A stretch of 64,000 bases of DNA, taken from contig NZ_CP033875.1 in NCBI RefSeq assembly GCF_002742645.2, forward strand, positions 930,001-994,000, read 5' to 3'. The notes below the pieces were generated by a model. The model saw only the letters and a program-made list of their open reading frames with translations. It was not told the DNA's origin and ran no database searches. Shown piece by piece: positions 1-64,000 of this stretch. A program made the translations under genes and the position numbers. Each line of letters begins with the position of its first letter. Position 1 is the first letter of the stretch. The stretch comes from Caulobacter sp. FWC26 (lineage in GTDB: Bacteria > Pseudomonadota > Alphaproteobacteria > Caulobacterales > Caulobacteraceae).

Positions 1-1912
1 GAAGGGCGTCCAGAACCTTGTCGCTCTTGCCCGGCTTCCAGGCCTCGAAGCTGGCATAGACCTCGGCGAAGCTGTTGGAGCTCTCGCGCTGGCTCTTGTT
101 GTAGAAAATCTGCGGGTTGCCACGGCCCAGATTGCTGGCGCGCCACAGGATTTCGGGCTCCTTGGCCAGGCGAGCGTCGACGAAGCGCAGCGCCTGATCG
201 GTCCGCGCCAGCGACGCGCCGTCGGGCGTTTCGATCCGGATCAGAAACTGCGGTGTCTCGGCGGGCGGGAACAGCGAGCTGCCGATCACCTTCACCAGCG
301 GAACCGTGGTGGCGCACAGGGCCAGCATCAGGGCCAGGGCCAGCCAGGGGCGGGCTAGCGAGGCGTGCAGGACGGGGCGATAAAAGCGCTGAATGCCGCC
401 GTTCACCGCTCGCAGGATCGCATTGCCCTCGGGGTCGGAGTGCTTGTCCAGGATCCGACTAGCCAGAAATGGAATGATGGTGAGCGACACGAGCAGGGAT
501 GCGCCCACCGTGCACAGCACCGTCACCGGCAGCGACTTGATGTAGGCGCCCGAGCCGGCGGGCAGGGCCATCAGCGGCAGGAAGGCCAGCATCAGGGTCG
601 CCGTGCAGCCGACGACCGCCAGGCCGATTTGCCGCGCGCCATTGACGGCCGCCTCCGTGCGTTCTTCGCCCTCACGGATACGTCGGGCGATGTTCTCGGT
701 GATGACGATACTGTCGTCGACCAGAAGGCCTAGCGCCAGCACGAAGCCGGCGATCGACAGCTGGTTCAGGGTGAACCCGAACGCCTGCAGCATCGACAGG
801 CCGATCAGCAGGCTGAGCGGGATCGACACCATCACCACCACACCGGCGCGCGGTCCCAGCGGCAACAGGGTGATCAGCACCAAAACAAGCGCGATGCCGA
901 AGTCGCGGAACAGGTTCTTGAGGCGATGCTTGACGTTCTCGGCCTGGAAGAAGGCGCGCTCCAGCTTCACCCCGGCGGGCAGGGCGCGCTCGTACTCGTC
1001 CAGGACCTTGCGGACTTCCTGGGTGATCTTGGCGACGTCCTGGCCGTCCTTCTGTTTGACGGTCACGAAGACGGCGCGTTTGCCGTTGAAGCGGGTGACG
1101 TGGGTGGGCTCCTGCTGGGCCCAGCCGATGGTGGCGACGTCCGAGACGCGCACCACCTTGCCGCCGATCGACCGCACGGGGGTGTCGCTGATGGTCTTCA
1201 GGTCGCGGAACGCGCCGCCGGACTTGACGTTGAAGCGCCGCTCTCCGGCCTGTACCGCGCCGATCGGCGCCTCGGCGCCGGCCGCGCGCAGGGCGTCGGT
1301 GACGGCGGTGGCGGGCAGCTTCAGGGCCGACAGCCGGGCCAGGTCCAGCGTCACCTGCACGTCCGACGGCGGCGCGCCCCAGTATTGCGCTTCACGCACG
1401 CCGGGCACGCGGTCCAGCCGTTCGCGAAGACGGTCGGCCACCTTTTCCAGGCGGCGCATCGGCAGGGTGTCGCTGGTCAACGCCACCTGCACGACAGACA
1501 CCTCGGTGGTGCGAGCGCGCTGGATGTCGAGGCGGGCCAGACCGGCGGGCAGATTGCCCCGGATGGCGTTCACCTCGCGGACCACCTGATCGTACTTGCG
1601 CTCGGGATCGACGTCCCAGGTGAAGTGAACCGAGACGACCGCCGCCCCGTCCAAGCTGACCGACTCGACCTTGTCGATATTGTCGAGCCCGTCGACCGCG
1701 TCCTCGATCGGATCGACGACCAGTTGCTCCATCTCCGAGGGCTCGGCGCCCGGCAGCACGGCGCGGACGACCACGATCGGAATGGGGAAGTGGGGGTCTT
1801 CCGAGCGTGGAATACTGGTGAAGGCGTTGATCCCCAGCATCACCAGGAGGCCAAACGCCACGAGCGTGAACTGCCAACGGCGAACCGCGAACGTCGAAAG
1901 ATCGAACTTCAC
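1..1912 (-). CDS. RND family efflux transporter permease (3' end outside window)
   Basis: Inner-membrane proton-driven pump of the AcrB/RND superfamily, which works with a periplasmic adaptor and an outer-membrane channel. The minus strand is open from a GTG at 1912 to the window edge, about 637 residues. The protein starts MKFDLSTFAVRRWQF, followed by the first membrane helix and then the periplasmic porter region, which includes SIPRSEDPHFPIP near residue 35. Further on is a block of helices with GLLVDDSIVITENI, the paired acidic residues of RND helix 4. The GTG start lies 3 bp after the adaptor stop, so the two are surely co-transcribed. The other long reading frames here are antisense shadows. 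The C-terminal half lies outside the window, and substrate cannot be predicted. Confidence 0.93.
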   Translation of the reverse strand, partial: MKFDLSTFAVRRWQFTLVAFGLLVMLGINAFTSIPRSEDPHFPIPIVVVRAVLPGAEPSEMEQLVVDPIEDAVDGLDNIDKVESVSLDGAAVVSVHFTWDVDPERKYDQVVREVNAIRGNLPAGLARLDIQRARTTEVSVVQVALTSDTLPMRRLEKVADRLRERLDRVPGVREAQYWGAPPSDVQVTLDLARLSALKLPATAVTDALRAAGAEAPIGAVQAGERRFNVKSGGAFRDLKTISDTPVRSIGGKVVRVSDVATIGWAQQEPTHVTRFNGKRAVFVTVKQKDGQDVAKITQEVRKVLDEYERALPAGVKLERAFFQAENVKHRLKNLFRDFGIALVLVLITLLPLGPRAGVVVMVSIPLSLLIGLSMLQAFGFTLNQLSIAGFVLALGLLVDDSIVITENIARRIREGEERTEAAVNGARQIGLAVVGCTATLMLAFLPLMALPAGSGAYIKSLPVTVLCTVGASLLVSLTIIPFLASRILDKHSDPEGNAILRAVNGGIQRFYRPVLHASLARPWLALALMLALCATTVPLVKVIGSSLFPPAETPQFLIRIETPDGASLARTDQALRFVDARLAKEPEILWRASNLGRGNPQIFYNKSQRESSNSFAEVYASFEAWKPGKSDKVLDAL

Positions 1913-1915
1913 GGC

Positions 1916-2980
1916 CTAGCGCCCCAGCCGGGTGGGATCGACCACGCTGACGGCCTCGCCGTCCGAGACGAAGCCCGCCCCGGCGGTGATGACCTGGGCG
2001 CCGTTCGGCAGGCCCGAAACGAGTGCGTTGTCGCCGTCGAAGCCGCCAAAGCCCACGGCCGTCCTCCGGGCCTTGCCGCCGTCGACCCGGAAGACGAAGG
2101 CGCGTTGGCCGTTGGCCTCCAGCACCGCTTCGGCCGGGACGCGGGCATAGGTGGTGGTGACGCCCGGTGCGGCGCGGACGCTGAGCGTGGCGTGGGCCAC
2201 CTGGCCGCTGCGCAGCGCCGGCGGCGGCGCGGAAAGCTCGATCTCGACCAGGATCGCGCCGGTGCGGGCGTCCGCGGCCTCTCCAACCCGCGTGATACGG
2301 CCGTTCAGTGCGCTCGCCCCGATTTCCTCGACCGTTACGGTCGCCGTATCGCCGACCCGGACGCGCGCGGCGTCCCGAGCGGCTAGCGGCAGTCGGAGGA
2401 CAAGCGGGCTATTGAGGTCGGCGACGCGCGCCACCACCTGGCCCGCGCCGACCACCTCGCCCGCCTGGGCGCGGCGCTCCAGCACTACGCCCGAGACGGG
2501 AGACACAAGGCTGGCCCAGCGACGATCGAAATGCGCCGCGTCAAAGGCGGCCTGGGCTGACTTCAGCGCACTGGTCCGGTCGTCGATGCGCTGGCGGCTG
2601 ACATAGCCTTTCTCGAACAGCACCTTGTCGCGCTCCAGGTCGCGGCGCACGCGCTCGAGGTCGGCCTGGGTCTGCTGCTGGCGGGCGTCGACACCGGCGG
2701 GGTCAATGGCGGCGATGAGTTGTCCGGCCCGCACGCTGTCGCCGGCCTCGACCTTCATCGCGGTCAGGACGCCGGGAATCCGGAACGACAGCGCCATCTC
2801 GCGGCGGCGCTCCAGCGTTCCTGCGCCGGACACCGTGCCAGCGGCGTCAGGCGCGGCGACGCGAGCGGCCTCGACCGGCGTTGGCGCGGGGGGCGCCTCG
2901 GTCTTGGTCTTTCCGCCGCAGCCGCCTAGCGTCGCCGCCAAGAGGAGGGCCGCCAGGGGAGGAAGCGGTGTCCGCCACAT
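1916..2980 (-). CDS. RND efflux periplasmic adaptor lipoprotein (HlyD/AcrA family)
   Basis: Membrane fusion protein that links the downstream RND pump to an outer-membrane factor. The first 20 residues are a lipoprotein signal ending in LGGC, so the mature protein should be lipid-anchored in the periplasm. Then come a lipoyl half-motif around VEAGDSVRAGQLIAAIDP, a coiled-coil hairpin (about residues 100-150), the second lipoyl half (VSPVSGVVLERRAQAGE) and beta-barrel domains. I chose ATG 2980 over TTG 2992 because it gives a clean lipoprotein signal, has GGAA at a sensible distance, and lies outside the operator palindrome. About 354 aa, a normal length. It is transcribed divergently from the TetR gene. 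Confidence 0.93.
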   Translation of the reverse strand: MWRTPLPPLAALLLAATLGGCGGKTKTEAPPAPTPVEAARVAAPDAAGTVSGAGTLERRREMALSFRIPGVLTAMKVEAGDSVRAGQLIAAIDPAGVDARQQQTQADLERVRRDLERDKVLFEKGYVSRQRIDDRTSALKSAQAAFDAAHFDRRWASLVSPVSGVVLERRAQAGEVVGAGQVVARVADLNSPLVLRLPLAARDAARVRVGDTATVTVEEIGASALNGRITRVGEAADARTGAILVEIELSAPPPALRSGQVAHATLSVRAAPGVTTTYARVPAEAVLEANGQRAFVFRVDGGKARRTAVGFGGFDGDNALVSGLPNGAQVITAGAGFVSDGEAVSVVDPTRLGR

Positions 2981-2992
2981 AAGCTGTTCCAA

Positions 2993-3023
2993 ATCAATCG
3001 GTGATAAGTTATCGGTGATTGAT
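2993..3023. promoter_or_regulatory. 31-bp palindromic operator between RND operon and TetR gene
   Basis: A symmetric site reading ATCAATC-N3-GATAA-G-TTATC-N3-GATTGAT, with both arm pairs perfect around base 3008. It sits 12 bp upstream of the adaptor start and 45 bp upstream of the TetR start. This is the classic position for a site where a TetR repressor controls both itself and a divergent pump operon. Binding is inferred. Confidence 0.7.
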
Positions 3024-3068
3024 AACAGCGTCTTGTCAAGCTGGCCAGACGAGTCCTAGGACGTTTGG

Positions 3069-3701
3069 ATGAAATCGCCGAAGATCAGATCTCCCCGTAA
3101 ACCCAAGGGGCACGGGGCCGAGCGCCGCGAAGAGATCCTTGACGCCGCCCAGGGTCTGTTCGCGCAGAAGGGCGTGCATGCCGTCTCAACTCGTCAGATC
3201 GCCGAGATCGCCGGCATCTCGCAGCCGGCCCTCTACGCTTACTTCACCACCAAGGACGACATCGCCGCCGAACTGTGTGTGCGAGCCTTCGCGATCCTCG
3301 GGCAGCGGATGGCCGAAGCGCGGGTAAACTATACCCCGACGACCGAGAACTTTGATCGTTGCCTGCGGGTCTATATCGACTTTGGCCTCGACCACCCCGA
3401 CGCCTATCGCGTGGCGTTCATGCTGGAGAAGAGCGTCGACGGATCGTTCCTGGAAAAGACCGGCGGAAAGCCGATGGCGGCGGGTCAAGAGGTGTTCCAG
3501 GTCTTCGTCGAGATGGTCGGCGAGCTGCACGCCAGCGGGCTAATGGCCGGCGACGACGTCATGGCGGCGACCCAGTCTCTGTGGGCGGGACTGCACGGGC
3601 TGGTCTCGCTGCTGATCGCCCGGCCGGAATTCCCGTGGATCGAGCGCGAGACGCTGATCGCCACCCACGTCGCCATGCTGCGCAGAGGGGCCCTCAAATA
3701 G
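3069..3701 (+). CDS. TetR/AcrR family transcriptional regulator
   Basis: A 210-residue one-domain repressor of the usual TetR length. The N-terminal helix-turn-helix spans about residues 20-65 (EEILDAAQGLFAQKGV, then STRQIAEIAGISQPALYAYF). The remaining all-helical part would be the ligand-binding and dimer domain. It is divergent from the RND adaptor and pump, with a 31-bp palindrome in the 88-bp gap. It therefore probably represses the pump operon and itself, and is released by a pump substrate. The ligand cannot be read from sequence. Confidence 0.92.
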   Translation: MKSPKIRSPRKPKGHGAERREEILDAAQGLFAQKGVHAVSTRQIAEIAGISQPALYAYFTTKDDIAAELCVRAFAILGQRMAEARVNYTPTTENFDRCLRVYIDFGLDHPDAYRVAFMLEKSVDGSFLEKTGGKPMAAGQEVFQVFVEMVGELHASGLMAGDDVMAATQSLWAGLHGLVSLLIARPEFPWIERETLIATHVAMLRRGALK

Positions 3702-3782
3702 GCGGCGCGCCTCTGCCGGGGCGTTGAAGTCGACGCTCTCGGCCTCTAAGTGAGCGCCTCGCTCTTTCGGGAAGGATCCCCC

Positions 3783-3983
3783 ATGGCCAAGCTCCTGCCG
3801 CTTCAATCGTTCAGCCTGCAGGAGACCGAGGACGGCTACCGCCTGTTGGTTTCGGCCATCGGGGGCGAGTCGATCTACGTCTCGATCACCCCCGACCAGA
3901 TGGACGACATCATCGACAGCCTCGAGAACGCCATGGGCGGCGAGGCGGACGGCGCCGAAGCCGAGGACGACGACGCGTTCTAA
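3783..3983 (+). CDS. Small acidic protein, unknown function
   Basis: A 66-residue cytoplasmic protein starting MAKLLPLQSF. I chose ATG 3783 because GGAAGGA lies just upstream; an upstream in-frame GTG at 3750 has no such signal. The body alternates hydrophobic and polar residues as in a small beta-sheet fold (YRLLVSAIGGESIYVSITPDQ). It ends in a very acidic tail (EADGAEAEDDDAF). No signal peptide or membrane segment is seen. The stop overlaps the stop of the convergent MocR-type gene by a few bases. I do not recognise the family. Confidence 0.75.
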   Translation: MAKLLPLQSFSLQETEDGYRLLVSAIGGESIYVSITPDQMDDIIDSLENAMGGEADGAEAEDDDAF

Positions 3984-5326
3984 GGCGTGCTGAGCGATGC
4001 GAGCGCTTTCAGTCCTCTCGCCAGCGCCGCTGGCTTGCTCGCCGCGCCGAGCGAAATCCGCAAACCTTCGCCAGTGGCGCCGGGCGGCCTGAAGGCGTCA
4101 GCGCCGACCAGGGCCAAGCCGCGCTCGCGCGCCATCGGCGTCGCTGTCGCGTCCGGAAGCCAGACGTGCAAGCTCTCCGGGCCGCCGATGGCCTGGGGCA
4201 GAAGCTCCGAAGCCAGCCTACGACGCGCTACGGCCTCGGCGCGCACGCCCGCCAGCACCTTGGCCGCCACGCCCTCACGGATCCAGGTGGTGACCACGCC
4301 CGCCATCAGAGGGGCGGGCATCTGAGCTATGGTGTGCAGTGTTTCCGCCAAGCCTTCGGCGCGTCCGGGGGGGCTGGCGACATAGGCTAGCCGCAGCCCC
4401 GGAGAGAGCGCCTTGGCGGTGGTCGCGACATGGAACACGCCCTCGGGCCATAAGGCCGCCAGGGCGGGAAGGGGTTGGGCCGGCAACAGGCCATAGGCGT
4501 CGTCTTCCAAGACAGTCACCCCTGCCGCGCGCGCCACATCTATGATCGCCGTGCGCCGGGACCGGCTCATGGTCGCGGTCGTGGGGTTCTGGAAGGTCGG
4601 GGTGCAGCAGATCAGGCGGGGATCATGCGCCGCCATAAGCTGCGCCAGCGCCTCGGGCTCCAGGCCCTCGGCGTCCATCGGGCAGGCGACAAGTTTTAGT
4701 CCGCGCCGCCTCGCCGTCGCCAGAAGGCCGGGGTAGGTCAGGGTCTCAACCAGGATCGTATCGCCGGGCCGCGTCAGGTGATCGATCAGGGCTGTGAGCG
4801 CCGTCTGGGCGCCGCTGGTGACCACCACCCGGGCCGGGTCGATCCCATCCAGCGTGGGCGCGAGCCAAGCCGCGCCCGCCGCGCGTTGAGCCAGCGAGCC
4901 CGCGCCGGGATGATAGGCCATCAAGGTCGCGGGATCGGAGCGGGCCAGGATCGCACCGGTGGTCTCGCGCAGGAGGCCGGCAAGGTTCACCCCCTGAGGC
5001 GGGGGCGGCAGGTTCATCGACAGGTCGACGAGGCCGCTTTCCTCGTCTTCCGTCCGTCGACGGATGAAGGTGCCTCGACCGGTCGTCCCTTCGATAAGGC
5101 CCTGCTCGCGCGCGAGGCCATAGGCGCGGGTGACGGTGGTGAAGTCCACGCCTATCCGCAGCGCGACTTCGCGCTGGGCGGGAATCTGGTCGCCGACCTG
5201 CAATTCGCCCTCGGCCACCGCCGCCTCCAGCGCCAAGGCGATCCGACGATAGACGGGTCCCTCAAGCGTCTCGATCCGTCGCAGCCAAGCCGCAGCCGGA
5301 TTCGGCGATCCCTTAGTTGCGGGCAT
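3980..5326 (-). CDS. MocR/PdxR-type GntR regulator with aminotransferase domain
   Basis: A fusion of an N-terminal GntR winged helix (about residues 15-80; EVALRIGVDFTTVTRAYGLAREQGLIEG) to a fold-type I aminotransferase-like domain. The aminotransferase part has the expected PLP lysine at about K305 in TTAKALSPGLRLAYV, and DDAYG upstream. About 448 aa from ATG 5326, normal for MocR proteins, which sense PLP or amino-acid derivatives rather than catalyse. Another in-frame ATG at 5340 lies inside the palindrome at 5337-5362, so 5326 is preferred. It is divergent from the DUF983 gene, so that gene or the regulator itself is the likely target. The effector is unknown. Confidence 0.9.
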   Translation of the reverse strand: MPATKGSPNPAAAWLRRIETLEGPVYRRIALALEAAVAEGELQVGDQIPAQREVALRIGVDFTTVTRAYGLAREQGLIEGTTGRGTFIRRRTEDEESGLVDLSMNLPPPPQGVNLAGLLRETTGAILARSDPATLMAYHPGAGSLAQRAAGAAWLAPTLDGIDPARVVVTSGAQTALTALIDHLTRPGDTILVETLTYPGLLATARRRGLKLVACPMDAEGLEPEALAQLMAAHDPRLICCTPTFQNPTTATMSRSRRTAIIDVARAAGVTVLEDDAYGLLPAQPLPALAALWPEGVFHVATTAKALSPGLRLAYVASPPGRAEGLAETLHTIAQMPAPLMAGVVTTWIREGVAAKVLAGVRAEAVARRRLASELLPQAIGGPESLHVWLPDATATPMARERGLALVGADAFRPPGATGEGLRISLGAASKPAALARGLKALASLSTP

Positions 5327-5336
5327 GACGGCATAT

Positions 5337-5362
5337 CCATACATTATGTTCGTAATGTATGG
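5337..5362. promoter_or_regulatory. 26-bp perfect palindrome in MocR/DUF983 divergent region
   Basis: CCATACATTA-TGTTCG-TAATGTATGG: ten-base arms with no mismatch around a six-base spacer. It lies 11 bp upstream of the regulator start and about 30 bp upstream of the DUF983 start. It is AT-rich in a GC-rich genome, so it may overlap the promoters. The likely ligand is the adjacent MocR-type protein. Confidence 0.7.
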
Positions 5363-5393
5363 ATCAATCCCGCGATTGTAGGAAGGGCTTTTG

Positions 5394-5804
5394 ATGGCCG
5401 ACGCCACCTATCCCAACGCTCCGACCCCGATAAGGGCCGGCTTGAAGTGCTGCTGCCCCCGTTGCGGCGAAGGCAAGCTGTTCCAGGGGTTCCTGAAGTT
5501 GGCGCCCGCTTGCGATCGCTGCGGCCTGGACTACGGATTCGCCGATCCGGCCGATGGTCCGGCATTTTTCGTGATGAGCGGCGTGGGGATCGTGATCACC
5601 GCCGTCTTCGCCTGGGTGGAGGTCGTCTATCGCCCGCCGATGTGGGTGCATCTGGTCACGGTGTTTCCCGCCTTCCTGGTGGGCTGTCTGGCGACCTTGC
5701 GTCCCGTAAAGAGCTGGCTGGTCGCCGCGCAGTACATCAACAAGGCCGAGGAGGGCCGCTTCGAAAGCCTTGGCCGCCACGACTTCGATCCGCGGCGGCT
5801 TTAG
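5394..5804 (+). CDS. DUF983 family membrane protein
   Basis: 136 residues from ATG 5394, with GGAAGGG just upstream. The N-terminal part holds a four-cysteine zinc-ribbon-like motif (CCCPRCGEGKLF, then CDRCGLDYG), typical of DUF983. Two hydrophobic helices follow (about residues 55-80 and 83-105). Biochemical function is unknown for the family; it occurs widely in Alphaproteobacteria. It is divergent from a MocR-type regulator, sharing a palindromic operator. Confidence 0.88.
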   Translation: MADATYPNAPTPIRAGLKCCCPRCGEGKLFQGFLKLAPACDRCGLDYGFADPADGPAFFVMSGVGIVITAVFAWVEVVYRPPMWVHLVTVFPAFLVGCLATLRPVKSWLVAAQYINKAEEGRFESLGRHDFDPRRL

Positions 5805-5809
5805 GCAGG

Positions 5810-6118
5810 CTATTTCAGCAGCAGCTGTCCACGACGGCTCAGCTCGTCCTTGATCTTGCCGGCGGCCATGCCGAGCAGGCCCGGCAGCGAGAGGTCGAGG
5901 CGGGCATGGTCGTCCAACACCTGCACGACGCCGGTGATGGTCTGACCCATGGCCACGGCCGAGAAGTTCAAGACATCGCCCGCCCAGCTTTGCGAGAAGC
6001 GGGCCGCATCGCCGCCAGGGATCTGACCGGCCAGCTGCGAGAGCCCTTCTTCCAGGCGACGCCGGGCTTCGGCCGCGCCCAACTGGTGGGGGATGTTGAT
6101 GCTGACGGTCTTGGCCAT
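5810..6118 (-). CDS. Polyhydroxyalkanoic acid system family protein
   Basis: A 102-residue cytoplasmic protein from ATG 6118 (MAKTVSINIPHQLGAAEARRR). The opening, the middle strand pattern (FSAVAMGQTITGVVQV) and the end (LDLSLPGLLGMAAGKIKDEL) fit the small family often found near polyhydroxyalkanoate synthesis or granule genes. No other PHA gene is in this window, so the role is from family resemblance only. It ends 5 bp from the convergent DUF983 gene. Confidence 0.75.
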   Translation of the reverse strand: MAKTVSINIPHQLGAAEARRRLEEGLSQLAGQIPGGDAARFSQSWAGDVLNFSAVAMGQTITGVVQVLDDHARLDLSLPGLLGMAAGKIKDELSRRGQLLLK

Positions 6119-6233
6119 GGTGTCCTCGTGATTCCGAGCCGTTGAAATGCGCGCGGTGGACGGCAAGTTCAATACGTCCGATTTTGTCGCATAAGCCGGT
6201 CAAGGTCGTTCCCATCAGATGAGGGACGACGAC

Positions 6234-6449
6234 ATGACCGACTTCGCCATGACCCAGCCGTTCGCCACGCCGCGCCGGTCTGCTCGTTTCGTCCGCCCGG
6301 GGCGTCCGGGTGGCTTGTGGGGCGCCGTCCACTATGCCGGCGTGCTGCTGGTCTGGCTGGCCCTGTTCGTTGTCGACCGTCCGCTGGCCCTGAAGGTGAT
6401 GGCCGAACGCCGGGCCGACTCGCCAATCCCGCGTCACTGGGGCTGGTAG
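6234..6449 (+). CDS. Small single-span membrane protein, unknown function
   Basis: 71 residues from ATG 6234, chosen because GAGGGA sits about 7 bp upstream; ATG 6219 is the in-frame alternative. It has a proline/arginine-rich N-terminus, then one hydrophobic helix (WGAVHYAGVLLVWLALFVVD), and ends in a short basic tail. It lies 18 bp upstream of the dipeptide epimerase gene and may be co-transcribed with it. I do not recognise the family. Confidence 0.6.
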   Translation: MTDFAMTQPFATPRRSARFVRPGRPGGLWGAVHYAGVLLVWLALFVVDRPLALKVMAERRADSPIPRHWGW

Positions 6450-6467
6450 AGGTCCGCAAACGGCGCC

Positions 6468-7481
6468 ATGCCTGCGGTCATGTTGATCGCCGCTTCCGCT
6501 CGCCCGGTCTCGCATCCGCTGAAGGCCCCGTTCCGCATCTCGCGTGGGGTCAAGACCGCCGCCGAGGTGGTCGAGGTGGTCGCGCGGGCCAACGGGCATG
6601 TCGGGCGCGGCGAGAGCGTGCCCTATGCGCGCTACGGCGAGACGGTGGAGAGCGTGCTGGCGCAGTTGTCGCCGGCCCTCGCGGCCGACGACGTCGAAGC
6701 CGCCTGCGCCGCTCTGCCGCCGGGCGCGGCCCGCAACGCGCTCGACCTCGCGCTATGGGACCTGCGCGCGCGACGCACGGGGGTCAGCGTCGCCGAGGCG
6801 ACGGGGCTTAACACCCCGGACGATCTGGTCACCGCCGTCACCATCAGTCTCGACACCCCTGAGGCCATGGGCGCGGCTGCGCGCGCGGTCGCGGATGCGC
6901 CGCTCATCAAGATCAAGCTCTCGGCCGAGGACCCCGCCGCCCGTCTGCGCGCCGTGGCCGTCGCCGCGCCGAAAGCACGGTTCATCGTCGATCCCAACGA
7001 GGGCTGGACTTTTGAGATCCTGAACGACCTGAGGCCTCTGCTTGCCGATCTGCCCATCGCCCTCGTCGAGCAACCTCTGCCGGCGGGCGAGGACCAAGCG
7101 CTGGAGGGCTGGGATCCCCCGTTCACCATCTGCGCCGACGAAAGCGTCCATGTTGGCGGCGACCTCGCCGCCCTGCGCGGGCGCTATGGCGCCGTGAACC
7201 TGAAGCTCGACAAGACGGGAGGTCTGACGGAGGCCGTGGCCATGCTGAAGGCTGCGCGCACCCTGGGCTTTCAGGTGATGACCGGCTGCATGGTCGCCTC
7301 GTCTCTGGGCGTCGCGCCGGCCCTGCACCTCGGCGGGGCCAGCGACTTCGCCGATCTCGACGGCCCTTGGTGGCTAGCGACGGATCATCCCGGTGGCTTG
7401 CGTGTGGACCGGGGAAGGATCGCGCCGCCAAAGCCCGGCTTCTGGGGAGATGGTCAGGCCGCCGAAGGGCTATGGCTGTAA
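6468..7481 (+). CDS. L-Ala-D/L-Glu (dipeptide) epimerase, enolase superfamily
   Basis: A 337-residue muconate-lactonizing subgroup protein. It shows the KxK catalytic pair (LIKIKLSAED), the metal ligands in VDPNEGW, VEQPL and ADES, and the opposite lysine in NLKLDKTGG. This arrangement marks dipeptide epimerases, which interconvert L-Ala-D-Glu and L-Ala-L-Glu from recycled peptidoglycan. Exact dipeptide specificity varies in the family and cannot be fixed here. The last 28 bases overlap the end of the convergent HxlR-type gene. Confidence 0.85.
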   Translation: MPAVMLIAASARPVSHPLKAPFRISRGVKTAAEVVEVVARANGHVGRGESVPYARYGETVESVLAQLSPALAADDVEAACAALPPGAARNALDLALWDLRARRTGVSVAEATGLNTPDDLVTAVTISLDTPEAMGAAARAVADAPLIKIKLSAEDPAARLRAVAVAAPKARFIVDPNEGWTFEILNDLRPLLADLPIALVEQPLPAGEDQALEGWDPPFTICADESVHVGGDLAALRGRYGAVNLKLDKTGGLTEAVAMLKAARTLGFQVMTGCMVASSLGVAPALHLGGASDFADLDGPWWLATDHPGGLRVDRGRIAPPKPGFWGDGQAAEGLWL

Positions 7482-8446
7482 TTCGCTTCCCCGCTAGGGG
7501 AGGAACCCAGCCGCGTGTTCCCCGTGTCGACCCCGCCGCCGCAAGAGCCGCATCGGACGACTGGCTCAAGCCGTGCGCCACAGCGGTGTGTCAGAATTTC
7601 TGGTGGGCCCTCGTTTCCTGACAGCCAGCGATCGCCCCAGGCCATCAGCGCAGCGATCAGTGGGAAAAGGTCACGTCCCTCCTGGGTGAGACGGTACTCC
7701 CAGCGCTCGGGCTTTTCCTGATAGCGCACGCGTTCCAGCATGCGGCGGGCGACGAGGCGCTCCAGGCGATCGGTCAGGATGTTGCTGGCGACCTTCAGTT
7801 CAGCCTGGAAATCGCTGAAGCGACGCAGGCCGTAGAAGGCGCCCGCGACGACGTGCGCGGTCCAGCGGTCACCCAGCACCTCGATTCCGCGCTCCAGCAT
7901 GGGATGCAGGCCCTCGCCGCCGACGTCGTCATGGCTGGCGCGGCGCGAGTGTCGGGCGCGGGGGGCGGGCTCCAGGCCAGCGCCCGGGCCGGGCGACAGG
8001 GTGATGTCGCGGACCTTGACGATCTCACCGCAAGCGGCGCAGCACAGAACCGGCTTCAGCGGCTCTCCGCAGGTGGTGTGGATGATCTGGTGCGACGGGC
8101 AGGCCGGATCGAAGCGCCAGCGCATCTCCCAGCCCAGCAGCATCAAGGCCGAGTCGTAGAGATCGCGGCCCATCGGCGTTAGGCGATACTCCGACCGTGG
8201 CGGGCGATCCTGATAGAGCCGTCGCTCCAGTACGCCGCCCGCTTCCAGGCGCTTGAGGCGATCGGTCAGCAGCGAACGCGCAACGCCGGTCATTTCGACA
8301 AAGCCGTCGAAGCGGCTCACGCCCATGAAGGCCGCATAGAGCACCAGCAAGGTCCAGCGGTCGCCAATCAGGTTCAGCGCGCGCGCGGCTGAACTGCGGC
8401 GCACCAGCGCCGTACGGGCGGGGTCTGAAGCCGTCGGCGGGACCAT
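7454..8446 (-). CDS. HxlR family regulator with two tandem HxlR domains
   Basis: 330 residues with two complete HxlR winged helices. The first has LNLIGDRWTLLVLYAAFMGV and LLTDRLKRLEAGGVLERRLY; the second has IEVLGDRWTAHVVAGAFYGL and ILTDRLERLVARRMLERVRY. Each is followed by a small cysteine motif resembling a zinc ribbon (CGEPLKPVLCCAACGE; CGARLEPVVRCGSCGG). Most HxlR proteins are single 110-150-residue units that dimerise, so this looks like a built-in dimer. The last 15 or so residues are encoded by a short hairpin (7487-7502) of the sort seen in intergenic repeats. It is divergent from a thiolase-like gene, the likely target. Confidence 0.88.
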   Translation of the reverse strand: MVPPTASDPARTALVRRSSAARALNLIGDRWTLLVLYAAFMGVSRFDGFVEMTGVARSLLTDRLKRLEAGGVLERRLYQDRPPRSEYRLTPMGRDLYDSALMLLGWEMRWRFDPACPSHQIIHTTCGEPLKPVLCCAACGEIVKVRDITLSPGPGAGLEPAPRARHSRRASHDDVGGEGLHPMLERGIEVLGDRWTAHVVAGAFYGLRRFSDFQAELKVASNILTDRLERLVARRMLERVRYQEKPERWEYRLTQEGRDLFPLIAALMAWGDRWLSGNEGPPEILTHRCGARLEPVVRCGSCGGGVDTGNTRLGSSPSGEANYSHSPSAA

Positions 8447-8520
8447 GGCGGGCTTGGTGGAGCGTTTCGGTCTGGCGAGTCAATGTTCGACGATGGCGTG
8501 GACTCCCGACACGTCGCTTG

Positions 8521-8526
8521 TATAAT
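8521..8526 (+). promoter_or_regulatory. Consensus -10 box (TATAAT) upstream of thiolase gene
   Basis: A perfect TATAAT in otherwise GC-rich DNA, 32 bp before the thiolase ATG; no good -35 is seen. CTTGT at 8517 and ACAAG at 8540 flank it as a weak inverted repeat, so a regulator could bind over it. The divergent HxlR protein is the obvious candidate. Confidence 0.45.
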
Positions 8527-8557
8527 CGGACTAACTAGAACAAGCGGGGGTGAGGCC

Positions 8558-9781
8558 ATGGTCTATATACTGGGCGGCTGGCAGAGCGATTTCGCCGCCA
8601 ACTGGAGCCGCGAGGGCCGCGAGCTGGCTGACGCCTTCGCCGAGGCTGTGGGCGAAGGCCTGGCCGCCGTGGATCTGGATCCCGAGGACGTCGAGACCGG
8701 TCACGTCGGCAACTTCGCCGCCGAACTGTTCGCCGGCCAAGGGCACCTGGGCGGCATGTTCGGCTTGGTGCATCCCGCGTTCGATGGCCTGCCGACCGCA
8801 CGCCATGAGGCGGCCTGCGCCTCGGGCAGTATCGCCATCCTGGCTGCGGCCGCCGAGATCGAAGCCGGGCGCTATGACCTCGCCTGCGTGGTGGGCGTCG
8901 AGCAGATGCGCAATGTCCCGGGCCAGAAGGCGGCCGAGAACCTGGGCAGCGCGGCCTGGGTCGGGCACGAGTTCCAGGACGCCCGCTTTCTATGGCCGCG
9001 CGCCTTCTCCGACCTCGCCGACGAGTACGATCGCCGTTATGGGCTGAAGTACGAGCACCTGATGGGCATCGCCGAGGTGAACTTCGCCAACGGCAAGCGC
9101 AATCCCAACGCCCAGACCCGAAGCTGGAACTTTGGGCCCGACGCCTTCACAGCCGACGAGGTCGCCAACCCGGTGGTCGAGGGCCGCACCCGCAAGCAGG
9201 ACTGCGGCCAGGTCACCGACGGCTCGGCCGTTGTCTTCCTCGCTTCGGAAAAGCGCGCTCGCGCCTATGCCGACAAGCGCGGGATCACGCTCGACAGCAT
9301 TCCGCGCATCAAGGGCTGGGGCCATCGCTCCGCGCCGCTCAGCTACGCACGGAAGATCGAAGCCAGCCGCGATCAGGACTACGTGTTCCCGCAGGTGCGC
9401 CGAGCCATCCTGGACGCCCGCGCCCGGGCGGGGATTGCGCCGGATGTCTCGGGCCTTGACGCGGTAGAGACCCACGATTGTTTCACCGCCACCGAATACA
9501 TGGCTATCGACCACCTGGGCCTGACCGCCCCGGGCGAGAGCTGGAAAGCCGTCGAGAACGGCGACATCGCCATCGGCGGCAGGCTACCGATCAACCCCTC
9601 GGGCGGCCTGATCGGGACGGGCCATCCGGTTGGCGCCACTGGGGTGCGTATGGTTCTGGATGCCTGGAAGCAGACCACCGGGCAAGCCGGCGACTACCAG
9701 GTCGAGGGCGCGAGAACCGTGCAAACCCTGAATATCGGTGGCTCCACCACGACGACGGTGAGCTTCGTGGTCGGGACTTAA
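8558..9781 (+). CDS. Acetyl-CoA acetyltransferase (thiolase-like) family protein
   Basis: 407 residues from ATG 8558, preceded by GGGGGTGAGG. It has the thiolase cysteine at C87 (AACASGS), HDCF near residue 308 and GTGHPVGATG near the C-terminus, which supply the usual Cys/His/Cys-type active site. It resembles the SCP2-thiolase/acetyl-CoA acetyltransferase group more than biosynthetic FabH or phaA thiolases. The substrate is probably a branched, steroid-like or fatty acyl-CoA, but this is uncertain. It is divergent from the double HxlR regulator and followed after 84 bp by a DUF1295 membrane protein. Confidence 0.85.
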   Translation: MVYILGGWQSDFAANWSREGRELADAFAEAVGEGLAAVDLDPEDVETGHVGNFAAELFAGQGHLGGMFGLVHPAFDGLPTARHEAACASGSIAILAAAAEIEAGRYDLACVVGVEQMRNVPGQKAAENLGSAAWVGHEFQDARFLWPRAFSDLADEYDRRYGLKYEHLMGIAEVNFANGKRNPNAQTRSWNFGPDAFTADEVANPVVEGRTRKQDCGQVTDGSAVVFLASEKRARAYADKRGITLDSIPRIKGWGHRSAPLSYARKIEASRDQDYVFPQVRRAILDARARAGIAPDVSGLDAVETHDCFTATEYMAIDHLGLTAPGESWKAVENGDIAIGGRLPINPSGGLIGTGHPVGATGVRMVLDAWKQTTGQAGDYQVEGARTVQTLNIGGSTTTTVSFVVGT

Positions 9782-9865
9782 GGACGAAAATCCTCCCCCT
9801 GGCTGAGAAGGATCCATTTCCCGCATCGCCCCGTATCAACCGCATACTTCCGTCCAGAGTCTTTC

Positions 9866-10651
9866 ATGGCCATCCTCAGCATCCTCGCCGTCAACGCCGC
9901 CGTCTCGGCGGTCGCGTTCCTCGCCCTCTGGGCTGTCAGTCTACGGACGAAGGACGTCAGCTTCATCGACGCCTGGTGGGGCCCCAGCATGGCCTTGCTG
10001 GCCTGGAGCTCCCTGCTACAGGGACCGCACACGCCGCACGGCCTGCTGCTGACCGGGCTCTGCACCCTGTGGGCCGCGCGGCTGGGGATCTATCTGCTGT
10101 GGCGCTGGCGCAAGCACGGCGCCGATCGTCGCTATGTCGCGATCTTCGCCCACTATGAGAAGACCAAGCGCTGGAACTTCGCCACCACCTCGCTGATCAT
10201 CGTGTTCGGTCTTCAGGCGGTGCTGAGCTATCTGGTCGCCCTGCCGGTGCAACTCGGACAGGGACCGGGCCCGCTGGGCGTCCTCGCCTATGCCGGCGCG
10301 GCGCTGGCCATCATCGGCATTCTGTTCGAGACCATCGGCGATGCTCAGCTCACGGCCTTCAAGGCCAATCCCGATAACGCCGGCAAGGTCATGGACAAGG
10401 GCCTGTGGCGCTATACCCGCCACCCGAACTATTTCGGCGACGCCTGCGTCTGGTGGGGCCTCTATCTCATCGCCGCCGAGACGGGTCTCGGCGCCTGGGC
10501 CTTGCCGGGTCCGGTGCTGATCACCTTCCTGCTCACCAAGTGGAGCGGCGTGCCGACCACCGAGGGCAAGATGAAAAAGTCCAAGCCGGGCTATGCGGAG
10601 TATGTGGCGCGGACTAGCGGGTTCGTGCCGTGGTTTCCGAAGAAGGTTTGA
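9866..10651 (+). CDS. DUF1295 domain membrane protein (steroid reductase-like fold)
   Basis: 261 residues with about six or seven membrane helices. The C-terminal signature WRYTRHPNYFGDACVWWGLYL is that of DUF1295, related to the C-terminal region of 3-oxo-5-alpha-steroid 4-dehydrogenases and isoprenylcysteine methyltransferases. It is likely an NAD(P)H-dependent reductase of a lipid-like substrate. It lies downstream of the thiolase gene on the same strand and may be co-transcribed. The substrate is unknown. Repeat A1 follows its stop. Confidence 0.85.
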   Translation: MAILSILAVNAAVSAVAFLALWAVSLRTKDVSFIDAWWGPSMALLAWSSLLQGPHTPHGLLLTGLCTLWAARLGIYLLWRWRKHGADRRYVAIFAHYEKTKRWNFATTSLIIVFGLQAVLSYLVALPVQLGQGPGPLGVLAYAGAALAIIGILFETIGDAQLTAFKANPDNAGKVMDKGLWRYTRHPNYFGDACVWWGLYLIAAETGLGAWALPGPVLITFLLTKWSGVPTTEGKMKKSKPGYAEYVARTSGFVPWFPKKV

Positions 10652-10661
10652 ACAAAAAGCG

Positions 10662-10771
10662 GTGTCATCCCGGAAGCCTCGTAGAGGCTATCCGGGACCC
10701 AGGGGTGAAGGAACGCTGTGCGCGCCGCCCCTGGGTCCCGGCTCTACGCTACGCTTAGGCCGGGATGACAC
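10662..10771. repeat. Intergenic palindromic repeat, family A copy 1
   Basis: 110 bp with perfect 12-base terminal inverted repeats (GTGTCATCCCGG / CCGGGATGACAC). Inside is a central stem of GGGACCCAGGGG pairing with CCCCTGGGTCCC, and a small side hairpin (GCCTC-GTA-GAGGC). It lies between the convergent ends of the DUF1295 and DUF72 genes. There is no coding capacity. Confidence 0.9.
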
Positions 10772-10794
10772 GGATTAGGTTCAGGAGGGGGCGC

Positions 10795-11547
10795 TTACGC
10801 CGCCCCCAGCTTCTCGATCAACGCCATCGCCGCCGCCGGATTCCTCGCCTTCGCCCCCGCGATGAAGTAGGCGAACACGTCGCCGCGCTCGGCCCACTTG
10901 CGGGTCTGGGCGACCACGCCGTCAAGCTCCTCGGAGGTCATGCCGGTGGGCTCGTCCTCGCGGCTGCACATCAGGCGGGCGTAGGTGAAGTCGGCGGTGG
11001 GCTGGTCGATGCACGGCCACTCAGGCGCCTCGTCATCGACGGCGTAGACGATGGCCACGCCATATTTGGCGCAGAGGTCGTAGAACTGCTGGCAGGCGAA
11101 GGTCGGGCTGCGAACCTCCACCGCATGGCGCAGGCGAACGCCCTTCTGCTCGTTTGGCAGTAACTTCAGAAAACCCTCGAAATCCGCCGGATCGAACTTC
11201 TTGGTGGCCATGAACTGCCAGTTGATGGGACCAAGCTTCGGACCAAGCTCCTCCAGCCCCTGCGACAGGAATTTCTCCAGCGAGTCGTTGTTCTCCGACA
11301 GCACCCGGCGGTTGGTGCAAAAGCGGCTGGCCTTGACCGAGAACACGAAGTCGTCCGGCGTCTCGTCGCGCCACTTCATCCAGCTGTTGGGCTTGAAGGT
11401 CGAATAGTAGGTGCCGTTGATCTCGATGCTGGTCAGCTTGGAGGACGCGTATTTCAGCTCGTCTTTCTGCTTGAGGTCATCGGGGTAGAAGGTCCCGCGC
11501 CAGGGCTCGAACGTCCAGCCGCCGATGCCGGTTCGGATCTTGCCCAT
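10795..11547 (-). CDS. DUF72 family protein (TIM-barrel, YecE-like)
   Basis: 250 residues from ATG 11547 (MGKIRTGIGGWTFEPWRGTFYP), the typical DUF72 opening; upstream in-frame codons add an unlikely extension. Further family features are FVFSVKASRF, WQFMATKKF, RHAVEVRSPTF and TADFTYARLMC. DUF72 proteins are cytoplasmic TIM barrels, suspected to act on nucleic acids or phosphorylated sugars, but no reaction is established. It is the last gene of a five-gene minus-strand run whose gaps all hold repeats. Confidence 0.9.
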   Translation of the reverse strand: MGKIRTGIGGWTFEPWRGTFYPDDLKQKDELKYASSKLTSIEINGTYYSTFKPNSWMKWRDETPDDFVFSVKASRFCTNRRVLSENNDSLEKFLSQGLEELGPKLGPINWQFMATKKFDPADFEGFLKLLPNEQKGVRLRHAVEVRSPTFACQQFYDLCAKYGVAIVYAVDDEAPEWPCIDQPTADFTYARLMCSREDEPTGMTSEELDGVVAQTRKWAERGDVFAYFIAGAKARNPAAAMALIEKLGAA

Positions 11548-11616
11548 GTGCAAATGTTCCCTTGATGTTCCGGTGGCGCACCGTAGAAAAAGGAGCGGGG
11601 ACGGCAAGCCTCGAGA

Positions 11617-11721
11617 CGCCCCACCTGACCTCGCTTCGCGAGGTCGTCCGGCCCCAGAGGGGGCGGAAGGCGCCCTTCTTCCCCCTCTGGGGGAGGAGGG
11701 CCGTCAGGCCCGGAGGGGGCG
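11617..11721. repeat. Intergenic palindromic repeat, class C copy 1
   Basis: About 105 bp with outer arms CGCCCC / GGGGGCG. Its inner arms are perfect (CCAGAGGGGG / CCCCCTCTGG) and enclose a further small hairpin (GAAGG/CCTTC). It fills the gap between the serine dehydratase and DUF72 genes. In RNA it would fold into a strong stem and could attenuate transcription. Confidence 0.75.
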
Positions 11722-11726
11722 AGTGA

Positions 11727-13115
11727 TCAACACTCCACCCGGTTGACCGACAGGCCCACCGCCAGGCCGCCCATCGAGGTCTCCTTGTAGATCTCGTTCA
11801 TGTCCTCGCCGGTGCGCTTCATCGTGGCGATGACCTTGTCGAGCGACACCGAGTGCTGGCCGTCGCCCAGCAGGGCCAGGCGGGCGGCGTCGATGGCCTT
11901 GATGGCGCCCATGGCGTTGCGCTCGATGCAGGGGATCTGCACCAGGCCGCCGATCGGGTCGCAGGTCAGGCCGAGATTATGCTCCATGCCGATCTCGGCG
12001 GCGTTCTCGATCTGGGCGTTGGTCCCGCCGAGCGCGGCGGCTAGCCCCGCCGCCGCCATCGAGCAGGCGACGCCCACCTCGCCTTGGCAGCCGACCTCGG
12101 CGCCGCTGATCGAGGCGTTCATCTTGTAGAGCGCGCCGATGGCGGCGGCGGTCAGCAGGAAGGTGCGAACCTGTTCGGGCGTTCCCTTGTGGAAGCGGAC
12201 GAAGAACCGCAGCACGGCCGGAACCAGGCCCGCCGCGCCATTGGTCGGGGCGGTGACCACACGGCCGCCGGCGGCGTTCTCCTCGTTGACCGCCATGGCC
12301 CACAGGTTGACGAAGTCCATCGCCGCCAGCGGATCGCTCATCTGGCGCTCCATCCGGCCCAGGATGGTCTGGTGGATCTGGCGGGCGCGGCGCTTGACGG
12401 TGAGGCCGCCGGGCAGCACGCCCTCCTGGCGCATGCCGCGATCGATGCAGGCCTCCATGGCGCCGAAGATACGGTCAAGACCGGCGTTCATCTCGCCCTC
12501 GCTCATCCGCGCGCGCTCGTTGGCGGCCATCACCTCGGCGATGGAAAGGCCCGCCTGCTCGGCGCGGTCCAGCAGGTCGGCCGCGCTTTCGAACGGGAAA
12601 GGAATCTCAGGGCCAGCCTCGGGCGGGGTGTTGCGGCCCATCTCGCTTTCGTCGCGAACGAAGCCACCGCCAATCGAGAAGTAGGTCCGTTCAGCCAAGA
12701 GGGCGCCAGCCTTATCGAAGGCGCTGAACGTCAGGCCGTTCGGATGCTGGGGCAGGCGCTCATGGCCCAGCCAGACGATGTCTGTCGCCGCGTCGAAGGC
12801 GATATCGACCTCACCGCCCAGCTTCAGCGACTGGCTGGCCTGGCTTTCCAGCAGGGTGGCTTCGCCGGCGTCGGGATCGAGCTCCGCCGGCACGAAGCCC
12901 ATCAAGCCCAGGATCACGGCGCGATCGGTGGCGTGGCCTTTGCCGGTGAGGGCGAGGGACGCGTAGAGCCGCGTTTCGACCCGCGCGACGGAGGTCAGCT
13001 TACCGGCGTCGCGCAGCCGACCGATGAACAGCACTGCCGCCGTCATCGGGCCCATGGTGTGGCTGCTCGACGGGCCGACGCCGAGTTTGAAGAGGTCGAA
13101 AACGGAGGCGGTCAT
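11727..13115 (-). CDS. L-serine ammonia-lyase, iron-sulfur dependent, single chain
   Basis: 462 residues, full-length SdaA-type enzyme that deaminates L-serine to pyruvate and ammonia. The N-terminal beta domain begins [20 protein letters not shown], with the signature SSSHT substrate/phosphate loop. The alpha domain carries cysteines expected to hold the [4Fe-4S] cluster ([28 protein letters not shown]). The C-terminal Cys (VNRVEC) fits type 2 enzymes, in which a terminal cysteine caps the cluster. It is a cytosolic catabolic enzyme, in a run with a peptidase and two other PLP/amino-acid lyase-fold genes. Confidence 0.95.
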
Positions 13116-13136
13116 GGGGGAGGTCGCAAACTCAAG

Positions 13137-13246
13137 GTGTCATCCCGGAAGCCTCGGAGAGGCTATCCGGGACCCAGGGGCGGCGCGCACGGCGCTTTGT
13201 CACCCCTGGGTCCCGGCTCTACGCTACGCTCCGGCCGGGATGACAC
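13137..13246. repeat. Intergenic palindromic repeat, family A copy 2
   Basis: 110 bp with terminal GTGTCATCCCGG / CCGGGATGACAC, central GGGACCCAGGGG / CCCCTGGGTCCC and side hairpin GCCTC-GGA-GAGGC. It is nearly identical to copy 1 apart from the tip of the central loop. It lies between the M28 peptidase and serine dehydratase genes, which face the same way. Confidence 0.9.
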
Positions 13247-13270
13247 GGGAAGGAGCGTTTCGGACGAACC

Positions 13271-14923
<1,653 letters not shown>

Positions 14924-15021
14924 CGGTAAGCCCTCTTGGAGCAAATCTTGTCGTTGGGCGCGGACCCTAGAGCGCTCTTGCCCCAAGGGGAAGCGGTTTA
15001 CCGCTACTCCTAATTCCGATC

Positions 15022-15140
15022 TCCCCGGCGAATGCCGGGGCCCAGATCCATCCGGCGCCTCTTGGGTGTTCGCGCCAATAGACAGCGCACTTTTCGGAGG
15101 CGCTTGCGGGCTCGATCTGGACCCCGGCGTTCGCCGGGGA
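15022..15140. repeat. Intergenic palindromic repeat, family B copy 1
   Basis: 119 bp bounded by TCCCCGGCGAATGCCGGGG and its near-inverse CCCCGGCGTTCGCCGGGGA. Each end is itself a hairpin (CCCCGGC..GCCGGGG), and the inner arms CCCAGATC / GATCTGGA can pair across the element. Same length and ends as the copy at 54622-54740. It lies between the D-serine dehydratase-like and M28 peptidase genes. Confidence 0.85.
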
Positions 15141-15147
15141 AGCCGGT

Positions 15148-16344
15148 TTAGAGGGCGCTGACCCGCCGTCCGTCCACCGGCCAGCGTTCCAGCGTCGTCC
15201 CATCCCAGACGTGCAGGGCGTCATAGAGGTTGATGGTGGGGTCGCAGTGACCCGGTTGCAGCCAGACGATGTCGCCGACTTGGGGCGCGTCGGAGGGCCA
15301 GGCGCGGGCCGGATCGGCGTCGGCGCTGGCGACGGCCTTGTCGAAGCCCAGCGGGTCGCGACCGCCGGCCTTCAGCACGTCGATCAGGGCCGGATGGGCG
15401 ATCATGCCATGCTCGTCGCCCATGGCCCGCCATAGCGAGCCCGTAGCGGCGCCGGCCACGACGCGGGCGGGCGGCCCGTCCATCGACACGGCCTTGAAGC
15501 CGGCGTCGCAGGTGACGTGGCTCTTGTGATTGGCCGAGACCACCGAGCTGGCGATGAATATCGCCGGCTCGAAGCCCCAGGCCTGTCCGTCCGGCGCGCC
15601 GCAGGCGTCGTACTCGACGTCCATCACCGCATAGGAGCCCGCCTGCAGCTCGGTGTAGACGCCGGAAGCCAGATCGTAGGCGTGGGTTCCCGTCCCACCG
15701 CCCGTCACGACCGGCGGCGGAAGCCCCGCCTCGGTCAGCTCCGCGACCAGGGCCTTGAGCGTGGCGAACGCGGCCTCGTCGGCCGATCTGCGCAGGCCAA
15801 GATCTTCCATGTGCTGCAGGTGGCCGAGATAGGCCTGGATTCCCGCGAACCGCAGCCCCGGCGCGGCGTCGGCGGCGCGCGCCAGCCGCAGGGCGTCTTT
15901 CGGATAGGCGCCGGCGCGGTGGGTGCCGAGGTCCAGGTCGATCACCACGTCCAGCGTCGCGCCCGCCGCCACCGCCGCGTCCGACAGGCGATCGATTTGA
16001 CCCTCGTCGTCGGCGACCGCGCCAACCGTCGCTCCGGTCTTGGCCAGGGCCGCCAGCCGCGCCGCGCCCCAGGGCGGGGATGGGGCGGTGACCAGCACGT
16101 CCCGTACGCCGCCCGCGACATAGGCCTCGGCCTCGCCGACGGTCTGGCAGCACAGGCCAACCGCGCCGCCCTCGATGATCAGGCGGCCCAGAGCCGAGCA
16201 TTTGTGCGTCTTGCCATGCGCGCGCAGGCGCACGCCGGCCGCATCGCACAGCGCTTGCATCCGGGCGAGGTTTCGCATCAGCGCCGTGCGGTCGATGACC
16301 AAGAGCGGAGTCTGAGGGAGGGCGGTCGCGGGCGGCAGGTTCAT
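15148..16344 (-). CDS. D-serine dehydratase / D-threonine aldolase family (DSD1-like) PLP enzyme
   Basis: 398 residues from ATG 16344, which has GGGGAGAGAC just upstream. It has an alanine racemase-type barrel with the PLP lysine in RAHGKTHK and a C-terminal domain with PGHCDPTINLYD. The HC pair there matches the zinc site of eukaryotic-type D-serine dehydratase and D-threonine aldolase. Possible substrates are D-serine, D-threonine or a 3-hydroxyaspartate. A threonine-dehydratase-fold gene lies directly upstream, separated by repeat A3. That pairing resembles the aldolase and dehydratase of the beta-hydroxyaspartate pathway, but this is only suggestive. Confidence 0.87.
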   Translation of the reverse strand: MNLPPATALPQTPLLVIDRTALMRNLARMQALCDAAGVRLRAHGKTHKCSALGRLIIEGGAVGLCCQTVGEAEAYVAGGVRDVLVTAPSPPWGAARLAALAKTGATVGAVADDEGQIDRLSDAAVAAGATLDVVIDLDLGTHRAGAYPKDALRLARAADAAPGLRFAGIQAYLGHLQHMEDLGLRRSADEAAFATLKALVAELTEAGLPPPVVTGGGTGTHAYDLASGVYTELQAGSYAVMDVEYDACGAPDGQAWGFEPAIFIASSVVSANHKSHVTCDAGFKAVSMDGPPARVVAGAATGSLWRAMGDEHGMIAHPALIDVLKAGGRDPLGFDKAVASADADPARAWPSDAPQVGDIVWLQPGHCDPTINLYDALHVWDGTTLERWPVDGRRVSAL

Positions 16345-16365
16345 GTCTCTCCCCAATGTTTCTAT

Positions 16366-16466
16366 CGTCATCCCGGGCGGCGAAGCCGACCCGGGACCCA
16401 GGGGCCAGAGGCAGTGTGGCGGCCCCTGGGTCCCGGCTCTCCGCTATGCTGCGGCCGGGATGACAC
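16366..16466. repeat. Intergenic palindromic repeat, family A copy 3
   Basis: 101 bp, ends CGTCATCCCGG / CCGGGATGACAC, central stem GGGACCCAGGGGCC / GGCCCCTGGGTCCC. The side hairpin is CGGC-GAA-GCCG; copy 5 has CGAC-GAA-GTCG at the same place, a paired change. It lies between the threonine-dehydratase-like and DSD1-like genes. Confidence 0.9.
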
Positions 16467-16477
16467 GGCTTTATGAG

Positions 16478-17455
16478 CTAGATTTGACCGCTCAAGACCT
16501 GCGCGAACAACCCCGGATCGACATTGCCGCCCGACAGGACGATCGCGACCGTCTTGCCCGCCACATCGACCTTGCCGGTGAGCGCCGCCGTCAGGGCCAC
16601 GCAGCCGCCGGGCTCGACCACCAGTTTCAGGGTCGAGAAGGCGTAGCGCATCGCCTCGGCCACTTCGGCGTCCGTCACCGCGACCACGCCGGACAGGGTC
16701 TTCTGGTTGATCGGCCAGGTGAGGTCGCCCGGAATCGGCGTCAGCAGGGCGTCGCAGATCGAGCGGGCGTCCTTGTCGATCGTTTCCCGCTGGCCGCTTT
16801 CGAGCGAGCGGCGCGTCTCGTCGAAGCCGGCGGGCTCGACGCCCCAGACTTCAGTAGCGGGCGAGAGGGCCTTCACCGCCGTCGAGGTTCCCGCGATCAG
16901 CCCGCCGCCGCCGACGCAGCAGATCAGGCTGTCCAGGCTCGCGCCCCGTGCGGCGGCCTGGGCGACGATCTCCAGGCCCACCGTCCCTTGGCCGGCGATA
17001 ATGTGCGGATCATCATACGAGGGCACGACCACGCAGCCGCGCTCAGCTGCGATCTGATCGGCGATGGTGATACGGTCCTCGGTGAAGCGGTCATAGAAGC
17101 GAATTTCAGCGCCGAAGCCTCGCGTGCCCTCGACCTTCACCGACGGCGAGTCGGAGGGCATCACGATCAGGGCTGGGCAGCCGATCAGCTTGGCGGCCAG
17201 CGCCACGCCCTGGGCATGATTGCCGGACGAGAAGGCCACGACGCCACGCGACCTCTCCGCGTCGGTCAGTTGGCTAAGGCGGTTGTAGGCCCCGCGGAAC
17301 TTGAAGGCGCCTGCACGCTGCAGCGTTTCGGGCTTCAGGAAGATCCGCCCGCCCAGACGTTCGTTCAGAGCAGGGCTCTCGATCAGCGGCGTCTCGACGG
17401 CAAGGCCCTTCAGGCGTCCGGCGGCGGCTTGGATATCGGCGAGGGAGATGGTCAT
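16478..17455 (-). CDS. Threonine/serine dehydratase-like PLP enzyme (fold type II)
   Basis: 325 residues, one catalytic domain without a C-terminal ACT-like regulatory domain, so it is of catabolic type. The PLP lysine is in FKFRGAYNRL near residue 48, the SSGNHAQGVAL loop near residue 76 and the glycine-rich phosphate cup is CVGGGGLIAG. Serine racemase, threonine dehydratase and threo-3-hydroxyaspartate ammonia-lyase share this architecture and cannot be told apart by eye. It is first gene of the five-gene minus-strand run, divergent from the pagL-like gene. Confidence 0.88.
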   Translation of the reverse strand: MTISLADIQAAAGRLKGLAVETPLIESPALNERLGGRIFLKPETLQRAGAFKFRGAYNRLSQLTDAERSRGVVAFSSGNHAQGVALAAKLIGCPALIVMPSDSPSVKVEGTRGFGAEIRFYDRFTEDRITIADQIAAERGCVVVPSYDDPHIIAGQGTVGLEIVAQAAARGASLDSLICCVGGGGLIAGTSTAVKALSPATEVWGVEPAGFDETRRSLESGQRETIDKDARSICDALLTPIPGDLTWPINQKTLSGVVAVTDAEVAEAMRYAFSTLKLVVEPGGCVALTAALTGKVDVAGKTVAIVLSGGNVDPGLFAQVLSGQI

Positions 17456-17552
17456 GACGCGACGCTAGCGTGTGGAGCGGAGTATCGAAACCCTTCCCGA
17501 CCTCTGCCGTTAGCGCCATATAAAGACGGGCCATAATGTTCAGGACGACTCG

Positions 17553-18176
17553 ATGAAGACCGCCGCCTCCGCCGCCGTGGCTTGCTTGACGCTTGCGGGC
17601 GCCGCGCTTGGATGCGCCGCGCCCGCCTTCGCCGGGGAAGCGTTCGTCGGCGTCTACAAGCATGACGTGACCTTCATCGGCAAAGCCGTCGGTCTGGGCG
17701 CCGCCGGCCGCGAGGGCGGGGCCGACATCCATCTGGGCTATCGCACCAACCGGATCGAGAGCCTGGACTGGCTGGGTAAGCCCCAGGTGCACGCCATGGT
17801 GTCGATCAACACCAACAACACCTCCAACTTCGCGGCGGTGGGCTTCAACTGGAAGGTCGAACTGGGCCAGCCAGGCGGCTTCTATCTGCGCCCCGGCATG
17901 GGCCTGGCCTACACGGACGGCAAGGCCGGCCTGCCGCCCGCCAACGCGCCGAACCTGACGCCGGAGGAGCGTGCGCGCCGCACCTGGCTTTACTACAACC
18001 GCATCGACTTCGGCTCGAAGGTGTTGTTCGAGCCCGAGCTGGCGCTGGGCTATCAGGTCAATGACAAGGTGTCGGTCGAACTGTCGTACACCCACCTGTC
18101 GAACGGCCAGATCTTCCACCAGGGCAAGAACCAGGGGCTTGACGACGCCGGGGTCCGGCTGGTTTACGCCTTCTGA
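17553..18176 (+). CDS. Lipid A 3-O-deacylase (PagL-like outer-membrane barrel)
   Basis: 207 residues with a signal peptide (about 27 aa, ending PAFAG). The rest alternates as beta strands and ends in an aromatic residue (RLVYAF), as outer-membrane barrels do. The catalytic pair of PagL is visible as H181 and S183 in SYTHLSNG. The third residue, Glu in Pseudomonas PagL, appears to be Asp (D197) in QGLDDAGV. PagL removes the 3-position acyl chain of lipid A in the outer leaflet. It stands alone between purA and the amino-acid catabolic run. Confidence 0.85.
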   Translation: MKTAASAAVACLTLAGAALGCAAPAFAGEAFVGVYKHDVTFIGKAVGLGAAGREGGADIHLGYRTNRIESLDWLGKPQVHAMVSINTNNTSNFAAVGFNWKVELGQPGGFYLRPGMGLAYTDGKAGLPPANAPNLTPEERARRTWLYYNRIDFGSKVLFEPELALGYQVNDKVSVELSYTHLSNGQIFHQGKNQGLDDAGVRLVYAF

Positions 18177-18298
18177 CTTCGCGAGAGGCCGTTTGACGAG
18201 CCTCCCGGCGCCGCCCACAACTGATCGAACGCTCGGGGTCGAGTCCTGTCGAAGGACCTCGCGGCGTCACCCGGCAGGCGACAAGGCGTATCTCAATC

Positions 18299-19585
18299 AT
18301 GGCTAACGTGACCGTTGTCGGCGCCCAATGGGGCGACGAGGGCAAGGGCAAGATCGTCGACTGGCTCAGCAACCGCGCTGACGTCGTGGTGCGCTTCCAG
18401 GGCGGCCACAACGCCGGCCACACGCTGGTGGTCGACGGTAAGGTCTACAAGCTGGCCCTGCTGCCCTCGGGCGTGGTTCAGGGCAAGACCTCGGTGATCG
18501 GCAACGGCGTGGTCGTCGATCCCTGGCACCTGCTGAGCGAGATCGACAAGATCGCCGACCAGGGCGTGGCGATCACGCCGGACCTGCTGATCCTGGCCGA
18601 CAACGCCTGCCTGATCCTGCCGCTGCACCGCGATCTCGACCAGGCCCGCGAGGCCGCCTCGACCCAGAAGATCGGCACCACTGGCCGCGGCATCGGTCCG
18701 GCCTACGAGGACAAGGTTGGCCGCCGCGCCATCCGTGTCGCCGATCTGGCGGACCCCGAAGCCCTCAAGCCGAAGATCGACCGCCTGCTGGCCCACCACG
18801 GCGCCCTGCGTCGCGGTCTCGGCCTGCCCGAGGCGTCGGCCCAGGAACTGTTCGACGCGCTGATGGAACTGGCACCGCGCATCCTGGCCTACGCCCAGCC
18901 GGCCTGGCGCGTGCTGGACCAGGCCTACAAGGCCGGCCGCCGAATCCTGTTCGAAGGCGCGCAAGGCTCGCTCCTGGACGTCGACCACGGCACCTATCCG
19001 TTCGTCACCTCGTCCAACACGGCGGCGGGCCAGGCTTCCGCCGGTTCGGGCATGGGCCCGTCGGCGACCGGCTATGTGCTGGGCATCGTCAAGGCCTACA
19101 CCACCCGCGTGGGTGAGGGGCCGTTCCCGGCCGAGCTATTCGACGACGTTGGCAAGCACCTGTCGACCGTCGGTCGCGAGGTCGGGGTCAACACCGGCCG
19201 TGCGCGTCGTTGCGGCTGGTTCGACTCGGTGTTGGTGCGGCAATCGGTGGCCATCAACGGCATCCACGGCGTGGCTCTGACCAAGCTCGACGTGCTGGAC
19301 GGCCTGAAGACCCTGAAGATCTGCGTCGGCTACAAGATCGGCGACAAGGTGCTGGATTACCTGCCGGCCGGCCTTCGCGATCAAGCCGCCGCCACGCCGG
19401 TCTATGAGGAGATCGAGGGCTGGACGGAAAGCACCGCCGGCGCCCGCTCTTTCAAGGACCTGAACGCCAACGCCATCAAATATGTGCGTCGCGTCGAGGA
19501 ACTGATCGGCGCGCCTGTGGCCTTGCTGTCGACGAGTCCCGAGCGCGACGACACGATCCTGATGCGTGACCCGTTTCAGGGATAA
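18299..19585 (+). CDS. purA: Adenylosuccinate synthetase
   Basis: 428 residues, the standard bacterial length. It joins IMP and aspartate using GTP, the first committed step to AMP. Visible motifs are [16 protein letters not shown] at the N-terminus, [42 protein letters not shown] and [12 protein letters not shown], all hallmark active-site segments. Cytosolic. The start ATG at 18299 is fixed by the conserved N-terminus. It is monocistronic as far as can be seen. Confidence 0.98.
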
Positions 19586-19616
19586 ACTGGTTTAGGCCGG
19601 GCCATCCCGGTCGCGC

Positions 19617-19633
19617 TTAAATGCTTATTGAAC
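19617..19633 (+). promoter_or_regulatory. Possible CtrA-like box upstream of hybrid kinase
   Basis: TTAA-N7-TTGAAC, one base away from the CtrA consensus TTAA-N7-TTAAC, lying about 50-60 bp before the kinase start. A separate GTTAAC occurs at 19642. CtrA control is common for Caulobacter signalling genes, but a single near-match can arise by chance. Confidence 0.25.
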
Positions 19634-19680
19634 ATTGTGGGCGTTAACTCTCGCGACTTTTGGTTCGCGGGAGTGAGCGC

Positions 19681-21411
19681 TTGGCTCTCCGGGATATTCT
19701 CGATGACGGTCAAGCGGGCTCAATGCTTGGGGTCACTCGACGTAGCCGTGTAGCGCGGTTGACAGCAACCGCCATGGTCGCCGCTCTGCTCGGCTTTTAT
19801 ATTGGCCGTTCGGCGCTGATCGTGTGGGTGATTGCTAACGCCGTTTGCGAATTTTCGCTGCTCTACCTTGAGCGAGCGTATCGGCCTGACTGGGGGCAGG
19901 GCATCGTCCGGTTCATGCGGATCGCGCCGCCCTCGGCCTTCGCGATGGTCTGGTCGTTCATGGCCGCCTATTGCGTCATCAACGGTCCGATGGCGATGCG
20001 ATACGCGGCGATGCTGATTTTGTTCGGCATGGTCGTGGAGGGTGTCCGCTACGCCATGAACAGCTTGGCGGCGATGCTGGCGCTGACTGTCTGGCCGTTC
20101 CTGATGCTGGCGGCGCTGCCGCTGTTGGCCAAGCACTTCGTTCTTGTGGACCGGCTCGCGGCCTTCATGATCCTGCTGGGCCTGGTCGGCTATGTCGCCG
20201 ACGCCGTGCGCACCATGCGGGCCTCAGCTAAGGCGCGCGAGGAGGCCGAGGCCAAGGCCCTTGAGGCCAGCCGCGCCAAATCCGCCTTCCTGGCGATGAT
20301 GAGCCACGAGCTGCGCACGCCGATGAACGGCGTGCTGGGTCTGGTCCACGCGCTACGGGGCACGAGGCTGGACAAGCGGCAGGCCGAGTATCTGGAAATG
20401 ATCGAAGAGTCGGGCCACGGCTTGATGACGATCCTCAACGACATCCTGGATCTCTCCAAGATCGAGGCCGGCAAGCTGACCTTGGAGACGGCGCCCTTCG
20501 ACGTCCGCAAGCTGACGCTGCAGACCCGGGCGATCTGGAGCGAGAGCGCTCGGCTCAAGGGGCTGGACCTGATCCTGGAGATTGATCCAGGCGCTCCTGT
20601 TTGGGTTTTGGGGGACGCCGCGCGCGTGCGTCAGATCCTGATGAATCTGGTTTCGAACGCCCTCAAGTTCACCGAGACCGGGCGCGTGGTCATGCGCCTG
20701 GAGGCCGCAGACGCCGGAGGCGTCGTGCTCGTGGTGAGCGATACCGGTGTGGGCATCGCCGCGGACCAGATCACCCGCCTGTTCACGCCATTCGGTCAGG
20801 TCGACCCTTCGATCGCCCGGCGCTATGGCGGCACCGGTCTGGGTCTGTCGATCTGCCGTCAACTGGCGGCTCTGATGGACGGCGAGGTGCTGGTTTCCAG
20901 CGAGGCAGGCGTTGGGTCGACCTTCACCGTTCGACTGCCGCTCGCGGCGACCCCGGCGCCGACGACGGCTTCTGCCCGGGCTGAGACGCCCTCCCTGGAA
21001 GGCGCGCGCGTGCTGGTTGTCGACGATAACGTGGTCAATCAAAAGGTCGCGTGCGCGATCCTCGAGGCCGTGGGCGCGGTGGTTGCGGTCGCGGAGGATG
21101 GCCATTCGGCCCTCGCCCGCCTGCGGATCGAGGACTTCGAGGTCGTTCTGATGGATGTCCATATGCCGGGCATGGATGGGGTTGAGGCAGTACGCCGCAT
21201 CCGCGCCGGCGAGGCCGGGCGCACCGATATCCCCGTCGTGGCTCTAACCGCCGACGCCATGGCCGGCGACGCCGAGCGTCTGATGGCGCAGGGGTTTGAC
21301 GACGCTCATCCAAAGCCGATCCAGCCGGCGGGACTGCTGGCGACGGTGGCCGCCCAGCGCAGGAGCGCTTCGCCCATGACGACGGACCGACGGCAGCCGG
21401 CTTTGCATTAG
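19681..21411 (+). CDS. Membrane-bound hybrid sensor histidine kinase with receiver domain
   Basis: About 576 residues. Five or so hydrophobic helices occupy residues 25-180 with no sizeable periplasmic loop. Then come a short coiled coil, HisKA with the phospho-accepting H209 (MSHELRTPMNG), an ATPase domain (NLVSNALKF, DTGVGI, GGTGLGLSI) and a C-terminal receiver with D492 (VLMDVHMPGMDG). The start is uncertain: TTG 19681 has GGGAG at good spacing, TTG 19660 and ATG 19723 are alternatives. It heads a same-strand group with an unknown protein and a degenerate receiver protein, so these may form one pathway. The signal is unknown. Confidence 0.9.
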   Translation: MALRDILDDGQAGSMLGVTRRSRVARLTATAMVAALLGFYIGRSALIVWVIANAVCEFSLLYLERAYRPDWGQGIVRFMRIAPPSAFAMVWSFMAAYCVINGPMAMRYAAMLILFGMVVEGVRYAMNSLAAMLALTVWPFLMLAALPLLAKHFVLVDRLAAFMILLGLVGYVADAVRTMRASAKAREEAEAKALEASRAKSAFLAMMSHELRTPMNGVLGLVHALRGTRLDKRQAEYLEMIEESGHGLMTILNDILDLSKIEAGKLTLETAPFDVRKLTLQTRAIWSESARLKGLDLILEIDPGAPVWVLGDAARVRQILMNLVSNALKFTETGRVVMRLEAADAGGVVLVVSDTGVGIAADQITRLFTPFGQVDPSIARRYGGTGLGLSICRQLAALMDGEVLVSSEAGVGSTFTVRLPLAATPAPTTASARAETPSLEGARVLVVDDNVVNQKVACAILEAVGAVVAVAEDGHSALARLRIEDFEVVLMDVHMPGMDGVEAVRRIRAGEAGRTDIPVVALTADAMAGDAERLMAQGFDDAHPKPIQPAGLLATVAAQRRSASPMTTDRRQPALH

Positions 21412-21508
21412 GCGAGCTTCCGGTTGCAACGGCCAAGTTGGCGTCGCTCTGGTTAGCGTTTGTTAGCCAACGCCGTTCTATGAAAGCTTGTCTTTCTGGG
21501 GGATCTTT

Positions 21509-22654
21509 TTGTCCGCTCTCGCGCGTATTCGCCGGCCCAAGCTCAACAAGGCCGATCGCATGATGCGAAGTCTACGCGCTTTGGAGCGTACGGCCTCGAC
21601 CAGTCGCGTCCTCAATCTTCTCGCCGTGGAGGCCGATAGCGCGCATCGCCCCGAGTACGGCGAGGCGCCGCTCTTTCGCAACCGCTTGCTGAATACCGCG
21701 ATCGTGCTCAAGCACCGTCTGCGGCACGACGACATCTATCTGTTCGACGACGCGCGCCCGACCGCGACCAAGATCATCATTCCGTTCGACCGCAAGGACC
21801 TTGGTCTTGGCGGGCAGTCGCTCTTTGTCGGCCAGCGCGGCTGGGTCGATCTGGTGGTCGAGGCCTGCAACGCTTCGGGCGACATGAGCCGGGACCTGAC
21901 GACCCTGCGCTTAATCGACATGTTGCCCTCGCTGGACCCGTTCCTGTTGCGCGAGCACCTACGCCGCCACGGCGTCTTCGTGGCCAACTGCTATTTCTCA
22001 CTGTCTGCGGCCGACTACGAGAACATGCAGGGCTTCGTGACCCAGGAGATCGCCCGTCTGATTGAGCTGGCTTATCGCGGCTCAGGGGGCGTAGGGCGCG
22101 CTCACGCCGCGCGGCTGGTTGAAGCGCTCCTCTCGTCCGACGTCGATGAGCGCCTGGAGCCGCTGCGCGCCACCCTGGTCATGGAGGGCGAGAGCTTCAA
22201 GGAGGGCGTCTTCAGCTGGAAGGGTTTCCTCTACTACAAGTGGATGCTCACCAAACTCTGGTCTGATCTCGCCTCGGTGGGACAGGAGATCAGCCGCCTT
22301 GTGGTGACCGGAAACAAGGACGCCGAGGCCGCTAAATTTATCGACGATAGCCGGCGTCGCCTGCAGGGCGGAATTCTCGTCGAGCGCGCCGCGGTCATGC
22401 GCACGCTAAAGGTCTATGACAACGCATTTGAGGACCTGATCGAGAACGGCCGCCCGATCGCGTTCCGCGACTTTTTGTTGCGGGCGCCCGAGATGTTTCT
22501 GTCGTTGGGCGAGCGGGTGGGGGTGATTTCCCATATCTCCAGCTATTGGCGCTACCGCTTCCCTCTGGGTGAGCCGCTGACGGTCGACATCGAAGAAGGC
22601 ATCGACATCCTGATGGACTTCGAAGCCGGCCTGGCGGTGCCTCTCTCAGACTAG
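21509..22654 (+). CDS. Conserved-looking protein of unknown function
   Basis: About 381 residues from TTG 21509, with GGGGGAT 6 bp upstream; TTG 21488 is the alternative. The sequence is mostly helical and cytoplasmic, without signal peptide, membrane span or any motif I recognise. A basic N-terminal stretch (RIRRPKLNKADRMMRSLRAL) is followed by mixed segments such as KIIIPFDRKDLGLGGQSLFVGQ. It sits between a hybrid kinase and a receiver-like protein on the same strand, which suggests a signalling partner, but the sequence itself does not show this. Confidence 0.75.
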   Translation: MSALARIRRPKLNKADRMMRSLRALERTASTSRVLNLLAVEADSAHRPEYGEAPLFRNRLLNTAIVLKHRLRHDDIYLFDDARPTATKIIIPFDRKDLGLGGQSLFVGQRGWVDLVVEACNASGDMSRDLTTLRLIDMLPSLDPFLLREHLRRHGVFVANCYFSLSAADYENMQGFVTQEIARLIELAYRGSGGVGRAHAARLVEALLSSDVDERLEPLRATLVMEGESFKEGVFSWKGFLYYKWMLTKLWSDLASVGQEISRLVVTGNKDAEAAKFIDDSRRRLQGGILVERAAVMRTLKVYDNAFEDLIENGRPIAFRDFLLRAPEMFLSLGERVGVISHISSYWRYRFPLGEPLTVDIEEGIDILMDFEAGLAVPLSD

Positions 22655-22752
22655 ATCGACCGATGGGTCACCCACCATTGGCCAGGCTGGCCGATAAGTG
22701 GATTTTTACACTCTGACGCTAAGGCTGAACGGCAGTCTCGGGAGTCGTGTTC

Positions 22753-23559
22753 GTGTTCGACGGTAACGTCCGCACAATTCAGCGTGTCGCCGCCAAGGTG
22801 CAGCGGGTCATGGTCGTGGACCCCAATCCCGCGACCGCACGCCTGTTGTCGGAACAACTGCGCCCCTTGGGCGGCGTGCAGATTTTCTCGGCCCCGACCG
22901 CCGAGAAGGGCTACGCCATGGCCCGCGCGGTCGACCCCCAACTGATCTTCGTCGAACACGGCGCGTCTTCGGGCGTCGATGGATTGGCTTTCACGCGCAA
23001 GCTGCGTCGCAGTGATCTGGCTTCCCGCGAAGCCCCCGTGATCATGTGCACCTCCGAGGCGACCGCCGAGGTGATCTTGGGCGCGCGCGATGCAGGCGTA
23101 CACGAGTTCATGCGCAAGCCTTTCAATTTGAAAGACCTTGAGCGTCGTCTGGAAGCCGTCACCCTGAAGCCCCGCGATTGGGTCGAGGCCGTGGCCTACG
23201 TCGGTCCCGACCGTCGCCGTTTCAACTCGGCCGACTACAAGGGCCCCCGCAAGCGCAAGGCTGATGGGGCGGGCACGCCGGCGGCGCGCCTGTCCCAGGC
23301 CTTGCGTATCGTCAAGTCGGCCGCCCAGGCGTTGGACTCCGATCCGGCTCAAGCCCGACGCGCCCTGGTCGCCCAGGCGGTGGAACTGCGGCGTGTCGGC
23401 GAGGTGGTCAAGGAGCCCCGCCTGATCCAGGCCGCCGACGCCTTGATGAGTTGCATGCAGTCCGACGTCGCCGGTCCCGTCGCGCGTCAGGAACTGGTCA
23501 AGCGCATCGACGCCCTGATGGGCTTCATGGCTCCGGAAGACAAGGTCCGCGCAGCCTGA
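22753..23559 (+). CDS. Receiver-like protein with altered phosphorylation site
   Basis: About 268 residues from GTG 22753 (GGGAG about 9 bp upstream; GTG 22747 possible). Residues 17-135 follow the receiver fold: MVVDPNPATARLLSE, then PVIMCTSEAT and EFMRKPF, which hold the conserved Thr/Ser and Lys. The acceptor aspartate position reads LIFVEHGASSGVDG, so Asp is replaced by Glu or His. The C-terminal half is helical with no DNA-binding domain I recognise. It probably acts through protein contacts and may be locked in one state. Ends 5 bp from the convergent hydrolase gene. Confidence 0.82.
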   Translation: MFDGNVRTIQRVAAKVQRVMVVDPNPATARLLSEQLRPLGGVQIFSAPTAEKGYAMARAVDPQLIFVEHGASSGVDGLAFTRKLRRSDLASREAPVIMCTSEATAEVILGARDAGVHEFMRKPFNLKDLERRLEAVTLKPRDWVEAVAYVGPDRRRFNSADYKGPRKRKADGAGTPAARLSQALRIVKSAAQALDSDPAQARRALVAQAVELRRVGEVVKEPRLIQAADALMSCMQSDVAGPVARQELVKRIDALMGFMAPEDKVRAA

Positions 23560-23564
23560 CGCCG

Positions 23565-24281
23565 TCAGCGATGTCCGGCGGGACGTTGCAGCCAGTGGCG
23601 TAGCGCGCCATTGACCGCACCCGGGGCTTCCATCGGCGTCATGTGTCCCGTCTGCGGGATCACCACCAGGTGAGAGCATCCGATCGCCGTCGCCATTTCC
23701 CGATGGCCTTCAGCGGGCGTGATCTGGTCGTTCTCGCCGACAATCACCACCATTGGAACGCGCAGAGCGCGTAACGCGGCTTCCCCATCTTCGCGCTCCA
23801 GGCTGTTCTGGCGCAGGAACACCTCGCGACCGAGGCGCTGGGTCATGTCGACGATGCGGGTGGTGAGTTCGACATCGTCGAGGCGCGAGGAGTCGATATA
23901 GCTCTTGATGATCGTCTGACCGATGCCGAGGAACGTTCCGCCCTTGGCCGCGGCCTTGTTCAGCGCCTGACGCTGGGCGGCGCGCTGCGGTGTGTCGACA
24001 TGGATCGAGGTGTCCAGAAGCGCCAGGCGCTCGATGCGGTCCGGCGCGATCCGGGCGATGTCCTGGGCGACGTAGCCGCCCATAGAGAAGCCGGCCAAGG
24101 CGAAGGTCGGCTCCGCACTCGCCAGCACATGCTCGGTCATCTCGCGGATCGTGGCGTAGGGCGTCAGGTCAGGAACCCATATCCGCGCGACGTCTGAGAG
24201 GCCGCTGATCTGGTCGCGCCACAGCTCGGCGTCGTTGAGGAGTCCGGGGAGCAGGATCAGCTGAGGCGGGCGCGCAGTCAT
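23565..24281 (-). CDS. Alpha/beta hydrolase family protein
   Basis: 238 residues from ATG 24281. The fold is clear from LILLPGLLNDAELW (oxyanion region), LAGFSMGGYVAQDIA (nucleophile Ser), VVIVGENDQITP (acid Asp) and the late TGHMTPMEAP (catalytic His). No signal peptide. It belongs to the broad group of small esterases/lipases; the substrate is not predictable. It faces the receiver-like gene and is downstream of rpoH on the same strand, with about 170 bp including repeat sequence between. Confidence 0.88.
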   Translation of the reverse strand: MTARPPQLILLPGLLNDAELWRDQISGLSDVARIWVPDLTPYATIREMTEHVLASAEPTFALAGFSMGGYVAQDIARIAPDRIERLALLDTSIHVDTPQRAAQRQALNKAAAKGGTFLGIGQTIIKSYIDSSRLDDVELTTRIVDMTQRLGREVFLRQNSLEREDGEAALRALRVPMVVIVGENDQITPAEGHREMATAIGCSHLVVIPQTGHMTPMEAPGAVNGALRHWLQRPAGHR

Positions 24282-24384
24282 GCGGGGCCTTATAGCCTTC
24301 GTGCTCAACGGTGAAACGGGGGAGGGGAACCCGGGAAGCGGTGGAGGGGCGCAAAACGTCCAAAGAAAAGAGGAGCGCCGGAAA

Positions 24385-24450
24385 GCGCCCCCTCTGTCTC
24401 GCTGCTCGCGCGGCGATCCGCCTCCCCCGCTAAGCGAGGGAGGACGGCGA
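24385..24450 (-). terminator. Class C palindromic element downstream of rpoH
   Basis: GCGCCCCCTCTGTCTCGC followed by CCTCCCCCGC and GCGAGGGAGG. The outer half can also pair with GAGGAGCGC just to its left. It closely resembles part of the element after mobA (44968-45106). Its place right after the rpoH stop suggests it ends or weakens rpoH transcription; there is no U-tract. Confidence 0.5.
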
Positions 24451-24453
24451 TGT

Positions 24454-25341
24454 TTAGGCCTCGACCATGTTCTTGGCGATCGCCGCCTCGCGCATGGTCT
24501 TTTGCAGCTTCTCGAACGCGCGGACCTCGATCTGGCGCACGCGCTCGCGGCTGACGCCGTACTGGGCGGCGAGTTCTTCCAGGGTGGTCGGCTCGTCCTT
24601 CAGGCGACGTTCGGTCAGGATGTGACGCTCGCGGTCCGTCAGTTCGACCATCGCCTCTTCCAGAAGCGACATCCGCAACGACTTTTCCTCGTCCTCGGCG
24701 ACGCGGGTCTCCTGGGAGACCTGCTCCTCGTCGGCCAGCCAGTCCTGCCACTCGCTCTCGCCGTCGGCGCGCAGCGGCGCGTTCAGCGAGGCGTCGGGGC
24801 CCGACAGGCGACGGTTCATCGAGATGACTTCGCTGTCCAGCACGCCCAGCTTCGTGGCGATGGCGCTGACCTGGTCAGGGTGCAGGTCGCCTTCCTGGAA
24901 GGCGGCGATCTGGCTCTTGGCCTTGCGCAGGTTGAAGAACAGCTTCTTCTGCGCGGCGGTCGTGCCCATCTTCACCAGCGACCAAGAGCGCAGGATGTAT
25001 TCCTGGATCGAGGCGCGGATCCACCACATGGCGTAGGTCGCCAGGCGGAAGCCCTTTTCAGGCTCGAACTTCTTGACGGCCTGCATCAGGCCGACATTGC
25101 CTTCGGAGATCACCTCGCCGATCGGCAGGCCGTAGCCGCGATAGCCCATGGCGATCTTGGCCACGAGGCGCAGGTGGCTGGTGACCATCTTGTGGGCCGC
25201 TTGCGGGTCCTGATGCTCTTTCCAGCGCTGAGCCAGCATGAACTCCTCGTCCTTGCTGAGCATCGGGAACTTGCGGATCTCGGTGAGGTAACGCGACAAG
25301 CCGCCGTCCGGCGACATCACCGATAGAGAATTCACGGCCAT
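24454..25341 (-). CDS. rpoH: RNA polymerase heat-shock sigma factor (sigma-32)
   Basis: 295 residues from ATG 25341 (MAVNSLSVMSPDGGLSRYL). Region 2 is clear (GNVGLMQAVKKFEPEKGFRLATYAMWWIRASIQEYILRS, shown in part here as LATYAMWWIRASIQ), followed by the RpoH-specific box around QKKLFFNLRK, and region 4 with EELAAQYGVSRERVRQIE. It directs transcription of chaperones and proteases after heat shock. ATG 25350 is in frame but has its Shine-Dalgarno too close. A possible sigma-32 promoter lies upstream, which would allow self-activation. Confidence 0.97.
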   Translation of the reverse strand: MAVNSLSVMSPDGGLSRYLTEIRKFPMLSKDEEFMLAQRWKEHQDPQAAHKMVTSHLRLVAKIAMGYRGYGLPIGEVISEGNVGLMQAVKKFEPEKGFRLATYAMWWIRASIQEYILRSWSLVKMGTTAAQKKLFFNLRKAKSQIAAFQEGDLHPDQVSAIATKLGVLDSEVISMNRRLSGPDASLNAPLRADGESEWQDWLADEEQVSQETRVAEDEEKSLRMSLLEEAMVELTDRERHILTERRLKDEPTTLEELAAQYGVSRERVRQIEVRAFEKLQKTMREAAIAKNMVEA

Positions 25342-25410
25342 CGTACTCATATCCCCTTGCGTGCGGATCCGCTCGCCAATCGCGCGCGATCATCCCCCAC
25401 ACGGAGGACT

Positions 25411-25438
25411 AGATAGTTCGCTGAGCGGCGGTTTGAAG
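25411..25438 (-). promoter_or_regulatory. Possible sigma-32-type promoter of rpoH
   Basis: On the minus strand CTTCAA, 16 bases, CTATCT, about 70 bp before the rpoH start. This is close to the alphaproteobacterial heat-shock pattern (CTTGAA-like and CyTATnT-like boxes). C. crescentus rpoH is known to be partly autoregulated, which supports but does not prove the call. Confidence 0.35.
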
Positions 25439-25548
25439 AGCGGTAACGTATTTGTAATGTCCGAGTTCCGGAGTTGGGTATTCGCGCGCGACTTGATCCT
25501 GGCCGCGCATGGGCCAATCTGCGGCTCGAACCGAGGAGTCTCCGCCGT

Positions 25549-25908
25549 ATGCTACGTCTCATCTTTCGCATCCTGATCGCCGCCTTCGGTCTCTGGCTGG
25601 CGACCCAGATCGTGCCCGGCGTTTCGGCGGACGGCTGGAAGACACTGGTCATTGCGGGCTTGCTGCTGGGGATCGTCAACGCGGTGGTGCGTCCGATCGT
25701 TACTGTGCTCACCTTCCCCCTGACCCTGGCGACGCTGGGACTTTTCCTGCTGGTGGTGAACGCCGGCATGATCGGGCTGGTGGCCTGGATGCTGGAGGGG
25801 CTCAGGGTCCAGGGCCTCTGGGCGGGGATCCTGGCGGCGGTCGTCACCGGCGTGGTCAGTTGGGGCGGCCAGATCCTTCTTGGCGACACCAAGAGCGAGC
25901 GGGAATAG
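25549..25908 (+). CDS. YvlD/phage-holin-family small membrane protein
   Basis: 119 residues from ATG 25549, with GAGGAG upstream. Four hydrophobic helices with short loops; the pattern IVPGVSADGWKTLVIAGLLLGIVNAVVRP fits the PF04020 family. Despite the family name these proteins are chromosomal in most bacteria and have no proven holin role. No phage genes are nearby. Function unknown. Confidence 0.8.
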   Translation: MLRLIFRILIAAFGLWLATQIVPGVSADGWKTLVIAGLLLGIVNAVVRPIVTVLTFPLTLATLGLFLLVVNAGMIGLVAWMLEGLRVQGLWAGILAAVVTGVVSWGGQILLGDTKSERE

Positions 25909-25975
25909 GCGCCCCAGCGTCATGCTGTACGGCCGCCGGCTTTCGCGTAACTTCGGTTTCCGGGAGGAAGCCGAG

Positions 25976-26500
25976 ATGAAGATCACCGGCGTCAATCACC
26001 TTGCTCTTGTGTGCCGCGACATGGCCGAGACGGTGAGGTTCTATACCGAGATCCTGCAGATGCCGCTGGTCAAGACCGTGGCCCTGCCGGACGGCGGCCA
26101 GCACTTTTTCTTCGACTGCGGCGGCGGATCCTGCCTGGCCTTCTTCTGGTGGCCCGATGTCCCGCCAGCAGCGCCCGGCGTGGCGTCCGTCAAGGCGTTT
26201 CCAGCCGAAGCCAAGACGGCGGTCGGCTCGATGAACCATGTGGCCTTCAGCGTCGATGAGGCCGATCTGGACGCCTGCCTTGAGCGTCTGCAGGCGGCCG
26301 GCGTTCCGGTGTTTCCGATGGTCGTGAACCACGACGACAGCGAGATGGGTGTCGCCCGCAAGCTGCATTCGGGCGTCTTCGTGCGTTCGGTCTACTTCAC
26401 CGATCCGAACGGGATCATGATGGAGCTGGCCGCCTTCACCCGCGCCTTTGGGCCGGGCGACGTGCGGCACGAACCGGCCCGCGCCACGGCGGACGCCTGA
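25976..26500 (+). CDS. VOC (glyoxalase/bleomycin resistance) family protein
   Basis: 174 residues from ATG 25976 (MKITGVNHLALVCRDM), with GGGAGGA upstream. Two beta-alpha-beta-beta-beta units are visible. Likely metal ligands are His8 in the first, His of SMNHVAFSV in the second, and Glu in IMMELAAF near the C-terminus. These proteins are metal-dependent lyases, dioxygenases or isomerases; the substrate is open. Its stop overlaps the start of the next gene (TGATG), so the two are translationally coupled. Confidence 0.88.
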   Translation: MKITGVNHLALVCRDMAETVRFYTEILQMPLVKTVALPDGGQHFFFDCGGGSCLAFFWWPDVPPAAPGVASVKAFPAEAKTAVGSMNHVAFSVDEADLDACLERLQAAGVPVFPMVVNHDDSEMGVARKLHSGVFVRSVYFTDPNGIMMELAAFTRAFGPGDVRHEPARATADA

Positions 26501-27135
26501 TGCCGCGCCTGCGCCAGATCCCCCGCGCCGAGGTCACCGACAAGGGGACCCTGCGGCTCTACGATCTGCTGTTCGGCGACCGCGATCCGGTGGCCCAGCC
26601 GGGCACCGAAACCGGCACGCGCGGCGACTGGTGGACAGTCTTCGCCGGCAGTCCCGACATCCTGCGCCACGCTGCGCAAGGCTTCGCTCTCTACCGCGAT
26701 CCGGCCCGCAAGCTTGACCCTGTGCTCCGCGAGCTGGCGCAGACGCGGGCCGGCTGGGCGCGGGGCAGCCAGTTCGTTTTCTCGCAGCACTGCAAGTCGC
26801 TGCGCGGGCTGGGTGTGTCGGAGGAGAAGATCGCCGCCGTTCCGCAATGGCAGGTCTCCGAGGTCTTCGACGCGCACGAACGCGCGGTGCTCGCTTATGC
26901 CGACGGTCTGGTCCTGGACGGCGGCCGGGTGGCCGACGGCGTGTTCGCGGCGCTGAAGGCGTTCCTTTGTGACGAAGAAATCCTTGAGCTGACCTACATC
27001 ACCTGTCTCTACGAGATGCACGCGGTGATGAGCCGGGCCCTGCGCACTGAGTTTGATGATCGCGATGAGCCCGTCGTCGAGGTCGCAGCGCCGGAGGCGT
27101 TCAGGTCTAGGGACTTCCTGGATACCGGCCGTTAA
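26500..27135 (+). CDS. Carboxymuconolactone decarboxylase-fold protein
   Basis: 211 residues, all helical, starting MPRLRQIPRAEVTDKG. The CMD/AhpD-like core holds LRELAQTRAGWARGSQFVFSQH (shown in part as SQFVFSQHCKSLR) with a single Cys rather than the CxxC of AhpD, so a peroxidase role is unlikely. A second helical section has LAYADGLVLDGG and LTYITCLYEMHAVMSR. It overlaps the VOC gene by one base, so both probably act on one ring or lactone-type compound. Known members hydrate or decarboxylate lactones; the assignment is by fold only. Confidence 0.85.
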   Translation: MPRLRQIPRAEVTDKGTLRLYDLLFGDRDPVAQPGTETGTRGDWWTVFAGSPDILRHAAQGFALYRDPARKLDPVLRELAQTRAGWARGSQFVFSQHCKSLRGLGVSEEKIAAVPQWQVSEVFDAHERAVLAYADGLVLDGGRVADGVFAALKAFLCDEEILELTYITCLYEMHAVMSRALRTEFDDRDEPVVEVAAPEAFRSRDFLDTGR

Positions 27136-27291
27136 GCATAACTGGAAGTATTCGGTTTCACTCCGTAAAAATCGCCGCAAACACTGTGACGAAGCTGTGA
27201 AGTTTTCGCGAAATTCGCTAGCCTGATCGCGTCCATTAGGATCGCGTTAGGTGCGCGCTGGCCTCTTGCTCTCGCGAGTGGAGGCGTATCA

Positions 27292-29115
27292 ATGTTCACC
27301 CTGCGTGACACTGTTTCTTTCCTGGAGCCGGCGCGAGAGGATCACCTCGGCAAGGCGCTGTATGATCGATTCCGGGAAGAGCCCGACACCCTGATTATTC
27401 CGGTCTTGGACCGGGACGACCGTCCGATCGGACTGGTCGAACGCAACGCTTTCTTCCTGCGCATGGCGGCCGAGTACGGGCGTGCGCTGTATGCCAACCG
27501 GCCGATCTCCACCCTGATGGACCGCGAGCCGCTGGTCGTAGACGCAAACACCGAACTGGCCGAGTTCACCTCGGACAGTCTGTCCTATCGCGCCTCGGAC
27601 CTGCTGCGCGGGTTCATCGTCACCGACAACGAGCGCTATCTGGGCGTTGGCACGGTGCTGGCCCTGCTGCAGGCTAGCAACGAAACCAACCGCCGGGGCG
27701 TAGCCCAGATCGCGCGGCTGGCGCACTACGACCCGCTGACCGACCTGCCCAACCGCGTTCTCTTCCAGAAGTCGCTGAGCGAAGCTCTGGCGCGGCGTTC
27801 ACGCAAGGGTGACGCCTTGGCGGTGCATTTCGTGGATCTGGATCGCTTCAAGACCGTCAACGACACCCTGGGTCATCCGCTGGGTGACGCCTTGCTGAAA
27901 ATCGCCGCCGAGCGTCTGCGCGGCTGCGTGCGCGAAGGCGACACCGTCGCGCGCCTGGGTGGCGACGAGTTCGCCGTCGTTCAGACGGGACTGGACGACG
28001 CCAACGGCGCGACGCGCCTGGCGGCCCGGATCGTCGAGGCCATGTCCGCGCCGTTCGATCTGCAAGGTCATCAAGTCGTGATCGGCGCCAGCGTCGGTGT
28101 CAGCCTAGCGCCCACAGATGGTGATGAAGCCGACGAACTTTTGAAGAAGGCCGACATGGCGCTATACCGCGCCAAGGCCGACGGGCGCGGCGCCTACCAC
28201 TTCTTCGAGCGCGCCATGGACGAGCAACTGCAAGCCCGTCGCGCCCTGGAGCTGGATCTGCGTCGCGCGGTGCAGGCGGGTGAGTTCGAACTGGTCTACC
28301 AGCCCCTTTATCACCTCGGGGACGAACGGGTGACCGGTTGCGAGGCCCTGCTGCGCTGGCGTCACCCCGAGCGCGGCACAGTCTCGCCCGCCGATTTCAT
28401 TCCTCTGGCCGAGGAGATCGGCCTGATCGTCCCGCTGGGCGAGTGGGTTCTGCGGCGCGCCTGCGCCGAGGCCGCCAACTGGCCCGACCATGTCCGCCTG
28501 GCGGTCAATCTGTCGCCGGCCCAGTTCCGCGATCGTGGGCTTGTCCGCACCGTCATCTCGGCGCTGGCAAGTTCGGGGCTGGCGGCCGAGCGGCTGGAAC
28601 TGGAGATCACCGAGTCGGTCCTGCTGCAGGACAGCGCCGCCAACATGACCATGCTGCACGACCTCAAGGCGCTGGGCGTGCGGATTTCGATGGACGACTT
28701 CGGCACCGGCTACAGCTCGCTGAGCTATCTTCGCAGCTTCCCGTTCGACAAGATCAAGATCGACCAGACCTTCGTGCGCGACATCCTGCATGACAGCGAC
28801 GCCCTGGCGATCATCAAGGCGGTGCTGGACCTGGGCGCCTCGATGGGCGTCACCACGACGGCCGAGGGCGTCGAGACCCTGGAGCAGTTGAACGCCCTGC
28901 GCGGTCAGGGCTGCGCCGAAATCCAGGGCTATTTCATCAGCCGTCCGGCTCCCGCTAGCGAGATCGCCAAGATGCTGGGGATCACCGAGACCTCGGCCAC
29001 CGAAGCGGCGGCGCCCCTGGTTTCCTTCTCGCAGAGGGAGACGGAGGGGCCCGCGCCCCAGGCGTGGGAGGGTCAGGGGTTGCAGCTTCAAACTGAGCGC
29101 CGCCACGCCGGGTGA
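27292..29115 (+). CDS. CBS-like / GGDEF / EAL protein (cyclic di-GMP turnover)
   Basis: 607 residues, cytoplasmic. Residues 1-130 look like a CBS pair (IIPVLDRDDRPIGLVERNAF; GFIVTDNERYLGVGTV). GGDEF at 223-227 is intact, and REGD five residues before it is a complete inhibitory I-site. The EAL domain starts at E351 (EALLRWRHP) and keeps DDFGTGYSSL and KIDQTFV. Both synthase and phosphodiesterase could be active. The C-terminal ~30 residues are low-complexity and encoded by repeat-like DNA containing a hairpin across the stop codon. It is preceded by a 156-bp upstream region and stands alone. Confidence 0.92.
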   Translation: MFTLRDTVSFLEPAREDHLGKALYDRFREEPDTLIIPVLDRDDRPIGLVERNAFFLRMAAEYGRALYANRPISTLMDREPLVVDANTELAEFTSDSLSYRASDLLRGFIVTDNERYLGVGTVLALLQASNETNRRGVAQIARLAHYDPLTDLPNRVLFQKSLSEALARRSRKGDALAVHFVDLDRFKTVNDTLGHPLGDALLKIAAERLRGCVREGDTVARLGGDEFAVVQTGLDDANGATRLAARIVEAMSAPFDLQGHQVVIGASVGVSLAPTDGDEADELLKKADMALYRAKADGRGAYHFFERAMDEQLQARRALELDLRRAVQAGEFELVYQPLYHLGDERVTGCEALLRWRHPERGTVSPADFIPLAEEIGLIVPLGEWVLRRACAEAANWPDHVRLAVNLSPAQFRDRGLVRTVISALASSGLAAERLELEITESVLLQDSAANMTMLHDLKALGVRISMDDFGTGYSSLSYLRSFPFDKIKIDQTFVRDILHDSDALAIIKAVLDLGASMGVTTTAEGVETLEQLNALRGQGCAEIQGYFISRPAPASEIAKMLGITETSATEAAAPLVSFSQRETEGPAPQAWEGQGLQLQTERRHAG

Positions 29116-29128
29116 GGGCGCAACCCCT
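29075..29128 (+). terminator. Stem-loop spanning the GGDEF-EAL stop codon
   Basis: Perfect nine-base arms AGGGGTTGC and GCAACCCCT flank a 36-base loop containing the TGA at 29113-29115. It is part of a class C-like stretch (about 29035-29155) rich in GAGGG/CCCTC. There is no strong U-tract, so a terminator role is likely but not certain. Confidence 0.45.
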
Positions 29129-29159
29129 TACACTGGCCTTTCGCTAGGGGAGGGTGACT

Positions 29160-30179
29160 TCAGGCTACCCGCCTCAGCGCTTCGCCGAGGTCCTCGACCA
29201 TCTCGGGCGTCGTGGCCCACGAGCACATGAAGCGGACCGTGCCGTCCAGGAAGCGGTAGACGAACCAACCCTCGCCGCGCAGACGCTCCAGGGTCGGTTC
29301 GTCCATCTGGACGAAGATGCCGTTGGCTTCGACAGCGTGTTTGATCGGGAACGGCATCAGGTCCGCCAGCTTGCGCGCCATAGCGTTGGCGTGAGCGGCG
29401 CGGGCGGCCCAGGGACCAGTGTCGCCATTCTCCCCCAGCAGGCCCAGCCACGGCGCGGCCAGGAAGCGACCTTTCGAGATCAGTTGACCGGCGTGCTTGA
29501 GGCGAGCGTCCAGGCGTCGCGCGTGGTCGGGGTTCAGGAACACCACGGCCTCGGTCGGGGTCGAGCCGGCCTTGGCGCCGCCCATCACCAGGATGTCGAC
29601 GCCCATCTTGGCGATGCTCTTCAGATCAAAGCCCGCCGCGACCGCATTGGCCAGTCGCGCGCCGTCAAGGTGGACGCCGTAGCCCTTGGCCTTCACCGGC
29701 GCGATCAGGCTCTCCAGATGCGCCTGCGAATAGACCGTGCCGTACTCGGTGGCGGTTGTCAGCGACAGGGCCGCCGCAGGCTGGCGGTAGGAGACGTCCG
29801 GCTGCGCCAGCGCCGCCTCCAGCGGCGCCAGCTCCATCTTGCCCGAAGCGCCCGGCAGGCCGATCAGGCCGACGCCCTGACCAAAGAACCCCGGCGCGCC
29901 GGTCTCGTCGGTGCAGATGTGAGCATGCTCATGGGCCAGGACCGCCTCGTGCGGCGCGGCCAGCAGGGTCAGGGCGAAGGCGTTGGCGGCGGTGCCCGAG
30001 GCGGTGAACCGAACCTCGGCGTCAGCGTCCAGCGCCGCGCGGATGCGATCGGCGGCGGCGCGGCTGACGTGGTCGGTCCCATAGCCCGAGGCGGTCCCGG
30101 CGTTGGCGGCGATCAACGCCTCCATGACCTCAGGCATGGCGCCGGCGACATTGTCGGACGCGAAATCGTAGCGGGCCAT
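29160..30179 (-). CDS. Low-specificity threonine aldolase / beta-eliminating lyase
   Basis: 339 residues, fold type I PLP enzyme, cleaving threonine to glycine and acetaldehyde. The start MARYDFASDNVAGAMPEV, the loop SGTAANAFAL, HLDGARLANAV and the PLP-lysine segment VMGGAKAGSTPTEAV fit the family; the last is usually GGTKNG, so the lysine loop varies here. Cytosolic. It is convergent with the GGDEF-EAL gene and downstream of the epoxide hydrolase on the same strand, 72 bp away. Confidence 0.87.
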   Translation of the reverse strand: MARYDFASDNVAGAMPEVMEALIAANAGTASGYGTDHVSRAAADRIRAALDADAEVRFTASGTAANAFALTLLAAPHEAVLAHEHAHICTDETGAPGFFGQGVGLIGLPGASGKMELAPLEAALAQPDVSYRQPAAALSLTTATEYGTVYSQAHLESLIAPVKAKGYGVHLDGARLANAVAAGFDLKSIAKMGVDILVMGGAKAGSTPTEAVVFLNPDHARRLDARLKHAGQLISKGRFLAAPWLGLLGENGDTGPWAARAAHANAMARKLADLMPFPIKHAVEANGIFVQMDEPTLERLRGEGWFVYRFLDGTVRFMCSWATTPEMVEDLGEALRRVA

Positions 30180-30251
30180 GGGTCCTCGGTGCGCAAACTT
30201 CGGCCACCGGATGCCACGGCTAGATGGGGGCGTCCAGAAGCTCGCTTCCCA

Positions 30252-31400
30252 TCAGAGGGAGGGGAGTTCTCGCGCCCACGCCCGCACATCGTCGACGAAC
30301 AGGCCGGGCTCTTCCATCGCGGCGAAGTGGCCGCCACGCGGCATCTCGCTCCAGCGCGTGATGTTGTAGGCGCGGTCGGCCCACGAGCGGGGCGGGGGCT
30401 TGTAGATGCTCTCGCCCGGGAAGTTGGCGAAGGCGGTGGGCGTCCCGCAGCGCTGGCCCTCGGTCAGCACCGGGCCACCTTCTTCCAGCATGGCGCGGTA
30501 GTACCAGGCGCCGGTCGTGAAACTGCCGGTCATCACGTAGATCATCAGGTTGGTCAGCAGTTGGTCGCGGGTGAAGACCTGTTCGAACGGCTTGGTCGAC
30601 AGGTCAGCCCAATCGTGGAAGCGCTCGAGAATCCAGGCTGCCTGACCGACCGGGTTGCCGGCGCCCAGCCACGCCACCGACTGCGGCTTACTGGCCTGCA
30701 GGCGGAAATAGGCCCCCCAAAGGTCCATCTGGGCGCCGAAGCCGGTGATCCAGTCGATCTCCTCCTGGGTGCGCGGCGGACCGGCGGGACGCAGGCCGAT
30801 CATGTTCAGATGGATGGCCTTCACATGCGCGCCGTGGTCGAGGCCCAGCCACGAAGTGACCAGCCCGCCCCAGTCGCCGCCTTGGGCGAGGTAGGTCTCG
30901 TAGCCGAGCTCACGGGTCATCAGGGTGTTGAAGAGGCGCGCGGTCGCCCGCTGGCCCAAGGGGCGCTTCGGCTTTCCCGAGAAGCCGAAGCCCGGCAGCG
31001 ACGGGATCACCAGATCGAAGGCGTCCGCCGGATCGCCGCCGTGGCGTGAGGGGAAGGCTAGCGGCTCGATCGCGTCCCAGAACTCGAAGTGACTGCCCGG
31101 CCAGCCGTGGGTGATCAAGAGCGGCCGCTTGCCGTTCGCCTCGCCAACCACGTGAACGAAGTGGATGTCGAGGTCTTCGATGGTGGCGCTGAACTGCGGG
31201 AAGCGGTTCAGATTGGCCTGCACCGCGCCGACGTCGAAACCGTCGGTCCAGTAGGCGCAGAGGTCCTTCAGGAAGTCCGCGTCGCAGCCGTAGCCCCAGC
31301 CGCCGCCTTCGGGCGCGGGCGGGAAATCGTAGGCGCGGACTTGGCTCAGAACCTTGTCGACGGCCTCGCGGCTCCAGTTGACCTCGAACGGCTTTGGCAT
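30252..31400 (-). CDS. Epoxide hydrolase (alpha/beta hydrolase)
   Basis: 382 residues with the N-terminal epoxide-hydrolase extension (FEVNWSREAVDKVLSQVR). HGWPG at 98-102 gives the oxyanion hole, D176 in QGGDWGG is the nucleophile, and H358 in RGGHFAAMEEP is the general base. Tyrosines for epoxide activation are expected in the lid. It opens epoxides to diols in the cytoplasm. Repeat A4 lies immediately upstream. Confidence 0.92.
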   Translation of the reverse strand: MPKPFEVNWSREAVDKVLSQVRAYDFPPAPEGGGWGYGCDADFLKDLCAYWTDGFDVGAVQANLNRFPQFSATIEDLDIHFVHVVGEANGKRPLLITHGWPGSHFEFWDAIEPLAFPSRHGGDPADAFDLVIPSLPGFGFSGKPKRPLGQRATARLFNTLMTRELGYETYLAQGGDWGGLVTSWLGLDHGAHVKAIHLNMIGLRPAGPPRTQEEIDWITGFGAQMDLWGAYFRLQASKPQSVAWLGAGNPVGQAAWILERFHDWADLSTKPFEQVFTRDQLLTNLMIYVMTGSFTTGAWYYRAMLEEGGPVLTEGQRCGTPTAFANFPGESIYKPPPRSWADRAYNITRWSEMPRGGHFAAMEEPGLFVDDVRAWARELPSL

Positions 31401-31464
31401 GACGACCTCCCTGTTTTGTTGGGTAGGGTCCTTTGACTTCCCCGACGGAGGTCAAACCCAAACC

Positions 31465-31575
31465 GTGTCATCCCGGCCGAAGCGCAGCGCAGAGCCGGGA
31501 CCCAGGGGGCGGCCGGCACAGCGCTTCTTCATCTCCTGGGTCCCGGATAGCCTCTGCGAGGCTTCCGGGATGACA
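31465..31575. repeat. Intergenic palindromic repeat, family A copy 4 (reversed)
   Basis: 111 bp, the same element as copies 1 and 2 but in opposite orientation. It opens GTGTCATCCCGGCCGAAGCG, and the side hairpin (GCCTC-TGC-GAGGC) is now at the right end, closing TTCCGGGATGACA. It lies between the epoxide hydrolase start and the EamA transporter end, both minus-strand. Confidence 0.9.
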
Positions 31576-31588
31576 AGGCAAAGGGATT

Positions 31589-32485
31589 TCAAGCCGCCGC
31601 CGCTCTCCAGGCCCGCACCTTCGGCCACAGCATGTTCACCGCTAGGCCCGTCAGCACCAGGGCGGCGGCGATCAGCTTCCAGGCGGGCAAGGGTTCGTGC
31701 AGCAGGAGGGCCGATGCGCCCATGCCAAACACCGGCACCAGCAGGGCCATCGGCGTGATGGTGGCGGCCGGATAGCGGGCCAGGAGCCAGCCCCAGGCGG
31801 CGTAACCGAACATGGTGTTGCCCACGGCTTGCCACGCGACGGCGGCCCAGGTGAGGGCGTCGGCATGGATGACGCCCTTGACGATGGCCGGCCAGCCTTC
31901 CAACCACAACGACATCGCAAAGAGTGGCGGGATCGAGAAGAGACTCGCCCAGACCACATAGCCCAGCATATTCACCGGGCCAGCCTGGCGCGCCACCATG
32001 TTGCCAGCCGACCAACTGGCCGCCGCCAGCAGCACCAGCATGACGCCGAGCGGAGTCGCTGAGCCGCCGCCGTGCGCGGCGATCAGGATGATCCCAGAGG
32101 CGGCCAGCAGCAGGGCCACGACCTGAAAGCCCTGCACGCGCTCGCGGCTGATCCACATGGCCATGCCGATGGTGAAGAACACCTGGGTCTGCACCACCAG
32201 CGAGGCAAGACCTGGCGAAATGTGGCCCTTCATGGCCACGAACAGCAGGCCAAACTGCCCTGCGCCGATCGCCACGCCGTAGGCGGCGAGGTTGCCCCAA
32301 GACACCGCCGGCCGCTTGACGAAGAACGCCATCGGCAGCAGCACCATCGAGAAGCGCAGGGTGGCGAACAGCAGCGGCGGCAGGTGATCGAGGCCCACGC
32401 GGATGACCACGAAATTGGTGCCCCACACCGCCACCACGGCCAGGGCCAGCAGGAAGTGGCGTAAAGGCAGGGCGACTTGGGGCAT
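31589..32485 (-). CDS. EamA family (DMT superfamily) transporter
   Basis: 298 residues from ATG 32485, chosen for GGAG just upstream; an in-frame codon at 32536 adds a hydrophilic extension. Ten hydrophobic helices form two EamA repeats, the first with AVVAVWGTNFVVIRVGL and the second with LLAAASWSAGN. Members export amino acids or metabolites, usually down a gradient. Substrate unknown. Confidence 0.88.
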   Translation of the reverse strand: MPQVALPLRHFLLALAVVAVWGTNFVVIRVGLDHLPPLLFATLRFSMVLLPMAFFVKRPAVSWGNLAAYGVAIGAGQFGLLFVAMKGHISPGLASLVVQTQVFFTIGMAMWISRERVQGFQVVALLLAASGIILIAAHGGGSATPLGVMLVLLAAASWSAGNMVARQAGPVNMLGYVVWASLFSIPPLFAMSLWLEGWPAIVKGVIHADALTWAAVAWQAVGNTMFGYAAWGWLLARYPAATITPMALLVPVFGMGASALLLHEPLPAWKLIAAALVLTGLAVNMLWPKVRAWRAAAA

Positions 32486-32576
32486 GGGCGCTCCATCGGC
32501 GGTGGTCGCCTTCGATTGCGCCCCGCCCCGCGTCACGGCAACCGAAACATTGTCCCGATGACAATGCGGTCAGGGC

Positions 32577-33287
32577 TCAGATCAACAGGGATGCGGCGTT
32601 GCCCAGGTTGTGCATCAGCACCGGCAGCAGGATGCTTCCCGTGCGCAGCCGCACCCAGACCGCGATCAGCGAGGGGCCGGCGGTCAGGGCGAAGGCGAGC
32701 GGCTCGAACGAGATCTCGCCCTTGGAGACGCCGAACGCGTGCGCCAGCCCAAAGAGGGCGCAGGACAGCGCCGCGCCCCAGCTCCAGTCGACCCCCAGGA
32801 GCCGGACCCGGCCCGTGAAGGCGCGGTCAAGGGCCAGCAGGAGCACGCCGCGATAGAACGCCTCTTCCTCAAGGCCGGGCATGGTCAGCTGGAATGCCAG
32901 GGTCTCGGCGTCGGCGGGTTCGTTCGGAAAGGCCAGGGCCAGGCCGACGAACAGCAGAGCATAGAGGCCGGCGACGATCAGCGGTCCCTTGAGATGCTGC
33001 TGTCGCCAGGTCAGGCCGCTCGCGCGCCAGCCCAGGACGGGCAGGGCGGCCAGGGCCAGGGTCGCGGCCAGGGCCGCCAGCTTGCCCTGCCAGTTCCAGT
33101 CGCCGCCGATCAGGTCGGGGACCAAGCGATAGACCCGGGTGAGCAGGGCGTCGTTGAGAAGCACCAGACCCGCCGCCGCCAATAGCCAGCGGAACGAGAC
33201 GGCGCTGCGTCCGCCCAAAAGCGCAATGGCGCCGCCCGCTAACAGTAACAGCGCCAGGATCGCGCCGATGCTCAACAAACCGTCCAT
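32577..33287 (-). CDS. CPBP family intramembrane metalloprotease
   Basis: 236 residues with about seven or eight hydrophobic helices. The family motifs are present: EEEAFYRG (EExxxR), FGLAHAF (FxxxH) and HNLGNA near the C-terminus, which supply glutamates, histidines and asparagine for intramembrane proteolysis. The prokaryotic roles include peptide maturation and self-immunity; no partner peptide gene is seen here. It lies 56 bp downstream of the membrane AraC regulator on the same strand. Confidence 0.88.
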   Translation of the reverse strand: MDGLLSIGAILALLLLAGGAIALLGGRSAVSFRWLLAAAGLVLLNDALLTRVYRLVPDLIGGDWNWQGKLAALAATLALAALPVLGWRASGLTWRQQHLKGPLIVAGLYALLFVGLALAFPNEPADAETLAFQLTMPGLEEEAFYRGVLLLALDRAFTGRVRLLGVDWSWGAALSCALFGLAHAFGVSKGEISFEPLAFALTAGPSLIAVWVRLRTGSILLPVLMHNLGNAASLLI

Positions 33288-33343
33288 GATCTTGCCTCGT
33301 GATGGGAGGCGACGGCTTAGGCCGGCGGCGGATCGCGCGCTTC

Positions 33344-34399
33344 TCAGAACACGGCCGGGCGTTCCTCAGAAGCCGGCGCGTTTCGGAAGGCGCTGGGCGG
33401 ACGTCCTTCCAAGGCCTGGAAGGCGCGGTTGAACGAGGCCAGCGACGCAAAGCCGCTGTCGAGCGCGATGGCGATCAGCTTGTCGTCGGCCCGGCTCGGA
33501 TCGGCGAGCAGCCGTTTGGCCTCGGCGACCCGGCAAGCGTTCAGGAAGGCGCGGAAATGGTCGTGTCCGAGGCGGTGGTTGATCAACTGCCGGACCGTGC
33601 GTTCCGGCGCGCCCATGCGGCGTACGATGTCGGCGAAATCGAGATCGGGCGCCAGGTGGATCTTCTCGACCTCGACCAGAACGCGCAGGCGCTCGACCAG
33701 ACGCGCTTCTTCGCCCTGGGAGGGCGGGGGGCTGGGCGCCCGCGTGCTTCGGTTCACGGGCCCGGGAACCGGCAGCAGGCGCAGGGCCAGCCACGCGGCG
33801 AAGGCCAGGAAGGCGGCGTTCTGAAGGATCGTGAAGCCGTGGGGGGACCAGTCCAGGCCCATGACCAAGTCGACCACAAAGTCCGCCCCCAGTTGACCGG
33901 CCAGCAGCACCACCACGAGCAGGCGGGCGCGGCGGCTCTCGTCGACCAGATCGCCGGCGCGGTCCCGCACCAGGCGCCAGGCCAGATAGGCCAGCATTGA
34001 AACGCCCAGCGCGATAAGCGCCCAAGACAGTCCGCGGCTTGCCAGATCGGGACCAAAGAGGCCGCGGTCGGCGCTGGCGATGATCAGCCAGGCCAGCCCC
34101 ATGACAAGTACGCCGCCGCGCGGGCGGAATAGCGGATCGAAGCTGGCGAGACAGAACCACCAAAGGAAAACGGCGGCGTAGCCGGCGATCAAGGCCCCGA
34201 CCGTTCCGAGCGGACCGCTCAAGCGGAGGGACGGGTCAGGTGTATTGCCCGCCAGGAAGCCGACGAGGCACACGGCCATCGGGGCGAAATAGACCGCCAC
34301 GCGGCGCGTCCTTGGGTCGCGCGACAGAAGGATCGTCAGCAAGAGCAGCAGGGTCGCGCCGGCGACCCGAACGATCACATCGAGCTGGCTGATATCCAT
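33344..34399 (-). CDS. AraC family regulator with seven-helix membrane domain
   Basis: 351 residues. Residues 1-225 hold seven hydrophobic helices, for example VAGATLLLLLTILLS, VYFAPMAVCLVGFLAG and LLVVVLLAGQLGADFVV. The C-terminal 110 residues are an AraC double helix-turn-helix (FADIVRRMGAPERTVRQLIN; IALDSGFASLASFNRAFQAL). The layout implies a membrane-tethered one-component sensor that binds DNA directly. It is divergent from the DUF2855 gene and upstream of the CPBP protease, so either could be a target. Confidence 0.88.
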   Translation of the reverse strand: MDISQLDVIVRVAGATLLLLLTILLSRDPRTRRVAVYFAPMAVCLVGFLAGNTPDPSLRLSGPLGTVGALIAGYAAVFLWWFCLASFDPLFRPRGGVLVMGLAWLIIASADRGLFGPDLASRGLSWALIALGVSMLAYLAWRLVRDRAGDLVDESRRARLLVVVLLAGQLGADFVVDLVMGLDWSPHGFTILQNAAFLAFAAWLALRLLPVPGPVNRSTRAPSPPPSQGEEARLVERLRVLVEVEKIHLAPDLDFADIVRRMGAPERTVRQLINHRLGHDHFRAFLNACRVAEAKRLLADPSRADDKLIAIALDSGFASLASFNRAFQALEGRPPSAFRNAPASEERPAVF

Positions 34400-34533
34400 G
34401 AATCTCCAAGGGACGATTTAAGCGCAGGTCTAGCACGAACCGGCGCGCCTGATCTCCCGCGCAATTGGCGAACGCCTGTTTGACGGCGCCATCGCCGCCG
34501 CCTAGCCTCGCGCCCAAACAGGGAGAGAACGCC

Positions 34534-35589
34534 ATGGCCTGGGACCTGCTTGTCGCCAAGACCGACCTGCGCCGAACCGAGATCCGCGAGGCCGAGCCGT
34601 CGCCGTTGGCGGATGGCGAGGTGCGCCTGGCCATCGAAAGCTTCGCCCTGACCGCCAATAACATCACCTATGCCGTGTTCGGCGAGATGATGAAGTACTG
34701 GGATTTCTTCCCCGCGCCGGAGGGCTTTGGCCGGGTGCCGGTGTGGGGCCATGCGCGCGTCGAGGCCAGCGCCCATCCCGAGATCGCCGTGGGCCAGCGC
34801 TTTTACGGCTACTGGCCGATGTCGACGCACCTGACGGTTCAGGCACGGGCGGGCAAGAGCGGTTTCCTCGACGCGGCGCCGCATCGCCAGCCGATGGCGG
34901 TGATCTATAACCAGTACGCCGCCGTCGGGGCCGAGGAGCCGCTGGAGGCCTATCGCGCCCTGCTGCAGCCGCTGTTCATGACCTCGTTCCTGATCGAGGA
35001 CCAACTGGACGAGGCCGGCTTCCACGGCGCGGCCAGCGTGGTCCTGTCCAGCGCCTCGTCCAAGACCGCCATCGCGCTCGCGGCGCTGCTGCATCGGCGC
35101 GGCGGCGTGAAGGTCGTGGGTTTGACCTCGCCCCGCAACAAGGCGTTCGTCGAGGGCCTGGGATTCTACGACCAAGTCGTCCTCTATGACGAGATCGCCG
35201 GTGCGCCGATGCCGTCGCCGGCCGTGTTCGTCGACTTCGCCGGCGACAGTCAGGTGTTGGGCGGGGTCCATGGCCGCTTTGGCGACGACCTAAAGGCCTC
35301 GATCCTGGTGGGCGGCACCCACTGGGAGGTCCCCCGCGCCCAGGCGCAACTGCCCGGCCCGCAGCCTGTGTTCTTCTTCGCCCCCGACCGCATCGCCAAG
35401 CGTCGCCAGGATTGGGCCGGCGGCGAGTTCGAGCAGCGCTACAGCGCGGCCTGGACGCCCTTCGTCGCCGACGCCCCGCGCTGGCTGAAGGTCAAGGAAG
35501 GGCAGGGACCGGACGCGATCACGGCCGCCTATCTGGAGCAGGTCGAAGGCGGGACTGCGCCGGACGTGGGCGTTGTGCTGCGGCCTTAG
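34534..35589 (+). CDS. DUF2855 family protein (MDR-like fold)
   Basis: 351 residues from ATG 34534 (MAWDLLVAKTDLR), with GGAGAGAA upstream. The order of segments (VRLAIESFALTANNITYAVFG; FGRVPVWGHARV; VVLSSASSKTAIALA; KVVGLTSPRNKAFVEGLG) matches DUF2855. It looks like a medium-chain dehydrogenase/quinone reductase fold with a changed cofactor loop (SSASSKT instead of GxGxxG). No activity is established. It is divergent from the membrane AraC regulator. Confidence 0.88.
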   Translation: MAWDLLVAKTDLRRTEIREAEPSPLADGEVRLAIESFALTANNITYAVFGEMMKYWDFFPAPEGFGRVPVWGHARVEASAHPEIAVGQRFYGYWPMSTHLTVQARAGKSGFLDAAPHRQPMAVIYNQYAAVGAEEPLEAYRALLQPLFMTSFLIEDQLDEAGFHGAASVVLSSASSKTAIALAALLHRRGGVKVVGLTSPRNKAFVEGLGFYDQVVLYDEIAGAPMPSPAVFVDFAGDSQVLGGVHGRFGDDLKASILVGGTHWEVPRAQAQLPGPQPVFFFAPDRIAKRRQDWAGGEFEQRYSAAWTPFVADAPRWLKVKEGQGPDAITAAYLEQVEGGTAPDVGVVLRP

Positions 35590-35597
35590 GGGGCCGC

Positions 35598-36302
35598 CTA
35601 GGCCGCGACCTGGCCCTCGTCGTCCAGGCTCACGCCCAGCAAGGCGCGCAAGGCCCGTGTTCCGTCGGGTGTCAGCCGCGCCGCGCGTCCCTTGGCCTCC
35701 AGCGTCAGCCAGCCCCGTTCGGTCATGACCGTCAGCAGCCTCACGCCTAGCGGGCCGGTCAGGTGATGGCGGCGCTCGGTCCAGTCCAGGCATTGGCGGG
35801 CGACGCCGCGGGGCGAGCGCAGGCTATCGACCGACACGCCCAAGTCCTCGAACCAGGCGCGGCCTTCGGGCGTGATGCTGTAAAGCTTGTTGGCGGCGGG
35901 GCGGAGAAGGTCGCGGGTGACCAGCGCTTCGCAGACTCGAACGCCCAGGCGGCCAGCCAGATGGCCGTAGCAGCAGCGAGCGTCGCGCAGCGCGCGGGCC
36001 TTTGGCGAGCGGGGGATCTCCAGCGACCGCACCGGCGCGGCGAGGACCGACAGGGCCTCGAGCGCATGGGCGACCTCGGCCGAGGCGAGCCGGTAGTAGC
36101 GATGGCGCCCCTCACGTTCGACGGCCAGCAGGCCGCCATCGACCAGCTTGGTCAGGTGGTTGCTGGCCGCTTGGGCGGTGACGCCGGCGGCCCAGGCCAA
36201 GGCGCTGGCGGGTTGGGCGCGACCGTCCTGCAGCGCCTGCAGCATCGCCGCGCGGGTCGGGTCGCCGATCAGAGCGGCGGGGGTGGCGATGTTGGCGTCC
36301 AT
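35598..36302 (-). CDS. ArsR family transcriptional regulator
   Basis: 234 residues, longer than the usual 100-120. The winged helix is at residues 10-75 (IGDPTRAAMLQALQDG; VTAQAASNHLTKLVDGGLLAVEREGRHRYYRL). The C-terminal half looks like a second wHTH-type region (NKLYSITPEGRAWFEDL). A paired cysteine at RCCYGHLAGRLG could sense metal or oxidant. It is divergent from an MFS exporter, with tandem direct repeats in the gap, so it probably represses that exporter. Confidence 0.88.
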   Translation of the reverse strand: MDANIATPAALIGDPTRAAMLQALQDGRAQPASALAWAAGVTAQAASNHLTKLVDGGLLAVEREGRHRYYRLASAEVAHALEALSVLAAPVRSLEIPRSPKARALRDARCCYGHLAGRLGVRVCEALVTRDLLRPAANKLYSITPEGRAWFEDLGVSVDSLRSPRGVARQCLDWTERRHHLTGPLGVRLLTVMTERGWLTLEAKGRAARLTPDGTRALRALLGVSLDDEGQVAA

Positions 36303-36337
36303 GTCGCCATCCTAGACCCGATCAAAGCGGAATGGTT

Positions 36338-36363
36338 CATCGGCGCGTGTAACATCGGCGCGT
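36338..36363. promoter_or_regulatory. Tandem direct repeat between ArsR and MFS genes
   Basis: CATCGGCGCGT occurs twice, starting at 36338 and 36353, a 15-bp spacing. It is 23 bp before the MFS start. Direct repeats at about 1.5 helical turns may be a regulator site, though ArsR proteins more often bind inverted repeats. Confidence 0.35.
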
Positions 36364-36385
36364 CTCATCCGGGCAAAGGCGGGGC

Positions 36386-37738
36386 ATGAGCACCGCGCCC
36401 TCCCGTCTCCTCTGGATCACCGCCGCCGCCAGCTTCGGCTTTTTCGTCACCCAGTTGGACGTGACGATCGTCAATGTGGCGCTGGATGCGGTCGGGCGCG
36501 CCTTCGGAGCCTCGACCGCCCAGTTGCAGTGGGTGGTGGACGCCTATGTGCTGGCCTTGGCGGCGATGCTGCTATCGGCCGGAGCAATCGGTGATCGGAT
36601 CGGGCCGCGCCGCGCCTTCGTAGCGGGGCTTGTGCTGTTCGGCCTGACCTCCGCCGCCTGCGGTTTCGCAAGCGGTCCCTTGGCGCTGATCACGGCGAGG
36701 GGGGCGCAGGGCGCGGCCGGAGCGCTGCTGATCCCGCCGTCGCTGGCTCTGATCGCTCACGCGGCGGATGGCGACGCCCGCCAGCGCGCCGCAGCCGTGG
36801 GCTGGTGGACCGCCGCGGGCGGGGTGTCGATCGCCGCCGGGCCCGTGCTGGGCGGCCTATTGGTCGAGACCCTTGGTTGGCGCTGGGTGTTCTTCGTGAA
36901 CCTCCCCGTCTGCGTTGTGGGCGCGATCCTGACCCTGATGGTCGCGCCGCACACCCCGGCCAAGCCCAAGGTTCCGCTGGACCTGCCTGGTCAGGCTCTC
37001 GCGGTCGGCGCGGTCTCGCTCCTGGTCGGCGGGCTGATCGAGGGCGGCCATCGAGGCTGGACGGGCGCGCCGCTGGCGGCCCTGATCGCCGGCCTGGCCC
37101 TGGCGGGAGGCTTCATGCTCTTCGAGCGCCGAACGCCGCATCCGGCCATACCCCTGAACGTCTTTCGCAAGCGTCCGGCCTGGACCGCGCTGGTGGTCGG
37201 CCCGGCGCTGAACTTCACCTACTACGGCCTGATCTTCGTACTCAGCCTCTACATGCTGCGCGCGCTGCATTGGCCGCCCAGCAGGACGGGGGTGGCGTTC
37301 CTGCCGCTGACGGCGACCTTCATCGCGTCGAACCTGCTGAGCGGCCGCCTCGTCGCCCGGCTTGGAGCGCGAGCGGTGACGGCCGGGGGCGTGCTGATCG
37401 CGGCCATCGGTTATGGGCTGACGGCGCGACTGGACGCGACGAGTAGTCTCGCCGAGATGCTGCCCGGCTTCGCCTTGATCCCGGGTGGCATGGGTCTGGC
37501 GATCCCAGCCCTGACCAGCGGCTTGTTGGCCAGCGTCGATCGCCATGATGCCGGGGCTGCCTCGGGGGTCCTGAACGCCTGCCGCCAGGTCGGCGGCGCG
37601 GCGGGCGTGGCGATCTTCGGCGTGCTGGCGGGGGCGGACGCGGTGGCAGGGCTTCGGCTGTCAGGGACCAGCGCGGCGGCGCTGCTGGTCGGGGCGGGTC
37701 TGATCGTCCTTATCCCTCACAGAAAGAGGACGACGTAA
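36386..37738 (+). CDS. MFS multidrug transporter, DHA2 (EmrB/QacA) family
   Basis: 450 residues with 13-14 hydrophobic helices. The N-terminal part has LDVTIVNVALDAVGRAFGAS (motif D1 type) and LQWVVDAYVLALAAM; GDRIGPRRAFVAGL is the loop 2-3 motif, and ARGAQGAAGALLIPPSLALI fits motif C-like sequence of proton antiporters. It probably exports drugs or toxic metabolites. It is divergent from the ArsR-type regulator and ends at a strong bidirectional terminator shared with secA. Confidence 0.9.
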   Translation: MSTAPSRLLWITAAASFGFFVTQLDVTIVNVALDAVGRAFGASTAQLQWVVDAYVLALAAMLLSAGAIGDRIGPRRAFVAGLVLFGLTSAACGFASGPLALITARGAQGAAGALLIPPSLALIAHAADGDARQRAAAVGWWTAAGGVSIAAGPVLGGLLVETLGWRWVFFVNLPVCVVGAILTLMVAPHTPAKPKVPLDLPGQALAVGAVSLLVGGLIEGGHRGWTGAPLAALIAGLALAGGFMLFERRTPHPAIPLNVFRKRPAWTALVVGPALNFTYYGLIFVLSLYMLRALHWPPSRTGVAFLPLTATFIASNLLSGRLVARLGARAVTAGGVLIAAIGYGLTARLDATSSLAEMLPGFALIPGGMGLAIPALTSGLLASVDRHDAGAASGVLNACRQVGGAAGVAIFGVLAGADAVAGLRLSGTSAAALLVGAGLIVLIPHRKRTT

Positions 37739-37780
37739 AAACGCCCGCCCCGGTCTCCCGGGGCGGGCGTCTTCGTCTTT
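37737..37780. terminator. Bidirectional terminator between MFS gene and secA
   Basis: Perfect 13-bp stem ACGCCCGCCCCGG / CCGGGGCGGGCGT (37741-37770) with a TCTC loop. On the minus strand it is followed by TTTTTA, a strong terminator for secA. On the plus strand it is followed by CTTCGTCTTT, serving the MFS gene. Confidence 0.9.
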
Positions 37781-37795
37781 AGGTTAGCTCAAGCC

Positions 37796-40564
<2,769 letters not shown>

Positions 40565-40867
40565 TCAGGGAGAATCCGGAGGGCGGTTTGGACGAGGAGG
40601 CCGGCGCTAAGGCTGAGAGGCCTCGACTACGGAGATGAAAATCAGCCGCAACAACGCGTAAACACGCCGTTCCGGTGCGGCCGGAGACTTAAGCACCGCC
40701 CCCCCTGGTGTCAACGCGAAGACCCTAGAACAAAGAGGGTTTAAGGCGCTGAAACTCAGGCCCCCGGGCCGGTTTTCGTAGACCAGAACGCTTTCCACGG
40801 CGAAGCCGTTTCCCCTTGGGTAAAAACCGCGCTAGAGCCCATTTCAGCAAAGCCGGAGATCTTGGCC
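40565..40867. other. Intergenic region between secA and parvulin gene
   Basis: About 300 bp between divergent genes, so it must hold both promoters. I see no convincing box. There is a small hairpin ACGGC-GAA-GCCGT at 40797-40809, 60 bp before the parvulin start, followed by TTTCCCC. No small gene is supported. Confidence 0.4.
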
Positions 40868-41827
40868 TTGAAGACCTCTTTCCGCCTGATGGGCGCGCTG
40901 GGCGCTGTGGCCTGCGCGCTCTTGATCGCCTCCTGCGGCCAGAACAAGGTCGCCGACAAGCCGCCCGAGCCGGGCGACACCGCCGTGGCGCGCGTCAACG
41001 GCCAGGTGATCTGGGCCAGCGACGTCAAGCGCGAGGCCGTGGCCCAGGGGCTGATCAGCGAGGGCGAGCCGTTGGATATCTCCAGCGAGGTGTTCCGCCA
41101 GCGCCTCGACGAGGTCATCGACCAGAAGCTGCTGGCCGCCGAGGCGGTCAAGCGCAAGCTCGACAAGGACCCGGTGGCCCAGCGCCGCCTCGCCGCTGCG
41201 CGCGAGCGTATCCTGGGCGACATGCTGGTCGAGGGCGTGGTCGAGAAGGCCGTCACCGAGGACGCCATCCGCAAGCTCTACGCCGAGCAGCAGAAGCTGT
41301 CGAAGCGCTCCGAGGAGATCCGCGCCCGCCAGATTCTGGTCGGCAGTCAGGCCGAGGCCGAGAGCATCAAGAAGCTCTTGGCCACCGGCGCCTCGTTCGA
41401 TGCGTTGGCCATGGAGCGTTCGACCGACCAGGCCACCCGCTTCAACGGCGGCGACCTCGGCTACTTCACGCTGGACGTCATGCCCGAGCCCTACGGGGTG
41501 GCCCTCAAGGACGCCCAGAAGGGTGCGCTGGTCGGCCCGTTCGCCGCCGAGGGCGGCTGGGTCATCGTCAAGGTCGAGGACAAGCGCACCGAGGAACCGA
41601 TCACTCTGGAGGCCGCGCGGCCGCAGATCATCCGCTTCCTGACCTATGATCAGGTCCGCGACATCCTTGAGAAGCTGCGCGGCTCGGCCAAGGTCGAGAT
41701 GATGATCGGCAAGTCGCAGGAACTGCCCGCCGGCGCGGCGCAGGAACCCGCCTCGGCCCCACCCGAACTGCAAGGCGCCGCGCCGGCCTCGGCCCCGCCG
41801 CCTCCCGCCCAACCCGCGAAGAAATAG
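40868..41827 (+). CDS. Parvulin-type peptidyl-prolyl isomerase lipoprotein
   Basis: 319 residues from TTG 40868, about 9 bp after GGAGA; TTG 40862 is also possible. A lipoprotein signal ends in LLIASC, so it is anchored in the periplasm. An N-terminal helical chaperone part has a SurA-like arrangement, and the rotamase domain (about residues 155-255) contains IRARQILVGSQAEAE and FNGGDLGYFTLD. The C-terminus is rich in Pro/Ala/Glu. It probably assists folding of exported proteins. It is 15 bp upstream of argJ and probably co-transcribed. Confidence 0.9.
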   Translation: MKTSFRLMGALGAVACALLIASCGQNKVADKPPEPGDTAVARVNGQVIWASDVKREAVAQGLISEGEPLDISSEVFRQRLDEVIDQKLLAAEAVKRKLDKDPVAQRRLAAARERILGDMLVEGVVEKAVTEDAIRKLYAEQQKLSKRSEEIRARQILVGSQAEAESIKKLLATGASFDALAMERSTDQATRFNGGDLGYFTLDVMPEPYGVALKDAQKGALVGPFAAEGGWVIVKVEDKRTEEPITLEAARPQIIRFLTYDQVRDILEKLRGSAKVEMMIGKSQELPAGAAQEPASAPPELQGAAPASAPPPPAQPAKK

Positions 41828-41842
41828 TAGTAAGAGCGGCTC

Positions 41843-43288
41843 ATGACCAAGACGACCAAGACTTCCGGGACGACGCCTGGCGAACCTGTCGCGGCCGCGA
41901 CCGAGCGCGCGCACGGCGTCATCGACGCGATCGTCGATCCGCTGACCGCGGCGCTGAAGCGCGCCGGTCTACGCCGGGCCCAGAAGTCTGCGGGCGAGTC
42001 CGAACAGCAGGCCGCGGCGCCGGCCAAGGCCGCGACGGGCGCTGGGAAGCCCGGCCTGGCGATCTCGCCGCTGGCCGTGCCGTTCCCGACCATTCCGCCG
42101 ATCGCCGGCGTCGAGATCGCCACCGGCCGCGCGGGCTTCTACAAGCACGAGCGGGAAGATCTGCTGCTGATGCGCTTCGCCGAGGGCACCTCGGCGGCGG
42201 GCGTCTTCACCCGTCACGGCGTGGGCTCTGCGCCGGTCGATTGGTGCAAGCGCCAGTTGGCGGCGACGGGCGGGGCGGACGTGCGGGCCCTGGTGGTCAA
42301 CGCCGGCTGCGCCAACAGCTTCACCGGCAAGCCCGGCGCCGACGCGGTGCGCCGCGTGGCCACGGCCGTGGGCAAGCGCCTGGACTGCCGCCAGCGCGAC
42401 GTGATGATGGCCTCGACCGGCGTCATCGGCGTCATCCTGGACGACAGCAAGATCACCGCCCGCCTGCCTGAGGTGGAAAGCCGTCTGAAGGCCGACGCCT
42501 GGGCCGAGGCCGGCCGGGCGATCATGACCACCGACACCTTCCCGAAGGGCGCCTACGCCACGGCGATGATCGACGGGGTCGAGGTCAAGATCGCGGGCAT
42601 CGCCAAGGGCTCGGGCATGATCGCGCCCGACATGGCCACCATGCTGGCCTTCGTGGCCACCGACGCGGCGATCGCTCCGGCGGCCTTGCAGACCCTCGTC
42701 AGCCTCTACACTCGCACCACCTTCAACTGCGTGACGGTGGATGGCGACCGCTCGACCAACGACACCCTGCTGTTGTTCGCGACCGGCCAGTCGGGCGCGC
42801 CCAAGATTCACCGCGCCGGCGACAAGCGCCTGGCCGACTTCCGGGAAAAGCTCGAGGGCGTGCTGCTGGATCTGGCCCTGCAACTGGTCAAGGACGGCGA
42901 GGGCGCGACCAAGTTCGTCAAGATCACCGTCAACGGCGCCGAAAGCCCGGCCAGCGCCCGCAAAATCGCCCGCACCATCGCCGAGAGCCCGCTGGTCAAG
43001 ACCGCCTTCGCCGGCGAGGACGCCAACTGGGGCCGCATCGTCATGGCCGTAGGCCGCGCCGACGAGCCGGTGGCCCGCGAGAAGATCAGCGTCAAGTTCG
43101 GCGACCTCTACGCCGCCCGCGACGGCCTGATCTCGGCCGAATACGACGAGGCCAAGATGAGCGCCTACGTCAAGAACCAGTCCTTTGAGGTCTCGGTGGA
43201 TGTCGGCGTCGGCCGCGGCTCGGCCACGGTGTGGACCTGCGACCTGACCAAGCAGTATGTGGCGATCAACGGGGACTACCGGAGCTAG
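41843..43288 (+). CDS. argJ: Ornithine acetyltransferase / N-acetylglutamate synthase
   Basis: 481 residues. It moves acetyl from N-acetylornithine to glutamate in the cyclic arginine pathway. The self-cleaving site is KGSGMIAPDMATMLAF, with the nucleophile at about T266 that starts the beta chain after cleavage. Also conserved are NAGCANSFTG, STGVIG and NCVTVDGDRSTND. About 70 residues precede the normal ArgJ start (ISPLAVPFP), rich in Ala/Lys/Thr. No good internal start is seen, so this extension is probably real. It follows the parvulin gene by 15 bp. Confidence 0.96.
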   Translation: MTKTTKTSGTTPGEPVAAATERAHGVIDAIVDPLTAALKRAGLRRAQKSAGESEQQAAAPAKAATGAGKPGLAISPLAVPFPTIPPIAGVEIATGRAGFYKHEREDLLLMRFAEGTSAAGVFTRHGVGSAPVDWCKRQLAATGGADVRALVVNAGCANSFTGKPGADAVRRVATAVGKRLDCRQRDVMMASTGVIGVILDDSKITARLPEVESRLKADAWAEAGRAIMTTDTFPKGAYATAMIDGVEVKIAGIAKGSGMIAPDMATMLAFVATDAAIAPAALQTLVSLYTRTTFNCVTVDGDRSTNDTLLLFATGQSGAPKIHRAGDKRLADFREKLEGVLLDLALQLVKDGEGATKFVKITVNGAESPASARKIARTIAESPLVKTAFAGEDANWGRIVMAVGRADEPVAREKISVKFGDLYAARDGLISAEYDEAKMSAYVKNQSFEVSVDVGVGRGSATVWTCDLTKQYVAINGDYRS

Positions 43289-43312
43289 GGGGCGCTCTGG
43301 GGCGCTGGCCCT

Positions 43313-44368
43313 CTAAGCCCCCGCCGGCCCGCTGGAATCCCGCACGATCAGCGTATGAGGGTGCATCAACTGGCGCGGTTCGCCGCCGCCGTCGCGGTGT
43401 CGGCGGATTTCTTCAAGCACCAGATCCACGGCCGCGCGGGCCATGGCCGCGATCGGCTGATGGACCGTGGTCAGGGGCGGCCAGATGTTGTCGGCGATCG
43501 AGGTGTCGTCGAAGCCGACGATCGAGACGTCGCCCGGCACATCCAGGCCCAGGCGATGGGCGACGCCCGCCGTGGCGGCGGCCATGTCGTCATTGGCCGC
43601 GAAGATCGCGGTCGGACGCGGATCAGCGGCTAGCAGGCGCTCGGCCGCCTCCAGGCCCGAGCGATAGGTGAAATAGCCCTGCTCGACCCGGATGTTCTCC
43701 TGCGGGATACCGGCGGCCTTGAGGGCGGTCATGAAACCGTCCAGGCGCTGCTGGCTGACCGTCTGGTTCGGGTGGCCCTTGATGAAGCCGAAGCGCTTGT
43801 GGCCAAGGCCGATCAGGTGCTGGGTCAGTTCGAAGGCGGCCGCCTCGTTGTCGATGCGGATGGTGGCCATGTCGGCGCTGGCCGTGCCGGGGGCCACGGC
43901 CACGGCGGCGGCGCCCGCCGCGCGGATCTCGGCCAGGACCTCGGCTGACTCGCACAGGGGCGGGGGCAGGATCAGGCCGTCGACTCCGGTCTTCAGCAGG
44001 CGGGCCAGGGTGGCGCGGGCCAACTCAGGCTCGGCGCACTTCTCGATGACGATCTGAGCGCCAGTGCGGCTGCTTTCGTCCAGCGCCCCGACCAGGAATT
44101 CCGACAGATAGCCGGTCGAGGGGTTGTCGTAGAGCAGGCCGATCCGGAACGGCGCGCTGCCGGCCAGGCTGCGGGCGGCGGGGTTCGGCGCGTAGTTGAG
44201 ATCGGCGATGGCCTTCTCGACCAACTGGCGGGTCTCTTCCTTGACCGTGCTTTCGCGGTTGATCACCCGCGACACCGTCATCGGCGATACCCCCGCCCGG
44301 GCCGCTACGTCGCGGATCGTGGCGCTCTGGGTCGTCCGGCGACGCTGGCGCTCGACAGGTTGGTTCAT
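43313..44368 (-). CDS. LacI family transcriptional regulator
   Basis: 351 residues. The N-terminal helix-turn-helix (TIRDVAARAGVSPMTVSRVIN) and hinge (LNYAPNPAARSLAG) are textbook LacI, followed by a periplasmic-binding-protein-like sugar domain (GVDGLILPPPLC; HKRFGFIKG; DVPGDVSIVGFDDTSIA). It is not next to sugar genes, but a matching LacI-type operator occurs before the GH3 gene at 57.3 kb. It may act there, though many LacI proteins exist in Caulobacter. Effector unknown. Confidence 0.93.
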   Translation of the reverse strand: MNQPVERQRRRTTQSATIRDVAARAGVSPMTVSRVINRESTVKEETRQLVEKAIADLNYAPNPAARSLAGSAPFRIGLLYDNPSTGYLSEFLVGALDESSRTGAQIVIEKCAEPELARATLARLLKTGVDGLILPPPLCESAEVLAEIRAAGAAAVAVAPGTASADMATIRIDNEAAAFELTQHLIGLGHKRFGFIKGHPNQTVSQQRLDGFMTALKAAGIPQENIRVEQGYFTYRSGLEAAERLLAADPRPTAIFAANDDMAAATAGVAHRLGLDVPGDVSIVGFDDTSIADNIWPPLTTVHQPIAAMARAAVDLVLEEIRRHRDGGGEPRQLMHPHTLIVRDSSGPAGA

Positions 44369-44456
44369 TCTAGAGTCCGTCCCTTTTCGGCGCGGAGACT
44401 AGACCGCTTCGGGTGGCGCTTGGAAGAGCAGCGGGTTTTGCTGCTAAACCCTGCCC

Positions 44457-44969
44457 ATGACCTCTCTGGGCGCGATCATCCTGTGTGGCGGCGGCTCGCG
44501 GCGCATGGGCCGCGACAAGGCTGCGCTGGACTGGGACGGCCGCCGCGCCGTGGATCGCGTGGCGGACCTGGCGCGCGCGGTCGGGGCGGAGGCGCTGGTG
44601 ACGGCAGGGGCGGACCTTGGCTGGCCATGGGTCGCCGACGACGCGGCGGGGGCGGGGCCTGTTGGCGGCGTGCTGGCGGGCGCGCGGGCGCTGGGAACCA
44701 CACGGCTCCTCGTGCTCGCGGTCGATGCGCCGACGATCACGCCTGACGATCTGGCCCCTCTGCTCGCGAAGGGAGGCTGCTACGAGGGCTTGCCGCTGCC
44801 GATGGCGCTTGACGCAGCGGCCTTGCCGGCCGACGCCGAGGCCGGCTGGCCGCTGCGGAGACTGGTGGAGCGCGTGGGGCTCGTCGCCTTGCCGGTTCCG
44901 GACGGCGCCCTCCTGCGTCTGCGCGGGGCCAATACGCCGGAAGAGCGGGACGGGCTGTTACGGGGCTGA
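44457..44969 (+). CDS. mobA: Molybdenum cofactor guanylyltransferase
   Basis: 170 residues, a little short for MobA. It attaches GMP to molybdopterin to make the bis-MGD cofactor. The nucleotide-binding start is [20 protein letters not shown], the metal Asp is in VLAVDAPTI, and the C-terminus has [14 protein letters not shown] sequence. It belongs to no visible moa/moe cluster. Its stop codon is part of the class C repeat that follows. Confidence 0.88.
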
Positions 44970-45106
44970 GCGCCCCCTCCGTCTCGCCGCGTATCCGCGT
45001 CGATCCACCTCCCCCGCGTCGCGGGTGAGGAGGTCTGGCTATCCTCCTGCCCCGCTTGCGGGGGAGGTGGCGCGGCGCCGCAGGCGACGTGACGCAGGGG
45101 GCGCTC
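44968..45106. repeat. Intergenic palindromic repeat, class C copy with terminal inverted repeats
   Basis: 139 bp bounded by GAGCGCCCCCT / AGGGGGCGCTC. Inner pairs are CCACCTCCCCCGC / GCGGGGGAGGTGG. It begins inside the mobA stop codon and ends 9 bp before the flavodoxin-reductase stop, so it sits between convergent genes. It resembles the element after rpoH. Confidence 0.8.
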
Positions 45107-45114
45107 CCCAGCGC

Positions 45115-46629
45115 CTAGTAAACGTCCCGCCGATACCGCCCTTGGTCCGTCAGGCGCTCCAGACCCTCGGCGCCCAGAATCTGGACCAGCGCGCTGTGAA
45201 CCTCGCGGGACATGCCCTCCAGCGACCCGCAGACATAGATCGCCGCGCCGTTGGCCACCCAGCGGCGCAGGATGTCGGCGGACTCGCGCAGTCGGTGCTG
45301 GACATAAATCCGCTCAGCCTGGTCGCGGGAGAAAGCCAGGTCCAGCCGGTCCAGCAGGCCAGAGGCCTTCCAGGCTTCCAGCTCGGCGCGGTGGAAGTAG
45401 TCGTGGGCGGCGGTGCGCTCGCCGAAGACCAGCCAGTTCCAGCGCACGCCGGCGGCGGCGCGGGCCTTGAGGTGGGCGCGCAGGCCCGCCAGGCCCGTGC
45501 CTGCGCCGATCAGGATCAGGGGCCGGGTGGTCTCGGGGGCGTGGAAGCTGCGGTTTACCCGCACCCGGGCTTCGATCGCCGCGCCGATCGGCGCATAGCG
45601 GCACAGCCAGCCCGAACCCAGGCCCAGCGCGCCGTCGGCGCGGGGCATCAGGCGAACGATCAGCTCGACCCCGCCGTCGCCGGGCAGGGAGGCGATCGAG
45701 TACTCGCGGTGGGGCAGGGGCGTCAGGCGCTGGGCCAGGGCTTCGACGGACAGGCCGCGCAGGGGGGCAAGGTCGCCATCGTGCGGAGGCAGGCGAAGGC
45801 CCGCCAGGGTCTCGGCGGCCTGTGTTGGCAGGTCCAGGGCCGCGACCAGGGCGGCGACCTGCGCCGGATCGTTGCGGGGGCCGATCTCGAGAATGTCGCC
45901 GGCCTGCCAGTCCGCGCCCTTGGGCGGGGTCAGGCGGACATGCCAGGCCTCGCCGCCCGGACTGCCGGGGTTGAGCAGCGTCCGCTCGCCCAGGGTCCAG
46001 ATGTCATAGATCGGCCGCGTCCAGTCCGGCGCGTGGGTGACGCCGGTCAGGGTCGCCAGCTGGACCTGCCAGTGGCGCAGGGCGGCCGGGTCCGCGTCGT
46101 CCACCTCCACGCGGTCGAACAGGGGCTGAGCGCCCTGGCCCGCCAGCCAGGCGTCCAGCGACCGGCCAAAGGCGCAGTAGTGGGCGTAGCTCGAATCCCC
46201 CAGGGCCAGCACGCCGTAACGCAGAGCCGAAAGGTTAGCCTTGGTCTTCATCACGTCGCGAATGAAGGCGCGTGCCGGGTCGGGAGCGTCGCCTTCGCCG
46301 GTGGTGCTGACCAGGAACAGGGCGCGGCCTGCAAGATCGCCGGCGGTTACGGCCGAGAGGTCCTTCAGGGTCACCGGCGCGCCGGCGTCCGACAGGGCCT
46401 TGGCCGTGGCGGTCGCCAGTTCCTCGGCGAAGCCGGTCTGGCTGGCGTAGGCGACGAGCACCGGCTCGCCCGATCCTTGCGACAGGGCGGAGGCGGCCTG
46501 ACGCGCCCGCCGGCCTCGCCAGGTCTCGCGCAGGGCGATGGCCAGGCAGAAGAGGGCGTATAGCACCACGACGACGCCGGCCCAGAACCAGCGACGGGCC
46601 TCGGGGGAGAGGGCGGAAAGGTCGGACAT
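45115..46629 (-). CDS. Membrane-anchored flavodoxin / FAD-NAD(P)H reductase
   Basis: 504 residues from ATG 46629; the start overlaps the ApbE stop (TGATG). One hydrophobic helix (about residues 13-33) is followed by a flavodoxin domain (YASQTGFAEEL; STTGEGDAPD; LGDSSYAHYC) and a CPR/CysJ-like FAD and NAD(P)H module (REYSIASLP; IGAGTGLAGLRAHL). It ends in aromatic Tyr, as reductases of this type do. It probably moves electrons from NADPH through FAD and FMN at the inner membrane. It is the last gene of the putative Fur-controlled operon. Confidence 0.9.
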   Translation of the reverse strand: MSDLSALSPEARRWFWAGVVVVLYALFCLAIALRETWRGRRARQAASALSQGSGEPVLVAYASQTGFAEELATATAKALSDAGAPVTLKDLSAVTAGDLAGRALFLVSTTGEGDAPDPARAFIRDVMKTKANLSALRYGVLALGDSSYAHYCAFGRSLDAWLAGQGAQPLFDRVEVDDADPAALRHWQVQLATLTGVTHAPDWTRPIYDIWTLGERTLLNPGSPGGEAWHVRLTPPKGADWQAGDILEIGPRNDPAQVAALVAALDLPTQAAETLAGLRLPPHDGDLAPLRGLSVEALAQRLTPLPHREYSIASLPGDGGVELIVRLMPRADGALGLGSGWLCRYAPIGAAIEARVRVNRSFHAPETTRPLILIGAGTGLAGLRAHLKARAAAGVRWNWLVFGERTAAHDYFHRAELEAWKASGLLDRLDLAFSRDQAERIYVQHRLRESADILRRWVANGAAIYVCGSLEGMSREVHSALVQILGAEGLERLTDQGRYRRDVY

Positions 46630-47630
46630 CAATCCAGCATCGCCTGCAGGGCGGGCGAGAGCCGTTCCTCCAGACCCGCCGGACCCCGGCTGACGATCAG
46701 GGCGGCCAGGTCGTGGTCGGCGGCGAAGGCCAGGGCGCGCTCCGGCGGCATGACGGTCAGGGCCGTGGCCCAGGCGTCGGCGCTCATGCAGTCCTTGGCC
46801 AGCACCGTGACGCTGACGGTGGCGTGAACGATCGGCGCGCCGGTAGCCGGGTCCAGCGTGTGGGCGTAGCGTCGGCCGCCGTAGTCGAAGAACCGGCGAT
46901 ACTCGCCCGAGGTGGCTACGGCCAGGTCATGCAGGGCGACCAGGGTCTTCCGGGTGTCGTTGGCGGCAGGCTCGAAGGGCGGCGGGCGCTCCAGCTCGAC
47001 CCACCAGGGCTGGCCGTCGGGCTTGGCGCCGATCCCGCGCAGCTCGCCGCCGACCTCGACGAGGTAGCTCTTGACCCCGGCGCGATCCAGCGCAGCGGCG
47101 GCCTGGTCGACGCCAAAACCCTTGGCGATGCCGTTCAAGTCCAGCTTCAGCCCGCCCGGCTGGAACAGGGCCTCGCCGTCCAGCACAAGACGCTTCCAGC
47201 CAGCGGCCTCGCGGCGCGGGGCGAGGCTCTCGGCCTCGGGCGGCTGACCGGCGAACGGACGCGGGCCAAAGCCCCAGAGGTCGGTCAGGGCGCCCAGGGT
47301 CGGATCGAACGCGCCCTCGCTTTGCTCGGCCACCTCAAGAGCCCCGCGCAGCACGGTCAGGGTTTCGGGCGGGAGTGTTGTCCAGCTCCCCGGCGCGGCG
47401 CGGTTGTAGCGTGATAGGTCCGACAGCGGCGCCCAGGGGCTCATCTGGGCGACGACGCCGTCGAGGGCGCGCTGAACGCTCGCCTGCAGGGCGGCAAGGT
47501 CGGTCGTCGCCGGCAGCACCGCCTTGACCGACCAGGTCGTGCCCATGGTGTCCCCGCCGAACGCGCGGATGAGCCCGCCCACGGGGCGGGCGGGCGGGGT
47601 GGCGATGGCGGGGACGAGGACGCGAGGCAT
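46629..47630 (-). CDS. apbE: FAD:protein FMN transferase (ApbE family)
   Basis: 333 residues from ATG 47630. ApbE attaches FMN through a phosphoester to Thr or Ser of (S/D)GA(T/S) motifs in extracytoplasmic proteins, using FAD and Mg2+. Seen are GGDTMGTTWSVKA, LNGIAKGFGVDQAA, VEVGGELRGIG, and YAHTLDPATGAP followed by SADAWATAL, all family hallmarks. A signal peptide is weak (hydrophobic N-terminus only), so export is uncertain. The neighbouring DUF2271 protein carries an SGAT motif and is the likely target. Repeat A5 lies directly upstream. Confidence 0.93.
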   Translation of the reverse strand: MPRVLVPAIATPPARPVGGLIRAFGGDTMGTTWSVKAVLPATTDLAALQASVQRALDGVVAQMSPWAPLSDLSRYNRAAPGSWTTLPPETLTVLRGALEVAEQSEGAFDPTLGALTDLWGFGPRPFAGQPPEAESLAPRREAAGWKRLVLDGEALFQPGGLKLDLNGIAKGFGVDQAAAALDRAGVKSYLVEVGGELRGIGAKPDGQPWWVELERPPPFEPAANDTRKTLVALHDLAVATSGEYRRFFDYGGRRYAHTLDPATGAPIVHATVSVTVLAKDCMSADAWATALTVMPPERALAFAADHDLAALIVSRGPAGLEERLSPALQAMLD

Positions 47631-47650
47631 GGGTTGCAACAACAAAAGCC

Positions 47651-47754
47651 GTGTCATCCCGGGCGACGAAGTCGACCCGGGACCCAGGGGCGAGCGACGG
47701 TGCGTCGGCCCCTGGGTCCCGGCTCGGCGCGCTACGCGCTGGGCCGGGATGACA
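47651..47754. repeat. Intergenic palindromic repeat, family A copy 5
   Basis: 104 bp, ends GTGTCATCCCGGG / CCCGGGATGACA-type arms, central GGGACCCAGGGGC / GCCCCTGGGTCCC. The side hairpin is CGAC-GAA-GTCG, a paired change from CGGC-GAA-GCCG in copy 3. It lies inside the electron-transfer operon, between the DUF4198 and apbE genes. Confidence 0.9.
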
Positions 47755-47758
47755 GTTA

Positions 47759-48631
47759 TTAAGGCCGCTGGGCTTCGATGACGGCGGTGTAGCTGGCGCT
47801 CATGCCGTCGCCCGCGAGCGGAGTGGCCGGCGCGGGCGCTGCGCCCGGGGCGCCGGCCATGCCGGGACCGCCGCGCAAGGTCTCGCCCGAGCGGACCGTG
47901 GCGTTGACCCAGTACATGCCGGCTTCGGGCAGGGTGACCTTCACCGCGCCGTCGGGGCCCGACTTAACCTTGATCTCGCCGGGGGTGGCGCGCCAGCGTG
48001 CGCCGCCAGGGACGAAGGTGACTTCCAGATTGGCGGCCGGCTTGCCGTCGAGCACGAACTTGAAGGTGGCCGCTTCGGTGGCGATGACGTCGGTCGGATG
48101 GGTGACCGGGACCAGCTCAAGGCCCTGGCCCGTCGGCTTTAGGGCCTCAAGGGTCGGCTTGTCGCGCGTGACGAAGGTCTCGTTGCGGCTGCTGGACTTG
48201 ATGGTCTTCAGATCGGCGGCGCCGGCGGGGACCTGCTTGGCGAAGTCTTCGGGCGAACCGCGGAAGCGCTTGACCTCGCCGTTCTCGGTCCAGCTGGCCA
48301 TGACGCTGTTGCTGGCGGTGTAGATCTTGTAGGTGCCCGGCTTGGTCAGCTGGACGTCGAAGGTCGAGCGGTACTGGCCGGTGGCGGCGTTCTGGATCTT
48401 GTCCGCCGCCCCGTCGGGCGCGATCACCTTGATCCCGTCCGTGCGCATCGCGCGGTGGTCGGGATAGAACAGCTCGTTGGAAATGGCCGCGTCCACGGTC
48501 ACCCAGGCGCTGTCGCCTGACAAGGTGGTGAAGGCCGGCACCATCCAGCCCCGGTGGGCGGAGGCCGACATCGGCAGGGCCAGCGCAACGCCAACGGCGG
48601 CGACAGCGAGCAGGCGCGTCTTGAAGGTCAT
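47759..48631 (-). CDS. DUF4198 domain periplasmic protein
   Basis: 290 residues from ATG 48631; GTG 48643, which overlaps the DUF2271 stop, is possible. A signal peptide (MTFKTRLLAVAAVGVALALP) ends near SASAH. The start of the mature protein, HRGWMVPAFTTLSGDSAWVTV, is characteristic of DUF4198, a family often found near TonB receptors and metal systems (some members are nickel- or cobalt-linked). A beta-sandwich is likely. Function unproven; here it belongs to the ApbE/DUF2271/PepSY operon. Confidence 0.88.
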   Translation of the reverse strand: MTFKTRLLAVAAVGVALALPMSASAHRGWMVPAFTTLSGDSAWVTVDAAISNELFYPDHRAMRTDGIKVIAPDGAADKIQNAATGQYRSTFDVQLTKPGTYKIYTASNSVMASWTENGEVKRFRGSPEDFAKQVPAGAADLKTIKSSSRNETFVTRDKPTLEALKPTGQGLELVPVTHPTDVIATEAATFKFVLDGKPAANLEVTFVPGGARWRATPGEIKVKSGPDGAVKVTLPEAGMYWVNATVRSGETLRGGPGMAGAPGAAPAPATPLAGDGMSASYTAVIEAQRP

Positions 48632-48639
48632 GGCTTTTC

Positions 48640-49155
48640 TCACTTCACGGAAACGGTGACGGCGCCCAGCTCAGCCGAGCCCTTGGCCGAAGCGGGCTTG
48701 CCGGGCTTGCCCCAGACGAACGGCACACGGACGGCCTCATGACCGCCGACTTCGCGGGCGGCCTCGACCACGAGGTTGTACTGACCGGGTTTAAGGCTCT
48801 TGAGCGCGCCCTTGGCGCCGGAGAAGACCAGCTTTTGGGGGCCTGGCGCACGCGTGGCGCCGCTGACGCCGTCGGCGGGGAAGCTCATCTCGCGGCCGGC
48901 CTTGCGCCACCACTGGCGCATGTCCTTGAGCCACTTGGCGCCGTTGTCCTCGCGGTTCTTGGCGTCATACCAGACGGCCAGGGTGCCGGCGGCGGTGGAA
49001 TCGGCCGGGTTCTCGATCCAGATGGCCACGTAGGGCTTGTGGTACTCGGCCACATTCAGCTTGGGCACCTCGACCGTGACATTGAGGTCGGCGGCCATCG
49101 CCGGAGCGCCGACGGCGGCGCCGGCGAAGGTGAGCAGGGAAATCGAACGCTTCAC
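48640..49155 (-). CDS. DUF2271 domain periplasmic protein with SGAT flavinylation-type motif
   Basis: 171 residues from GTG 49155, which follows the PepSY gene stop by 10 bases and begins a signal peptide (KRSISLLTFAGAAVGAPAMA). The body is a beta-sandwich: LNVTVEVPKLNVAEYHKPYV, AVWYDAKNRED and later LVVEAAREVGGHEAVRVPF. DGVSGATRAPG puts S98-G99-A100-T101 in the form used by ApbE to attach FMN. With apbE two genes away, this is the likely flavin carrier in the periplasm. The attachment itself is inferred. Confidence 0.87.
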   Translation of the reverse strand: MKRSISLLTFAGAAVGAPAMAADLNVTVEVPKLNVAEYHKPYVAIWIENPADSTAAGTLAVWYDAKNREDNGAKWLKDMRQWWRKAGREMSFPADGVSGATRAPGPQKLVFSGAKGALKSLKPGQYNLVVEAAREVGGHEAVRVPFVWGKPGKPASAKGSAELGAVTVSVK

Positions 49156-49165
49156 GGGGTCTGCC

Positions 49166-49795
49166 TCAGAGGTGGACGAACAGGATGACAAGAAGGATGG
49201 GCGCGACCAGGCCCAGCCCGACCAGAGGCCAGGTCAGCGGCCGCGCGCGGGCGTGGAACTGCAGCAGGATCAGGCCGGTGATCGTGAAGATCACGCAGGC
49301 GACCGCGAAGATGTCGATGAACCAGCTCCAGGCCGTGCCGGTGTTGCGGCCCTTGTGCAGGTCGTTCAGCAGGCTGATCGCGCCGCGCGTGGTCTTTTCG
49401 TGCTCCACCGCGCCGGTCTCGCGATCGATCGAGACCCAGGCGTCTCCGCCGGGCCGGGCCAGGGCCACATAGACCTCATCGGCCGACCATTCGCCCTCGC
49501 GCCCGGCCACGTCTGCGCCGACGGCCTCGTCGAGGAACGGCTCCAGCTGGACGGGCAGGGGGCGCTTACCCTCCTCGGGCCCTTTGGCCAGCACCGCCAG
49601 CAGCTCCGGTGGCAGGGTGGCTTTGCGGCTGACGACCTTCGGCTCGGCCTCGATCTGGCCTGCGTGGTTCAGGGTGATGCCCGTGATCGCGAACAACAAC
49701 ATACCGATCAGCGACACGGCCGCGCTGATCCAGTGCCACTGGTGCAACTGCTTCAGCCAGAACGAGCGGCGATGTTGAGCGGCGGCGGATTTCAC
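49166..49795 (-). CDS. PepSY-associated transmembrane protein
   Basis: 209 residues from GTG 49795. Helix 1 (about residues 20-42; ISAAVSLIGMLLFAITGITLN) follows a histidine-containing start (KQLHQWHW). A periplasmic PepSY-like loop follows, then LLNDLHKGRNTG and two more helices at the C-terminus. The histidines at helix ends are in the pattern used for haem in related membrane ferric reductases. It is the first gene of the operon, 44 bp after the Fur-like box, and probably passes electrons across the inner membrane. Confidence 0.85.
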   Translation of the reverse strand: MKSAAAQHRRSFWLKQLHQWHWISAAVSLIGMLLFAITGITLNHAGQIEAEPKVVSRKATLPPELLAVLAKGPEEGKRPLPVQLEPFLDEAVGADVAGREGEWSADEVYVALARPGGDAWVSIDRETGAVEHEKTTRGAISLLNDLHKGRNTGTAWSWFIDIFAVACVIFTITGLILLQFHARARPLTWPLVGLGLVAPILLVILFVHL

Positions 49796-49838
49796 AGGCG
49801 GACGCGACCGGGGCTAGGCGACGGAGAAACCGTCCTTA

Positions 49839-49863
49839 CTTGAGAACGAATTGCAATTTCAAG
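49839..49863 (-). promoter_or_regulatory. Fur-like box upstream of the PepSY/ApbE operon
   Basis: On the minus strand CTTGAAATTGCAATTCGTTC followed by TCAAG. It has a palindromic AATTGCAATT core and CTTGA/TCAAG outer arms. The part TTGCAATTCGTTCTCAA resembles Fur boxes of the TTGCAAATCATTCTCAA kind. It lies 44 bp before the PepSY gene start. It is one of the most AT-rich spots in the window. Confidence 0.6.
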
Positions 49864-49933
49864 AGCCAAGGCGAGGCGAAACGCAAGATCGCCTGAAAGG
49901 CGTCTAGCATAGGCGTATCAGACGCAAGGCTGT

Positions 49934-51331
49934 TTACGGCGTTGCAAGTTGGGCCCCGCGCGCCAAGGCGCCGAGGAGCACATTGGCGGGCACCGGTTTG
50001 CGCAGGACGGGGCCATCGTCGACATCTGGCTCTTGGTAGCCGGTCAAATAGACGAACGGGATGCCCTGACGGCGAAGGGCCTTGGCCACGGGCGTGATCA
50101 GGCGTCCACCCAGATTGATGTCCAGAAGCGCACGATCGACCGTATGAGCGTCCAGCAGTTCCATCGCTTCCTCGATGGTGCCGGCGGGGCCGATCACCTT
50201 AGCGCCCGCGGAGGTCAGCACACGGCTCAGCTCCATTGCGAGGACGCCTTCGTCTTCGACGACGAGCACATGCTGATCGCTCAGATTGGGGCCGAGTTCG
50301 GCGGTGAGGCCTGGACGATAGACCGGTGCGCCTTCCGCCGGACGGGGTTGCGCGCCCTGCAAAAGGTCAAGCCGCACCTTCAGGCCTTGGGGGCGCCAGA
50401 CGTGTTCGATCCGCGCCCCGAGCTGTTTGACCGCGCTTTCGATCAAGGTCGAGCCAAACCCGCGTCGGGTCGGTGTCGCGATCGACATGCCGGCGTCCTC
50501 GCGCCACTTCAGACGCAGAACACCAGCCTCCTCGAAGCTCCAGCTCACATTGAGCCGGCCCAGCGGGCGCGACAGCGCGCCGTATTTGCTCGCATTGGTG
50601 GCCAGCTCGTGAATGACCAGGGCGAGAGACTGCGCCGCCTGCGCGTCGATCAGGGCCGGCGGACCCAGGATGGCGATTTGCTCGCCGCCGTCGCCGCCAT
50701 AGGGCTCAAGTTCCAGGCGCAACAGGTCGTGCATGTCGACGCCGGTCCAGCGCGTCGTCGACAGCAGGCTGTGCGCCCGCGCCAGCGAACCGATCCGGCC
50801 CGACAGCGCGTCGACGTACTGGTCCTTGGACTCGAACGGCGTCAACTGCGCCAGGGACTGGACGACCGTCAGCACGTTCTTGGCGCGGTGATCCACTTCG
50901 CGGATCAGCAGACGCTCGGTCTCCTCCGCGCGTTTGCGGTCGGAAATGTCGATGATCAGCGCATAATAGCCTGTCACCTCGCCCTGAGGAGTCCGGTCCG
51001 GAACATAGCGGGCCTCGATGAAACGGGAACCGAGGCCCTGATAGTCGACCTCGCCCTCAAAGATCAGAGTCTCACCCGCCAGGGCGCGCGTGACATGGTC
51101 TTTCAAGCGCTCGTAGGCGGCTCCTCCGATCACGTCGCGAAGCCTGCGGCCTTCGATCGACGCCCGATTCACACCGAACCAGAGTTCATAGGCGCGGTTC
51201 ACAAACCGATAGCGCTCGTCGCGGTCGACATAGCTGATCAGGATCGGCACCGCATCGGCCATCGCGCTGGAGAATCTGTCGCGATGTTCGGCAGGCGGGA
51301 AAGGCGGCGGAGGTAGGTCGTCTCGAGACAT
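49934..51331 (-). CDS. HWE-type sensor histidine kinase with PAS and receiver domains
   Basis: 465 residues from ATG 51331 (MSRDDLPPPPFPP). A PAS domain (about residues 25-130; PILISYVDRDERYRFVNRAYE) precedes the HWE dimerisation part with H148 (EVDHRAKNVLT), and the ATPase part has HELATNASKYGALS and the WxE signature WRE. The C-terminal receiver keeps its Asp (ALLDINLGG). It is cytosolic, with no membrane span. HWE kinases often sit in general stress or light pathways, but no PhyR/NepR genes are seen here. The order kinase-then-receiver suggests negative feedback or a phosphorelay. Confidence 0.92.
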   Translation of the reverse strand: MSRDDLPPPPFPPAEHRDRFSSAMADAVPILISYVDRDERYRFVNRAYELWFGVNRASIEGRRLRDVIGGAAYERLKDHVTRALAGETLIFEGEVDYQGLGSRFIEARYVPDRTPQGEVTGYYALIIDISDRKRAEETERLLIREVDHRAKNVLTVVQSLAQLTPFESKDQYVDALSGRIGSLARAHSLLSTTRWTGVDMHDLLRLELEPYGGDGGEQIAILGPPALIDAQAAQSLALVIHELATNASKYGALSRPLGRLNVSWSFEEAGVLRLKWREDAGMSIATPTRRGFGSTLIESAVKQLGARIEHVWRPQGLKVRLDLLQGAQPRPAEGAPVYRPGLTAELGPNLSDQHVLVVEDEGVLAMELSRVLTSAGAKVIGPAGTIEEAMELLDAHTVDRALLDINLGGRLITPVAKALRRQGIPFVYLTGYQEPDVDDGPVLRKPVPANVLLGALARGAQLATP

Positions 51332-51449
51332 GGAAAATGGACGCCCGACGCCGAAGTAGCAACGCGATACCGTTGCACGCCAAGGCGTCGCTCCAAAGAG
51401 CGGGAGCGTGAGACAAACGGTCGCAGCAACCACAGGCTGAGTTTTGCGC

Positions 51450-52160
51450 CTAGACCGTTTCCTGGCGCCGGAAAGTGACGACGAGCACATCGCGCACCGC
51501 CGGCGCCTGCGCATTGCGCGGGCGGATCGGCGTGACGCCGTGCAGCACCCGATGATCGTCGAGAAACACCGCATCGCCGGGCGTCGTCAGCGTGAAGGAG
51601 CCGAGGCTCGATCCGTCCGGTGCAAAGATATCGGTCACGCCGCGGTCGACGTTCTGGCGGTCGACCAGCATGACGATCACCCAGTCGACGCCGTCGCGGT
51701 GCATGCCTTCAGGCGTGGGCAGGCCCTGCTCACCCGCCCGCGCCTCGATGCGGAACTGATGCATCTCCACATGCCAGGGGGATTCCGAGGCGGGCGACAG
51801 GGGATCGAACAGCTCAAGCCCCGTGGCGATCACGCCGCGCGTCACCGGATGGTCGGCGATCGCGTCGCTCACCGGCTCGAACCAGCGCTGCACCCCGCCG
51901 TTCAGAGGGTTGTAGTCGCGGCTTTGCCAGTGCGGTTGGTGAGGTTTGCGCTCCAAGAGACCGGGCGCGACGGCGAACGCGGCGAACCGTCGGCGGCGAT
52001 AGCGCCCGCCGTCGGCCATGAAGGTGTCGAGGCCAAGGTCGTTCCAGCTGGCGGCGAAGTCGTCCCAATCGGCGACGGCCTCCGGCCCGAGCATCGCTCG
52101 GGTCTCTTCGGCCGGGAAGCGGACGAAGCCTTGGTCGGCCAGATGCGCGCGCGGACTCAA
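51450..52160 (-). CDS. 2-oxoglutarate/Fe(II) dioxygenase family protein (PF10014-like)
   Basis: 236 residues from TTG 52160, which overlaps the truncated haemoglobin stop by TTGA; earlier in-frame codons run inside that gene. The iron site is GMHRDGVDW (HxD) with the distal His in HRVLHGVTPI and the 2OG Arg in RDVLVVTFRR. The family includes L-isoleucine 4-hydroxylase, so a free amino acid or similar may be hydroxylated. The overlap suggests translational coupling with the haemoglobin. The substrate is unknown. Confidence 0.87.
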   Translation of the reverse strand: MSPRAHLADQGFVRFPAEETRAMLGPEAVADWDDFAASWNDLGLDTFMADGGRYRRRRFAAFAVAPGLLERKPHQPHWQSRDYNPLNGGVQRWFEPVSDAIADHPVTRGVIATGLELFDPLSPASESPWHVEMHQFRIEARAGEQGLPTPEGMHRDGVDWVIVMLVDRQNVDRGVTDIFAPDGSSLGSFTLTTPGDAVFLDDHRVLHGVTPIRPRNAQAPAVRDVLVVTFRRQETV

Positions 52161-52570
52161 GCCGCCGCTCCAGGCTTGTGAAATAGGCCTAGTTTCAGGG
52201 TGGCGGCGATGCGCTCGGCTTTCTGGCCGATGGTCGCCGCGCGGGGGGCGTCGAACAGCTCCGCGCAGGTCATGTGAAAGAGGCCCAGCCACGGCGTAAA
52301 CAGGCCCTCTGTGAGACCTTCGACGCCCTGGTGGGCCGCCACCGGCTGGCCCTTGTAGCGGCCCGAGGTGTTCAGCACCGACGACCAGAAGTCCTTCAAC
52401 TTGGCCAGGTGCTCGGGCCAGCCGTCGGGGCCGATCGCGGTCTCGAAGATCGGACCCAGGCGGTGGTGCTGGCGGATCCGCGCATAGAAGGTCTCGACCA
52501 GCCGGTCGATCTCCTCGTCGGTGAACGGAGCGGCGTCGGCGCGAGCCTGGGAGCGAGGAGAAACGGCCAT
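52157..52570 (-). CDS. Group III truncated haemoglobin
   Basis: 137 residues, the size of 2/2 haemoglobins. It opens with a disordered stretch, then FTDEEIDRLVETFYARIRQH, LGPIFETAIG and WPEHLAKLKDFWSSVL, with the proximal His in LGLFHMTCAELFD-like sequence near residue 105. It binds O2 or NO at haem in the cytosol. It is immediately upstream of and overlapping a 2OG-Fe(II) oxygenase gene, which suggests a role supplying or handling O2 for that enzyme, or protecting it from NO. Confidence 0.9.
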   Translation of the reverse strand: MAVSPRSQARADAAPFTDEEIDRLVETFYARIRQHHRLGPIFETAIGPDGWPEHLAKLKDFWSSVLNTSGRYKGQPVAAHQGVEGLTEGLFTPWLGLFHMTCAELFDAPRAATIGQKAERIAATLKLGLFHKPGAAA

Positions 52571-52660
52571 GGCCGCGATATGGACCCTGACGTCCTCCTG
52601 CAGAACCCCGGTGTGATCACACTTGGCTTCGAATTCTTACTTAAGGGGGCGCTTCGCTGT

Positions 52661-54571
52661 TCACTGAACCTCAAGCTGGAACGGCCCCGCCGGCAGACCT
52701 GCGGCGTCGAACAGGTTGAAGGTCGGGCTGTCGGACCAGGCGAAGCGGACCCTGGAGCCGGGACCGCTGAGCACCACCGAGGTCCCGTCGATGCGGCCGT
52801 CGACCCAGCGGCAGGCGATGTCGCACAGTTCAAAGCCAATCACCCGGTCCGAGCCACGCGAGACCAGACGGCCGCCGCCCACCTGGGCGAAGCTGACCAC
52901 CACGGTGTCGCCCGTCCGCTTGGCGGAGACGACCTCGGGACCGGTGGTCACCGGCTCGCCATAGAGGCGGCGGGCGGCCAAGGCCAGGCGCCGGCCGACC
53001 TCCTGCTTGTTGGCAGGGTGGATGTCGTAGGGATCGCCGATGTCGTGGGTGACCACCAGACCGGCGCGCGGATCGGCGGCGACGGCGCGGCGCTGGGCGT
53101 CGCGCAGGGCTGCGGTCCCGGCAGTCAGGCCGGGCGCGGTGGCGAAGCCGCCATAGTCGGCCAGTTGCACGACCAGGGCCGGCATGTCGGGTGATTGTCC
53201 CTGCCGCCGCTCGGCCATGAAGGCGCTCAACAGGTTCATATAGGCCTTGTCGCGGCCGACATTGGTCTCGCCCTGGTACCAGGCCAGGCCCGCATAGGCG
53301 TAGGGCCCCATCGGGGCGAGCATGCCGTTGTAAAGGGTAGAGACGCCCGCCAGAGTGTCCCAAGGCGCACGGGGCGGATCGCCGCCGGCGCGCGGTTCGA
53401 TCCGATAGGTCCAATCGGTCAGCGGCAGCGCGGTCCCATCGGCCAGGGTCAGGACGCGCTTGGCCGGATCGCCGTACATCCCGCCGTTGGCGTAGGTGTC
53501 GTAGGCTGAGACCACGAGAATGTTCTTGCCGGCCTTCAGCGAGCCGGCGGGCAGGGCGTAGCGGCGGTCCAGCCAGGCGCCAGAGGTCGCCCCGACCCCC
53601 ACGCCGTTGAGATAGGTGGTGTCCATCTCGTCGATCTGGGCGAGGCCCAGAGTGGCGGCCTGGGCGGCTTGGGCGGGGGTCAGCTCGATCTCGGTCTTGA
53701 ACCAGACGACGCCGTTGAACTCGGCCAGGGCCGGGACGCCCCAGCGCTCCCAGATCCCGAGGCCTTGGGGCGCGGCGGTCCAGGTTCCGGCGCCGGTCCA
53801 GGGCGCCTGCGCCGCCTGGCCGGGATTCTTGGCGCTCCACCAGGCCTTGATCACCTCGCCCCAGCGGCGGCTGGCGGCGTCCTGGTCCTTGATCGACAGG
53901 TTGAGGACCTCAATGGCCTCGTCATAGCCGCCGACCTTGCGCAGCGCCGTCGGCGTCATCCAGGCCTCGATGCCCGAACCGCCCCACGAGGCATGGATCA
54001 GCCCCAGCGGGACGTTGCGGGTCTTCTGCAACTCGCGGGCGAAGTAGAAGCAACTGGCCGAAAAGCCGCCGACGTTCTCCTTGTTGGTCGGCTTCCAGAC
54101 GGGCGGCTTCTTGTAGTCCTTGGCGGGCGAGCGGGCGTCGGCCTTCTCGATCGTGGCCATGCGGATGGTGTCGTTGGCCGCGCCGTTGTTGATCTGGTTC
54201 CAGGCGTCGCCCGAGGCGGAGACCTGCATCTCCATGTTCGATTGGCCCGAGCACAGCCAGACATCGCCGACCAGGACGGCCGACGCGCTGGCCTTGGCCG
54301 AGGCGGTGGCGGCGGTGATGGCGTAGGGGCCGCCGGCGGGCGTGGCCGGGAAGTCGACGCGCCAGGCGCCGTCGGGACCGGCCTTGGCGGTCAGGGTCTG
54401 GCCGGCGAAGGAGGCGGTGACGGTCTCGCCCGGCTTAGCGGTCCCGAACACCGGCAGGGGGCGGTCGCGCTGGACCACGGCGTGGTCGGCGAACAGGCCG
54501 TTCAGCAGAGATTGGGCGTGGGCCGGCGAAACGGCCAGGGCGGCCAGCAGGATCGGCGCGAGACGGCGCAT
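52661..54571 (-). CDS. Sialate O-acetylesterase-like SGNH hydrolase, secreted
   Basis: 636 residues with signal peptide (MRRLAPILLAALAVSPAHAQ). The SGNH block I is VWLCSGQSNMEM with catalytic S111; a later DIGDPYDIHPANK holds the Asp-His pair. A jelly-roll insert at about residues 250-350 (GRPPLPALAEF-type region, WFKTEIELTP) is usual for this family. It removes acetyl groups from sugars, on glycans or xylan. The gene lies behind the GH3 glucosidase on the same strand, with repeat B2 between, so the two probably work together on plant or bacterial polysaccharide. Confidence 0.9.
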   Translation of the reverse strand: MRRLAPILLAALAVSPAHAQSLLNGLFADHAVVQRDRPLPVFGTAKPGETVTASFAGQTLTAKAGPDGAWRVDFPATPAGGPYAITAATASAKASASAVLVGDVWLCSGQSNMEMQVSASGDAWNQINNGAANDTIRMATIEKADARSPAKDYKKPPVWKPTNKENVGGFSASCFYFARELQKTRNVPLGLIHASWGGSGIEAWMTPTALRKVGGYDEAIEVLNLSIKDQDAASRRWGEVIKAWWSAKNPGQAAQAPWTGAGTWTAAPQGLGIWERWGVPALAEFNGVVWFKTEIELTPAQAAQAATLGLAQIDEMDTTYLNGVGVGATSGAWLDRRYALPAGSLKAGKNILVVSAYDTYANGGMYGDPAKRVLTLADGTALPLTDWTYRIEPRAGGDPPRAPWDTLAGVSTLYNGMLAPMGPYAYAGLAWYQGETNVGRDKAYMNLLSAFMAERRQGQSPDMPALVVQLADYGGFATAPGLTAGTAALRDAQRRAVAADPRAGLVVTHDIGDPYDIHPANKQEVGRRLALAARRLYGEPVTTGPEVVSAKRTGDTVVVSFAQVGGGRLVSRGSDRVIGFELCDIACRWVDGRIDGTSVVLSGPGSRVRFAWSDSPTFNLFDAAGLPAGPFQLEVQ

Positions 54572-54621
54572 GGTTTGCTCCCTTTTGGCCGCCTTGTTGG
54601 CGGTCTTAGATTTCTTCGACT

Positions 54622-54740
54622 TCCCCGGCGAACGCCGGGGCCCAGATTCATCCGAAGCGCTTTAGGAGTGACTCGCCAACGATCTTGGCAAGGCCCGCGG
54701 CCCTCGTGGGTTCGATCTGGGCCCCGGCATTCGCCGGGGA
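54622..54740. repeat. Intergenic palindromic repeat, family B copy 2
   Basis: 119 bp, same length and ends as the copy at 15022-15140: TTCCCCGGCGAACGCCGGGG and CCCCGGCATTCGCCGGGGA, with CCCAGATT / GATCTGGG inner arms. The central part differs from copy 1. It lies between the GH3 and SGNH esterase genes, which face the same way. Confidence 0.85.
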
Positions 54741-54771
54741 GACCGGAATTTTTTGAACGCGTCGACGGCGC

Positions 54772-57192
54772 TTAAACCACCGTCAGCGTCGCCTTCTTCA
54801 GGTCGACCGAGTTCGGCCCCACCATGATCGAGAAGTCGCCGGGCTCGACGACGCGCTTCATGTCCAGGTTCCACATCGACAGGTCCGAGGGCTTGATCTC
54901 GAAGGTGACCGTGGTCCTGGCGCCGGGGGCCAGGGTGACGCGCTTGAAGTGCTTCAGCTCAAGCACCGGACGGGTGACCGAGGCGGCCTCGTCATGGACA
55001 TAGAGCTGGACCACCTCGTCGCCGGCCACCTTGCCGGTGTTGGTCACCTCGACCTCGACCTTGACGCTTTCGCCCGGGCCGATCCGGGTCTTGGCGAGGC
55101 GGGGGGCGGAGATGTCGAAGGTGGTGTAGGACAGGCCGAAGCCGAACGGGTAGAGCGGGGTCGTCTCGCCATCCAGATAGCCGCGGCGGGCCGTGGGCTT
55201 GCGGTTGTAGTAGATCGGCAACTGGCCGACGTCGCGGGCGATGCTGACCGGCAGCTTGCCGCCCGGATTGGCGCGGCCGAACAGCACGTCGGCGGCGGCG
55301 TGGCCGGTCTCCTGGCCAAGGTACCAGCCCTCGACGATGGCGTCGGCGCGTTCCTTCAACAGGTTGATCGACAGCGGGCGGCCGTTCAGCAGGAAGACGA
55401 CGGTCGGCTTGCCGAGCTCGAAGATCGCCTTGGCCAGATCGTTCTGCTGGCCCATCAGGTCCAGGCTGTCGCGGTCACCCAGGTGATTGTCGGCCCAGGC
55501 CTCGCGGCTGGTCTGCTCGTTGTCGCCCAACACCATGACCACGACATCGGCCTTCTTGGCGACCTCGACGGCCTCGGCGATCAGCTTGGCGTTGACGGCC
55601 GGGTCGGTGAACTTGACCTCGTCCTGCGCCCAGATGCGCTGTTCGGTGATCCGCACGGCTTCGGCGTAATCAAGCTGGAAGCCCTGAGCCTTGGCTTCGG
55701 CGGTCAAGCCCTCGTGGATCGAGACCACATGGCGCGGTACGTCCGAATAGCCGCCGATCGGCGTGTCCTTGGCGTGCGTGCCCAAGAGGGCCAGGCGCTT
55801 GATCTTCTTGCCGTCCAGCGGCAGGACGTTCTTGTCGTTCTTGAGCAGAACCACGGCCTTGCGGGCGGCTTCGCGGGCCAGGGCGACGGCGTCAGGCGTT
55901 GCAGTCTTGGCGTCGGCGGTCTTCTCGTCGCAGTAGGGGTTCTCGAACAGGCCGGCCTGGAACTTCATCTCCAGCACGCGGGCGACGGCGGCGTCGACTT
56001 CGAATTGCGGGATGCGACCGGCCTTCACCAGTTCGGGGATCAGGACGTAGGCTTCGCCGTCCGGAAGCTCGACATCGACGCCAGCGTGCATCGCCCACAC
56101 GGCGGTGTCGGCCAGCTTGTCGGTCATCTTGTGACGGCTCGTCATCTCCTTGATGGCGAAGTAGTCGCTCTGGACCGAGCCCTTGTAGCCCCATTCCTCG
56201 CGCAGGATCTTGGTCAGCAGCCAGCGGTTGGCGTGCGAGGGCACGCCGTCGATCTCGTTGTACGACGGCATCACCGACCGCACCGGCAGTTCCTTCACCG
56301 CGCGCTCGAACGGCGGGAAGAAATTCTCGCGCAGGGTTCGCTCGGCGATCTGGGCGGGGCCGACGTTGGTGCCGTTCTCGGGCTGGCCGTGGCCGGTCAT
56401 GTGCTTGAGGGTGACGAACACCTTGTCCTTGGCCAGCGGCAGGGTCGCGCCTTGGAAGCCACGGATGGCGGCCAGGCCGATCTCGGCGCAGACGTGCGGG
56501 TCTTCGCCGTAGGTCTCCTCGATGCGGCCCCAGCGTGGGTCACGAGCCACGTCGACGACGGGCGCCAGGGCCAGGTTCGAGCCGCGGGCGCGCATCTCGC
56601 GGGCGGCGACGGCGAAGATCTTCTCGGTCAGTTCGGGATCGAAGGTCGAGGCCAGGGCGATCGACTGCGGGAAGCTGGTCGCGTCGCGCGCCACATAGCC
56701 GTGCAGCGCCTCGTCGTGCATCAGCAGCGGGATGCCCAGGCGCGTCTTCTCGACCGCCCACTTCTGGGCGGCGTTGGTGTAGCGCGCGGTCTCGACGGCG
56801 TTGCGATTGACCGCGCCGTCGTCGGCGCCGGCGGCCGCGCCGATGACGGTCACCGGCTTGGCGCCCTTGCGGTCCGAGGGGCGCGAAATCTGTCCGAGGC
56901 CATTGGGGAAGTTCTTGGTGGCCTGCTCGGGCGAGAACTCGCCTTCCGGCGTCTGGATCTTGTTCTTGGTCAACCAGATGCCGATCAACTGGGCGGCTTT
57001 CTCCTCCAGCGTCATGCGCGAGAGCAGGTCCTGGACGCGTGCGTCGATCGGCTGCGCGGGGTCCTTATAGAGCGGCTTGTCGCCCGACTTCTTCGGGGCC
57101 TTGTCGGCGGCCAGGGCGAAGCCAGGCGCTGCGGCGGCCGACAGGGCCGCGAGGCTCGCGCCGAACAGGCGGCGGGTGAGGGTGGTGGTCAT
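54772..57192 (-). CDS. Glycoside hydrolase family 3 beta-glucosidase, secreted
   Basis: 806 residues. The N-terminus has twin arginines (LTRRLFGASLAALSAAAAPG), so export is probably by Tat. The (beta/alpha)8 domain contains NLALAPVVDVARDPRWGR, KHMTGHGQPENG and the nucleophile D343 in QSDYFAIKEM. The second domain and a C-terminal fibronectin III-like domain (FGFGLSYTTFDI; GDEVVQLYVHDEAASV) complete a normal GH3. It probably releases glucose or xylose from oligosaccharides. A LacI-type operator lies 96 bp upstream. Confidence 0.95.
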   Translation of the reverse strand: MTTTLTRRLFGASLAALSAAAAPGFALAADKAPKKSGDKPLYKDPAQPIDARVQDLLSRMTLEEKAAQLIGIWLTKNKIQTPEGEFSPEQATKNFPNGLGQISRPSDRKGAKPVTVIGAAAGADDGAVNRNAVETARYTNAAQKWAVEKTRLGIPLLMHDEALHGYVARDATSFPQSIALASTFDPELTEKIFAVAAREMRARGSNLALAPVVDVARDPRWGRIEETYGEDPHVCAEIGLAAIRGFQGATLPLAKDKVFVTLKHMTGHGQPENGTNVGPAQIAERTLRENFFPPFERAVKELPVRSVMPSYNEIDGVPSHANRWLLTKILREEWGYKGSVQSDYFAIKEMTSRHKMTDKLADTAVWAMHAGVDVELPDGEAYVLIPELVKAGRIPQFEVDAAVARVLEMKFQAGLFENPYCDEKTADAKTATPDAVALAREAARKAVVLLKNDKNVLPLDGKKIKRLALLGTHAKDTPIGGYSDVPRHVVSIHEGLTAEAKAQGFQLDYAEAVRITEQRIWAQDEVKFTDPAVNAKLIAEAVEVAKKADVVVMVLGDNEQTSREAWADNHLGDRDSLDLMGQQNDLAKAIFELGKPTVVFLLNGRPLSINLLKERADAIVEGWYLGQETGHAAADVLFGRANPGGKLPVSIARDVGQLPIYYNRKPTARRGYLDGETTPLYPFGFGLSYTTFDISAPRLAKTRIGPGESVKVEVEVTNTGKVAGDEVVQLYVHDEAASVTRPVLELKHFKRVTLAPGARTTVTFEIKPSDLSMWNLDMKRVVEPGDFSIMVGPNSVDLKKATLTVV

Positions 57193-57287
57193 CCGGTCGT
57201 TTCCCCGAGGCTGAGCGTGACGCTAGCGGCTCTCAGTCGCCGCTGTTGCCGGGCACTATGGGGGCGGTTGTCAGACCACTCAAGCAA

Positions 57288-57309
57288 GAAATGGTACCGG
57301 TCTCATTTC
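57288..57309. promoter_or_regulatory. LacI-type operator upstream of GH3 gene
   Basis: GAAATG-N10-CATTTC, with the core TGGTACCGGTCTCA (57292-57305) fitting the LacI-family pattern TGnnAnCGnTnnCA. It lies about 100 bp before the GH3 start. It suggests sugar-dependent repression of GH3 and the downstream esterase. Confidence 0.55.
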
Positions 57310-57336
57310 TTGTCGTAGAAACTGCTCTTGGATCGC

Positions 57337-57843
57337 TCAGTGCAGTGGGCCAGACACGGGCGACCGGGCGGTCGGCCGGCTGGCCTCGTCCATCCAATCG
57401 GGCCAGATGCGATCGGTCCAGCCCGCCGCGCCATATTGGCGGCGCAAGATGCCCAGCCATTGGCGCAGGTGCTCGGTCGCCATGGACAGACGCGCCGCGC
57501 CGCCGTCCTCCGATCGGAAGGTCAGGGCCGCGCCCTCTCGGCCTGACAGAATGTCCACCGAGTCGACGCGCCAACTGGCGGCGGGCGCCGTGGCCTCGAC
57601 GGCGGGTTGCGGCGGCAGGGACGCCTCGGCCGCCTGTTGGGCGAACTCTTGCAACAAGGCGTCGCTGTTCGAGTCCGCACGCTCCAGACCCCCGGTCAGA
57701 CGCGGGACGAGCAGGTTCAAAAGTCGCTGGGTGAGCCACAGCACGATGGTCGCGCCATCGGCCGTCTCGCCACTGATCCGAATACGGTCCTCGACCGGGA
57801 CATACTCGGTGGTCACGCGTTGGAGTTCGGGAGCGTCCGTCAT
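57337..57843 (-). CDS. Protein of unknown function
   Basis: 168 residues from ATG 57843 (MTDAPELQRVTTEY); an in-frame TTG at 57858 is possible. No signal peptide or membrane span. The first half looks like two beta strands and a helix (VEDRIRISGETADGATIVLW, then LTQRLLNLLVPRL); the second has SWRVDSVDILSGREGAALTF and a tryptophan-rich end (WLGILRRQYGAAGWTDRIW). I do not recognise a family. It is between GH3 and M61 on the same strand, behind a terminator. Confidence 0.65.
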   Translation of the reverse strand: MTDAPELQRVTTEYVPVEDRIRISGETADGATIVLWLTQRLLNLLVPRLTGGLERADSNSDALLQEFAQQAAEASLPPQPAVEATAPAASWRVDSVDILSGREGAALTFRSEDGGAARLSMATEHLRQWLGILRRQYGAAGWTDRIWPDWMDEASRPTARSPVSGPLH

Positions 57844-57910
57844 CTCGTTTCCGGCCAAGCCTGAACAGGCCTTGTAACCGCAGTCGATCGCCCGCGAAGT
57901 CGGGAAAATG

Positions 57911-57948
57911 AAAAAGGGCCCGCCTGGGAGGGGTGCGGGCCCTTTTTT
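57911..57948. terminator. Bidirectional rho-independent terminator
   Basis: AAAAAGGGCCCGC, an 11-base loop, then GCGGGCCCTTTTTT: an eight-base GC stem flanked by A and T runs. On the minus strand it follows the M61 peptidase gene by about 110 bp and ends it before the 57.8 kb gene. Confidence 0.9.
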
Positions 57949-58061
57949 GGTACGCGTTCAGAGGGATCGAACAGGACGGAAGATGACTCAAACGCCGCTC
58001 TTCCGCCCTTCCCCATATCGTCGCAGGTCGCGAACGGGTCGCAACGCTGCGATGGGTGTCG

Positions 58062-60014
58062 CTATTTGCGCGGCGTCAGGATGTCGCCGAGGCGATCGGG
58101 AACCCCGGCGATCCGCTCCAGCCGCGGGTACCGCAGGCCGCCGCGATAGTCGATCTTGACCATCTTGTAGCGTGCGCCGTCCTTGATCAGCAGCTCGACG
58201 AGCGGGTTCTCGGGTTTGGCCGCCGCCTTGACCGCAGCCTTCAGCTTGTCGCTATCAAGCTGCTCGCCATTGACCGCCACGACGGTCAGGCCTTGGGTGA
58301 GCCCAGCCTTGAACGCCGGACCGCCCCATTGGACGTCCGAGATGACGCCATCCGAACCCACGGTCAGGCCCAGCGAGTAGGTCAGGGCGGTGTTCTTGGC
58401 GCGGGACTCGGCCGACTTCATGAATTCGGTGGGCGTGTCGGTATAGACCAGCTTGTAGCCGCCGCGCCCCAGACCATCGAGCGGCGCTTCTTCCTGGACC
58501 TTCTGGATACGGGTCTTCAGGAAGGCGGCCCAGTCGTTGGCCACCACGCCGTTCAGGGCCGCGACCACGTCGTCGAAGGTGTAGGTGCGCGGCACATACG
58601 AGCCGTTGTCGACGCCGAAGAAGGCCTTGGCGAAGTCGTCCAGCGACTTTTTACCGCCCGTCTTCTCGCGGATCACCGTGTCGGCGTCGAGCCAGACCAG
58701 CATGCCTTCGGAGTAGTAGTCCTCGCTGCGCTGCCACGAAAGCCACGACAGCGGACGACGGTTGGCGATGATCGGGTCATTGGTGGTGTCCTGCACCGGA
58801 CGCCAGTCGCGGCCCCGACGGTTGTCGTAGGCGGCGGCGGTGGCGGCGATGGAGTCCATCGCCTGCTGCTTGGTCAGCAGGCCCGAGCGCGCGGCCAGGA
58901 CGTTGCCCCAGTACTGGGTCTGGCCCTCATAGACCCACATCAGGCTGTCGCGCATCGGCACGTTCAGGTTCGGCGTCCACAGGTCGGCGGCGCGGCGGAA
59001 CTTGCCGTTCCAAGAGTGGGTGTATTCGTGGCTGAGCAGGTCGCGGCCCACGAAGCTCTTGTCCCACTCGGTGAAGTACTTCGGCGTGACGCGGTTTTCC
59101 GATGAGCGGTGGTGCTCCAGGCCGATGCCGCCCAGCTTGTCCGACAGGGCGACCAGGAAGTCGTAGTGGTCGTAGTGGTGCGAGCCGAACACCTTGTAGG
59201 CCTGCTGCACTAGATCCTTGTGGACCTGGATATGCTCGGGCTTGGCCTCCAGCAGTTCGGGGCTGTCGGCGACCATGTTCAGGCGCACGGGCGCGGGGCC
59301 GGTCGGGTCCAGATCGATCGACTTGAAGTACTTGCCGGCGAAGATCGGCGAGTCGACCAGGGTCTCGACCGTGGTGGGCTTGAAGGTCGTGACCTGACCT
59401 TCGACCTTGGCGGTCTCCAGCGCCGAGGCCAGCTTCCAGCCTTCCGGCAGCTTGATGCTGGCCTCGATCGGGATTTGGCGCGTGTAGTAACCGGCGGGGT
59501 ACAGTGCGACCTGCAGCCATTGCAGGTTCAGCATCTCGGGCGTCACCTGGATCCGGCCGATGCGGCTCTCGACCGCCGTCAGGAACTGATAGCTGACCTG
59601 GATTTCCCGGGCGTCGGCGGGGACGTCGACGTGGAAGGCGTGGACGCTGATGACATCGCGGGTCCACGGGATGCGCTTGCCGTTGGCCGTGACCACCAGG
59701 CCCGCCAGCTTGTCGAGGTCGTTGCGCGGCGAGTGGCCGCCCGGGACCCACTGCGGATACAGGAAGATGAAGTGCCCGGCCTTGCTCACCGGAATGGTCG
59801 TGGTGACGGTCCAGATCTTGCGGTCCAGATCGGTGGCGTCCACCGCCAGCTTGAGCGGGCCAGCCGCGTAGGGGATGTCGCGGGGCGCTGGGATCGGCGC
59901 GGTGGGGGCGGCCGACTCCGGCCAGGGCTGCGACGCGGCCGGGCTAGGGACTTGGGCCAGAGCGGCGGTCGCGGCCAGGGACAGGACGGACACGGAGAAG
60001 AGCAGCGCTTTCAC
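58062..60014 (-). CDS. M61 family metallopeptidase (glycyl aminopeptidase-like) with PDZ domain
   Basis: 650 residues from GTG 60014, with GGGGTG upstream; a TTG at 60026 is possible. Signal peptide KALLFSVSVLSLAATAALAQ. An N-terminal beta domain is followed by the gluzincin site HEYTH at 329-333 and the third zinc Glu in MWVYEGQTQYWG. A C-terminal PDZ domain (about residues 540-610; YSLGLTVGSDGVISDVQWGG-type) is normal for M61. It probably trims glycine- or alanine-rich peptides in the periplasm. It is followed by a terminator and divergent from dnaG. Confidence 0.93.
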   Translation of the reverse strand: MKALLFSVSVLSLAATAALAQVPSPAASQPWPESAAPTAPIPAPRDIPYAAGPLKLAVDATDLDRKIWTVTTTIPVSKAGHFIFLYPQWVPGGHSPRNDLDKLAGLVVTANGKRIPWTRDVISVHAFHVDVPADAREIQVSYQFLTAVESRIGRIQVTPEMLNLQWLQVALYPAGYYTRQIPIEASIKLPEGWKLASALETAKVEGQVTTFKPTTVETLVDSPIFAGKYFKSIDLDPTGPAPVRLNMVADSPELLEAKPEHIQVHKDLVQQAYKVFGSHHYDHYDFLVALSDKLGGIGLEHHRSSENRVTPKYFTEWDKSFVGRDLLSHEYTHSWNGKFRRAADLWTPNLNVPMRDSLMWVYEGQTQYWGNVLAARSGLLTKQQAMDSIAATAAAYDNRRGRDWRPVQDTTNDPIIANRRPLSWLSWQRSEDYYSEGMLVWLDADTVIREKTGGKKSLDDFAKAFFGVDNGSYVPRTYTFDDVVAALNGVVANDWAAFLKTRIQKVQEEAPLDGLGRGGYKLVYTDTPTEFMKSAESRAKNTALTYSLGLTVGSDGVISDVQWGGPAFKAGLTQGLTVVAVNGEQLDSDKLKAAVKAAAKPENPLVELLIKDGARYKMVKIDYRGGLRYPRLERIAGVPDRLGDILTPRK

Positions 60015-60211
60015 GAAACACCCCAATGCGGCGCGCGGGCGTGCTCCCCGCGACGAAGAAGCTGGGATGTTTGTGGCGTCGGCGGACGGTTGTCGAGGGT
60101 GGGTGAGCCCATTTTTCCACCTGTCTTCGCGGTGGGGCCGTGTCTCGCAGGCGCCAACCTGTGATAGGAAGAACGCCCCCTGGCCACCGGCCAGAACCTC
60201 GCCCTCGGACC

Positions 60212-62143
60212 ATGCGTTTCGACGATCGCTTCCTCGAAGAACTGAAGTCCCGCCTTCGCCCGTCCGACGTGATCGGAAAGTCGGTGAAGCTGCGGCGGCA
60301 GGGGCGCGAATATGCGGGGCTATCGCCGTTCACCAAGGAAAAGAGCCCGTCGTTCTTCGTCAACGACGAGAAGGGCTTCTACCACTGCTTCTCCAGCGGC
60401 AAGCACGGCGACATCATCAGCTTCCTGCAGGAGACCGAGCGGCTGACTTTCGCCGAGGCGGTCGAGCGACTGGCGGCGGAAGCGGGCATGAGCCTGCCCG
60501 AGGTCGACCCCCGCGCCGCGCGCGAGGAACAGAAGCGCTCGTCGCTGGGCGACTGGATGGAGCTGGCGGCCGCCTGGTTCGAGAGCGAGTTGCGCCGTCC
60601 GGTCGGCCAGGCGGCGCGGGCCTATCTTGAAAAGCGTGGCCTGCCCGAGAGCGAGTGGAGCCGCTTCCGCATCGGCTTTGCGCCCAATAACCGCACGGGG
60701 CTGAAGGACTATCTGATCGCCAAGGGCGCCAAGCCGGGCGACCTCGTTGACGCCGGGGTGCTGATCGCGCCCGAAGACGGCGGCCAGCCCTATGACCGCT
60801 TCCGCGACCGGATCATCTTCCCGATCACCGACAGCCGGGGAAAGGTCGTCTCGTTCGGCGGCCGGGCGATGGATCCGAACGCCCGCGCCAAGTACCTGAA
60901 CGGCCCCGAGACCAGCCTCTTCCACAAGGGGCGGGTGCTGTACGGCCTGTTCGAGGCCCGCAAGATCCTCCACGCCGGCCAGAGCGGCGGCGAGAAGCCG
61001 CCGATGGTGGTGGTCGAGGGCTATATGGACGTCATCGCCTGCCAGCGCGCCGGCGTGCCGGCCGTGGCGGCCATGGGCACGGCCCTGACCGAGGAGCAGA
61101 TGGAGGGCCTCTGGCGCCTGCATCCGACGCCGACCCTGTGCTTCGACGGCGACAAGGCCGGCAAGCGCGCCGCCGACCGCGCCATCGACCGCGCCCTGCC
61201 GCTGCTCAAGCCCGGCCGCTCGTTCCTGTTCTCGATGCCGGTGGGCGGCAAGGACCCCGACGATGTTTTGCGCGAGCAGGGCCCTGCAGCGCTGAAGGCC
61301 CAGCTGTCGGACGCCAAGCCCTTCGTCGAGGCCCTGTTCGAGCGCGAGCGCGATCTTGAGCCCTTCGACACGCCCGAGCAGCGCACCAACCTCAAGGTCC
61401 GCCTGCGCACCCTGGCGGCGACCATCGCCGACAAGGACCTGGCGCACGCCTACAAGGAAGAGCTGCTGGACCGGCTGGACGAGATGCGCGCCGCGCGCCG
61501 CGTCAAGTCCGACGCCAGCGACGCGGGCCGCGCCCTGTCGCGGGCGCGCTGGGACAACGCCCCGCGTCGTCCCTGGGGCAAGCCGCGCCTGGAGGGCGCC
61601 ACCGCCGAGGGCCGTCAGGCCGCCGCCGCCCTGCACCAGGCGCCGCGTCCGTTCTCGGCCGCCCTGCTGATCGCCGCGATCCGCGATCCCAAGGTGGTCG
61701 ACGACCGCATCGAGGTGCTGATGAACCAGGGCTTCGGCGACGAGCGGCTGGACGCCATCGCCCAGGAACTCGTCAATCTGCGACTGGAGACCGATCACGT
61801 TGAGGCCGGCCTGCTGAAGGGGCGGCTTGCTTCGGCCGGCTATGACGAGGGCGTGCTATCCTCGTTGGAGCGCGCGGCCGCCCATGTGAAGGCGCTGGAT
61901 GTCGCCCAGAGCGCGGCCCAAAGCCCCGAGGAAGCGATCCGGGGACTATGGTCCCAGGCCTTCGATCTGTTGCTGCGATTGACGGCCCTGGAGCGCGCCG
62001 TCGACGACGCCAAGACCGACCTCGCCGACGAAAGCGATTTCCAGACCCTCCTGCGGCTCAAGACCGAGCGAGACGCGGTCAAGCGCCTGATCGAGAGCGG
62101 CGGCTGGACCGATCCGGCGCTGGTCTCGCAGGTGTTGCACTAG
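60212..62143 (+). CDS. dnaG: DNA primase
   Basis: 643 residues from ATG 60212 (MRFDDRFLEELKSRLRPSDV); upstream in-frame codons are not supported. It makes RNA primers at the replication fork. The N-terminal zinc-finger region keeps its shape but has lost most ligands: SPFT (38-41) stands in for CPFH, and HCFSSG has one Cys (C59) where two are usual. The TOPRIM core is intact (VVVEGYMDVIACQRAG; CFDGDKAGKRA). The C-terminal DnaB-binding part is present. It precedes rpoD in the usual dnaG-rpoD order. Confidence 0.97.
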   Translation: MRFDDRFLEELKSRLRPSDVIGKSVKLRRQGREYAGLSPFTKEKSPSFFVNDEKGFYHCFSSGKHGDIISFLQETERLTFAEAVERLAAEAGMSLPEVDPRAAREEQKRSSLGDWMELAAAWFESELRRPVGQAARAYLEKRGLPESEWSRFRIGFAPNNRTGLKDYLIAKGAKPGDLVDAGVLIAPEDGGQPYDRFRDRIIFPITDSRGKVVSFGGRAMDPNARAKYLNGPETSLFHKGRVLYGLFEARKILHAGQSGGEKPPMVVVEGYMDVIACQRAGVPAVAAMGTALTEEQMEGLWRLHPTPTLCFDGDKAGKRAADRAIDRALPLLKPGRSFLFSMPVGGKDPDDVLREQGPAALKAQLSDAKPFVEALFERERDLEPFDTPEQRTNLKVRLRTLAATIADKDLAHAYKEELLDRLDEMRAARRVKSDASDAGRALSRARWDNAPRRPWGKPRLEGATAEGRQAAAALHQAPRPFSAALLIAAIRDPKVVDDRIEVLMNQGFGDERLDAIAQELVNLRLETDHVEAGLLKGRLASAGYDEGVLSSLERAAAHVKALDVAQSAAQSPEEAIRGLWSQAFDLLLRLTALERAVDDAKTDLADESDFQTLLRLKTERDAVKRLIESGGWTDPALVSQVLH

Positions 62144-62559
62144 GGTTGAGGGCGAAATCGGCGCGCCAAACGCCGAAACCGTCCACATCCATCTTGACTC
62201 TGGCGTCACCCAAAGCCACATGCCGACTCAAGGATTTGCCACGCAGCTGACTGACATCACTCGGGCCGCCAGAGCGCGCGCCCTTATCGAAACAGGATGT
62301 CACCCTCGCCGCCGCCTCAGATCCCCAGCGGTCGCCGACCCGTTCAGGGAAAAGCCTGCCGTGCTCGTCGCCTGGACCTCCGCCGGTTTCCCGCGGAGCG
62401 CTTCTACATGGCGGACCAGAGCGCGAGCGAGCAGTCTGACGGGAACGTGATCCTTGGGTAAGCGCTGATCAAGGCGCGGATCAGGCAGGCAAGCCATTTC
62501 GACAAGGATTTTATCGATGCGGGCCTCGCGGGGGCGACGCGTCGACTGCGGAGAGCTTG
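62144..62559. other. Intergenic region between dnaG and rpoD
   Basis: 416 bp without a supported gene; short frames here have no good start or codon use. TTGACT at 62194-62199 could be a -35 box but the -10 region is poor. rpoD very likely has its own promoter here. The sequence is of normal GC with no repeat of families A to C and no clear hairpin. Confidence 0.4.

Positions 62560-64000
<1,441 letters not shown>

Follow-up and report, generated by a model that had tools for sequence, protein, structure and literature searches.

A conserved operon of Caulobacter sp. FWC26 with a Fur-like promoter box is a candidate ferric-reductase relay whose ApbE lacks a signal peptide

Five minus-strand genes in the window (the whole 64,000-nucleotide stretch of Caulobacter sp. 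FWC26 DNA that was analysed) are best explained, with a probability of roughly 0.7 for the reading as a whole, as a Fur-repressed assimilatory ferric-reductase relay whose flavin carrier would be loaded in the cytosol. The operon is an iron-regulated reductase candidate of a known kind, and its class, including flavinylation of DUF2271 by ApbE, was described in 2021. The unexpected part seems to be a flavin-attaching enzyme that works inside the cell, before the carrier is exported. The features to which we refer are as follows.

45115..49863, minus strand: operon of five genes, encoding PepSY-like, DUF2271, DUF4198, ApbE and TM-flavodoxin-FNR reductase proteins
49839..49863, minus strand: Fur box, CTTGAAATTGCAATTCGTTCTCAAG
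49166..49795, minus strand: PepSY-like inner-membrane protein, GTG start, 209 aa (PF16357, 282.5 bits; PF03929, 45.9 bits)
48640..49155, minus strand: DUF2271, putative periplasmic carrier, GTG start, 171 aa, signal-like N-terminus (PF10029, 161.8 bits)
48853..48864, minus strand: SGAT, predicted flavinylation site of DUF2271, residues 98-101
47759..48631, minus strand: DUF4198, predicted periplasmic beta protein with a signal peptide (PF10670, 186.5 bits)
47653-47753, no strand assigned: palindromic repeat between the DUF4198 gene and apbE
46629..47630, minus strand: ApbE flavin transferase without a signal peptide (PF02424, 284.6 bits)
45115..46629, minus strand: diflavin reductase with an N-terminal TM helix (identified by eye), a flavodoxin (FMN) domain and a CysJ-like FNR domain

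The place, strand and families that the first-pass annotation had given for the five genes hold, with the named Pfam matches above the curated cut-offs except for FAD_binding_1 in the reductase (19.9 bits). The neighbourhood search for the same five families that it had proposed found the five genes in exactly this order at 52 of the 104 loci that could be counted; eight further loci, of 112 in all, lacked a DUF2271 by HMM and were left out of this count, the HMMs having been built without L033, L035, L043, L044 and L049. Among named loci, the order was found in 43 of the best 80 of at least 577, and some of these are genus loci as well, which makes the two counts interdependent. The window PepSY and a protein named from C. 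vibrioides share 97% identity. As far as the available text of PMC3751524 and PMC11870441 goes, the C. crescentus operon CC3059-63 (CCNA_03155-03159) is the ortholog, with the same five families, order, GTG start and promoter Fur box, and no essential difference is apparent; the window likewise carries the five genes in the CC3059-63 order with a Fur box upstream.

The Fur-like box before the first gene agrees with the E. coli consensus at 12 of 19 positions. This score is modest when taken alone, since 12/19 is also reached by 38 of 2000 mononucleotide-shuffled versions of the 140-bp upstream region and by ten sites in the window. Conservation among promoters is the stronger evidence. The pattern CTTGnnnTTGCAAnnCGnTCTCA is present about 60-76 bp upstream in 39 of 41 promoters, a set, window included, made up of those of 46 genus loci with a callable start (5 dropped), which upholds the earlier assignment of the box. 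Identity across these promoters is 0.8-1.0 at most positions of the box, and mostly 0.3-0.6 in its flanks. According to the accessible portion of PMC3751524, the orthologous operon is directly repressed by Fur (array, lacZ and EMSA, the latter on its promoter) and rises 12-51 fold under iron limitation or fur mutation. The reverse primer given in that portion matches the window exactly at 49779-49798, and the forward primer has no exact match in the window. Insertion mutants in CCNA_03155-03159 have a fitness defect in EDTA, as reported in the part of PMC11870441 consulted.

We propose that the membrane-anchored flavodoxin/FNR protein would pass electrons from cytosolic NAD(P)H to the PepSY-like membrane protein, in which two histidine pairs may bind two haems placed across the membrane. 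These would reduce FMN covalently bound to Thr101 of periplasmic DUF2271, from which electrons could then pass to ferric iron or its chelates. The released metal is probably handled by DUF4198, a predicted metal-binding protein that would begin with histidine, and FeoB, which is present, would import Fe(II). The literature (PMC8238504, PMC3751524 and PMC11870441, in their available portions) likewise proposes what the first-pass annotation suggested, a flavin route across the envelope that is under iron control and reduces iron; the interpretation given there is largely right and not new. The annotation's remark that the exact job is not known is still fair, as the literature we could consult on the C. 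crescentus ortholog, CCNA_03155 included, contains no ferric reductase or flavin assay of the operon.

The flavin acceptor is expected to be Thr101. SGAT occurs in DUF2271 at residues 98-101, as the first-pass annotation had noted, and is the sole [ST]GA[ST] motif among the five proteins; T101 is invariant in 15 sequences. The genome has one DUF2271 match and one ApbE match, and contains neither FMN_bind nor NqrB/RnfD. The ApbE itself is readily recognized (E 2.3e-62 against the solved FMN transferase 6nxi). Its conserved start is the ATG at 47630 (MPRVLVP), an alternative ATG at 47657 lying inside the palindromic repeat, and no in-frame ATG, GTG or TTG start yields a signal peptide or lipobox. 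The lack of an export signal on ApbE had gone unnoticed in the first-pass annotation.

We compared export signals across relatives with a home-made detector (not SignalP), which in its loose form scores 96/96 DUF4198 proteins, 87/97 unfused DUF2271 proteins (none in the other 10) and 12/81 stand-alone ApbEs as signal-bearing; the DUF2271 of the window is among the proteins with a signal. A stricter version found signals in only 1/80 and 3/73 stand-alone DUF2271-linked ApbEs (two sets, from each of which one ApbE without an aligned core was dropped), as against 22/24 unlinked controls (24 of 25, one being absent from this test). Presence or absence of ApbE agrees with that of DUF2271 in 58/61 genus genomes, 49 of the 50 ApbE-bearing ones have a single copy, and in 8/10 further genomes the linked stand-alone enzyme is the sole match. 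Without an export signal, ApbE would most likely act in the cytosol, placing FMN on the DUF2271 precursor ahead of its export by Sec. We consider it probable that a dedicated cytosolic ApbE works in this way, so that the carrier would leave already loaded, with no need of an FAD exporter. In the ApbE tree (L044 and L049 excluded), the signal-less linked enzymes form two separate groups, which suggests that the arrangement may have arisen at least twice, each time in a DUF2271-tied ApbE.

The same relay could also operate with an ApbE that is exported non-classically, or through a signal unreadable from sequence, and that flavinylates DUF2271 in the periplasm. Some linked ApbEs are indeed exported, as indicated by the clear signals of two of them (L126 and L282) and by the "signal peptide-truncated" cognate ApbE that Meheust et al. 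used (PMC8238504, in the text available). Furthermore, 23/104 DUF2271 loci have no ApbE match (at least 3 of them cut by contig ends), and in two of the genomes concerned, G083 and G126, the sole ApbE match lies elsewhere and bears a signal, so an exported enzyme may serve DUF2271 there. However, 79/80 and 70/73 of the stand-alone linked ApbEs lack a signal, in two separate tree groups, and in 27/80 at most 35 codons separate the upstream stop (or locus edge) from the catalytic core. Hitch-hiking by Tat is also unlikely, because RRx[hydrophobic] occurs in just 5/87 DUF2271 signals. We regard flavinylation after export as unlikely in this operon.

Equally doubtful, in our estimate, is a relay that delivers its electrons to a metal or substrate other than iron (Cu, Ni/Co or Zn via DUF4198, or as a general periplasmic reductant), with iron control reflecting no more than the sparing of iron proteins when iron is short. 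The expected mature N-terminus of DUF4198 is histidine (AHRGW after ASA), and in Foldseek its model matches IsDUF4198 (9gcb, E 1.1e-8, TM 0.46/0.60), so that in fold and in the His exposed once the signal is cleaved it resembles a protein that prefers Ni(II) (Kd 18 nM). The model also matches Zcp (9mhk, E 8.9e-14), in entries with titles naming bound Zn, Cu and Co. In a zur-mutant table, the orthologous DUF2271 and DUF4198 genes have ratios of 0.50 and 0.41. Against these points stand the direct Fur repression and the EDTA-sensitive mutants described above, together with iron-transport neighbourhoods in other genomes, as documented in the accessible sources.

The PepSY-like protein is predicted to be a di-haem membrane cytochrome. 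It belongs to PepSY_TM_like_2 in the Pfam scan (PF16357) and exceeds the PF03929 (PepSY_TM) cut-off of 28.8 bits, PepSY_TM homology being the feature expected of a FoxB-type reductase; FoxB was not among the Foldseek matches of its AF2 model (pLDDT 87.8). Across 56 sequences, H21 and H147 are invariant, and H44, H181 and H208 are kept in at least 90%. In the reductase, Flavodoxin_1 (PF00258, 93.8 bits) and NAD_binding_1 (PF00175, 35.5 bits) were recognized, and the best solved relatives are CysJ flavoproteins. All four long reductases scanned among relatives, picked by their N-termini, have PepSY_TM fused to flavodoxin and NAD-binding domains. A role as siderophore permeases has been ascribed to PepSY proteins (PMC7190382, available portion), but a ferri-siderophore permease in place of an electron carrier is highly improbable for a protein of just 209 aa with conserved membrane-edge histidines, fused in relatives to a flavodoxin-FNR reductase and linked to a flavinylation substrate.

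The operon shares the PepSY-like protein, DUF2271 with [ST]GA[ST], DUF4198, ApbE and the iron link with the PepSY-like flavinylation systems defined by Meheust et al. in 2021 (PMC8238504, available text), and its PF03929/PF16357 protein lies in a cluster with ApbE and a DUF2271 predicted to be exported. The same text reports that the A. ursilacus DUF2271 is covalently flavinylated by its ApbE. For the electron donor, it mentions PepSY proteins that carry an NAD-binding domain, whereas the window has a separate TM-flavodoxin-FNR protein; the term "sulfite reductase" does not occur in the main text consulted. The siderophore reductases FoxB and HiuB (PMC13001220, in part) also belong to the PepSY family, and the window protein may share with them the His-ligated haem sites proposed in the membrane domain and a role in iron reduction, but it is of the short PepSY_TM_like_2 type, its operon supplies a flavin carrier, a transferase and a donor reductase, and a TonB receptor is absent from the five genes. 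A cytosolic ApbE likewise without a signal peptide serves Klebsiella fumarate reductase (review PMC12052999, in part); its substrate stays in the cytosol, whereas the sole motif-bearing protein of our operon is exported.

To the known class we add the 52/104 order count, the conserved PepSY histidines and the PepSY-reductase fusions in relatives. The new point is the signal-less ApbE paired with a signal-bearing DUF2271 substrate, which we did not find in print; the available portions of PMC3751524 and PMC11870441 do not mention the missing signal peptide. It alters the maturation model: a 2025 review, in the part seen, describes ApbE as a membrane-bound periplasmic enzyme that puts FMN on secreted targets and depends on extracytosolic FAD. 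The 2021 survey (PMC8238504, available text) lists 2833 PepSY-like clusters with DUF2271 and assigns extracytosolic components by signal peptides, though for a cluster it requires just one exported target gene. Should FMN be loaded in the cytosol in many of these clusters, Sec would have to transport polypeptides that already bear covalent flavin, and their ApbEs would escape any count in which this enzyme is required to have a signal peptide.

The overlaps or short gaps described earlier between the genes fit all junctions but one. The reductase ATG overlaps the apbE stop, while 128 bp, in which the palindromic repeat lies, separate DUF4198 from apbE. Stretches similar to the repeat occur elsewhere in the window, at 16372-16465, 10692-10770, 13167-13245 and 31466-31511.

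The first-pass annotation described a minus-strand cluster of five genes behind a Fur-like box. All five families are indeed present between 45115 and 49795, flanked by an HWE histidine kinase gene and, at the opposite end, by a plus-strand MobA-like gene.

Features of the gene cluster
45115-46629, minus strand, TM-flavodoxin-FNR reductase; ATG overlaps the apbE stop
46629-47630, minus strand, ApbE
47759-48631, minus strand, DUF4198 protein
48640-49155, minus strand, DUF2271 protein; GTG start
49166-49795, minus strand, PepSY_TM_like_2 protein; GTG start
49839-49863, Fur box, a 25-bp near-palindrome

A neighbourhood survey for the same families confirmed that they are kept together elsewhere. 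The exact order of the window recurs in 52 of 104 countable loci (genus and phylum sets) and in 43 of 80 loci of the named set (best 80 of 577). In the latter, 21 further loci differ solely in having no reductase detected, and the genera represented include Caulobacter, Phenylobacterium, Cupriavidus, Undibacterium, Herbaspirillum, Hyphomicrobium, Sphingomonas, Bordetella, Pseudomonas and Lysobacter. Within the genus, 34/45 loci carry all five genes in this order, counting a C. vibrioides MAG locus (L044, or L206 in the named set) whose ApbE reads in two frames and was kept in pieces. The remaining 11 comprise four apparently cut by contig ends, three without a detected reductase, one with DUF2271 and DUF4198 only, and three that are divergent or partial. 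Locus L058 (genome G057) is a second DUF2271-DUF4198 pair; nothing encoding PepSY, ApbE or a reductase was detected next to it. DUF2271 scored above the cut-off in 65 genomes of the 398-genome phylum sample, so the system is common, if far from universal.

The Fur box agrees with the E. coli consensus at 12 of 19 positions, a score attained by 38 of 2000 mononucleotide shuffles and by 10 sites in the window; judged on score alone, it is modest. Its pattern was found in 39 of 41 promoters, conserved far above the flanks, and this footprint is better evidence for the putative site than the score. The promoter of the orthologous C. crescentus operon (CC3059-63/CCNA_03155-03159) was bound by Fur in EMSA and derepressed in a fur mutant, according to the text of PMC3751524. 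Of the primers published for this promoter, the reverse one has an exact match in the window and the forward one has none. The operon and an iron-regulated reductase role are already known in outline for this ortholog, and a function in iron reduction is likely. A table in the same paper (PMC3751524) lists the ortholog operon together with riboflavin synthesis genes, which fits a raised flavin demand.

Among the five window proteins, [ST]GA[ST] occurs in DUF2271 alone. The acceptor Thr is invariant in 15 sequences, and the residues around it vary (SGAT, TGAT, SSAT, SGPT, TGPT and others). The published motif is missing from 46 of 104 DUF2271 segments; among the 81 segments whose locus has an ApbE hit, 34 are without it. 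Either a looser motif suffices, or a part of these proteins goes unflavinylated. In four operons with a fused PepSY-reductase (L163, L164, L167 and L168), the acceptor is Ser (DG[IL][ST]GAS), whereas it is Thr in the main group.

Unexpectedly, the stand-alone ApbEs encoded in DUF2271 loci generally appear to lack a signal peptide. In the genus loci nearest the window, ApbE starts with M[PTNS]RVL[VI]P or a near variant and has no hydrophobic segment there; a stop codon immediately precedes this Met in some of them. Our loose detector, a simple one that tests every in-frame start, was positive for 96/96 DUF4198 proteins, 87/97 unfused DUF2271 proteins and 12/81 stand-alone ApbEs; 11 of these 12 ApbE calls lie, by eye, inside or at the catalytic core. 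Under a stricter rule, a signal was called in 1/80 linked stand-alone ApbEs (genus and phylum sets) and 3/73 from the named set (best 80 of 577), against 22/24 unlinked control ApbEs and 0/5 linked ones inside the control set; the loose rule gave 24/25 and 0/5 in the same control. A signal is retained in 6/7 ApbE-DUF2271 fusion proteins. In signal-less ApbEs, including that of the window (46629-47630) and many of L205-L284 (best 80 of 577), an RV[LFAV][IV]P-like motif recurs ~20-25 residues N-terminal to the MGTTW core.

In a midpoint-rooted tree comprising 111 ApbEs, linked enzymes without a signal form two groups of 66 and 11 members, with ordinary signal-bearing ApbEs between them (node support 0.97); the 66-member group's own support is low (0.46). 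Next to this group sit L126 and L282, the two linked ApbEs with clear signals. By parsimony the signal changed state three times, once in the unlinked control L199, and midpoint rooting is no proof of loss rather than gain.

Where the linked ApbE is signal-less, as in the window, we favor FMN loading in the cytosol, with a probability of about 0.6. We prefer this reading because the window's genome has one ApbE and one DUF2271, with no FMN_bind and no NqrB/RnfD found in searches of that genome, and because the two families co-occur. ApbE is present in 50/61 genus genomes, as exactly one copy in 49 of the 50, and its presence or absence is concordant with that of DUF2271 in 58/61 (48 both, 10 neither); G004 has DUF2271 only, and G042 and G053 have ApbE only. 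Ten further genomes with a linked stand-alone ApbE have no other ApbE match in eight cases and a second one in two (G118, G122). Cytosolic modification is feasible, since signal-truncated DUF2271 co-expressed with ApbE in E. coli was flavinylated, as described in the text of Meheust et al. (PMC8238504). DUF2271 signals resemble ordinary Sec signals, so the chain would cross the membrane with FMN attached.

The ApbE in that experiment, as the same text describes it, was itself signal-truncated (PMC8238504), so the native enzyme is presumably exported. Two genomes, G083 (locus L122) and G126 (L132), each have a single, signal-bearing ApbE away from the DUF2271 locus; this exported enzyme may serve DUF2271, if the latter is flavinylated at all. 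Together with the signals of L126 and L282, these cases indicate that both compartments may be in use across the family. No ApbE was found in 23/104 DUF2271 loci, L122 and L132 among them; contig ends explain at least 3 of the 23. L113, L116, L122, L128, L130, L133, L144 and L147 carry PepSY, DUF2271, DUF4198 and reductase genes, with no room for ApbE between the last two.

The text of a 2025 review (PMC12052999) names cytosolic ApbEs that act on a soluble Klebsiella fumarate reductase and others in trypanosomatids. Our literature searches, at the level of article text, found no statement of cytosolic loading for DUF2271. The raw fact of signal-less ApbEs may already be in the 2021 supplementary annotations; the compartment of flavinylation seems unreported.

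In other Proteobacteria, DUF2271 adjoins ApbE and a single PepSY_TM-flavodoxin-NAD-binding protein (4/4 scanned). From sequence, this fusion is our strongest indication that the separate reductase passes electrons to the PepSY protein. The window (G000:C3:930001-994000) belongs to a 4.87-Mb genome from Caulobacter or a very close relative, and its PepSY protein shares 97% identity with one attributed to C. vibrioides. Across 56 PepSY sequences H21 and H147 never vary, and H44, H181 and H208 are conserved in at least 90%. The AF2 model of the window's PepSY protein (pLDDT 87.8) has helices at 4-43, 139-148, 154-182 and 188-208, and we infer a FoxB-like pair of bis-His sites (H21/H181 and H44/H147); FoxB was not among the structures returned by a fold search with this model.

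The DUF4198 model is a beta protein resembling IsDUF4198 (9gcb) and Zcp. His is the first residue after the signal peptide in 91/96 relatives (L071 and L154 corrected by eye), and in IsDUF4198 this His and a second one bind Ni(II), according to the text of PMC12537917. The DUF4198 proteins of five Caulobacter loci (L058, L067, L068, L069 and L071) lack both the N-terminal His and that of [FY]xxH, a joint loss that suggests one shared metal site. A second DUF4198 gene of the window's genome (G000:C3:3008977-3009621, 139.4 bits) is perhaps the counterpart of Fur-regulated CC2193/CCNA_02275.

A palindromic repeat of roughly 100 bp (47653-47753) lies between the DUF4198 gene and apbE, and an upstream alternative ATG of apbE falls inside it. 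The predicted RNA MFE for 47658-47760 is -66.8 kcal/mol, and the repeat could influence how strongly the last two operon genes are expressed. Similar stretches occur at 16372-16465, 10692-10770, 13167-13245 and 31466-31511.
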